Below, one piece after another: positions 1 to 42,248 of a stretch of 42,248 nucleotides of DNA. Source of the DNA: an uncultured Hyphomonadaceae bacterium (GTDB taxonomy: Bacteria > Pseudomonadota > Alphaproteobacteria > Caulobacterales > Hyphomonadaceae); the NCBI GenBank assembly GCA_938049795.1, contig CALLCD010000048.1, forward strand, positions 1 through 42,248, written 5' to 3'. Positions within the stretch are counted from its first letter, which is position 1. Every line of letters starts with the position of its first letter. The notes beneath the pieces were generated by a model. The model had not been told where the DNA came from. It saw nothing but the letters and a program-made list of their open reading frames with translations, and made no database searches. Made by a program: the position numbers and the translations under genes.

Positions 1-1551
1 GTGACACTCAGCCCGCTGGCGGTGACGCTGTGCCCAGTGGATGGACGGTTTGTGCGGCGCGAGGCAGGGCGAACGGTGGGGCAGATTGATCTGGGCGATA
101 TCGAAGTGCCCTTCTCCACAATTGACAGTTCGGGCGTTTTCAATTTTGCCGATGCCAAGCTTGACTGGGTGTCCGGCGACGCGCTGCGGATGACCATTCG
201 AGGCCAACGCCTGTCTTTACCGATGCGGATTGGGGACCGGTCTCTGGAAATCGACAGTTCAGGGCCGGCCGTGTCGGCAATTGTCGGGGGCGGACCATTG
301 CAAATTCTTGCCGCGCTCGAGGATACGAGGTTTGGCGGGACGATGATCCCAGCCCGTGTGCGCGCGGATGCGTTTTCATTTGATGGTATGGCGGCGGATG
401 CAGGGTTTGAGGGTAAGCTGCGCGGGGTGGGCGTCCATATCTCCGACCTTGATGCGGATGCCCTCTACGAACCGCTGATAACGGATCTTGATGGTGATTT
501 GCGCGACGGAGCTATCGGGATGACCGGCGTGCTGCGCAATGAAAAGGCTCGGTTCGGGATTGCGGATTTCCGGCTGGATCTGGATTTAGCGGAACTGGAT
601 GGTACGGTCGGTTTGAAAATGCGACCTCTGAATTTTGCGCCCGGTCGCTTGCAACCGACCGCCCTGTCGGAGCGATTGCGCGGCGTCCTGACGAGCACAC
701 GAGGCGTGTTGAGCGGGCAGGCGGATTTCAATATTGCAGGCGGCGCGCTGGATGGCACGGGCGAGATTGTGCTCGAAGATGTCAGCTTTGACACATTCAA
801 AGCGGGGACTGTGACGGGGGTAAACGGGCGAATTGTGTTCGAGGATATTCTGGAACTGCGAAGTGAACCACATCAAGTGTTTACGATTGACGAGTTGAAC
901 CCGGGCGTGCCGCTCAAAAATGGCGTCTTGCAATTTCAGCTCAATGGCGCGGACGAGATGAGGCTGGAGACCGCGCGCTGGCCCTTTGCCGGGGGAACGA
1001 TAACGGTGCGGCCGACGGTCTGGTCTGTGAACGAGCTCAATCAGGACATTATGGTCGAGCTGTCCGAAATTGAACTGGCCGAACTTGTCGAGACGCTGAA
1101 AGTGCCGGATCTGGTTGCGGCGGGTACGGTGTCGGGCACGTTCCCGATTGTGTTTGAAGGGGCGAATATTATGGTGCATCAGGCTGTTCTGAAGGCCGAT
1201 GAAAGCGGCGGCACGCTGGGCTATACGGGCAACGCAACTGCGCCCGTCGAGGGGCAGAACGAATTGGCCGACTATGCCTTTGACGCGCTTCGCAATTTCA
1301 GTTTCACGGTGATGCAGCTTGGGGTCGATGGCAATCTGATCGGGCGCTTATTGCTGAGCATTGATATGACCGGCCACAATGATGATGTGCTCGATGGCAA
1401 GCCGTTCAAATTCGGTATTACGGTCGATTCGGATCTGTTGCCGCTGCTGACATCGCTGCGCAATTTGCCCAATGAAGCCTATATTTTCGAGGCGATCATG
1501 CTGGAAAGAGAAGCCGCAGAGCGCCGCGCGCAGGGTGAACAGAGCAACTAA
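1..1551 (+). CDS. ydbH: C-terminal part of YdbH-like (AsmA-like/dicarboxylate-transport domain) intermembrane protein, truncated by window start
   Basis: Long open frame from base 1; beta-rich AsmA-like sequence with C-terminal 'DLLPLLTSLRNLPNEAYIFEAIMLEREAAERRAQGEQ'; followed by YnbE- and YdbL-like genes in the conserved order. Confidence 0.75.
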   Translation: MTLSPLAVTLCPVDGRFVRREAGRTVGQIDLGDIEVPFSTIDSSGVFNFADAKLDWVSGDALRMTIRGQRLSLPMRIGDRSLEIDSSGPAVSAIVGGGPLQILAALEDTRFGGTMIPARVRADAFSFDGMAADAGFEGKLRGVGVHISDLDADALYEPLITDLDGDLRDGAIGMTGVLRNEKARFGIADFRLDLDLAELDGTVGLKMRPLNFAPGRLQPTALSERLRGVLTSTRGVLSGQADFNIAGGALDGTGEIVLEDVSFDTFKAGTVTGVNGRIVFEDILELRSEPHQVFTIDELNPGVPLKNGVLQFQLNGADEMRLETARWPFAGGTITVRPTVWSVNELNQDIMVELSEIELAELVETLKVPDLVAAGTVSGTFPIVFEGANIMVHQAVLKADESGGTLGYTGNATAPVEGQNELADYAFDALRNFSFTVMQLGVDGNLIGRLLLSIDMTGHNDDVLDGKPFKFGITVDSDLLPLLTSLRNLPNEAYIFEAIMLEREAAERRAQGEQSN

Positions 1552-1616
1552 GCCATGTTCAAACGCCATTCAGTGGGATAGACATAAGATCAATCGAGAA
1601 ATCTAGGAGAGTCTGG

Positions 1617-1805
1617 ATGCGTAAACTTGCAATAGGGGCGACGATAGCGGCGCTTGCGATGGCGGCCTGTTCGCCAACGGTCAAGATCGAGGCGCCTGAC
1701 AAGCCGATCGAGATCAATTTGAACGTCAAGATTGATCAGGAAGTCCGCATCAAGCTCGACCGTGAGGTTGAAGACCTGATCGCTGACAATCCTGATTTGT
1801 TCTAG
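1617..1805 (+). CDS. ynbE: YnbE-like small lipoprotein
   Basis: 62 aa with lipobox 'ALAMAAC' and conserved 'P.KIEAPDKPIEINLNVKIDQEVRIKLDREVEDLI'; neighbours are ydbH- and ydbL-like. Confidence 0.85.
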   Translation: MRKLAIGATIAALAMAACSPTVKIEAPDKPIEINLNVKIDQEVRIKLDREVEDLIADNPDLF

Positions 1806-1814
1806 GAGGTAGAT

Positions 1815-2177
1815 ATGAACATGATTTTATCTTTCCGTACCGTGCTTGTGGGGCTGTTTCTGGCCTTTGCGATGGCCGTTTCTGCGCCGTCTGCCTCTGC
1901 GGGCGATCCGGTGATTGATGCGGCCAAAGCGGCGGGGACGGTTGGCGAACGCGCGGACGGTTATCTCGGACTGGTCACGGGCGATGCTGCGCCGGATGTG
2001 CGCCGCCGGGTCAACGAGATCAACGCCAAACGGCGTGCGCTTTACGAACAGCTGGCCCGCGAAACCGGAACCACGGTTCAGGAAGTCGGCATTATCACCG
2101 GCGAGAAACAATATGCGCAGACCGTTTCAGGGCATTTCTATATGGGCGCAGATGGCCGCTGGGTGGCCAAGCCCTGA
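1815..2177 (+). CDS. ydbL: YdbL family (DUF1318) periplasmic protein
   Basis: Signal peptide followed by '..GTVGERADGYLGLV..VRRRVNEINAKRRALYEQLARETGTTVQEVG...' typical of DUF1318. Confidence 0.85.
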   Translation: MNMILSFRTVLVGLFLAFAMAVSAPSASAGDPVIDAAKAAGTVGERADGYLGLVTGDAAPDVRRRVNEINAKRRALYEQLARETGTTVQEVGIITGEKQYAQTVSGHFYMGADGRWVAKP

Positions 2178-2215
2178 TCCCACGAATGATCATTTGATCT
2201 GTCAGCAATAGCCAG

Positions 2216-2254
2216 CGCCCGCTCAATGTCCTAAAGGCATAAAGCGGGCGTTTT
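2216..2254 (+). terminator. Rho-independent terminator after ydbL
   Basis: CGCCCGCT ... AGCGGGCG inverted repeat (8 bp) followed by TTTTG. Confidence 0.7.
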
Positions 2255-2354
2255 GTTTTGGCTTTATCTCTTCGGTTTATGTCCTGAAAAGCCTAAGACT
2301 GGATGCGCGAATCGGGTATGGATTTGTGTTCGGTTTTTCAAGTCAGGTTGTCGC

Positions 2355-3026
2355 ATGATCGATTCTTCTTCTCTTAGCGCTTTTATTGCATCGCGGATTT
2401 GTCACGATATGGTGTCGCCCGTGTCTTCTGTAACGAGCGCTATGGAAATGCTTGACGATGAGACGCTTGGCGAAGAGATGCGCGCGGCCTCTGAGGACTT
2501 GCTTCGCGACGGGGCGCTGAAGCTCGGCTCTTACATCAAATTTCTGCGCTATGCCTTCGGCGCAATGGGGCAGTCGGATTCGGTGGCGGACATACACGAA
2601 GCCAAGAGCATCATTGAAGCCTATGTGAACCTTCACCGTCCGACGATCGAATGGGACATCGAAACTGCGCATTTCACCTATCATCATGTTCGGCTGATGA
2701 TGCATGTGGTGCTGTTTGCGATGACGTGTCTGCCCAGAGGCGGTGTGATATCGGTTGAGGTCAAGGATCATCACGGCCTGCCATCGCTCGTCATCTATGC
2801 CAGAGGTGAGCGGCCAAAACTCAAGCCTGAAGTGGTTGCCGCCGCGGCAGGCGAAACCCCTGAAGGGGGCTGGAGCAGCCGCAATGTAAACCTATTGCTT
2901 GCGACGATGGTTGCCAGAGAGTTGGACACCAATATTAGCGTCAATCAGACCAGCGACACCGAGATCGTTTTTGCTGCGAGCAAGCTGAGCCTGACAGCGC
3001 AGATTGACCGTGAAGGAATTTCTTAA
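2355..3026 (+). CDS. chpT: Histidine phosphotransferase ChpT-like
   Basis: 'FIASRICHDMVSPVSSV' H-box and degenerate HK-like fold (CckA-ChpT-CtrA family); ATG at 2355 preferred over the 2253 start in the ORF track. Confidence 0.85.
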   Translation: MIDSSSLSAFIASRICHDMVSPVSSVTSAMEMLDDETLGEEMRAASEDLLRDGALKLGSYIKFLRYAFGAMGQSDSVADIHEAKSIIEAYVNLHRPTIEWDIETAHFTYHHVRLMMHVVLFAMTCLPRGGVISVEVKDHHGLPSLVIYARGERPKLKPEVVAAAAGETPEGGWSSRNVNLLLATMVARELDTNISVNQTSDTEIVFAASKLSLTAQIDREGIS

Positions 3027-3093
3027 CTCCGCTCGGATAAGAGCAAGGAGCAGGGCGACAACAGAAAATGTTTTGTAGCTAGGAAATTGACCG

Positions 3094-3459
3094 ATGAAAA
3101 ATTGCCTTATTGTTGACGACTCGCGTGTTGTGCGCAAAGTGGCGGGACGCATTATCCGCGACTTGCAGTTCGACGTAACCGAGGCAGGGGATGGCGCAGA
3201 GGCGCTTGAAATTTGCCGGGAAACAATGCCCGATGCCGTGCTGCTCGATTGGAATATGCCGGTCATGAACGGTATGGATTTCCTGCGGGCGCTGCGGCGT
3301 GAGGACGATGGACACAAGCCTGTGGTTGTCTTCTGCTCGACGGAGAACGATGCCGACCATATCAGCGAAGCCATCCGGACGGGGGCGAATGACTTCATTA
3401 TGAAGCCGTTTGACTCGAACATTATTGAGAGCAAATTTACCGAAGTTGGGCTCATTTAG
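3094..3459 (+). CDS. Single-domain CheY-like response regulator
   Basis: 'CLIVDDSRVVRKV', 'DAVLLDWNMPVMNG', 'FCST', 'MKPF' receiver motifs. Confidence 0.92.
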   Translation: MKNCLIVDDSRVVRKVAGRIIRDLQFDVTEAGDGAEALEICRETMPDAVLLDWNMPVMNGMDFLRALRREDDGHKPVVVFCSTENDADHISEAIRTGANDFIMKPFDSNIIESKFTEVGLI

Positions 3460-3558
3460 CCCATAAAATGCCGTTTTTCGGTGAAAACAAAAGCTTGTGT
3501 TAACGAAATCAGCGCAACGTAAGTCCAATACATTATGGGTTGGGCAGGACGGATTTGT

Positions 3559-4413
3559 ATGGATCATTCGGGCTATAATGAGATAGCGGATCTGGCGCTG
3601 CGCAAGACCGGGCAGGCCTTTCGCTCCAATCACCGTTATCTGGTCGAGGCCCGTTTGGCGTCGATCCTGCGGCGTGAAAATTTCTCTACATTGGAAGAAT
3701 TGGCCAATTGCCTCCAGGCACGACCGAACTCGGTTCTGGAAGTCGAAGTGGCATCGGCCTTAACGGGCAAAGACACGCAATTCTTCGGTGATCGCAAAAC
3801 GATCAGCCACATCGTGTCCTTTTTGGCGACCAGAGCGGAGAGTTCACGCACGAGCGGCCGGAAGCTGCGGGTACTTTGCGCGGGCGGCGGCACAGGTCAG
3901 GAAGCTTACTCGCTTGTGATCGAGGCGCTCGAAAATGCCCCTCAATTGTTTGAAGACGCGCTTTTGGAGATCACCTCGGTCGATATCTGCAAGGCCAGCA
4001 CGCTGCGCGCACGCGCGGGGCAATATGGTCATTACGAGATCCAGACAGGGCTGTCGGCGCAGCGCATGCTCAAATATTTCAGCCGCTCGGACAATTCCTG
4101 GCAGGCTGGCAATATGTTGCGCCAAAAGGTCGATTTCTCGGTCTGCAATCTGATGACGGGGCTGCCAGAGCTGGGTCTGTTTGATGTTGTCTTGTGCCGC
4201 AATGTTATGCCGTCAATGGTCCGTCCGATTGCGATAGATGTCGCAGGTCAACTTTTGGATATATTGCAGCCTTGGGGGCAGTTGGTTCTCGGGCAGGAGG
4301 AGATGCTGCCGCAAAGTGTCACGGGCTTCATCCCGTCGCGCGATGTGCGCAATGCGCTTGCTCCGGCGAGTGCTAAGGCTGCCAGCAAGCCCCCTCAGGA
4401 GAGTGTAGCTTAA
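3559..4413 (+). CDS. CheR-like methyltransferase, divergent
   Basis: CheR N-terminal helical region, 'VLCAGGGTGQEAYSL' SAM motif and 'FDVVLCRNVM'; start set at 3559 (ORF track 3535). Confidence 0.8.
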   Translation: MDHSGYNEIADLALRKTGQAFRSNHRYLVEARLASILRRENFSTLEELANCLQARPNSVLEVEVASALTGKDTQFFGDRKTISHIVSFLATRAESSRTSGRKLRVLCAGGGTGQEAYSLVIEALENAPQLFEDALLEITSVDICKASTLRARAGQYGHYEIQTGLSAQRMLKYFSRSDNSWQAGNMLRQKVDFSVCNLMTGLPELGLFDVVLCRNVMPSMVRPIAIDVAGQLLDILQPWGQLVLGQEEMLPQSVTGFIPSRDVRNALAPASAKAASKPPQESVA

Positions 4414-5381
4414 GGCTTCGGTTCGAGGTGTTTGATGATCGGTGTGGCGATGCCTTGCTGGGCGCGCGTGCCGAGGACCTCGCGGCGGAAGCGGTAATAC
4501 TCGGCAGGCCGGCCGCCTGTGCTTGTTTCCATTTCGCCCGTACCGCCGACAAGACCGCTTCGATCAAGCGCGCGGCGGAAGTTTTGTTTGTGTAGACGCA
4601 ATCCCAAAATCGCTTCGACGGATTTTTGGAGCATGGACAGGGTGAACTTTTGTGGCATGAGGTCGAAGATGACGGGCCGGTATTTCAGCTTGCCGCGCAG
4701 GCGGGAAATGGCGGTGGCCAGAATGCGGCGATGGTCGGAGATCATGGGCTGACCGAAGGCGGGTTTGGGCGGGGCGAGACCCGCGTCGAGGGCAGCTTCT
4801 TGCGCGAGGCCAGCTTCGTAGAGCAGTTCGTAGCGCTCCAGCACGCGCTCTTCGAGCCATTGATAATTGTCGAGACCGAAGGCAAGCTGTGTGCGGCGCT
4901 GGCGTTGGTCATGTCCAGCCGCCCATGTCATCAAGCGCGGAACAATCTTCTCCGCGATCAGGGCAGGCGGGCCATGGCGGTGGTCTTCCCATGGGAAATG
5001 GACATACCAGTCCCGCCACGCCGCTTCGAAGGCGACATCGACATCGGACTTTCGCGGCGTCAAAGCGAGATAGCCGACCGAGATCTGGCGTCTATTGTCA
5101 GCTGTGGTGTTGGCCGCGTCGCTCGGCGGTGTGTCGTCGATGCTGTCGCGGTTTTGGTCGCCGAATGTGTAGAGCTGTTCGACATGGCCGAGGGTGAAGC
5201 CGGTCTGTTTGGCGACCCAGCCGCGCAAGGCCAGCTCGAAGGTTCGGTCCGTATCAGGAGCAAATTCGCCAAAGGGAAGCGCGGGCGCGTGTCCGCTCCG
5301 GCGGGTCTCGAGAAATAGCGGCGTGCCCGCTTCGACCGTGACGATGACCGCCGAGAGATCAATGCCCAACTCGACACTCAT
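4410..5381 (-). CDS. Nudix-like plus winged-HTH regulator, NadQ/NrtR-type (putative NAD metabolism regulator)
   Basis: N-terminal Nudix-like part ('VIVTVEAGTPLFLETRRSGHAPALPFGEFAPDTDRTFELALRGWVAKQTGF') and C-terminal wHTH ('LPQKFTLSMLQKSVEAILGLRLHKQNFRRALDRSGLVGGTGE'); coupled to HD hydrolase. Confidence 0.7.
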   Translation of the reverse strand: MSVELGIDLSAVIVTVEAGTPLFLETRRSGHAPALPFGEFAPDTDRTFELALRGWVAKQTGFTLGHVEQLYTFGDQNRDSIDDTPPSDAANTTADNRRQISVGYLALTPRKSDVDVAFEAAWRDWYVHFPWEDHRHGPPALIAEKIVPRLMTWAAGHDQRQRRTQLAFGLDNYQWLEERVLERYELLYEAGLAQEAALDAGLAPPKPAFGQPMISDHRRILATAISRLRGKLKYRPVIFDLMPQKFTLSMLQKSVEAILGLRLHKQNFRRALDRSGLVGGTGEMETSTGGRPAEYYRFRREVLGTRAQQGIATPIIKHLEPKP

Positions 5382-6013
5382 AGCGTGGCCTTTGCCATAT
5401 CGGTGAGCAGGGCTTCGTGTCGGGCGAGAAATTCCGATTGGGCAAGGCCGACAGGTTTGGGCTCAAGGGTGAGATTGATCTCTGGCGGCGGTTTGCCGAA
5501 GAACTGGTTGGCTTCGGTTTTCGAGAATCCGGCAAGTTGGACCGCTTCAAACCAGGCGCAGATCATATCGGCGCGCTTGATCTGTTTTTTAAGCTTTGCG
5601 GGCGTAATGGCAGGGAGGCCAAAGCGCAAATGGACGGCCTGTTCGAGCCGTGTTTCGACGCCCTTATAGCTGTCGCCGAGAATGGCTTTGAACGGGGAGA
5701 TCATATCGCCGATGACATATTCGGGTGCGTCATGCAGGAGCGCGGTGAGGCGTTCGGCGGGGGTGAGGCTGGGCGTGCGCTGGCTGCAGATTTGCTCGAC
5801 GATGACAGAATGCTCAGCGACCGAGAAGGCATTTGCGCCAAGCGTCTGCCCGTTCCAGCGCGCAACGCGGGCGAGGCCGTGAGCGATGTCTTCAATCTCA
5901 ATGTCTAGCGGGGATGGGTCCACAAGGTCGAGCCGACGCCCTGAGAGCATCCGTTGCCAAGCGCGCGGGGCGACTTTGGCGGGGCGTCGTTTAGAGGGGG
6001 TTAAGGAAACCAT
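5378..6013 (-). CDS. HD-domain phosphohydrolase (YfbR-like)
   Basis: 'NAFSVAEHSVIVEQ', 'ALLHDAPEYVIGDMISPFK' HD motifs; ATGA overlap with downstream regulator. Confidence 0.85.
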   Translation of the reverse strand: MVSLTPSKRRPAKVAPRAWQRMLSGRRLDLVDPSPLDIEIEDIAHGLARVARWNGQTLGANAFSVAEHSVIVEQICSQRTPSLTPAERLTALLHDAPEYVIGDMISPFKAILGDSYKGVETRLEQAVHLRFGLPAITPAKLKKQIKRADMICAWFEAVQLAGFSKTEANQFFGKPPPEINLTLEPKPVGLAQSEFLARHEALLTDMAKATL

Positions 6014-6160
6014 AGGCCCGTTCTAAGCCATTCAGGCAATAGGTAAAGAAATGAGGCGAATTTAGTTACGCTTTGCCTTGAAGCTTCCCGAATTGACTCA
6101 GACCTCGTTAAGATCATCGGGCGATAATGGCCTCAACAAAAAGTATACAAGGTTTTCGAG

Positions 6161-6310
6161 ATGATGTCGCTTATGATGAATTTGGCCGAGAGTTCGGTCA
6201 CGCCAATGGTTGTGCTGTCCTGTATCGGAATCGGTTTGGCCATCGAGATCTGGAAGACAAGCGACACACTCTTTATGGGGGATATATTCGCGGAAGGGTA
6301 TGACGATTAG
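6161..6310 (+). CDS. Small putative membrane protein (49 aa), not in the ORF track
   Basis: My translation: MMSLMMNLAESSVTPMVVLSCIGIGLAIEIWKTSDTLFMGDIFAEGYDD*; one hydrophobic segment; AAGG upstream; terminator 31 bp downstream. Confidence 0.5.
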   Translation: MMSLMMNLAESSVTPMVVLSCIGIGLAIEIWKTSDTLFMGDIFAEGYDD

Positions 6311-6341
6311 TCAGTCCTGAACCGAGGCGTAGCGTGGGGAA

Positions 6342-6370
6342 AGCGGCTTCCGTTCGGAAGTCGCTTTTTT
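6342..6370 (+). terminator. Rho-independent terminator
   Basis: AGCGGCTTCC-GTTC-GGAAGTCGCT (one G.U) followed by TTTTT. Confidence 0.85.
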
Positions 6371-6436
6371 CGTGGCTTTCATTCTGGCCGTGTAAGTGCT
6401 TTGATCTGTGTGGAGAAACACACGGGAGATAAGACA

Positions 6437-7639
6437 ATGGGTTCCACGGTTCATGGCGTTTGCGATGCGAAATTTTCGGCGGTAAGGGCGGAGTTCGACA
6501 GGAATTTTGCCGAGCGCGGGGAAGTTGGCGCGTCGGTCTGTCTGAGCGTTGGGGGTGAGACGCTGGTCGATTTGTGGGGCGGTGTGGCCGATAAGGAGGC
6601 GGGCGCGGCGTGGACCGAGGACACAATGTCCATCGTGTTTTCCTGTACCAAGGCGGCAACGGCGATTTGTGCGCATATTCTGATTGATCAGGGCAAGCTG
6701 AACCCGGATGCGTTGGTGTCCGAGTATTGGCCGGAATTTGCGCAGAACGGCAAAGAGGCGACCACGGTGCAGATGATGCTCAATCATGAGAGCGGCGTGC
6801 CAGCGTTTCGTGAGCCAATCAAAGACGGCGGAATGCTGGACTGGGACTATATGATCGGGCGGCTTGAGGCGGAAGCGCCGTTCTGGGAGCCGGGCACGCG
6901 CAATGGCTATCATATGATCAGCTTTGGCTGGACGGTGGGCGAGCTTGTGCGCCGTGTTTCAGGGCAATCGCTCGGGGCGTTTTTTGCAGAACATGTGGCA
7001 GGGCCTACGGGGGCGGATTTCTGGATTGGTTTGCCGGACGGGTTTGACAAGCCGATTGCGCCGATCCTGATGCACACGCCGACGCCGGAGGATATGGCGA
7101 GCGGGTTTACGCAGAAATTGCTGACCGATCCGACCTCGATCCAGTCGCTGGCAATCTTGAATGTGGGCGGCTGGACGGCCAATCAGCCCGAAGCGCACAA
7201 GGCGGAGATTGGCGGCGCGGGCGGGATTTCGAATGCGCGCGGACAAGTGGCGATGTACACGCCGCTGGCGCGCAATGATGGCTCGCTTGTGTCGGCCGAG
7301 CGGCTGGCGGCGATGGGGCGGGTGTCTACGGCGACCTCGATTGATGCGACGCTGTTGTGCCGGTCGCGTTTTGCGTCGGGCTTTATGAAGTCGATGAACA
7401 ATCGCGGCGTTGCGACGAGCCCGGGCATGTCTGCGCTGATCGGGGAGGCGGCTTTCGGCCATGTCGGCGCGGGCGGCTCGATCGGGTTTGCCGACCCTGA
7501 GTGCGGCTTGGCGTTCAGCTACACAATGAACCAGATGGGCGGCGGGCTCTTGATGAATGATCGCGGGCAGAGCCTGATTGATGCGGCCTATGAGGCGCTT
7601 GGGTATCGGTCGAATAAATCTGGCGCTTGGGTGCGGTAG
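6437..7639 (+). CDS. Serine hydrolase, class C beta-lactamase-related/esterase family
   Basis: SxxK motif 'SCTKAA', 'YHMISFGWTVGELVRRVSG', 'GHVGAGGSIGFADPE'. Confidence 0.88.
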   Translation: MGSTVHGVCDAKFSAVRAEFDRNFAERGEVGASVCLSVGGETLVDLWGGVADKEAGAAWTEDTMSIVFSCTKAATAICAHILIDQGKLNPDALVSEYWPEFAQNGKEATTVQMMLNHESGVPAFREPIKDGGMLDWDYMIGRLEAEAPFWEPGTRNGYHMISFGWTVGELVRRVSGQSLGAFFAEHVAGPTGADFWIGLPDGFDKPIAPILMHTPTPEDMASGFTQKLLTDPTSIQSLAILNVGGWTANQPEAHKAEIGGAGGISNARGQVAMYTPLARNDGSLVSAERLAAMGRVSTATSIDATLLCRSRFASGFMKSMNNRGVATSPGMSALIGEAAFGHVGAGGSIGFADPECGLAFSYTMNQMGGGLLMNDRGQSLIDAAYEALGYRSNKSGAWVR

Positions 7640-7649
7640 AGCTTATCGG

Positions 7650-9005
7650 CTACTCGTCGCGGTTGAACGCAGACAGGGCGGCGGCGTGGAGGGCGTCAAT
7701 GCCGACGGGGATGGCGGTTTGCGCATCTGGCGCGAAGAAGGGCGAGTGGAGCGATGGCAGGGCTTCGCCGCTGTCGATCTTTTCCGGTTCGACCCCGCCA
7801 AGCCAGAAGATCATGCTCGGGATTTTGTCGTCGGTGCGGCTGTAATGGGCAAAGTCTTCGCCGCCCATGACAGGCGGTGTCGGGGTCACATTCGCTTCGC
7901 CGATGACCGCGCTGATCGCCTCGACAGAGCGAGCGGTGAGCGCGGGATCATTGTATGTGGACGGAATATAGTCAGTCTCGAAAGTGACCTCTGGCGGCGG
8001 CGCGCCGAAGGTGGCGGCTTGGCCATTAGCGATCCGTGTGATGCCTTCGAGGAGGATGGTGCGCACTTCGTCCGAATAGGTCCGGACGGTGAGTTTCATC
8101 TCGGCGCGGTTGGAGATAATATTGTGCTTTGCGCCAGCATGGATCGAGCCGACGGTGACGACTGCGGGCGCTTGCGGGTCGACATTGCGGGCGACAAGGG
8201 TTTGCAGCGCGGTGACGATATGGGCGGCGATGACGACAGGGTCTTTGGTCGTGTGCGGATAAGCGCCGTGTCCGCCAGAGCCGTGGACTGTGATGTCAAC
8301 TGAATCGACGGCGGCGAGGGCATAGCCTTCGGTGTAGCCAATGGTGCCGGCGGGCAGGCTCGCAGAGACATGAAGGGCGATGTTGGCGTCGGGCTTCGGG
8401 AAGCGTTCGAACAGGCCGTCGGCGAGCACAGCGGGCGCGCCAAGGCCAAGCTCTTCGGCGGGCTGGGCGAGCATGACGAGCGTGCCGGACCAGTCGTCTT
8501 TTGTTTCGACCAGACGCCGCGCTGCGCCGACCCATGTGGTCATGTGAACGTCATGGGCGCAGGCATGCATGACGGGGCTGTCTACGCCGGTCCAGCCAAT
8601 GTTTGTCGCCTTTGAAGCATAGGGTACGCCGGTCTGTTCGGGTACGGGCAGCGCGTCTGTGTCGGTGCGCAGGAGGATGGTCGGGCCGTCGCCATTGCGC
8701 AAGACGCCAACGACGCCATAGCCGCCAACCCCCTCGCGGACCTCGCCCTGATCGCGCTCGGCTTTGGCTTTGACCCAATCATCGCCAAGGCCGGTGGTGA
8801 CCTCGAAACCGAGGAGGCCAAGCTCTGCGGCAAGCTGGTCTGCGGTTGCGCTTTCCTGAAAGGAGAGCTCGGGATTTGTGTGGAGGTGTTGATAGAGAGT
8901 TTGCAAGTCGCCGCCCGGGGCCGGTGGGTCTGCGAAGGCCGGTGCGCTGAGGGCAAGGCTTGCAAGGCTGAGAGCAAGGACGGATGCGGTAAGCGGGCGG
9001 GGCAT
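7650..9005 (-). CDS. Exported M20 family amidohydrolase/peptidase
   Basis: Signal peptide; 'HACAHDVHMTTWVGAARRL', 'QPAEELGLGA', 'MGGEDFAHYS'. ATG at 9005 chosen over 9017. Confidence 0.9.
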   Translation of the reverse strand: MPRPLTASVLALSLASLALSAPAFADPPAPGGDLQTLYQHLHTNPELSFQESATADQLAAELGLLGFEVTTGLGDDWVKAKAERDQGEVREGVGGYGVVGVLRNGDGPTILLRTDTDALPVPEQTGVPYASKATNIGWTGVDSPVMHACAHDVHMTTWVGAARRLVETKDDWSGTLVMLAQPAEELGLGAPAVLADGLFERFPKPDANIALHVSASLPAGTIGYTEGYALAAVDSVDITVHGSGGHGAYPHTTKDPVVIAAHIVTALQTLVARNVDPQAPAVVTVGSIHAGAKHNIISNRAEMKLTVRTYSDEVRTILLEGITRIANGQAATFGAPPPEVTFETDYIPSTYNDPALTARSVEAISAVIGEANVTPTPPVMGGEDFAHYSRTDDKIPSMIFWLGGVEPEKIDSGEALPSLHSPFFAPDAQTAIPVGIDALHAAALSAFNRDE

Positions 9006-9045
9006 GGCGGACTCCAAGGGTTGCGATGGGTTGTTTATTTTCAGG

Positions 9046-10020
9046 CTAGTCGGTGTCGCCCGGTCTGTCAGGGGTTTGATTGAAAAAACTCACGAGCAGC
9101 GGATTGGTGATCTCTTGCATTTGATAGTTCAGGCCGTGTTCGCCTTGGGGGAGGGCTTCGATGCGCGCGGCGGGAATGAGCGCGCCGAGTTGCGGGGCGC
9201 TTTCGGGGGGCACGGTTTGGTCTTTGCCGCCGAACACGGCCATGACGGGAACGCCGGTTGCGCCGAGGCGGGTAAAGACCGCGTCCTGATCGCGCATGGG
9301 CAAATGGCGATAGCTTGACAGGAGGGCTTGGAAATAGCCGCGATAGGCCATTTGCGCGGCGACATCGCCTGCGAGCTTATTGGCGGGGTCTATCTTGGCC
9401 TCGTCATATTGTGGATCGCTGAGGAGGATGCGCTTGCCGAAGATGCGCCAGACCCAGTCGCCAAGGATCGGGGTGCGCAGAAGCTTGTCATTGGTGTCGC
9501 CCGCTTCGCCGCCAAGGCTGAGGCCCGCCGGAACGAAGAGGAAGAGCTTTGAGACGCGTTCGGGATGGCGGGCGGTGAACTCGGCGGTGATGACCCCGCC
9601 CATAGACAGGCCGACCAGTCCGACGGGGGCTTCAATGCCAAGCCCATCGAGCACGGCGATCAGTTCGGCATCGTAGAAATCGGGCGTGTAGTCGGCCTTG
9701 GGGCGGTCGGACCAGCCGCGCCCGAAATGGTCAAAAGTCAGAACGCGGTAGCCGGCGGCGACCAGCGCATCGGCGTTTTGCTCGAAAATGAAGTTTGGGG
9801 TCGAGAAGCCATGCGCCATGACGATGATAGGGTCGCCTTCATCGCCATGCCAGCGATAATGGATCTGGCCTTGATCTGTGGCGAGGAAGGCACCCGGGGC
9901 CAGCGCGCGGGCGTCATCGTCCAGCTTGGGTGTGTGCTGGACGGTATAGACATAAAGGGCCGCGGCGGCGAGGGCGACCAAGACGATGATTTCTAGGACG
10001 ATCTTGAAAAATTTGAGCAT
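9046..10020 (-). CDS. Alpha/beta hydrolase with N-terminal membrane anchor
   Basis: 'IIVMAHGFSTPNFIF', nucleophile elbow 'GLSMGG', C-terminal 'GEHG'; hydrophobic N-terminus. Confidence 0.9.
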   Translation of the reverse strand: MLKFFKIVLEIIVLVALAAAALYVYTVQHTPKLDDDARALAPGAFLATDQGQIHYRWHGDEGDPIIVMAHGFSTPNFIFEQNADALVAAGYRVLTFDHFGRGWSDRPKADYTPDFYDAELIAVLDGLGIEAPVGLVGLSMGGVITAEFTARHPERVSKLFLFVPAGLSLGGEAGDTNDKLLRTPILGDWVWRIFGKRILLSDPQYDEAKIDPANKLAGDVAAQMAYRGYFQALLSSYRHLPMRDQDAVFTRLGATGVPVMAVFGGKDQTVPPESAPQLGALIPAARIEALPQGEHGLNYQMQEITNPLLVSFFNQTPDRPGDTD

Positions 10021-10058
10021 TCTGGCTGGTTCTTTTTCGTTGATGAGGGCGCGTTAGC

Positions 10059-10823
10059 TTACTTACCCTTCCAGACTGGCGCGCGCTTTTCGATAAAGGC
10101 TTTCGGACCTTCCTTGAAGTCCTCGGTCTGGGCGAGGCCGGCAAATTCGATCTGACCGGCTTTGAGCAGGGTTTCGTCATCATCAACAAGGGCGCGTTTG
10201 GCGACTTTCTGGCTGGCTTGAACGGCAAGCGGCGCATTGGCGCAGATCCGGTGGGCCATTTTCATGGCTTCGTCCATAACTTCGGTCGTCGGGCAGACCT
10301 TGTTGACCATGCCAAGCTCATAGGCGCGCTGGGAAGAGAGCGGATCGCCGGTGAGGATGACTTCGAGGGCCGGGGCCATGCCGATGGCGCGGGGGAGGCG
10401 GTAGAGCCCGCCGGCTGCGGCGACAAGTGAGCGTTTGACCTCGGGCAGGCCGAAATTTGTTTCCTCTGAGGCGATGATGATGTCGCAGGAGAGGGCGATC
10501 TCCGTGCCGCCTGCAAGGGCGCTGCCGGTAATAGCGGCGATGAGCGGCTTGATCCGGTCGCGCGCGACAATGCCGCCAAAGCCGCCCTTGTCGGTGCGCA
10601 TTTCGCCGCCCTTGCCTGCGGCTATGGCTTTAAGGTCCGCGCCCGCGCAGAAGGCTTTGCCATTGGCGGTCAGACTGGCAGCCCAGAGACTTGTGTCCGC
10701 TTCATAGGCGTCGAGCGCTTTTTCGAGCCCTTGCGCAACCTCGCCATTGACGGCATTGCGCGCTTCGGGGCGGTTGAGCGTAATGATCGCTACGGGGCCT
10801 TCGGTTCTGTATTCGACAACCAT
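10059..10823 (-). CDS. Enoyl-CoA hydratase/isomerase (crotonase) family
   Basis: 'VAIITLNRPEARNAVNGE', 'GKAFCAGADLKAIAAG', 'GSALAGGTEIALSCDIIIA'. Confidence 0.9.
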   Translation of the reverse strand: MVVEYRTEGPVAIITLNRPEARNAVNGEVAQGLEKALDAYEADTSLWAASLTANGKAFCAGADLKAIAAGKGGEMRTDKGGFGGIVARDRIKPLIAAITGSALAGGTEIALSCDIIIASEETNFGLPEVKRSLVAAAGGLYRLPRAIGMAPALEVILTGDPLSSQRAYELGMVNKVCPTTEVMDEAMKMAHRICANAPLAVQASQKVAKRALVDDDETLLKAGQIEFAGLAQTEDFKEGPKAFIEKRAPVWKGK

Positions 10824-11062
10824 AGTTTCTTCCTTCCAACTCTTTGATATTTTTCAGTTGATAATGCGTGTGTCGTGCAGTCAAGCAAGCGATTTGAGTA
10901 AATATCAATCGCTCTGCCTGTGCTCGCAGCGTGGCGGGCGCGTTTAAAGGCGCGCGCACGGCGTGGACACGGGGCCATCGCTGTGACATAAGCGCCGCCT
11001 TCAATAGAGTTTCAACCCCCCAAAAGGCTTGCCGGACCGGCGCCACCGCAGGAATAAAGATT

Positions 11063-12400
11063 ATGGAAGTTACCGAGACCAATGCTGAGGGCCTGAGCCG
11101 TACATTCAAAATTGTTGTGCCCGCGACCGAATTGGCGGCCAAACTCGATGACCGGATCGCGGAAATCCGGCCGCAAATGAACCTGAAAGGTTTCCGGCCG
11201 GGCAAGGTTCCTGCCTCTCACGTCAAGAAAATGTTCGGCAAGTCGATCATGAGCGAACTGATCGAAGGTCTGGTTGGCGAATCCAATCAGAAAGCGTTCG
11301 AGGACGCCAAGATCCGCCCCGCCTCGCAGCCGGACATCAAAATGGTGGACGATATCGAGAAAGTGCTCGAGGGCGATGCGGACCTTGCTTATGATCTGAG
11401 CGTCGATGTGATGCCAGATTTCGAGCCTGCCGACATCAAAGTGATCGAGCTTGAGCGTCCTGTCACCAAGGTCGCTGACGAGGATGTTGACGAGGCGTTA
11501 CAGAAGCTGGCCGAGCAGAATGTGAAGTTCGAAGCGCGCGGCAAGACGGCCAAGGCGAAAGACGGCGACGCGGTGGCGATTGATTTTGTCGGCAAGATTG
11601 ATGGCGAGGCGTTTGAAGGCGGCTCTGCAGAAGATCAGGCTGTGGTCATCGGTGCCGAGCGGTTTATTCCGGGCTTTGAGGAACAGCTGATTGGCGTGAA
11701 AGCTGGCGACGAGACGGAGCTGAAAGTCACATTCCCCGACGATTATCCCTCCGAAGACCTCAAAGGTAAGGATGCGGTTTTCGAAGTGAAAGTGAACGAA
11801 GTCCGCGCGCCGAAGACGCCAGATGTGGACGAGGAGTTTGCCCAGAATTTCGGGCTTGAAGGGCTCGATCAGCTCAAAGAGATGATCACCGCGCAAATCC
11901 AGAACGAGCATGACGGGGCCTCGCGCCAGAAAGCCAAGCGGGCGCTGCTCGACATTCTCGACGATCTGCATTCGTTTGATCTGCCGCCGAAAATGGTCGA
12001 GCAGGAGTTTCAGACGATCTGGGCGCAGCTCCAGCAGGAGAAGGAAGCGGGCAATCTGGATGAAGCCGACTCCAAGAAATCTGACGAAGAACTTGAGACC
12101 GAGTATCGCGGCATTGCCGAACGGCGTGTCCGGCTCGGGCTGGTGCTTGCGGAAATTGGCCGTGTGGCTGATGTTAAGATTACCGATCAGGAAGTCCAGC
12201 AAGCGGTCATCGCTGAAGCACGGCGCTTCCCCGGCCAAGAGCGCGAAGTGGTCGAGTTTTTCCAGAAGAACCCGAACGCGATGGCGCAGGTCCGCGCGCC
12301 GATCTATGAGGAAAAGGTCGTCGATCACATTCTCGAAGTGGCGAAAGTCACCGACAAGGATGTGTCCAAAGAGGATCTGTTCGCCGAGATCGAAGAGTAG
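11063..12400 (+). CDS. tig: Trigger factor
   Basis: 'MEVTETNAEGLSRTFKIVVPA', 'RPQMNLKGFRPGKVP', FKBP domain 'DGDAVAIDFVGKIDGEAFEGG'; ATG at 11063. Confidence 0.95.
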   Translation: MEVTETNAEGLSRTFKIVVPATELAAKLDDRIAEIRPQMNLKGFRPGKVPASHVKKMFGKSIMSELIEGLVGESNQKAFEDAKIRPASQPDIKMVDDIEKVLEGDADLAYDLSVDVMPDFEPADIKVIELERPVTKVADEDVDEALQKLAEQNVKFEARGKTAKAKDGDAVAIDFVGKIDGEAFEGGSAEDQAVVIGAERFIPGFEEQLIGVKAGDETELKVTFPDDYPSEDLKGKDAVFEVKVNEVRAPKTPDVDEEFAQNFGLEGLDQLKEMITAQIQNEHDGASRQKAKRALLDILDDLHSFDLPPKMVEQEFQTIWAQLQQEKEAGNLDEADSKKSDEELETEYRGIAERRVRLGLVLAEIGRVADVKITDQEVQQAVIAEARRFPGQEREVVEFFQKNPNAMAQVRAPIYEEKVVDHILEVAKVTDKDVSKEDLFAEIEE

Positions 12401-12431
12401 GCGGGCTCGCCTCTCTCATTTGACATGGAAC

Positions 12432-12461
12432 AAGCCGCTGGCCTCGCGCTGGCGGCTTTTT
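12432..12461 (+). terminator. Rho-independent terminator after tig
   Basis: AAGCCGC ... GCGGCTT followed by TTT. Confidence 0.7.
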
Positions 12462-12567
12462 CTGTGCGCGCGGGGGAGGATAAATCGGGCGGCAGGCATT
12501 GCACGCGCTGGCGGAGCCGCCTAAACCGGCGATAAGTTAGGACTGATCGAACAAAAGGCGTAAGGCA

Positions 12568-13521
12568 ATGTCGAAATCTGCTTTCATTTTCCCGGGGCAA
12601 GGGGCTCAATTTGTCGGCATGGGGCAGGATCTTGCTGCCGCGTTTCCATCCGCGCGTGAGATGTTTGAAGCGGTCGATGACGCGCTCGGCGAGAAGCTGA
12701 CGCGGATTATGTGGGATGGGCCGGAAGAGGCGCTCAAGCTGACGGCGAACACGCAGCCAGCGCTGATGGCGGTCAGCGTGGCGGTGATGGCAGCGCTCAA
12801 GGCCGAGTTTGATGTGTCGATCGAGCGGGCGGATTTTATCGCAGGGCATTCGCTGGGCGAGTATTCGGCGCTGTGTGCGGCGGGCGCGTTGAGCGTGGCC
12901 GATACGGCGCGGCTGTTGCGGTTGCGCGGGGAGGCGATGCAAAGCGCTGTGGCGGCGGGCGAAGGCGCGATGGCCGCGCTCCTGGGCGCAGATGATGCGC
13001 AGGCGCTTGCGGCATGTGAGGCAGGTGTGAAGGCAGCGGGCGGGGTTTGCGAGGTTGCGAATGACAATGCGCCAGGCCAGCTTGTTTTGTCGGGCACGAG
13101 CGGTGCGATTGAGGCCGCCTGCGTGTTTGCGCGGGAGCACGGCGTCAAGAAAGCAGTGCCGCTGGCGGTCAGTGCGCCGTTTCATTGCTCGCTCATGGCG
13201 CCGGCTGCCGAGGCGATGGCGGCAGCATTGGAGACGGCGGACATTAAAGCGCCTGCTGTGCCGCTGGTGGCGAATGTGACGGCGGAGGCCACATCTGATC
13301 CTGATGCGATCCGCGCTCAGCTTGTCGCGCAAGTAACTGGTCGCGTGAGGTGGCGCGAATCGGTTCAGTGGATGGTCGGCCAAGGGCTGGAGACGGCGAT
13401 GGAGGCGGGCGCTGGAAAAGTGTTGACGGTGATGAACCGGCGCAATGAGCGTAGCCTGAAGGGCATCACGCTCGGCACGGTCGAGCAGCTTGAAGCGTTT
13501 GCCAATCCGGCGGCGGACTAG
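12568..13521 (+). CDS. fabD: Malonyl-CoA:ACP transacylase
   Basis: 'FIFPGQGAQFVGMG', 'GHSLGEYSAL', 'SAPFHCSLM'. Confidence 0.95.
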   Translation: MSKSAFIFPGQGAQFVGMGQDLAAAFPSAREMFEAVDDALGEKLTRIMWDGPEEALKLTANTQPALMAVSVAVMAALKAEFDVSIERADFIAGHSLGEYSALCAAGALSVADTARLLRLRGEAMQSAVAAGEGAMAALLGADDAQALAACEAGVKAAGGVCEVANDNAPGQLVLSGTSGAIEAACVFAREHGVKKAVPLAVSAPFHCSLMAPAAEAMAAALETADIKAPAVPLVANVTAEATSDPDAIRAQLVAQVTGRVRWRESVQWMVGQGLETAMEAGAGKVLTVMNRRNERSLKGITLGTVEQLEAFANPAAD

Positions 13522-13587
13522 GACAGACAAAGTGCGCGGGGGCGGGGGTTTGCCCGCCCGTAACCTAATCGAAATTGGAGACATTGA

Positions 13588-14325
13588 ATGTTTGATTTGA
13601 GCGGAAAAACGGCTTTGGTGACCGGCGCATCGGGCGGCATCGGCAAAGATATTGCGACCACGCTGTCGGCGGCGGGTGTCAAGGTTGCACTATCTGGCAC
13701 GCGGCAGGCTGTGCTTGAAGAGGTGGCGGGCGCATGTGCCGGTGATACTGCGATTGTGCCGTGCAATCTGTCGGACACAGAGGCGGTGGGTGGTCTGGTC
13801 GCAGCCGCCGAAGAGCAAATCGGTCCGCTCGATATTCTCGTTTCGAATGCGGGGCTTACGCGTGATCAGCTGCTTTTGCGGATGAAAGAAGAGGACTGGG
13901 ATCTGGTCCAGAATGTTAATCTGGGGGCGTATTTCCGGCTGGCGAAATCGGCTCTGCGCGGCATGATGAAGCGTCGGAGTGGGCGGATTATCGGGATTAC
14001 GTCGATTGTCGGGGTGACGGGAAATGCCGGTCAGGCGAACTATGCGGCCTCGAAAGCGGGCATGATCGGCTTTACCAAATCACTCGCCGCAGAAGTGGCA
14101 AGTCGCGGGGTGACGGCCAATTGCGTCGCGCCGGGCTTTATCAGCTCACCGATGACCGATGTGCTGCCCGATTCGCAGAAAGAGGCGCTTTTAGGCTCGA
14201 TTCCGGCCGGAAGACTGGGCGAAGGGAGCGATATTGCTGCCGCTGTGGCGTATCTGGCGTCCGATGAGGCTGCTTATATTACGGGCCAGACCTTGCATGT
14301 GAACGGCGGAATGGCCATGATTTAA
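13588..14325 (+). CDS. fabG: 3-oxoacyl-ACP reductase
   Basis: SDR: 'VTGASGGIGKDIA', 'NAGLT', 'YAASKAG', C-terminal 'GQTLHVNGGMAMI'. Confidence 0.95.
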   Translation: MFDLSGKTALVTGASGGIGKDIATTLSAAGVKVALSGTRQAVLEEVAGACAGDTAIVPCNLSDTEAVGGLVAAAEEQIGPLDILVSNAGLTRDQLLLRMKEEDWDLVQNVNLGAYFRLAKSALRGMMKRRSGRIIGITSIVGVTGNAGQANYAASKAGMIGFTKSLAAEVASRGVTANCVAPGFISSPMTDVLPDSQKEALLGSIPAGRLGEGSDIAAAVAYLASDEAAYITGQTLHVNGGMAMI

Positions 14326-14445
14326 GCCATCGAGATGCGCTCGGTACAATTTCTGGCTTGGCGCATCAGGAAACTGTGTGCTAACCGCAACACTTCCGGG
14401 CATCGTGCCGGATAATCCAGACACCAATTATGAAGAGGGTGCCTT

Positions 14446-14682
14446 ATGTCTGACGTTCTTGAACGTGTAAAAAAAATCGTTGTCGATAATCTCGATGTGG
14501 AAGCTGACAAGGTTGTAGAGAGCGCAAGCTTCATCGACGATCTTGGCGCAGACAGTCTTGACCTCGTCGAGCTGGTCATGGCTTTCGAAGAAGAGTTCGA
14601 TATCGAGATTGCTGATGATGTTCAGGAGAACATCCGCTCGGTTGGTGACGCGGTCACTGAAATCAAGAAGACCACCGCTTAG
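14446..14682 (+). CDS. acpP: Acyl carrier protein
   Basis: 78 aa, '[25 protein letters not shown]'. Confidence 0.97.
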
Positions 14683-14694
14683 AGGAGATCCGCT

Positions 14695-15975
14695 TTGCGT
14701 CGTGTCGTTATTACTGGAATTGGTCTTGTCACCCCGCTTGCCGGAAATCGGGAAGCCTCATGGAAGCGCCTGATCGAAGGCAAATCGGGCGCCGGACCGA
14801 TTGATGTATTCGATACGACGGATATGCCGTGCAAGATCGCCTTTCAGGTGCCGTGGACTTCGGGACGCGGCGGCGGCGAGGGCGATGCAGAAGCGTTTGA
14901 TCCAGATACGGCGGCGTCCAAAAAAGAACGCCGTCGCATGGACGAGTTCATCCTCTATGCGATGGGCGCGGCAAATGAGGCGCTGGAAGACGCTGGTTGG
15001 ACCCCCGAGACTGACACCGAGCGTGAGCGGACGGGCGTTTTGATCGGGTCGGGCATTGGCGGTTTGCAGTCTATCGCCAATTCGCAAATGGATTTGCACA
15101 ATGGCGGGCCGCGTAAAGTCAGCCCGTTCTTTATTCCTTCGGCGCTGATCAATCTGGCGTCCGGTCAAGTGTCGATCAAGCATGGCCTTAAGGGGCCTAA
15201 TCATTCGGTGGTGACGGCCTGCGCGACGGGCGCGCATGCGATTGGCGATTCGGCGCGGATTATTCGCGATGGCGATGCAGATGTGATGCTGGCAGGCGGT
15301 GCGGAAGCGTCGATTTGCGAGCTGGGCATTGCTGGCTTCTGTGCGCTCAAAGCCATGTCTACGAAATATAATGATGACCCGACCAAAGCCTCGCGGCCCT
15401 ATGATGAGGGACGCGATGGATTTGTGATGGGCGATGGCGCGGGGATTCTCGTGCTGGAAGATTATGACCATGCCAAAGCGCGCGGCGCGACGATTTACGC
15501 CGAGATTGCCGGTTATGGTCTGTCGGGCGATGCGTATCACATCACCGCGCCGGCTGATGGTGCGGAAGGTGGACGGCGGGCGATGAAAATGGCGCTCGAC
15601 AATGCTGGTCTGTCGATTGGCGATGTCGATTATGTCAACACGCACGGCACGTCGACCCCGCTCGGGGATGAGGGCGAGATCCGCGCGTTGGAAAAACTGC
15701 TGGACGGCGACGCACCGAACTTTTCGCTGTCGGCAACGAAATCTGCCATCGGGCATTTGCTTGGTGCGGCGGGCGCTGTTGAAGCTGCGTTCTGTGCGCT
15801 GGCGATCCGCGATGGTGTGATGCCGCCGACGCTTAATCTTGCCAATCCGAGCTTTGAGACGGACATTGATCTGATCCCGAACATGGCGAAAAAAGGCAAT
15901 GTGAAAGTTGCGCTGTCGAACTCGTTTGGCTTTGGCGGGACGAATGCCGCCCTGGTGATGAAGGCCGTCGATTAA
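14695..15975 (+). CDS. fabF: Beta-ketoacyl-ACP synthase II
   Basis: 'RRVVITGIGLVTPLAGN', 'VTACATGAHAIGDSARII', 'NTHGTSTPLGD', 'NSFGFGGTNAALV'. Confidence 0.96.
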   Translation: MRRVVITGIGLVTPLAGNREASWKRLIEGKSGAGPIDVFDTTDMPCKIAFQVPWTSGRGGGEGDAEAFDPDTAASKKERRRMDEFILYAMGAANEALEDAGWTPETDTERERTGVLIGSGIGGLQSIANSQMDLHNGGPRKVSPFFIPSALINLASGQVSIKHGLKGPNHSVVTACATGAHAIGDSARIIRDGDADVMLAGGAEASICELGIAGFCALKAMSTKYNDDPTKASRPYDEGRDGFVMGDGAGILVLEDYDHAKARGATIYAEIAGYGLSGDAYHITAPADGAEGGRRAMKMALDNAGLSIGDVDYVNTHGTSTPLGDEGEIRALEKLLDGDAPNFSLSATKSAIGHLLGAAGAVEAAFCALAIRDGVMPPTLNLANPSFETDIDLIPNMAKKGNVKVALSNSFGFGGTNAALVMKAVD

Positions 15976-16035
15976 AAACTTTCTGGCGGGCGATGCGCTC
16001 CGGCGTGTTGCGCGGACATTCTGAGTGAGGAGCAT

Positions 16036-17082
16036 ATGCGATTTATCAAAGCGCTTGTTTCGCTCCTGATCGTTGCTATCATTCTCGGAGGCGCGGGATT
16101 GCTTGGCGGCTATGTCTGGCTGACCAATGAGATCGTCAAACCCGGGCCATCGCAAACCGAACAGAGTTTTGAGGTTAAGTCCGGAGAGGGGCTGAACGCC
16201 ATTGCCGCGCGGCTTGAGGCGGATGGACTGATCAGCGATGATCTGTTGCTGCGGCTGGCCTTCCGGCTCGAAGGCGCAACCGGACAGGCCAAGGCGGGGG
16301 AGTACCAGTTTGGACCCGGGCTAAGCGTTGCGGAAACGCTGGACCGGCTGATTGAAGGCAAAGTGATCCAGCACAGGGTGACGGTGCCCGAGGGGCTGAC
16401 CGTGGCGCAGACGTTCCGGATTTTAGAGGCGAATGAGACGCTGGTGGGCAAGCTGCCCGACGAGTTGCCGCCGGAGGGAAGCTTGCTGCCGGACACGTAT
16501 TTTTTCGGGCGCGGGATGACGCGTCAGGGGATTGTCGATCTGATGCAGACGGCGCAGGCGGACTTGCTCGAAGAGTTGTGGCCCGCGCGGCAGGACGGCT
16601 TGCCGTTTGCGACCCCTTATGAAGCGGTGATCCTCGCCTCGGTGGTGGAGAAGGAAACCGGGCTTGCAAGCGAACGCGGGCAAGTGGCGGGGCTGTTTGT
16701 CGGGCGGCTGAAACGCGGTATGCGGCTGCAAAGTGATCCAACGATTATTTATGGCGAGTCGGGCGGGGAACCTTTGCGCGACGCGAATGGCAACCGGCGC
16801 GGCATTCGGCGCTCGGAGATTAACCGCGTGACCGATTGGAACACATACCAGATTGACGGGCTGCCCAAGACGCCGATTGCCAATCCCGGGCGCGATGCGA
16901 TTGCGGCCGTGTTGCAGCCCGAAAGCACCGAATATGTGTTCTTCGTGGCGGACGGGACAGGCGGGCATAAATTTGCCAAGACGAATGCCGAGCATGAGCG
17001 CAATGTTGCGGCCTATCGCGCCTATGAGCGTGAGGAGCTGGCGCGCGAGCGGGCCGAGCGCGACGCGCAGGCGGAGCCATGA
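16036..17082 (+). CDS. mltG: Endolytic murein transglycosylase
   Basis: N-terminal TM; 'ILASVVEKETG', 'LQSDPTIIYG', 'NTYQIDGLPKTPIANPGRDAI', 'FVADGTGGHKFA'. Confidence 0.94.
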   Translation: MRFIKALVSLLIVAIILGGAGLLGGYVWLTNEIVKPGPSQTEQSFEVKSGEGLNAIAARLEADGLISDDLLLRLAFRLEGATGQAKAGEYQFGPGLSVAETLDRLIEGKVIQHRVTVPEGLTVAQTFRILEANETLVGKLPDELPPEGSLLPDTYFFGRGMTRQGIVDLMQTAQADLLEELWPARQDGLPFATPYEAVILASVVEKETGLASERGQVAGLFVGRLKRGMRLQSDPTIIYGESGGEPLRDANGNRRGIRRSEINRVTDWNTYQIDGLPKTPIANPGRDAIAAVLQPESTEYVFFVADGTGGHKFAKTNAEHERNVAAYRAYEREELARERAERDAQAEP

Positions 17083-17972
17083 GCGCGCTTTCGGGCATGA
17101 CCGGATTTGGTCGCGCGGGCGGCGAGGCTGACTGGGGCAGCTGGACGTGGGAAGCCAAAGCGGTCAATGGGCGCGGGCTGGATGTGCGGGTCAATGTGCC
17201 CGCCGGCTTCGAGGGGCTCGATCAGGCGGTCAAGAAAAAGGCGAGCGCGCAGTTTACACGCGGGAATATGCAGATCGGCTTGCGGATTGAACTGGCCGAA
17301 GCGAGTGATATTGCCATCAATGAGGCGGCGCTGGACTTGCTTTGCAAGGCGTTTGAAGCGCGGGTCGGGCATCCGCCGGCAGGCGAGGCGATGGCGAGCC
17401 TGATGACGGCGAAGGGCGTGCTTGACGCGGGCGGAAGTTCTGGCGCGGCGCTGCGGGGGCTCGGGCAGGCGCAGGCGGTACGCGATGCGCTGTTGGCATC
17501 GGCCGAAGACGCGCTCATCGGTTTGGCGAAGACGCGGGGCGAAGAGGGCGCGGCGCTGGCGGCGATTTTGTCCGGCGCGCTTGATCAGATGGCGGGGCAT
17601 GTCACGCAGGCGGAGTTGGCGGCGGGCGAGCAACCGGCGCAGGTGAAAGAACGGCTTGAGGCACGGCTTGGTGAACTGAAGGCGGAGCAGGCGGTGGATG
17701 CCGAACGGCTTGCGGCGGAAGTCGCGATGACGGCGGCAAAGGCGGATGTGCGCGAGGAGCTGGACCGGCTGGCCGCGCATATCGAGACGGGGCGCACCTA
17801 TTTGGCATCAGGCGTGCCGGTTGGGCGGAAGCTTGATTTTCTGGCCCAGGAACTGAACCGCGAGGCCAATACGCTGTGTGCAAAGTCTGCGTCTCTGGCT
17901 TTGACGAATGCGGGACTCGCGCTCAAAACACTGATTGACCAATTCAAGGAGCAAGCAGCGAATGTCGAATAA
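17079..17972 (+). CDS. yicC: YicC family endoribonuclease-like protein
   Basis: 'MTGFGRA', 'VKAVNGRGLDVRVNVP'-type N-terminus and 'GRKLDFLAQELNREANTLCAKS' C-terminus; ATGA overlap with mltG. Confidence 0.93.
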   Translation: MSALSGMTGFGRAGGEADWGSWTWEAKAVNGRGLDVRVNVPAGFEGLDQAVKKKASAQFTRGNMQIGLRIELAEASDIAINEAALDLLCKAFEARVGHPPAGEAMASLMTAKGVLDAGGSSGAALRGLGQAQAVRDALLASAEDALIGLAKTRGEEGAALAAILSGALDQMAGHVTQAELAAGEQPAQVKERLEARLGELKAEQAVDAERLAAEVAMTAAKADVREELDRLAAHIETGRTYLASGVPVGRKLDFLAQELNREANTLCAKSASLALTNAGLALKTLIDQFKEQAANVE

Positions 17973-18600
17973 GGGGGAGGTCCGGCGCGGGCTGATGCTC
18001 GTCATTTCAAGCCCGTCAGGAGCGGGCAAGACGACGTTGGCGCGCAAATTGATGGGCGAGTTTGAGGATGTGGCGCTGTCTGTCTCGGTGACGACGCGGG
18101 AAGCGCGGCCGGGGGAGACGGATGGGCAGGACTATCATTTCCGTTCCCATGACCAGTTTACGCGGATGATTGCCGAGCGCGGATTTCTCGAATGGGCCAA
18201 AGTGTTTGACCATTATTACGGCACCCCGCGCGCGGACACCGAAGAGAAGCTCGCGAACGGGAAAGATGTCCTGTTCGATGTCGATTGGCAGGGGGCTGAT
18301 GCGCTGCACGATCAGGTGCCGAATGATTGCGTGTCGGTGTTTGTGCTGCCGCCAAGCATTGAAGCGCTGGAGCAACGCCTCTCGGCGCGGCCCGGCTCGA
18401 CGCCGGAGATTGTTGCGCGGCGGATGGCGGATGCGAAAGCGGAGATACGTCATTGGCGGCGCTATGATTATTGCATCATCAATGATGATCTGGAGGAGGC
18501 TTATGGTCAGCTTCGCCGGATCTTGCTGGTGGAGCGGACCAAGCGGCTGCGTCAGCACAATCTTGAAGACCATGTGCGGGCGCTGCTTGGCGAAGGCTAG
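17962..18600 (+). CDS. gmk: Guanylate kinase
   Basis: 'LVISSPSGAGKTTLARKL', 'TTREARPGETDGQDYHF', 'FDVDWQGA'; ATG at 17962 inside yicC end. Confidence 0.95.
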   Translation: MSNKGEVRRGLMLVISSPSGAGKTTLARKLMGEFEDVALSVSVTTREARPGETDGQDYHFRSHDQFTRMIAERGFLEWAKVFDHYYGTPRADTEEKLANGKDVLFDVDWQGADALHDQVPNDCVSVFVLPPSIEALEQRLSARPGSTPEIVARRMADAKAEIRHWRRYDYCIINDDLEEAYGQLRRILLVERTKRLRQHNLEDHVRALLGEG

Positions 18601-18636
18601 CTTGCCAGTTGGGGTGCAGCGGGGGCATGGTCTCCT

Positions 18637-19217
18637 ATGACCGAGAAACCGGATATAGCATGTGTCGTTCTGGCGGGCGGGGCAAGCGCGCGCTTTGGCG
18701 GGGATAAGGGGCTTGCAGTGTTGCAGGGGCGGCCGCTGATTGGGCATGTTTTGGAGCGATTGCGGGCGCAGACGGGCGGTGTTGTCGGGGTGAATGCGGC
18801 GGAGGGCAGTTCTTATGCTGCGTTTGCGGATGTGGTTGTGCCGGACCTATTGGGCGGCGGGCTTGGGCCGCTGGCGGGGGTGCATGCGGCCTTGAGCTGG
18901 GCGAAGGGGCAAGGGAGCGAGCGGGTTGTGACGTGTGCGGTGGACACGCCGTTTTTGCCCGATGATCTCGTGGAGCGGTTTTTGGCGACGGATGGTCCGG
19001 CTGTTGCGGCAAGCTGCGGCCGCGTGCATCCGGTGTGCGGGATTTGGCCGGTGGGGCTGTTACCGCAGCTTGAGCGGAGGCTTGCGGACGGGCAGCGCGC
19101 GGCTTGGGGCTGGGCGCAGCATTGCTGGGCGCAGCGGATCGAGTTTGCTGCGCTTGATGGCCTTGATCCGTTCTTCAACATCAATACGGCTGAGGATTTA
19201 GCCGCTGCGTCAAAGCT

Positions 19218-19221
<4 letters not shown>
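18637..19221 (+). CDS. mobA: Molybdenum cofactor guanylyltransferase
   Basis: 'CVVLAGGASARFGGDKGLAVLQGRPLI', 'CAVDTPFLPDDLV'. Confidence 0.88.
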
Positions 19222-20399
<1,178 letters not shown>

Positions 20400-20453
20400 G
20401 GGGCTAATCTCCGTAAGCGGGCAGCATAGCGCGGCTCGCCGGATGCGCCAAGA

Positions 20454-21149
20454 TTAACGCTGGGGAGGGGGTGTGGGTGCGGGCGCGGAAATGGTGTCGC
20501 GGGCGGCGGTTAAAAGATGCGAGACGAACTGGCCGATTTGCGCGCTGCGGTCAGCTTCATAGGTCGCACGGGCTTTGACGTGCCACGGGCCGATGCGGGT
20601 GATCCAGACGGCGGTATGGCCGGGAATCTCGGGCCTGAGCGCGGATGTTGCGCGGATATGATAGGCGGCCGCTTCGGTGTCCAATCCTGCGCTGAGCGGT
20701 GGCGGGGGGACATTTCCGAGGAGTGTGTTCGTGTCCGTGATGCTGGTCTGGACGCCTTTGAGGTGGGCGGATGCGGGCACGTCGCGGCCAAAATCGGTTA
20801 GGTGGAGCTTGACCTCGCCGCCCTCGGCCGCGCGGAACAGGCAGGCGACATCCTTGCCTTCGCCCAGTCCGACGAAAGTCTCCTCACCGGTCAGCAGAAA
20901 GCCGTCCTGCTCGCGCGGGCAGAGAAAACCCGAGGCGATGTGTTCGAGCGCGGTTTGGTCGGCCGAGGGCTGCCAGACCGGGGCGGGCGGTTCGGCGGGC
21001 GGCTCTGCGTCGGCTGCTGCGTCCGGTTTGGCGACGGGGGGCGGCGCGGGGATTTTGGCCGCATCAGATGAGGACGGCGTGAAGAGCGTGCAGCCGGTCA
21101 GAACCAGGCTGGCAAGCACAAGCAGGCAACAAGGGCGAAGAGGACGCAT
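20454..21149 (-). CDS. Putative lipoprotein, paralog A of the local exported family
   Basis: Lipobox 'LVLTGC'; Pro/Ala-rich linker; 'GFLCPREQDGFLL...GEGKDVACLFRAAEGGEVKLHLTDFGR' aligns by eye with 'GFECPFSLPDGYNL...GGEDVGCNYVQEGRRAYITYYLSWYGR' of the 23247-24449 protein. Confidence 0.7.
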   Translation of the reverse strand: MRPLRPCCLLVLASLVLTGCTLFTPSSSDAAKIPAPPPVAKPDAAADAEPPAEPPAPVWQPSADQTALEHIASGFLCPREQDGFLLTGEETFVGLGEGKDVACLFRAAEGGEVKLHLTDFGRDVPASAHLKGVQTSITDTNTLLGNVPPPPLSAGLDTEAAAYHIRATSALRPEIPGHTAVWITRIGPWHVKARATYEADRSAQIGQFVSHLLTAARDTISAPAPTPPPQR

Positions 21150-21222
21150 GGACGGCTCCGGTCAGACCAGACACCCGCTTAAACCTGTTCGGCCGCAATG
21201 TGAACTGTGTCAGACCCCGGCT

Positions 21223-22373
21223 TCAGTTCGATGCAAAATGATAGGACCAGTCGCCCCGTTCGGAGCGTCGCAGATAAGCGCGCATTGGCGTATCGCCTGA
21301 GAGGATGCCCAAAATATCGAGCGCGGCGGTTTGGTCGTCTGGCGCACTGCCGGCATAGAGCTTGTGCAAACGAATGACGCCATCCTCAAACGTGCTGTAG
21401 AGGGCATAGGTCTCGGTCTCGCCTTTGACGCCCAACGGAACAGTCTTCTCGACCCACATTATTGGCGTGGGGCTCATAAACCCCGTCAGGGAGGCTGGAT
21501 AGACCATCAAAGGGGTAAGCTCTGATGTCTTGTCCCGCATGATCAAAAGATCTGCCGGATCGGTGCCGAGATAATTTACCAAGCAGAACGTCGGCGAGAT
21601 TCCGGGCAAACCTGCCTCTCCCTGAAGCACCGCTTCGGTAATCACTTTCCCCCCAAGAACGCTCTCCATAAGCTCATTGCCATCAGCTGTGTCCATGTCG
21701 ATGGCTGTTGGCGTTTGTGTATTTGGCACCGAGCAGGCGTCGAGATTTTGTGCCATCGGCGCGTGGCGCGCGGTCAGTGTGTCTACAATCGTATCAAAGC
21801 TTGTGTCGGCCTGCGGTGCGGTCTGATTGATCTGGTAGGACCATTTTCCGAACTGGCAGCTTTCAATCTTCTCGTGTCTGGGAACACCGTCCGAGACATA
21901 AGTCTGGGTCACATGATGGCATGTCGGTATGACTGTGCCGTCGAAATCGATTTCGCGGACTTCTGACACTTTTGAGGTGGCGGGCAATTGGGCGCCCGGG
22001 CTGATCGAGAGCAAACGCTCGGAAGTTAACTCAGCCGTGGGGGGCTCGGCAATCCAGGTCAGTGAGATCGACGTATAGCTGATCTCTGCTTCGTTCTGCG
22101 TTTCTCTTTCATGTCTATAGGTGCAGCGGGCTGTCTGACCCCTTGTGCCATTTGGGCGACTGTATGCAGTGTATACCCGCCCGGCAGGCTCATAGGGCAG
22201 GTCATGTCGGTGAGTTGGTGAATGACTTCATCGGCGGCGATATCGGGGGTGAAAATCCAGGCCTGAGCATTGTATAGGGGCAGCGTCGGCGCTTGCCCGC
22301 TTGTATTCTGCGCATTGGCAACGGGCGCAATCAGGCACGCTGACATGAGTGCGGTTGTCCAGATTGTCTTCAT
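21223..22373 (-). pseudogene. Frameshifted exported protein, paralog B (two ORFs 21223-22014 and 22059-22601 are one gene with a 1-nt deletion)
   Basis: ATG at 22373 begins 'MKTIWTTALMSACLIAPVANA' signal peptide. Frame breaks in the GGGG tract (minus strand, plus-strand CCCC near 22139-22142). Adding one G gives 'AQMAQGGQTARCTYRHERE...ISLTW', matching 'AQYALGGEDVGCNYVQEGRR...YLSWY' of paralog C; repaired length is exactly 384 codons. Confidence 0.8.
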
Positions 22374-22557
22374 TGTAATTTCCCTCTGAGTTCGGTGTGC
22401 TTGTGGAGTCTGTGGGGCGGAATGTGTTGAATTTGCGGCCCATCTTAAGGTGCCGTAGCGGCAGGTAAACCGTTTCCTGATCTGAATGAACGGTCCTGCC
22501 AGTGCCACGGGCTCCAAGGATTTTGCGGTTTGGGCAGACTCGCGGTTAAGATAGGGG

Positions 22558-23229
22558 ATGACTGACCAACGCGACCCGACCGAGCCCCTATCTGGACCCA
22601 AAGAAATTGGGGCACTGGCACATTTGTATCGCGGCGAGGTCTATCGCTCGACGATCTGGCGTCAGCGTCTTGATATGACGACAAATTGGGCGGTTCTGAC
22701 AACTGGCGTCGCCTTGTCCATTACGTTTGCGACGGCCGAAAGTTCGCCACTGCCAATGGTTCTGGCAGGGCTTATGACGGTGATGTTTCTGATCCTCGAA
22801 GCACGCCGGTATCGGTATTTCAATGTCTGGCGGTTCCGCGCGCGCATGCTCGAGCTCGCGGTCTATGTGCCGCTGCTACGTGGGGAAGGCGCGGAGATTC
22901 GTGTGGATCGGGGGCATGTGCTCTCTGATGATTATGAAAGTCCGCAATTCCGGATCTCGTTTGCACGCGCCATCGGCAAACGGCTCCGGCGCAATTATGG
23001 CTATTTGTTCGCCACACAAGGGGCAGCCTATTTCGGCAAGATCGCCATTCACCCGACAGAGGCGCAAACGTGGGCGGAATTTATCGACCGCGCTCATATC
23101 GGTCCAATCCCAGGCGGGCTGGCGTTTGCCATTGGGGTTGGCTTCCACATTGGCTGGATCGCCATCGCCATCCTCACGCGCCGTGAGGACAGACGCGACA
23201 AATCGGTGGTTGCTGACCAGTTGAGTTAG
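22558..23229 (+). CDS. DUF2270-like integral membrane protein
   Basis: 'ALAHLYRGEVYRSTIWRQRLDMTTNWAVLTTGVALSITF' and 'LEARRYRYFNVWRFRARMLE' with several TM segments. Confidence 0.8.
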   Translation: MTDQRDPTEPLSGPKEIGALAHLYRGEVYRSTIWRQRLDMTTNWAVLTTGVALSITFATAESSPLPMVLAGLMTVMFLILEARRYRYFNVWRFRARMLELAVYVPLLRGEGAEIRVDRGHVLSDDYESPQFRISFARAIGKRLRRNYGYLFATQGAAYFGKIAIHPTEAQTWAEFIDRAHIGPIPGGLAFAIGVGFHIGWIAIAILTRREDRRDKSVVADQLS

Positions 23230-23246
23230 GGGTGACGGGCGCTTGA

Positions 23247-24449
23247 TTAGTCCTCCGCAGCTGTGTTTTCGGTCTCGTCGGACGGGGCGGTCGGCAGAGA
23301 TATGGTTGATCCGCCATCGTCTTTGCGGGCGTAGGAGCCGAGTGATACGGCCTTGCCATTGAGCACTTTGACGAGCAGGTGTTGCATCTGGTTGGCGGTG
23401 GGCAGGGTCTCGAACACGTCAATGATATGATCTGTGCCTTCGCTATCGATTGTCCAGGCGGTGTAGGTGGTGTCTTCTTTAACCAGTTCGCCAAGCGTCA
23501 CGCCCGAAACCCGCAGCAGGGGGCTTTCATCGCGGCTATATATGTCTGATCTCGTATAGAAGAGGCTCGATATGGGCGTTTTGGCTGGCGTTCCGAGCAC
23601 ATAGGCATATGTGTCCGATACCTGCGCGTCGAGAACACATTGGGCCGAATTCACATCGGGAGTGGTGTTGAGCGCGGCGATGGCTGTGGCATGATTGCCG
23701 TCCGGATCTGTGGTCTCGAGGTCATCAGCGGCAAGCGAAATGACGAGCGCGAGCGCGACGGTGCTTGACGTGTCACCCTGTATTGCATCGGTTTCAGGAA
23801 GGGCGGCGGCGGCGCAGGCGGATAGCGTGTTGCCGAGAACGGGCTGTTCTGTCTGGAAGGCGAGATCCGCGTCGATGATCGGCTCGTCCGGGTGCCATGT
23901 CATCCGCGTTTTGTAGACCCATCCGCCAACCGAGCAGGTGCGCACCGCGGTGTTGAGATTTGCCGCTTTATCATATTCGACAAGTTCGATGTAATGGCAG
24001 TCAATCGCGTTCTGTCCGAGGGAGAGGCTGACCGGCGCGCTGATCACCTCATCGCTAAGGGTTTTCATGGCTCTGAGATTTTCAATCACCGCTTCGGCTT
24101 GTTCTTTGGAACCGGCAGGCCGGCCATACCAAGAGAGGTAGTAGGTGATGTAGGCGCGGCGACCTTCCTGGACATAGTTGCAACCGACATCCTCGCCGCC
24201 CAGCGCGTATTGGGCGACGGACTCGAGATTATAGCCGTCAGGCAGCGAGAAAGGGCATTCGAAGCCGGTCAGATCATGGGTGACGGTGCTGGCATCGCGA
24301 TCGATCTTCATTGCCCAGGCGTCTTCATCGGTAAGTGGAAGCTCTGGGGTTTGCAGATCGATCTCGGGCGCGGCTATGGCTGTCGGGCTGAGCACCATGC
24401 CCGATGCAAATAGTCCCAAAATAAGCGTGTGTCGTCTGGCCACAGTCAA
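23247..24449 (-). CDS. Exported protein of unknown function, paralog C (full length)
   Basis: Signal peptide ('MTVARRHTLILGLFASGMVLSPTAIAAPE'); paired cysteines; similarity by eye to the two neighbouring minus-strand ORFs. Confidence 0.8.
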   Translation of the reverse strand: MTVARRHTLILGLFASGMVLSPTAIAAPEIDLQTPELPLTDEDAWAMKIDRDASTVTHDLTGFECPFSLPDGYNLESVAQYALGGEDVGCNYVQEGRRAYITYYLSWYGRPAGSKEQAEAVIENLRAMKTLSDEVISAPVSLSLGQNAIDCHYIELVEYDKAANLNTAVRTCSVGGWVYKTRMTWHPDEPIIDADLAFQTEQPVLGNTLSACAAAALPETDAIQGDTSSTVALALVISLAADDLETTDPDGNHATAIAALNTTPDVNSAQCVLDAQVSDTYAYVLGTPAKTPISSLFYTRSDIYSRDESPLLRVSGVTLGELVKEDTTYTAWTIDSEGTDHIIDVFETLPTANQMQHLLVKVLNGKAVSLGSYARKDDGGSTISLPTAPSDETENTAAED

Positions 24450-24529
24450 ACCCTCCCAAGTTTCCTAGAGAAGAGGAAGCCTTAAAATTGTGCGCGGTGC
24501 AAGATCGCGCGTGGATTATTCGCTGTTGA

Positions 24530-25393
24530 TCAGCCCGCAGGTCCGCGGGGGCCGGTGTCGCGGCGGGCGAGGAAGGCGAGGCGTTCGAACAGGGCGATGT
24601 CCTGCTCGTTCTTGAGCAGAGCGCCATGTAGCGGCGGGGTAAGCTTGGTCGGGTCGTTCTCGCGCAGGGTTTCGAGGTCGATGTCCTCGTTCATCAGCAA
24701 TTTCAGCCAGTCCAGAAGCTCGGATGTGGACGGCTTTTTCTTCATGCCGGGGACTTCGCGCATGGCGTAGAAAGTGGTCAGCGCATCACCGACAAGCTTT
24801 TTCTTGATGTCGGGATAGTGGACATCAATGATCGACTTCATGGTCTGCTCGTCGGGGAATTTGATATAGTGGAAGAAACAGCGGCGCAGGAAGGCGTCGG
24901 GGAGTTCTTTTTCATTGTTCGAGGTGATGATGACGATGGGACGGACGGCGGCTTTCACGGTCTCGTCGGTTTCGTAGACATAGAACTCCATCCGGTCGAG
25001 CTCCTGGAGCAGATCGTTCGGGAACTCGATGTCGGCTTTGTCAATCTCGTCAATCAAAAGGATGGGGCGGCCCTCGGCGGTGAAAGCTTCCCAGAGCTTG
25101 CCCTTTTTGATGTAATTCTTGACGTCCTTGGCGCGTTCGTCGCCCATCTGGCCATCGCGCAGGCGGGCCACGGCGTCATATTCGTAGAGACCTTGAGCGG
25201 CCTTGGTGGTCGATTTGACGTGCCACTCGATCAGTTCCATGCCGAGGGCCTTGGCAACCTCGACGGCGAGAACGGTCTTGCCCGTGCCCGGTTCGCCCTT
25301 GATCAGAAGCGGACGCTCCAGCGCAATGGCGGCGTTGACGGCCACACGCAGATCATCCGTTGCGACATAATTCTCGGTGCCTTCAAAACGCAT
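24530..25393 (-). CDS. MoxR-family AAA+ ATPase
   Basis: 'MRFEGTENYVATDDLRVAVNAAIALERPLLIKGEPGTGKTVLAVEVA', Walker B 'PILLIDEIDKAD', 'PIVIITSNNEKELPDAFLRRCFFHYI'. ATG at 25393 chosen over 25483. Confidence 0.93.
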   Translation of the reverse strand: MRFEGTENYVATDDLRVAVNAAIALERPLLIKGEPGTGKTVLAVEVAKALGMELIEWHVKSTTKAAQGLYEYDAVARLRDGQMGDERAKDVKNYIKKGKLWEAFTAEGRPILLIDEIDKADIEFPNDLLQELDRMEFYVYETDETVKAAVRPIVIITSNNEKELPDAFLRRCFFHYIKFPDEQTMKSIIDVHYPDIKKKLVGDALTTFYAMREVPGMKKKPSTSELLDWLKLLMNEDIDLETLRENDPTKLTPPLHGALLKNEQDIALFERLAFLARRDTGPRGPAG

Positions 25394-25569
25394 CAGGGGA
25401 ACTCCTCTTTCTTGAGCCGAACAATAGACGAGCGGACGCGAAGGGCAAGACTGACGCTGGGTTAGTGGGGGCTCGGGTGGCACGGTTGGCTAAGCGGCTT
25501 TGTAGGGCGTCCGGCAACAGGGGAGCGGAGCGCTGGAAACCTTTTGTTAACGATAAAGTTCTTGCGTGA

Positions 25570-25612
25570 GAACAAAAAGTGAATATGTTCACGGAAAGAA
25601 CGGAGAGTGAAC
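25570..25612 (+). promoter_or_regulatory. Candidate LexA (SOS) box pair
   Basis: GAAC-AAAAAGT-GAAT (25570-25584, one mismatch) and GAAC-GGAGAGT-GAAC (25598-25612, perfect), 28 bp apart, immediately 5' of the 114-aa ORF. Confidence 0.45.
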
Positions 25613-25951
25613 ATGCAAAAGACGATCAGATTTTTCGGAAGTACCGGCGCGGAGTATGAGTTTGCCGAAATGGCGGCAGAGGCCAATTGGGTCCATCATG
25701 CAGGGGTTGCGGTGTTTGCGCGGCGCGATGCGTATGGTTGGCGGGTGATCAGGATTACCGAACTGTCTGGCCGTGATCATGATGTCCGGCCGATCTGGGC
25801 GTTTCATGATGCCCAGCGTTATGGGGCGGACACGGTTTTTGTCAGCGCGGCGGTCTCCGCGGCGGCGCGTCGGGCTATGATCGAGGATATGGAAGCGGGG
25901 CTTGATCCGGTTCTGGCTTCATCGTCAAACGAACTGGCGCTGGCCGCCTGA
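25607..25951 (+). CDS. Protein of unknown function (114 aa)
   Basis: Open frame with GGAGAG ribosome-binding site; GTG 25607 or ATG 25613 start; no family recognised. Confidence 0.75.
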   Translation: MNMQKTIRFFGSTGAEYEFAEMAAEANWVHHAGVAVFARRDAYGWRVIRITELSGRDHDVRPIWAFHDAQRYGADTVFVSAAVSAAARRAMIEDMEAGLDPVLASSSNELALAA

Positions 25952-25980
25952 CCCCAGGCTTTGCGATTTGCAGAAAATAT

Positions 25981-27858
25981 TCAGGGATTGGCGTCGAGGC
26001 TTGCAATAATCCACGCATCGACATCGCGCTCGACCAATTCTATGGGGCGCGGCCCATTCTTCAGGATGATGGAGTGAAAGGCTTGCAGGGAAAAACCGTC
26101 GCCCAGAATCAGGTGCGCATTGTCCCGAAGCGCCCTGATGGCCTGACGCCCGCTCATATAGGACGCCGCCTGGCCGGGCCAGACCGTGTAGCGATCGACC
26201 TCGGTTGCCATAGCGGTTTCAGGCTGGCCGGTCACCTCAACGAGATAGTCGATTGCGCGCTGGCGCGACCAGCGTTCATGGTGCAGGCCGGTATCCACAA
26301 CAAGGCGCGCGGCGCGAAAGAGAAGTGATTGTATGTATCCCAGCTCCCCCATCGGGTCGTCCTCGTAAACGCCAAGTTCAAAGGCAAGATCCTCGGCATA
26401 GACCGCCCAGCCTTCGCCAAAGACGGGATTCCAGACCATTTGCCGGATGAGGGGCAACTGGGCTTGTTCGGAAATGAATGCGCTTTCGAGGTGATGGCCC
26501 GGCAAGGTCTCATGATAGAGCAAGGTCGGCAGCGTAAAGGCGGGCCATTCGAACGTATCACGCAGATTTATGAAGAAGAGCCCTGGAGCCGTACCATCGG
26601 CCGGTGCGGAGATATAATAGCCGCCCGGTGCGGTCGGGGTGAGATAATCCGGAACCGGAGCAATCGAGACACTGGTGGCAGGGACAGTTTCAACGATCTC
26701 GCCCATTCTCGCCTCCATCATGGAGATCCGCTCCCGCAGACTGTTGATCAGGGCCCGGCGGCCTTCATTGTCATTTTCAAAAAGCTGCCCCGGTTGCTGT
26801 CCCAGTTCAGCGAGTTTTTCGCCAATTGTCCCGTCAACATAGCCCGCTGCGACAAGCGCGCTGTCAAGTCTGGCACTTAGGCTGGCCACCAAAGTCAGGC
26901 CCTCATTGTGAACGTCCTGCGCGGAGGCCGACCGGCCTGAATAAAATTCGAGGGCCGCGGCGTAATAGGCCTCGCCAGCGGGGAGCTGCCAAACCCCCGG
27001 CGCGTCAGGTGCGTTCGCTTCCATCTCGGCAAGTTTGTCGATGAACCGCTGATAGGATGGAATGACCTCATCGACGACGATCTGTTGCGCTTGACCAAGG
27101 GCTTGCTCTTTGAGTTGTTCGGAAATGTTCGACCGCCCGAGCATTTGGTTTTCGAGCGCTGTGACGATGGGGTGGGTGGGCACATCGCTTGCGATCAGAG
27201 ACAGGGCGAGCCGCCTCATACGTTCGAGAATGAACGCCGGGGGGCAGATCCCGCGATCTGCATCTGCCGCCAATCTGCGTCGCTCATCGTCAATTGTGCC
27301 CGCCAAAGCGGTCAGGCGCGCAAGATATGCGCCTATATCTTCGGGCACACGAATAGACTGCCGGTTGAGCAAGAGATCGGGGACATCTATATACCCGCCC
27401 GATAATTGATCGACCGCATATGGGCGGACAAAACCAAGTGCGACCTGTCCATGCCCAAACGCGCGCATCTCGACGGTGGCAGCATAGGCGGCACGAACGG
27501 CCAAAACACTGGTGGCGAGATCTTCGGGGAGCGCCTCAGTGTCGATATGGTCTAACGTGTTCAGGATTTCGATGCGTTTAAGCCCCATCCGGGCAATGCC
27601 GGCTTCAGACCGATCATCCAGACCGGCAAAATAGTCGTATCCGGCGACCTCGGTAGACAGACCCAACTGGGTTGAGGTTTCAGGTGAATAGGCAAGCTCT
27701 GTGCGGGCAGCGATGTCGAGAAAGTCGGATACCGCTTGCGGGGTTTCGAGCGGGACACGTTCGAGATCTCTCGGCGGGGCACCGCATCCGGCCATGACAA
27801 TGCACATCATTGTGATCGCTGTCCTGAATACAAAATTTGCCAGCATTGATATTCCCAA
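25981..27858 (-). CDS. DUF885 family lipoprotein (putative metallohydrolase)
   Basis: Lipobox 'CIVMAGC'; 'LLYHETLPGHHLESAF' signature; alternate start at 27846. Confidence 0.9.
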   Translation of the reverse strand: MGISMLANFVFRTAITMMCIVMAGCGAPPRDLERVPLETPQAVSDFLDIAARTELAYSPETSTQLGLSTEVAGYDYFAGLDDRSEAGIARMGLKRIEILNTLDHIDTEALPEDLATSVLAVRAAYAATVEMRAFGHGQVALGFVRPYAVDQLSGGYIDVPDLLLNRQSIRVPEDIGAYLARLTALAGTIDDERRRLAADADRGICPPAFILERMRRLALSLIASDVPTHPIVTALENQMLGRSNISEQLKEQALGQAQQIVVDEVIPSYQRFIDKLAEMEANAPDAPGVWQLPAGEAYYAAALEFYSGRSASAQDVHNEGLTLVASLSARLDSALVAAGYVDGTIGEKLAELGQQPGQLFENDNEGRRALINSLRERISMMEARMGEIVETVPATSVSIAPVPDYLTPTAPGGYYISAPADGTAPGLFFINLRDTFEWPAFTLPTLLYHETLPGHHLESAFISEQAQLPLIRQMVWNPVFGEGWAVYAEDLAFELGVYEDDPMGELGYIQSLLFRAARLVVDTGLHHERWSRQRAIDYLVEVTGQPETAMATEVDRYTVWPGQAASYMSGRQAIRALRDNAHLILGDGFSLQAFHSIILKNGPRPIELVERDVDAWIIASLDANP

Positions 27859-27951
27859 GCTCCTAATCGTACTTTTGAGATGGTAACAGGAGTTGTCCCT
27901 TAGCCGTAAATCCTTTATCAGCAGCTAAATTCAAATATAGGAGTAACAATC

Positions 27952-28737
27952 GTGGAAACACCAGCAGGTGCCCAGCCGGGCCAGATCACTGGCAATGTGC
28001 TATTTTATCAGAACCCGGAACCATTGTCCCATGCAAAGCACGGCAATCTGGGCGTGAAGCAGATTGACCAGCCTTTCGGGTTTTTGCGATCGGCGCACGC
28101 GGTGCCTCTGACAGTTACCGAGTTTGCTATGGCGGCGTGCTCATATCCGGTTATTTTCATCGGCGAAGAGCGCACACCCATCGCCGTTATGGGCGTCCGG
28201 CAGGGGCAAAACCTGTATGTCAAGGAAGACGGACGCACCGATGAGGAAGTCTATGTTCCGGCCTTTGTACGTCGCTATCCGTTTGTGTTCGCAAGCGATC
28301 CGTCCAGCGATCAGTTGCTCCTGTGTGTTGACAGCAAGGCACCGATGGTCAGTGAAAATCCGGAAGTCGCCTTTTTTGATGGTGAGAAACCGTCCAAGTT
28401 CACAGAGGATGCCATCGAGTTCTGTAAGGAATTTGAACGCCAACGCCAGAGCACACTCGCCTTTGTTGATGTTCTTAAGAAGCATGACTTGTTCGAAGAG
28501 AAGTCGATCAGCTTCCAGCCGCGTGATGCGCAGGGCCAAGAAGCCGGTCCACCGCAGAAAATTGCCGATTATTGGGCCATTTCGGAGGAACGCCTGATCG
28601 CGCTGAGCGATGAGGTATTCTTGGAATTGAAATCTATGGGGGCACTCGGCGCGTCCTATGCGCATTTTGTCTCGCTGCTGAATTGGCCACGGGTCATCCA
28701 GCGCGCGCTCAAGGCGCCAGTGGACGGGACGGCTTAA
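27952..28737 (+). CDS. SapC family protein
   Basis: 'HGNLGVKQIDQPFGFLRSAHAVPLTVTEFAMAACSYPVIFIGEERTPIAVMGVRQGQNLYV'; GTG start with TAGGAG RBS. Confidence 0.88.
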   Translation: METPAGAQPGQITGNVLFYQNPEPLSHAKHGNLGVKQIDQPFGFLRSAHAVPLTVTEFAMAACSYPVIFIGEERTPIAVMGVRQGQNLYVKEDGRTDEEVYVPAFVRRYPFVFASDPSSDQLLLCVDSKAPMVSENPEVAFFDGEKPSKFTEDAIEFCKEFERQRQSTLAFVDVLKKHDLFEEKSISFQPRDAQGQEAGPPQKIADYWAISEERLIALSDEVFLELKSMGALGASYAHFVSLLNWPRVIQRALKAPVDGTA

Positions 28738-28773
28738 GCGCCATCGCGCGAGCGAATACCCGAACAGATAGAC

Positions 28774-28807
28774 TGGGGCGACTTCGACGGGTCGCCCCAA
28801 TTTTTTT
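28774..28807 (+). terminator. Rho-independent terminator after sapC-like gene
   Basis: TGGGGCGAC-TTCGACGG-GTCGCCCCA perfect 9-bp stem followed by AA and T7. Confidence 0.92.
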
Positions 28808-28896
28808 GGCCGAGCGTTCACACATTTTGAGTTTGATTGGTGTATATTCGCCCCATTGTAATATCAGTTAAACCGTTGGAGCGCGTCCGGCGGCCA

Positions 28897-31017
28897 ATGA
28901 CGGAGTTTGTCTTGATCCAGCGCATCGCTTTTCTCTTCGTTCTGACGGTCGCGCTGGCAATGAACGCGTTCGCGCAGCGTCAGACCTATGCGGATGTGAC
29001 GGTGATTGCCGAACGGGATGTGGCGGCTGCGGGCGAGACCTTTTTTGCGGCGTTCCAGCTTGATCTGGCCGATGGCTGGCATGTGTACTGGCGCAATCCG
29101 GGCGATGCGGGCCTGCCGCCGGAGGCCAAATGGGACGAGGGCGGAGCGCTCGCTGGCGCGTTTATCTGGCCTTTGCCGCACGAATTGGAAGTGATCCCCG
29201 GCGAATTGATGGATTATGGCTATGAGCATCAATTGGTGCTGCCGTTTCCAGTGTCGGTGCCGGCGGATGCGAGCGGTGTGATCACGCTGTCGGGCACGCT
29301 CGACTATCTGATCTGTGAGGAGATTTGCATTCCTGAAAGCGCTGATTTCGAAGTCAGTGTGCCGATTGCGGGCGGGGCGGTTCCGAATGAGGTCAACGGA
29401 CGCCTGATAGGAGAGGCGATCTCGCGCGCGCCTGTGCCGCTTGGCGGCGAGGCCTGTCTCTCTGGTCAGGGCGATGGCTGGGTGCTGAGCATTGCTGACG
29501 AACAGCTCGCAGGTGCCCCGTCCTCTTTGCGGTTTTTCCCATATGAGAACGAGATCAAACATGCGGCCGATCAGGCTTGGACGGTGGGACCAGCAGGCGC
29601 GCAGATTTCGCTGACGCCCGGCTATGGGTATGAGAGCGAACTGCCGGACGCCCTGAGCGGTGTCGTTGCGCGGGGAGACGGAGATGCGCGGCAGGGGTTT
29701 GAAATTTCGGCGGCGACCTGCGCGCCAATTGCGGGGACGGCAGGGGCGAGCGGCGGGGCTGGCGCAGCGCTTGCGGGCGGCGGCGCGAACCTGTTTGTGC
29801 TGGCATGGTGGGCGCTGCTGGGCGGAATTGTGCTCAATCTGATGCCGTGTGTTTTGCCGGTCTTGTCCATGAAAGTGCTTGGCGTGGTGGGGGCTGCGAC
29901 CGAGGAGGACGGGCGACATCTGCGCGCGCATGGGCTTTGGTATACGGCGGGGGTTCTGGTGACCTTTGCGGCGATTGCGGCGCTTTTCGTTGGGTTGCGC
30001 GCGGCGGGCGAGTTTTTGTCGGTCGGGTTCCAACTGCAAAATGCGACCGCTGTAGCCGGGCTGTCGCTCCTGATGTTTGTCATCGGGCTGTGGCTTCTGG
30101 GCATGTTCGAACTTGGCGGATCGGTGCAGGGGGTTGGCTCTGGATTGGCGCGGCGCGGCGGGGCGGCGGGGGCGTTTTTCACGGGGCTGCTTGCGGCGAT
30201 TGTCGGCGCGCCCTGTATCGGGCCATTTCTGGGCGTGGCGCTTGGGGCTGTTATTACCGAGCCTGCGCCGATTGTCTTTCTGGTGTTTTTGCTGGTGGGG
30301 CTGGGACTGGCCTTGCCGTTCTTGCTGATCAGTTTTGTGCCGCGCCTGTATCGGTTTTTGCCCAAGCCCGGCGCATGGATGGAGCGGCTGAAACAGTTTT
30401 TTGCGTTTCCGATGTTTCTGAGCGCACTTTGGCTATTGTCGGTGCTTGGGGATCTCGCCGGTGCAGATGCGGTGATCGGGGCGGGACTTGGCGCGGTCGG
30501 GATTGCGTTCGGGATCTGGCTTTTGTCGGGCAGGACTGGCGCGGCGAAGACGCTGGTTGCAATCCTCGGCGCGGTGGCGATTCTGGGCGGGGGCTATTTC
30601 GGTTTGCAGCAGACTTGGCAATCTGGGGCGGCGGACGCGGCGGGGGCTGTCAGCGCTGGCTATGGCGCAGCGTCCGAGCCGGTGGCGTGGTCTGAGGCGG
30701 AAGTTGAGGCTGTGCTTGCAAATGGACAAGGCGTGTTCGTCGATTTCACGGCAAGCTGGTGCGCAACCTGCCAGCTCAACAAAGTGACGACATTGCGCAA
30801 AGCGTCCGTACAGTCGGCCTTTGCGGAGCATAATATTGTCTTCATGGTGGCAGACTTTACCCGCCAGGACAGCGCGATTGCTGACGCGCTACAGCGCCAT
30901 AAGCGGCCCGGTGTGCCGATGTATCTCTACTATGCGCCCGGAAGTCGCAGCCCTGTGGTCTTGCCTCAATTGCTTTCTGAGGCTTTGATTATGGAGCATT
31001 TGAACGCGATTGGATAA
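28897..31017 (+). CDS. DsbD/ScsB-like thiol:disulfide interchange protein
   Basis: N-terminal exported domain with 'CEEICIPESADF', TM domain 'NLMPCVLPVLSMKVLG' and 'GAPCIGPFLG', C-terminal thioredoxin 'FTASWCATCQLNK'. Start 28897 (ORF track 28837). Confidence 0.92.
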   Translation: MTEFVLIQRIAFLFVLTVALAMNAFAQRQTYADVTVIAERDVAAAGETFFAAFQLDLADGWHVYWRNPGDAGLPPEAKWDEGGALAGAFIWPLPHELEVIPGELMDYGYEHQLVLPFPVSVPADASGVITLSGTLDYLICEEICIPESADFEVSVPIAGGAVPNEVNGRLIGEAISRAPVPLGGEACLSGQGDGWVLSIADEQLAGAPSSLRFFPYENEIKHAADQAWTVGPAGAQISLTPGYGYESELPDALSGVVARGDGDARQGFEISAATCAPIAGTAGASGGAGAALAGGGANLFVLAWWALLGGIVLNLMPCVLPVLSMKVLGVVGAATEEDGRHLRAHGLWYTAGVLVTFAAIAALFVGLRAAGEFLSVGFQLQNATAVAGLSLLMFVIGLWLLGMFELGGSVQGVGSGLARRGGAAGAFFTGLLAAIVGAPCIGPFLGVALGAVITEPAPIVFLVFLLVGLGLALPFLLISFVPRLYRFLPKPGAWMERLKQFFAFPMFLSALWLLSVLGDLAGADAVIGAGLGAVGIAFGIWLLSGRTGAAKTLVAILGAVAILGGGYFGLQQTWQSGAADAAGAVSAGYGAASEPVAWSEAEVEAVLANGQGVFVDFTASWCATCQLNKVTTLRKASVQSAFAEHNIVFMVADFTRQDSAIADALQRHKRPGVPMYLYYAPGSRSPVVLPQLLSEALIMEHLNAIG

Positions 31018-31041
31018 GCCCCGTCGCGGGAGGGAGAGACG

Positions 31042-31140
31042 GTGAAGTCGGATATCTGGAACAGGCGGAACTTTGGTCTGGCGCTTGGCATGCTGGTTGC
31101 GGTCGGGCTGACGGCGGCGGCGATGATTGCGTCCTCCTAG
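31042..31140 (+). CDS. Small putative membrane peptide (32 aa), not in the ORF track
   Basis: My translation: (GTG)MKSDIWNRRNFGLALGMLVAVGLTAAAMIASS*; GGGAGGGAGAG upstream; 24 bp after dsbD-like stop. Confidence 0.45.
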   Translation: MKSDIWNRRNFGLALGMLVAVGLTAAAMIASS

Positions 31141-31155
31141 CGGGCGCGCGCTGGC

Positions 31156-31653
31156 TTAGTCGGCGGACGTGCCGAGCACATGATCGACAAGCATTGTATT
31201 GGTCAGGCATTGGCCTGTCGGGGCGGCTTGCTGGCCTGTCCGTCCGGCATGGGCCGAGGCGACGGCGATGGATTGGGCGTCATCGGCCATCGTGGCGATA
31301 CGTGTGAGGGCAGCTTTTAGCTCGGCATAAGAGGCGGCATTTTCGATCTTGATGAGTTGCAATTCGGCCTCTTCGGCCATGCCGCGATAGATGCAGCCGA
31401 GGTCTGGCGCGTTCTGGGTGTCGTCGGTCCAGCCGCCTAAATGGGTTGCGGTGGCAGCAAATCTGACGAGCCGGTCTTCAAATCCGGTGCTGACCTCGCT
31501 GAATGTGCGCTGGTCGATGTCGGCCATCATTGCGTTGGCTTCAGCGTAAATCTCGCTCGCTTGCAGGCCCCAATTCTCCGCCGTATCGGGCGAGGCGGCG
31601 GCCAAGGGCGCGCTCAGGCTTAACGTTAAGGCGCAGATGATATGTTTCAGCAT
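31156..31653 (-). CDS. Exported protein of unknown function
   Basis: Signal peptide 'MLKHIICALTLSLSAPLAAAS' starting at 31653; upstream part of the 31156-32022 ORF is antisense to hisS. Confidence 0.75.
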   Translation of the reverse strand: MLKHIICALTLSLSAPLAAASPDTAENWGLQASEIYAEANAMMADIDQRTFSEVSTGFEDRLVRFAATATHLGGWTDDTQNAPDLGCIYRGMAEEAELQLIKIENAASYAELKAALTRIATMADDAQSIAVASAHAGRTGQQAAPTGQCLTNTMLVDHVLGTSAD

Positions 31654-31813
31654 GGAACGCTCCGGTTTCTCCTCAAAGGGGAAAGCAAACCGTGTGCCGA
31701 CACGTCTCTGGCGAGTGAATTGCTCCCGTTTGGGAAGGGCGGTGCATTGTGTCGAAAACCCAAATCGGCTAGGGCCTTGGCTTCTAGCTCCAAACCTCGA
31801 TTGCAAGGCCGCC

Positions 31814-33283
31814 ATGACCAGCACAGACACGCCCCGTAAAGACCTTGCCCGCAAACCGCGCGGCTTTCCTGACAAGCGCGAAGCGGTGCTCCATGCCGAG
31901 CAGACCATGATTGCGCAAGTGACGGAAGTGTACCGCCGCTGGGGCTTTGAAGCGCTTGATACGGGGGCGTTCGAATTTGCCGACAGTCTGGGCAAGTTTC
32001 TGCCCGATGAGGATCGGCCCAATGAAGGTGTGTTTGCGTTACAGGATGATGACGAGGCGTGGCTGTCGCTGCGCTATGATCTGACCGCGCCGCTCGCCCG
32101 CTTTGCGGCGGAGAATTGGCAGGGGTTGGCCAAGCCCTTCCGGCGTTATGCGGCGGGGCCTGTGTGGCGCAATGAGAAGCCCGGGCCGGGGCGGTTTCGT
32201 GAGTTTCTGCAATGTGATGCGGACACGGTGGGCGCGGGCGGCATTCATGCGGATGCGGAAATGGTCGCGATGGCGGCCGAGGCGATGCGTGCGGTTGGCG
32301 CGGCTGAAGGCGAGTTTGCGATCCGTGTGAACACGCGGCGCTTGCTCAATGGCGTACTCGAAGAGGCGGGTGCGCGGACGAGTGCGGCGCGGCTGACCGT
32401 TTTGCGGGCGCTCGACAAGCTCGACAAGTTTGGTGCCGAGGGTGTGGCCGAGCTTCTGGGCAAGGGCCGGATGGATGCGTCGGGGGATTTTACCAAAGGG
32501 GCCGGACTTGAGGCGGCACAGATCAAATCGGTCTTGATGTTTGCCGAGGCGGGCCGCGCGACGCGGGCCGAGACGATTGAGGCGCTGGCCAAGGCGGCTG
32601 GCAATACCGAGGAGGGCCGCGCGGGGCTGGCTGAGCTTGAAGGCATGGAAGTCGCGCTGGCAGCGCTTAGTGTTCCGGCGCGCGATGTGATATTTGATCC
32701 GTCGATTGTGCGCGGGCTTGAATATTATACCGGCCCCGTCTTCGAAGCGGAACTGCTTAAGGAAACGCTCGATGAGAAAGGCCGTAAAGTCCAGATCGGC
32801 TCGGTTGGTGGCGGCGGGCGATATGATGATCTTGTGGCGCGGTTTACCGGCGAGCGAGTTCCGGCGACAGGGTTTTCGGTGGGCATATCGCGACTGGCGG
32901 CGGGCTTTGCGATCACGGGCGACATCGAGACGCTGGATGGTCCGGTTGTGGTGCTGAACTTTGACAAGAGCGATCCGAGTGTCGCGCTTGAGATTGCGAC
33001 AGAGCTGCGCCGAGCGGGGCTTCGCGCGGAGGCCTATATGGGCTCTTCGGGCATGCGGCCGCAGATGAAATATGCTGACCGGCGCGGCGCACCGGCGGTG
33101 GTGATGGCAGGCGAGGACGAGCTCGCCAAAGGGACGGTCACGATCAAAGACCTCAAAGTGGGTGCGGCGAAAGCGAAGGCGATCAAGTCGAACGAGGAAT
33201 GGCGCGAGAGCCGGCCCGGCCAGATCGAAGTGGCGCGCGGTGAGATGATTGCAGCCGTGCGCGGGATTGTCGAGGCGGGCTGA
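31814..33283 (+). CDS. hisS: Histidyl-tRNA synthetase
   Basis: 'RKPRGFPDKREAVLHAEQTM', 'RYDLTAPLARFAAEN', 'RREFLQCDAD'-type motif 2 ('GRFREFLQCDADTVG'), 'RGLEYYTGPVFEAEL'; start 31814. Confidence 0.93.
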   Translation: MTSTDTPRKDLARKPRGFPDKREAVLHAEQTMIAQVTEVYRRWGFEALDTGAFEFADSLGKFLPDEDRPNEGVFALQDDDEAWLSLRYDLTAPLARFAAENWQGLAKPFRRYAAGPVWRNEKPGPGRFREFLQCDADTVGAGGIHADAEMVAMAAEAMRAVGAAEGEFAIRVNTRRLLNGVLEEAGARTSAARLTVLRALDKLDKFGAEGVAELLGKGRMDASGDFTKGAGLEAAQIKSVLMFAEAGRATRAETIEALAKAAGNTEEGRAGLAELEGMEVALAALSVPARDVIFDPSIVRGLEYYTGPVFEAELLKETLDEKGRKVQIGSVGGGGRYDDLVARFTGERVPATGFSVGISRLAAGFAITGDIETLDGPVVVLNFDKSDPSVALEIATELRRAGLRAEAYMGSSGMRPQMKYADRRGAPAVVMAGEDELAKGTVTIKDLKVGAAKAKAIKSNEEWRESRPGQIEVARGEMIAAVRGIVEAG

Positions 33284-34407
33284 TGGGCAGATCTATTGGC
33301 AGTCCGTTCGAGCGGCTGGGCGGCGAGCTTGTCGATCCGGATATGATCCTGCCGGTGGCGTTGCCGCTTGATCTGTGCGGCGAGTCTGTGCGCGCGCGGC
33401 TTTGTGTGTTTACCGATCATAACAATCAGGACATGGCGCTGAGGCCGGATTTGACGCTGCCGGTGGCGCTTGCAGAGATTGAAGGTCGGGCGAGCGGCGC
33501 GGTGACCGGCGAGCATGTCCAACGCTATGAAGCGCGCGCGTTCCGGCAACCGGCGGCGGCGGGTGAGCCGATGGAATTTGTGCAGGTTGGGTTTGAGCGC
33601 TTTGGCGCAGAGGCAAGCGCGCAGATTGATGCGGAGACCTATGCGCTGGTGTCTGACGCAGCCGAGGGGGCGGGCGTTGAGGATGGCATTGCGCAGTTTG
33701 GGGATCTTGGCATTTTGCCGGGGTTTATTGATTTGCTCGACCTGTCTGCGGCGACCAAGGCAGGCTTGCGGCGGGCGTTTCGCGAAGAGGGCGGGGTGCG
33801 GGCATTTCTCGAGCGGCGTGACAGTGCGGGGGATGCTTTTGTGCAGTCGCTGCAAGGGCTTGATCGGGCTGGCGTCGAGAACAAAGTGGCGGAGAGATTT
33901 GCCGCTGACGGTATCGCGCATTTCTCCGACCGGACCCATAATGAGGTGGTCACGCGGCTGATGGAACAGGCGCGCGAGCTCGAAAACGGCGCGGTGCCAG
34001 AGCTTGCCAAGCGCACGCTCGAAGCTGTGCTTGATGTGCGGTGCGGGCTCGATGAGGCGGCGGGCGTGCTGGGGGAGATTGCGCGCAAGGCCGGGATTGA
34101 GGCGGGCGCGGCGGCGATGCTGGAGACGCTTGAGCGCCGCTTTGCCCTGATCGCGCAACACTCTGCGCGCTTTCTGGATGGGGCGGTGTTCAGTCCGGGC
34201 TTCGGGCGGCGCTTTACCTATTATGACGGGTTTGTCTTCGAGATTGCCGAGCGAGGCGAGCGGCAGTCGCGGCCGTTTGGTGCGGGCGGACGGTATGATC
34301 ATCTGCTTACGGATTTGTCGCATGGCAAGGTCCACGCCACGGCGATTGGCGGCGTTGTCCGGCCGGACCGTTTGGCGCTGGCGGGCAAGCGGGGGACGGG
34401 CACATGA
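33283..34407 (+). CDS. hisZ: ATP phosphoribosyltransferase regulatory subunit
   Basis: HisS-like catalytic fold lacking the tRNA-binding domain; 'MALRPDLTLPVALAEIEGRASG', 'YYDGFVFEI'; TGATG overlap with hisS and ATGA overlap with hisG. Confidence 0.9.
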   Translation: MGRSIGSPFERLGGELVDPDMILPVALPLDLCGESVRARLCVFTDHNNQDMALRPDLTLPVALAEIEGRASGAVTGEHVQRYEARAFRQPAAAGEPMEFVQVGFERFGAEASAQIDAETYALVSDAAEGAGVEDGIAQFGDLGILPGFIDLLDLSAATKAGLRRAFREEGGVRAFLERRDSAGDAFVQSLQGLDRAGVENKVAERFAADGIAHFSDRTHNEVVTRLMEQARELENGAVPELAKRTLEAVLDVRCGLDEAAGVLGEIARKAGIEAGAAAMLETLERRFALIAQHSARFLDGAVFSPGFGRRFTYYDGFVFEIAERGERQSRPFGAGGRYDHLLTDLSHGKVHATAIGGVVRPDRLALAGKRGTGT

Positions 34408-35153
34408 ACGCGTTGACACTGGCCATCCCTTCCAAGGGGCGGCTGAAAGACAAATCGGAAGCCTTTTTCGCGGCGGCGGGGTACGAGCTTGTGCAGGAGG
34501 GCGGCGAGCGGGGCTATCGTGCGCAGCTTGTTGGCGCGGACGGGGTGTCGGTGCTGCTGCTGCCCGCGCGGGACATTGCCCAGGGCCTCATTGATGGCGC
34601 GTTCCATGCGGGGATTACGGGTGAGGATTTGCTGCACGAGCTGACCGAGACGCCGGGCAAGAATGCGGTCGTGGTCAAGCGGCTTGGCTTTGGCGGGGCG
34701 GATGTTGTGGTCGCTGTGCCGAACTGTTGGCTGGATGTCTCGACACTGACAGATCTCGACGCGGCGGGGGCTTTGTTCCGCCAGACTCACGGCCGACGCT
34801 TGCGTGTGGCGACGAAATATATGCGCATCACGCGGCGGCATTTTGCGCGCGCATCTTTCGGTGAATACCGGCTGGTCTATAGCGCGGGCGCGACCGAGGC
34901 AGCACCGGCTTCGGGCGCGGCGGACCTGATCGTTGACATTACGTCGACGGGGGCGACGCTGGCGGCGAACAATCTCAAAGTGCTCGAGGACGGCGTATTG
35001 CTCGAAAGCGAGGCGTCGCTAACCTTTGCGCGGACGGCCGATTGGACCGACGCGGCGCGTGCGGCACTGGCGAATCTCCGGACAGGGATGGAACTCGATG
35101 CCAATGCGGACGGAGCGCTCGACGCGTTTATGACAAATATGACAAAATTGTGA
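34404..35153 (+). CDS. hisG: ATP phosphoribosyltransferase catalytic subunit
   Basis: 'LTLAIPSKGRLKDKSEAFFAAAGYEL', 'GIVGEDLL'-like 'GITGEDLLHE', 'ADLIVDITSTGATLAANNLKVLEDGVLLES'. Confidence 0.94.
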   Translation: MNALTLAIPSKGRLKDKSEAFFAAAGYELVQEGGERGYRAQLVGADGVSVLLLPARDIAQGLIDGAFHAGITGEDLLHELTETPGKNAVVVKRLGFGGADVVVAVPNCWLDVSTLTDLDAAGALFRQTHGRRLRVATKYMRITRRHFARASFGEYRLVYSAGATEAAPASGAADLIVDITSTGATLAANNLKVLEDGVLLESEASLTFARTADWTDAARAALANLRTGMELDANADGALDAFMTNMTKL

Positions 35154-35161
35154 TGTTTCCG

Positions 35162-35263
35162 CTTGACTCCGTGAGGCCGCCCGCCCAATGATTGTGAATG
35201 GGTTTCTGGGAGGAAACGCTGTATCTTGATAACGTGTCCCTGTAATGGGGGCACGTTTTTTTT
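35162..35263 (+). ncRNA. Candidate small RNA unit: promoter (CTTGAC 35162 / AATGAT 35187), hairpin 35202-35217, terminator 35231-35263
   Basis: GTTTC-TGGGAG-GAAAC hairpin followed by AACGTGTCCC-TGTAAT-GGGGGCACGTT with T8; predicted transcript about 65 nt starting near 35199. Confidence 0.45.
35231..35263 (+). terminator. Rho-independent terminator downstream of hisG
   Basis: AACGTGTCCC/GGGGGCACGTT stem with T8 tract. Confidence 0.88.
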
Positions 35264-35393
35264 ATGCGGTGCTCATTGGCGCTCGGAGAAGGTCCGGTGG
35301 CCGATTTGATCGGGCCCATGAGTTGACTTCCAATTCGCGCTTGGCTCATGTGGCCCTAGAACGCTTACCCCATTCCGAATCAGAGGTTCCATT

Positions 35394-36581
35394 ATGACCG
35401 ATCCCCGCAAGCATATTATGCCCGTTTACGCGCCCCCGCCGCAGGTCTTTGAGCGCGGCGAAGGAGTGCGCATGTATACCGAGGACGGCGAGGCGTATCT
35501 CGACTTCGTTGCAGGGATTGCGGTGACCGCGCTTGGGCATGCTCATCCGGCGCTGGTCGATGTATTGCAGACGCAGGCGGGCAAGCTGTGGCATACGTCG
35601 AATATGTTCCGCGTTCCAGCGGCCGAAGAGCTGGCGGGCAAAATGTGCGCGGACACATTTGCCGACCGCGTGTTCTTTACCAATTCTGGCACCGAGGCGG
35701 TGGAATGCGCGATCAAGGCAGCGCGCAAATATCATTGGGCCAATGGCGCGCCCGAGCGGATCGAGATTGTCACCTTTCAGGGCGCGTTTCATGGCCGCTC
35801 GCTGGGCGCGATCAATGCGGGCGGCAATCCGAAATATCTTGAAGGCTTCGGTCCGCCGCTCGAAGGGTTCACCCAGATCGGGTTTGGCGACCATGACGCG
35901 CTTGATGCGGCTGTCACAGACAAGACGGCGGCGGTGTTTGTCGAGCCGGTCCAGGGCGAGGGCGGCGTGCGGGCGATACCTGAAGAGTGTCTGACGGGAC
36001 TGCGCAAGCTGTGTGACGAGCGCGGTGCTTTACTGATCTATGACGAGGTGCAATGCGGCATGGGCCGGACGGGCAAGCTGTTTGCGCATGAATGGGCCGA
36101 GGATGCGAGCCCCGATATTATGTGCGTGGCCAAGGGCGTCGGCGCGGGCTTTCCGTTCGGGGCGTGCCTGATGACCGAAGCGGTTGGCCAACCGATGCAA
36201 CCGGGCTCTCACGGTTCGACTTATGGCGGCAATCCGCTGGCGATGGCGGTTGGCAATGTGGTCTGGGATATTATCTCGGACGAGGCGTTTCTGGCCGAGG
36301 TGCGGCGCGTCTCGGGTACGTTGACCCAGGGGCTCAAATCGCTGGCCGATAGCCACCCGGACAAGGTCGAGGGCGTGACCGGCAAAGGGCTCTTGTGCGG
36401 GTTGAAGCTGAAGTCTCTGCCAAAGCCATTTCAAGCGACCGCGCGAGATATGAAACTGCTGGTCGGTGTGGCGGGAAACAACGTGCTTCGGCTGGCTCCG
36501 CCGCTGATCATCACGGACGCGGATGTGCGCGAAGCGGTGGCCGTGCTTGATAAGGCGCTCGAGCAGACGCCCGTCTCTTGA
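35394..36581 (+). CDS. argD: Acetylornithine aminotransferase
   Basis: Class III aminotransferase: 'FFTNSGTEAVECAIKAARKYH', 'LLIYDEVQCGMGRTGKLFAHEW', 'VAKGVGAGFPFGACLM', 'HGSTYGGNPLAMAVG'. Confidence 0.88.
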   Translation: MTDPRKHIMPVYAPPPQVFERGEGVRMYTEDGEAYLDFVAGIAVTALGHAHPALVDVLQTQAGKLWHTSNMFRVPAAEELAGKMCADTFADRVFFTNSGTEAVECAIKAARKYHWANGAPERIEIVTFQGAFHGRSLGAINAGGNPKYLEGFGPPLEGFTQIGFGDHDALDAAVTDKTAAVFVEPVQGEGGVRAIPEECLTGLRKLCDERGALLIYDEVQCGMGRTGKLFAHEWAEDASPDIMCVAKGVGAGFPFGACLMTEAVGQPMQPGSHGSTYGGNPLAMAVGNVVWDIISDEAFLAEVRRVSGTLTQGLKSLADSHPDKVEGVTGKGLLCGLKLKSLPKPFQATARDMKLLVGVAGNNVLRLAPPLIITDADVREAVAVLDKALEQTPVS

Positions 36582-36589
36582 GGACGTAC

Positions 36590-37804
36590 TTAGGCGGCTG
36601 CTTGGAGCGATTGGGGGTCAAATTCCGAAATCCACTTCGTCAATTCCTGAACTGGAAGCGGCTTTGAGATCAAGAAGCCCTGCGCAACATTGGCCCCTGC
36701 TTTTTTGACATAGGCCAATTGTTCCGGCGTCTCTACGCCTTCCACGACGACCGAGATGTGAAGCATGGCGGCAAGACGGATGCTGGTCTCCACGGTTGTT
36801 TTGGCAAACTTGTCATCGAGCGCGGCGGCCACAAATGATTTGTCGATCTTCAACTCATTAAACGGAAACAGGCGCAATTGCTCGATACTGGTGGCGCCGG
36901 TGCCGAAATCGTCAATGCTGAGCCGGAAGCCCCGCAGGCGCAGACGCGACAGAACTTCGAGCACGCTGGCTTTGTATTCAATGAGCTGATCTTCTGTTAT
37001 TTCCAGCGTGATGCGCGATGTGTCCACATTTGATGCGGCGCAAATATCGGTGAGGGCATCCGGCAGATCCAGATCGGTCAGCATGGAGGGGCTCAGATTG
37101 ATGGCGCATTCGAGATCGCACCCTTGAGCCTTGAAATTATTATAGTCAGCGACGGTGTGTTCAATAACCGCCATAGTGAACGGCATCATCAGATCATACT
37201 GTTCAGCCGCCCTCAGCATGGCAGCGGGATTGGTCGGCTGTCCGTGATCATCAAGAATCCGGGTTAGGACTTCAACGCCGCAGACCTGATTTGACCGCAG
37301 ATCAATTTTTGGCTGGAAAAACGGGATGAGACGTTTCTCGTTCAGCGCCGTTTTCAAAGCGTGCCGTGTCACCGGAATTTCCGGGATATGATGGCTGTGA
37401 TCATCGCCCTTGAGGAGGACAGCGCGCAGATTGTCTACTGTCAGGGGCTTACGAACGGTTCCAAGAACTCGCACCCCAACCATCTGGGCCATTCTACGGA
37501 CCAGTCCGATGAGGTCTTCTTCTTCGCTGCTGACGATCACCAGCGCGCCCTTGAAAGCGATTCTGCCAAGCTCGCGCAAGACACTGATGCCGTCGAGATT
37601 CGGCATTTGCAGATCGCAGATCACCAGATCAAACTGCGACGGCGACCGCGTGATCATGTCGAGGCCGATTGCGCCATCATCGGCAAAGGAGATATCCTCG
37701 GCCCCAAGTGCAAGCAAAGCCTCTTCAGCGACCAGATGGAAGATCGGATCATCATCAATAATCAGGGCAGTGTTCGGTGTCATGACAGGTGCTTTCTTCT
37801 GCAT
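36590..37804 (-). CDS. REC-EAL response regulator (c-di-GMP phosphodiesterase)
   Basis: REC 'IIDDDPIFHL', 'DLVICDLQMPNLDG'; EAL domain with 'EVLTR', 'INLSP', 'EITED', 'SIDDFGTG', 'EGVET'. Confidence 0.93.
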   Translation of the reverse strand: MQKKAPVMTPNTALIIDDDPIFHLVAEEALLALGAEDISFADDGAIGLDMITRSPSQFDLVICDLQMPNLDGISVLRELGRIAFKGALVIVSSEEEDLIGLVRRMAQMVGVRVLGTVRKPLTVDNLRAVLLKGDDHSHHIPEIPVTRHALKTALNEKRLIPFFQPKIDLRSNQVCGVEVLTRILDDHGQPTNPAAMLRAAEQYDLMMPFTMAVIEHTVADYNNFKAQGCDLECAINLSPSMLTDLDLPDALTDICAASNVDTSRITLEITEDQLIEYKASVLEVLSRLRLRGFRLSIDDFGTGATSIEQLRLFPFNELKIDKSFVAAALDDKFAKTTVETSIRLAAMLHISVVVEGVETPEQLAYVKKAGANVAQGFLISKPLPVQELTKWISEFDPQSLQAAA

Positions 37805-37862
37805 GGAAACTTAACAGAATAGGCTTGCGATAGTCTTAAAACAAAGGCGTTGATTGGCTTGA

Positions 37863-39167
37863 TCAGCGAACAAGTACGGCACTGGTCGCATTGTTCGGGC
37901 CAACCCCTTCAGGGACCGGGACATCCGACGCGGTATAGTCCGTCTGGATGACAAGATTTGGTCCATTATACAGTTCGAAGCTCTGGGCAACGATCACTGT
38001 ATACTCGGATTCATCGGCAACTGGCGTTTCGCCATCGACGACAAGTTTATCGTCGGGAAGGTAGATTGTGCCGACCAGTCGTCGCGCATCATTGCTGCGG
38101 ATGACATGGCCATCGCGCAAGGGCGGCGCGCCTCTGCCTCTGGATCTCATCGTCTTGGGGTTGTTTGCATCTGCAAAGAACAGCAGGCCAGTAAGGGCGC
38201 CCGTTCGAGGCGCAGTGAGATCGATATGGGAGTCTTCATCAAAGTTCAGCTTGGCGTTCATACCCGTCAGATAGAAACCGACATCATTGCCCAGAATCCA
38301 GCCATCATTGTTAACGCTCAGCGTCCCATTCTCGATGATGTAGATGCCCGGTTCCAGCGTGGCGCGTGCGCCGCTGATTTCGAGCCCGCCACAATACACG
38401 CCCGGCTCAAGCGTCGTGTCCGTTGTCACCCGACGTTCGATATGGTCGCAGCCGCTATAGTTCGGAGCGGGTCGACCCGCGAGCGGATCGACGATCGGCG
38501 GGGCATCCGTAACAGGTGTTGCCGAAATGCCGCGAAGCGAGCCGATATAGCCGCCAACGAGGAAGACATCGGAGACCACAATCTGAGCGCGCGGTAGGAC
38601 TGTCAGTGATTCCGGGCTGGTCGAGTTGGCATAGAGCGCACAGTTGCGGGCGGTCAATTCGGACCGCTGATTAAGCGCAAGGGCGAACTTGGTCTCCTCG
38701 TCAAGTGCGATGAGGCAGGTGTTTCCCGCCTGACCGACAAGTTGTGCCGTGGATTTGACCCGCATTGTGGATGCCATCCCCAAAGGGTTCGCAAAATATG
38801 TCTGGGGGGATGCCGAGACGGTCACGTCCACGGTCTTGTCTGGCAAGTCAATTTGGACATTGGCTGTAAGGTCGGGGATGTCATCAAAACTGTAGACATA
38901 GGCAAGCGCCACTTCTTCGATCCGGCGCTCATCATTACGAACGATTTCCATTTCGCGCACCGCATAGAGTGCACCATCATCGGCTATGTTCTGTATACGG
39001 GCGCGCTGGGATTGTATGGCTGACTGGTCAAGTGCAATCCCGCCGAGCAGAAGGAGAATGGGGAGCATCACCGCAAAAATGAACGCAGTGGTGCCGTCGG
39101 TCTCTCCTTTCCAACTGCCAAACACGATCGGTCTCCCAGTTTCAATCAGATCTGTAACATAGAACAT
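37863..39167 (-). CDS. TadG-like pilus-assembly-associated protein
   Basis: N-terminal 'GTTAFIFAVMLPILLLLGGIALDQSAIQSQRARIQNIADDGALYAVREM' TadE/TadG-type segment; Gly-rich beta-helix-like C-terminal region. ATG at 39167 chosen over GTG 39203. Confidence 0.75.
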   Translation of the reverse strand: MFYVTDLIETGRPIVFGSWKGETDGTTAFIFAVMLPILLLLGGIALDQSAIQSQRARIQNIADDGALYAVREMEIVRNDERRIEEVALAYVYSFDDIPDLTANVQIDLPDKTVDVTVSASPQTYFANPLGMASTMRVKSTAQLVGQAGNTCLIALDEETKFALALNQRSELTARNCALYANSTSPESLTVLPRAQIVVSDVFLVGGYIGSLRGISATPVTDAPPIVDPLAGRPAPNYSGCDHIERRVTTDTTLEPGVYCGGLEISGARATLEPGIYIIENGTLSVNNDGWILGNDVGFYLTGMNAKLNFDEDSHIDLTAPRTGALTGLLFFADANNPKTMRSRGRGAPPLRDGHVIRSNDARRLVGTIYLPDDKLVVDGETPVADESEYTVIVAQSFELYNGPNLVIQTDYTASDVPVPEGVGPNNATSAVLVR

Positions 39168-39248
39168 ATTTCCATCAGGTAAGGTTAGTCGTTGGAATTT
39201 CACACAAATTTTGCCTGCGAGTTCGGTGTTTCTTCAGTGCGTTCCGGT

Positions 39249-42017
39249 ATGCTTAACAGCGTAACAGTACGGATACTCCCAGCCTTGACCTCGTCTGCCT
39301 TGCCTTTGCCATTCTACCGGTCTTTGCGGTTCCGCTTGTCGCTTGTGATTGCGGCTGTGATCTTCGCTGCGGTGATGGTGACCGCGATGCTCGCAGCCGC
39401 CAACAGCTTTGACAGGGAGCTCACCCTCAAGCGTGACCTCCTAAGCGGTGCGGCCTCGGCTTATGCCGCGGCGCTGGCCGATCCGGTCATTTCCGGAGAG
39501 CGCGGTGAGATACTGGCCACTTTGCGGGGGGTACGCGAGCTGCCCGGATTTGTTCAGGCCGATGTCACAAACAGCGACGGGCAGGTGCTCGCGCAGTTTG
39601 GTAGCGGAGCCATCCTCGTTGGCCGCAACGACAATGCGCAGGACATGGAGACCTCGGATTTGTGGGCGGCCCGCCAGCTCCGTATTGAGATGCCGATTGT
39701 CAACGGCGGTGTCGAGGTGGGGAAAATTGGTCTCCTCGGCGATATTTCAGACGTCCGTGCGGCCATTTTTGCCGAGATCCGTGTTACCGCGATAACGGCT
39801 CTGATCGCGATCCTGATCAGCATCGGCATTGCCCAATGGGTAATCTCACGGATCACCAAACCCTTGCGTCAGCTCTCCGAACTTATGTCCAGTTTCGCCG
39901 ATGAAAGAGCCGCGGTGATGCCGACAGTGGAAGCCGGACAAGACGAGACGGGTGTTCTGGCGACGGCGTTTAATGCCATGATCGCCAGTATCAGTGATCG
40001 TGACCGGCGGATTGACCGGCACCTTGAAACGCTTGAAGACACAGTCGCCGAGCGAACACATGATCTGAGCCTTGCGCGTGATGAGGCCGAAGCGGCCAAT
40101 GCCGCCAAGTCCGACTTTCTCGCAACGATGAGCCATGAGATCCGTACACCCATGAATGGCATGCTGGTCATGGCCGAGATGTTGTCTTCAGCCGATCTGT
40201 CCCCGCGTCATCGCCGGTATGCGCAGATCATTGCGCGGTCGGGCAACTCTCTGCTGGCGATTATCAATGACATTCTTGATCTGTCGAAAATCGAGTCGGG
40301 CAAACTCGATCTTGAGTTGCGGCCTGTGTCACTGGATGAATTGGTCAGTGACGTGTCTACGCTGTTCTGGGAGCGTGCACGCGAAAAGCAGGTTGATATT
40401 GCCACCTATGTCGCCTCTGATGTGCCCGCTGGTATTGTCACCGACCCGACGCGGCTCAACCAGATCATCACCAATCTCGTCAACAATGCCTTGAAATTTA
40501 CCGAGACGGGCGGTGTCGAGATACGCGTTGGTGCATTGGCGACCAAGGCTGATGAGCATGCGCAAATCGTGATCGAGGTTGAAGACACGGGCATCGGCAT
40601 CCCCGAGGACAAGATCGAGCATATCTTCGAAGCTTTCTCGCAGGCTGACCAGTCCACAACCCGCAATTTTGGCGGGACAGGACTTGGCCTCGCCGTGTGC
40701 CGCCGCCTGGCCGATGCGCTTGGAGGCGACATTTCGGTGGAGAGTGTGCTCGGGCAGGGCAGTGTTTTCCGGCTCGTTTTCCCGGCGGAGGTGACCGAGC
40801 CTGCGCCTGTCTGGCCCGTAAGCGGTATGAGTGTTGGTGTCGATCTCGGCACGGGGCTTATGGCGCAGGCGCTTCGGCGGAGCCTGTCAGATTTCAGATG
40901 TATGATCGGCACGGAAACGGCCGACCTTGTGATTTCAAACTCCCAACGGCTTGAATGTGCAGCGCCCGCCAGCGGCTCCTATGTTCTGTTGAGCGATATT
41001 GGCGATACGCAGGCAAGCCGGTTATTGCGAGACGGACAGGCAGCTGATTTGCTGCCCAATCCGTTCACCCGGGCCGATCTGGCGGATCTGCTGACGCGCG
41101 CAGAGGCCGGAACGCTCAGAGGGGTTGGCGCGCTGCATAGCCAGCATGAAGTGACCGAGCGGCCTGACTTTGCCGGGCTGCATGTGCTCGCGGCAGACGA
41201 CAATGCGGTCAATCGTGAAGTGCTGGGTGAAGCGTTGGCGACACTTGGTGTCAGCGTGGACTTTGCCGAGGATGGTGTGGGGGCCGTCGAAATGGCGGCG
41301 GGCGGCAGCTATGATGCGATCTTCATGGATGGGTCGATGCCCGTGATGGATGGCTTTGAGGCAACGCGACGTATCCGGGCGGCTGAGCAAATGGCCGATG
41401 GCGACACACAGACGCCGATCATCGCTCTAACTGCGCAAGTGGCAGGGACGGATGCGGACGTTTGGATGGATGCCGGAGCTGATGCCTATATGGCCAAACC
41501 GTTTACGCTCGAACGGCTCACGGCAGCGCTGTCGGATCTCGGCACCCCGCGTGAGCGCACCAAAGAGCCTGAACCGGTTGCGGAGGGCGAGCCGGCGGTT
41601 TCGTCAGATATTTTCGATGCGGAAACGCTGGCGGGCTTTACCAAGATGAGCGCACGGTCGGGACGTGATCTTAAGGGTAAAGTCTGGGCGCTGTTCCGCA
41701 CCAAAGCCCCGGACGGATTGGCTGATATTCGTGAGGCACTGGCGCAATCCGTCCCCGCACGGGAGGTTTCCCGTAAGGCGCACGCGCTCAAATCAATGGC
41801 GCTCAGTGCTGGTGCTGCCGAGTTTGCCACTGCCTGTGGACGTCTGGAACATGCGGCCGCGTCCGAGGATGACGCAAATACGCTGGCACAGGCCGCACAG
41901 GAAATCGCTGCGAGCCTCGACCGGACGCTATCGGCTATGGATGCTGCCGGGGACGAACAATCACCTGTTCGTAAGGCGGCCTCTGAAGAAGCGGCGGGAA
42001 CTATTTTGGGGAAGTGA
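39249..42017 (+). CDS. Hybrid histidine kinase (TM/sensor-HAMP-HisKA-HATPase-pseudoREC-REC-Hpt)
   Basis: 'FLATMSHEIRTPMNGML', 'GTGLGLAVCRRL', 'LAADDNAVNREVL...IFMDGSMPVMDG...AKPF', Hpt 'SRKAHALKSMALSAGA'. ATG at 39249 (ORF track 39192). Confidence 0.93.
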   Translation: MLNSVTVRILPALTSSALPLPFYRSLRFRLSLVIAAVIFAAVMVTAMLAAANSFDRELTLKRDLLSGAASAYAAALADPVISGERGEILATLRGVRELPGFVQADVTNSDGQVLAQFGSGAILVGRNDNAQDMETSDLWAARQLRIEMPIVNGGVEVGKIGLLGDISDVRAAIFAEIRVTAITALIAILISIGIAQWVISRITKPLRQLSELMSSFADERAAVMPTVEAGQDETGVLATAFNAMIASISDRDRRIDRHLETLEDTVAERTHDLSLARDEAEAANAAKSDFLATMSHEIRTPMNGMLVMAEMLSSADLSPRHRRYAQIIARSGNSLLAIINDILDLSKIESGKLDLELRPVSLDELVSDVSTLFWERAREKQVDIATYVASDVPAGIVTDPTRLNQIITNLVNNALKFTETGGVEIRVGALATKADEHAQIVIEVEDTGIGIPEDKIEHIFEAFSQADQSTTRNFGGTGLGLAVCRRLADALGGDISVESVLGQGSVFRLVFPAEVTEPAPVWPVSGMSVGVDLGTGLMAQALRRSLSDFRCMIGTETADLVISNSQRLECAAPASGSYVLLSDIGDTQASRLLRDGQAADLLPNPFTRADLADLLTRAEAGTLRGVGALHSQHEVTERPDFAGLHVLAADDNAVNREVLGEALATLGVSVDFAEDGVGAVEMAAGGSYDAIFMDGSMPVMDGFEATRRIRAAEQMADGDTQTPIIALTAQVAGTDADVWMDAGADAYMAKPFTLERLTAALSDLGTPRERTKEPEPVAEGEPAVSSDIFDAETLAGFTKMSARSGRDLKGKVWALFRTKAPDGLADIREALAQSVPAREVSRKAHALKSMALSAGAAEFATACGRLEHAAASEDDANTLAQAAQEIAASLDRTLSAMDAAGDEQSPVRKAASEEAAGTILGK

Positions 42018-42049
42018 AAATGGGCACCGGCTCGTTTGGCCAGTGCCCA
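42017..42049 (-). terminator. Terminator-like inverted repeat between convergent genes
   Basis: Minus strand TGGGCACTGGC-CAAACGA-GCCGGTGCCCA then TTTTC (one G.U). Confidence 0.65.
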
Positions 42050-42061
42050 CCATTCATTTGT

Positions 42062-42248
42062 CTATGTCGCCTTGAGCGCAGCTGCGGCTGCATTCAACGC
42101 GTCAAGGCGACTGTCAAAGGCGCGCTCATCGGAGAGATGACCGTCAGCGCTGAGCCCTGAAAGCATCGCCCGGACTTTGTCATTCATATTGACGGTGAAA
42201 ACGAGTTTCCCGTCAGCCTGTGCGTCGGCAGCAATCGTCTCAACCGCT
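42062..42248 (-). CDS. Unknown protein, C-terminal fragment, truncated by window end
   Basis: My minus-strand translation: AVETIAADAQADGKLVFTVNMNDKVRAMLSGLSADGHLSDERAFDSRLDALNAAAAALKAT*; no family recognised. Confidence 0.5.
   Translation of the reverse strand, partial: AVETIAADAQADGKLVFTVNMNDKVRAMLSGLSADGHLSDERAFDSRLDALNAAAAALKAT

Follow-up and report, generated by a model that had tools for sequence, protein, structure and literature searches.

The small gene described here, carried by an incomplete Hyphomonadaceae genome (86% complete) with Hyphomonas and Henriciella among its named relatives, very probably belongs to the SOS response as a real and previously undescribed member. Judging from its sequence and those of its relatives, the product is likely, and we say so with good confidence, to be a LexA-repressed, damage-induced and quickly degraded pseudo-GIY-YIG protein that would act as a repair or checkpoint factor. 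The gene lies in a stretch of 42,248 nucleotides (hereafter the window), for which a preliminary description had put forward a candidate SOS-regulated protein; this proposal is now strongly supported by the operators of the orthologs and by the presence of the same motif at known SOS genes.

Both copies of the direct repeat GAAC-N7-GAAC that had been noticed ahead of the gene were confirmed (Table 1). The perfect copy, GAAC-GGAGAGT-GAAC (box B), abuts the ATG at 25613, and the Shine-Dalgarno GGAG sits inside its 7-bp spacer. The other, GAAC-AAAAAGT-GAAT (box A), has one mismatch and lies exactly 28 bp upstream of the perfect copy. The T of its GAAT half is common to the predicted -10 element, and GAAT may stand there instead of GAAC, in the window as in several relatives, because box A runs into the -10. 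In most Hyphomonas box A is a perfect site of the GAACATTATAGGAAC type, the GAAT-ending form being that of Henriciella-type relatives. The additional half-sites reported nearby do exist as GTTC at 25558 and 25587, but neither is conserved in orthologs; the first overlaps the conserved -35 region. Likewise, the 114-aa open reading frame is real and opens with a GTG at 25607 inside the box, but the ATG at 25613 is the likelier start and gives a protein of 112 aa. In many Hyphomonas (L043, L048, L053, L058, L161) a GAAC-N7-GAAC-N7-GAAC chain, three GAAC half-sites in 11-bp phase, lies across the -35/-10 spacer, next to box B.

Table 1. Coordinates of the predicted regulatory and coding features in the window.
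Feature	Position	Strand	Basis
CtrA-type site remnant, GAAA-CCTTTTG-TTAA, 2 mismatches	25536..25550	+	comparison with TTAA-N7-TTAA in orthologs
Predicted -35 element, CTTGCG	25561..25566	+	sequence inference; CTTGCG in most orthologs
LexA box A, GAACAAAAAGTGAAT, one mismatch	25570..25584	+	within the -35/-10 spacer, touching the -10
Predicted -10 element, TATGTT, 17-bp spacer	25584..25589	+	TATAGG or TATAxx there in orthologs
LexA box B, GAACGGAGAGTGAAC, perfect	25598..25612	+	perfect in 62/62 orthologs
Predicted SOS-controlled pseudo-GIY-YIG protein, 112 aa (P0001)	25613..25951	+	conservation; profile links to GIY-YIG relatives
Predicted degenerate GIY-YIG core, residues 30-102	25700..25918	+	model pLDDT 88, pTM 0.81
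Leu-Ala-Ala C-terminus, ssrA-like (ClpXP-type) putative degron	25940..25948	+	-AA in orthologs and homologs

Two outcomes had been set beforehand as grounds for rejecting the proposal, a motif that is not conserved upstream of orthologs and a LexA motif of a different form, and neither was observed: the motif was found with the right spacing in 62/62 Hyphomonadaceae orthologs and in 30/30 distant homologs from a second family of the order (f3). Within 120 bp of the start, each of the 62 distinct orthologs carries one or more perfect copies of GAAC-N7-GAAC, and 61 of them have two copies with no more than one mismatch each. The distant homologs carry two perfect copies (30/30); the f3 homolog L268 shows one perfect GAAC-N7-GAAC box. 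When spacers of 0-30 bp were compared, 7 was the only universal one. The protein is also strongly conserved among the orthologs. The tree gave no clear backing to the idea that LexA control arose just once for the genes of the Hyphomonadaceae and f3.

The reading of GAAC-N7-GAAC as the LexA form of this lineage is borne out at other SOS genes. Among same-family relatives, lexA promoters hold a perfect copy in 20 of 23 cases and a one-mismatch form in the remaining three; lexA gave no match above the cut-off in the 86%-complete host genome and was found in 23/23 relatives. The perfect sites of the host genome that were chosen for A/T-rich spacers are mostly at classical SOS genes: one lies between uvrA and ssb, one upstream of the gene identified as imuA by its position ahead of an ImuB-like polymerase and one before comM/yifB, and recN is preceded by two overlapping perfect copies. 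At recA the host genome has GAACAAATGTGGTAC, with one mismatch. The form of the lineage agrees with the LexA box consensus of Caulobacter, which is GTTC-N7-GTTC (PMC12700426). Some Henriciella-type lexA promoters (L062, L064, L073) present tandem one-mismatch boxes (GAACAGAACGAGAAT and its neighbours) and no perfect site. Upstream of the host mraZ (L186, C94:11596-11616), GTTCTCTTAATGTTC overlaps a perfect TTAA-N7-TTAA; mraZ was rejected as a further LexA target of the host genome, since most relatives do not keep its LexA-like box.

Taken alone the window is weak evidence, given that chance would produce about one perfect GAAC-N7-GAAC in every 42 kb: it holds two perfect copies against 0.98 expected and 28 one-mismatch copies against 29.6 expected. 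The motif at the gene is significant through its conservation across orthologs, not through window statistics. In the scan with a LexA PWM, which was trained on the host genome's own SOS sites and scored over 84,468 window positions, the gene's copies came 2nd and 11th, but not top, and they are weaker than the boxes of the orthologs. The top score in the window fell at 15126-15140 on the reverse strand (GAAGGAATAAAGAAC), inside overlapping long ORFs, and is probably due to chance.

In regards to the protein, the product had been said to have no recognised family, and indeed the window protein gave no match to Pfam, NCBIfam or PHROGs models, but profiles reveal a catalytically degenerate relative of the UvrC-type GIY-YIG domain. 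For hhalign we used alignments of the Hyphomonadaceae orthologs (A1), of housekeeping GIY-YIG paralogs (A2) and of the f3 homologs (A3). The A1-A3 comparison gave 97.7% (E 1.6e-12), A3-A2 gave 99.1% (E 1.5e-18) and A1-A2 gave 85% (E 5.8e-6), the homology between the orthologs and the paralog family covering the full domain with its N-terminal strands. Solved N-terminal GIY-YIG domains of UvrC are matched by A2 (2.5e-6) with the motif residues aligned, and 7/15 of the A2 members match PF01541. Used as a query, the distant homolog L192 hits excinuclease Cho across the GIY-YIG region (8.4e-6) and detects the Hyphomonadaceae orthologs at E ~1e-8. The consensus of a small GIY-YIG-like family, also used as a query, recovered real members together with the window protein (E=4.7e-4). 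By way of this chain of profiles, the product is predicted to be related to the UvrC/Cho-type GIY-YIG domain and to stand alone, as a single domain of 112 aa and not a multi-domain excinuclease like UvrC or Cho.

The predicted core has strands at residues 30-39 and 42-52, a helix at 59-69, a strand at 74-79 and a helix at 83-97, and this order of strands and helices fits the GIY-YIG topology. Foldseek searches with two models against the PDB returned no GIY-YIG structure and nothing significant, and one model gave no significant match against viral structures; these searches were counted neither for nor against the fold, which is assigned from the sequence profiles. Searching the sequences of the PDB with the A1 profile was discarded, having produced implausible matches only. 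An intact small UvrC-type GIY-YIG paralog occurs ~3-17 kb from recA in many Hyphomonadaceae (L242, L243, L244, L251, L252, L253), the host genome's own being L261 (C236), and no LexA box was found in 18/18 intact paralogs examined. There is also a third, divergent GIY-YIG-like paralog in f3 (GVYMFVKP...; L254, L255, L257, L269), with no LexA box.

The A2 paralogs have the GIY Tyr, the YIG Tyr, Lys, Arg and Glu all present in 15/15 members. In A3 the first Tyr, the Arg and the Glu are retained, and the YIG Tyr, Gly and Lys are replaced by Phe, Ser and Arg. In the Hyphomonadaceae SOS orthologs both catalytic Tyr, the Lys, the Arg and the Glu are gone (62/62), the window protein having A33, R47, T49, E50, D57 and I90 at the catalytic positions. 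Such a loss throughout the orthologs points to a pseudo-nuclease in the lineage of the window protein.

The Leu-Ala-Ala terminus stands at the end of a tail that is disordered in the model of the window protein (pLDDT < 50). An -AA ending is shared by 62/62 orthologs and 30/30 distant homologs (92/92), mostly after a hydrophobic residue, and the tails of these 92 proteins vary in length and sequence. Among background frames, 20/567 end in AA and 3/567 in hydrophobic-AA. The tmRNA tag ends in LLAA in the host genome and in LMAA in Hyphomonas-type relatives, and in Caulobacter a C-terminal AA can serve as a signal for turnover (PMC5324124). By its sequence, the -AA ending suggests a ClpXP turnover signal. 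In two Henriciella-type genomes (L243, L253) the housekeeping GIY-YIG paralogs likewise terminate in -KAA.

A second type of site, TTAA-N7-TTAA, which we take to be the CtrA form, lies further upstream in the orthologs, at -75 to -91 from the ATG and mostly at -78 to -82. It is perfect in 22/62 orthologs and has at most one mismatch in 57/62 (L032-L060 and L121-L169 among them). Perfect TTAA-N7-TTAA is rare, with 7-20 palindromic places per genome, and the target promoter was among these places in 3/5 genomes searched. A CtrA-type site near an SOS promoter suggests joint cell-cycle and SOS control, and LexA/CtrA overlap has been reported in Dinoroseobacter (PMC6473078). The near-fixed place and genome-wide rarity of the site would tie the gene to the cell cycle, and along with a small, LexA-controlled, degron-tailed protein that has lost its catalytic residues, this could fit a checkpoint protein of cell division or the cell cycle that is induced by the SOS response and takes the role of SulA or SidA, the nuclease fold being a mere scaffold. 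However, the protein has no divisome homology and, on reading its sequence, no membrane-like segment; the CtrA-type site of the window is degenerate, and the upstream regions of the distant (f3) homologs lack TTAA-N7-TTAA. A checkpoint protein of this kind appears unlikely, though it deserves serious weight.

An active, non-canonical nuclease with new catalytic residues is improbable. Across 30 sequences, W26, G31, W43, R44, D57, W62, R69, Y70, R86 and D92 are new invariant residues, and D57 and W62 are held in 61/62 orthologs of the larger set. The conserved W26, W43-R44, D57, W62, R69-Y70, R86 and D92 could mark either an active site or a surface for binding. However, the canonical residues are lost in all orthologs, mostly to non-equivalent ones, and we take the new invariant residues to reflect constraint on a changed function and not decay.

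The repeats could also be the operator of another regulator, or else a ribosome-binding-site motif of extended form, which would place the gene outside the SOS regulon. Box B does hold the Shine-Dalgarno and adjoin the ATG, and GAAC-N7-GAAC is not enriched genome-wide (51 perfect copies in the whole genome versus 86 for a reversed control pattern). Nevertheless, the exact N7 spacing in 92/92 sequences, the second box over the promoter, the drift of box B from -15 to -21 relative to the start codon of the orthologs with both GAAC arms intact, and the occurrence of this motif at lexA, uvrA/ssb, imuA, recN and comM make such a reading very improbable.

The gene was detected in 54/61 Hyphomonadaceae genomes, a sample of same-family genomes, and it is absent from seven complete Henriciella-type genomes; thus not every member of the family requires it. 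Many SOS genes sit on prophages, which would favour a mobile-element or anti-phage gene that borrowed its SOS control. GIY-YIG domains found in defence systems (PMC10688885) would favour the same. This idea was dropped as hardly credible, given the spread of the gene over the family, the downstream DUF885 neighbour kept in relatives, and zero matches in tblastn searches of phages and plasmids with the gene product.

Under the preferred reading, that of a LexA-controlled and short-lived pseudo-GIY-YIG factor, LexA on both boxes would block transcription in undamaged cells: box A lies over the -10 region, box B encloses the Shine-Dalgarno and abuts the ATG, and the pair is kept in nearly all orthologs. 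Upon damage, RecA-stimulated cleavage of LexA would lift the repression. The protein would then bind nucleic acid or a protein partner, with no cutting, and its most plausible role would be to modulate excision or recombination repair, or a step of the cell cycle, during damage. ClpXP would degrade it fast, and for this reason it would act only while damage persists, like RecN of E. coli. In its boldest form, which we offer tentatively and consider rather doubtful as a whole, a dead UvrC-type GIY-YIG domain would have become a transient SOS effector that joins LexA control to a CtrA-type site and is cleared by ClpXP. The Hyphomonadaceae would then have an undescribed damage checkpoint or repair-choice factor, and a sister family would have its partly intact counterpart.

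The alphaproteobacterial SOS response would thus gain a lineage-wide and unnamed gene, which is testable at its operator, its dead active site and its degron. A pseudo-nuclease under tight SOS control also suggests that GIY-YIG folds could serve as non-cutting repair regulators. Knockouts of ctrA have already been tried in Hyphomonas neptunium, a budding bacterium under study (PMC8116508), and tests of these predictions therefore look feasible in the genus. In the open literature we came across no previous description of a GIY-YIG-like protein under SOS control from this group, subscription journals lying outside the scope of the search, and no SOS GIY-YIG protein of Caulobacter in the literature searched.

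Compared with known systems, the gene has its operator form, GTTC-N7-GTTC, in common with the Caulobacter SOS regulon (PMC12700426), whereas ~97% of Caulobacter SOS promoters have one box, against two or more here. The housekeeping paralog (C236, A2) is homologous across the whole domain, but it has an intact GIY/YIG/Arg/Glu set and no LexA box and is often located 3-17 kb from recA. Cho is an SOS-induced UvrC homolog that is SOS-controlled in E. coli. The likeness of the window protein to Cho and to the UvrC N-terminal GIY-YIG domain is a GIY-YIG relationship through intermediate families; in contrast to both, it has only 112 aa and no further domains, and its catalytic residues are all lost. 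The nearest regulatory parallel is RecN of E. coli, which has several SOS boxes as well as a ClpXP signal at its C-terminus and is therefore present only during damage (PMC10714372), although RecN itself is an unrelated SMC-like ATPase of about 550 aa.
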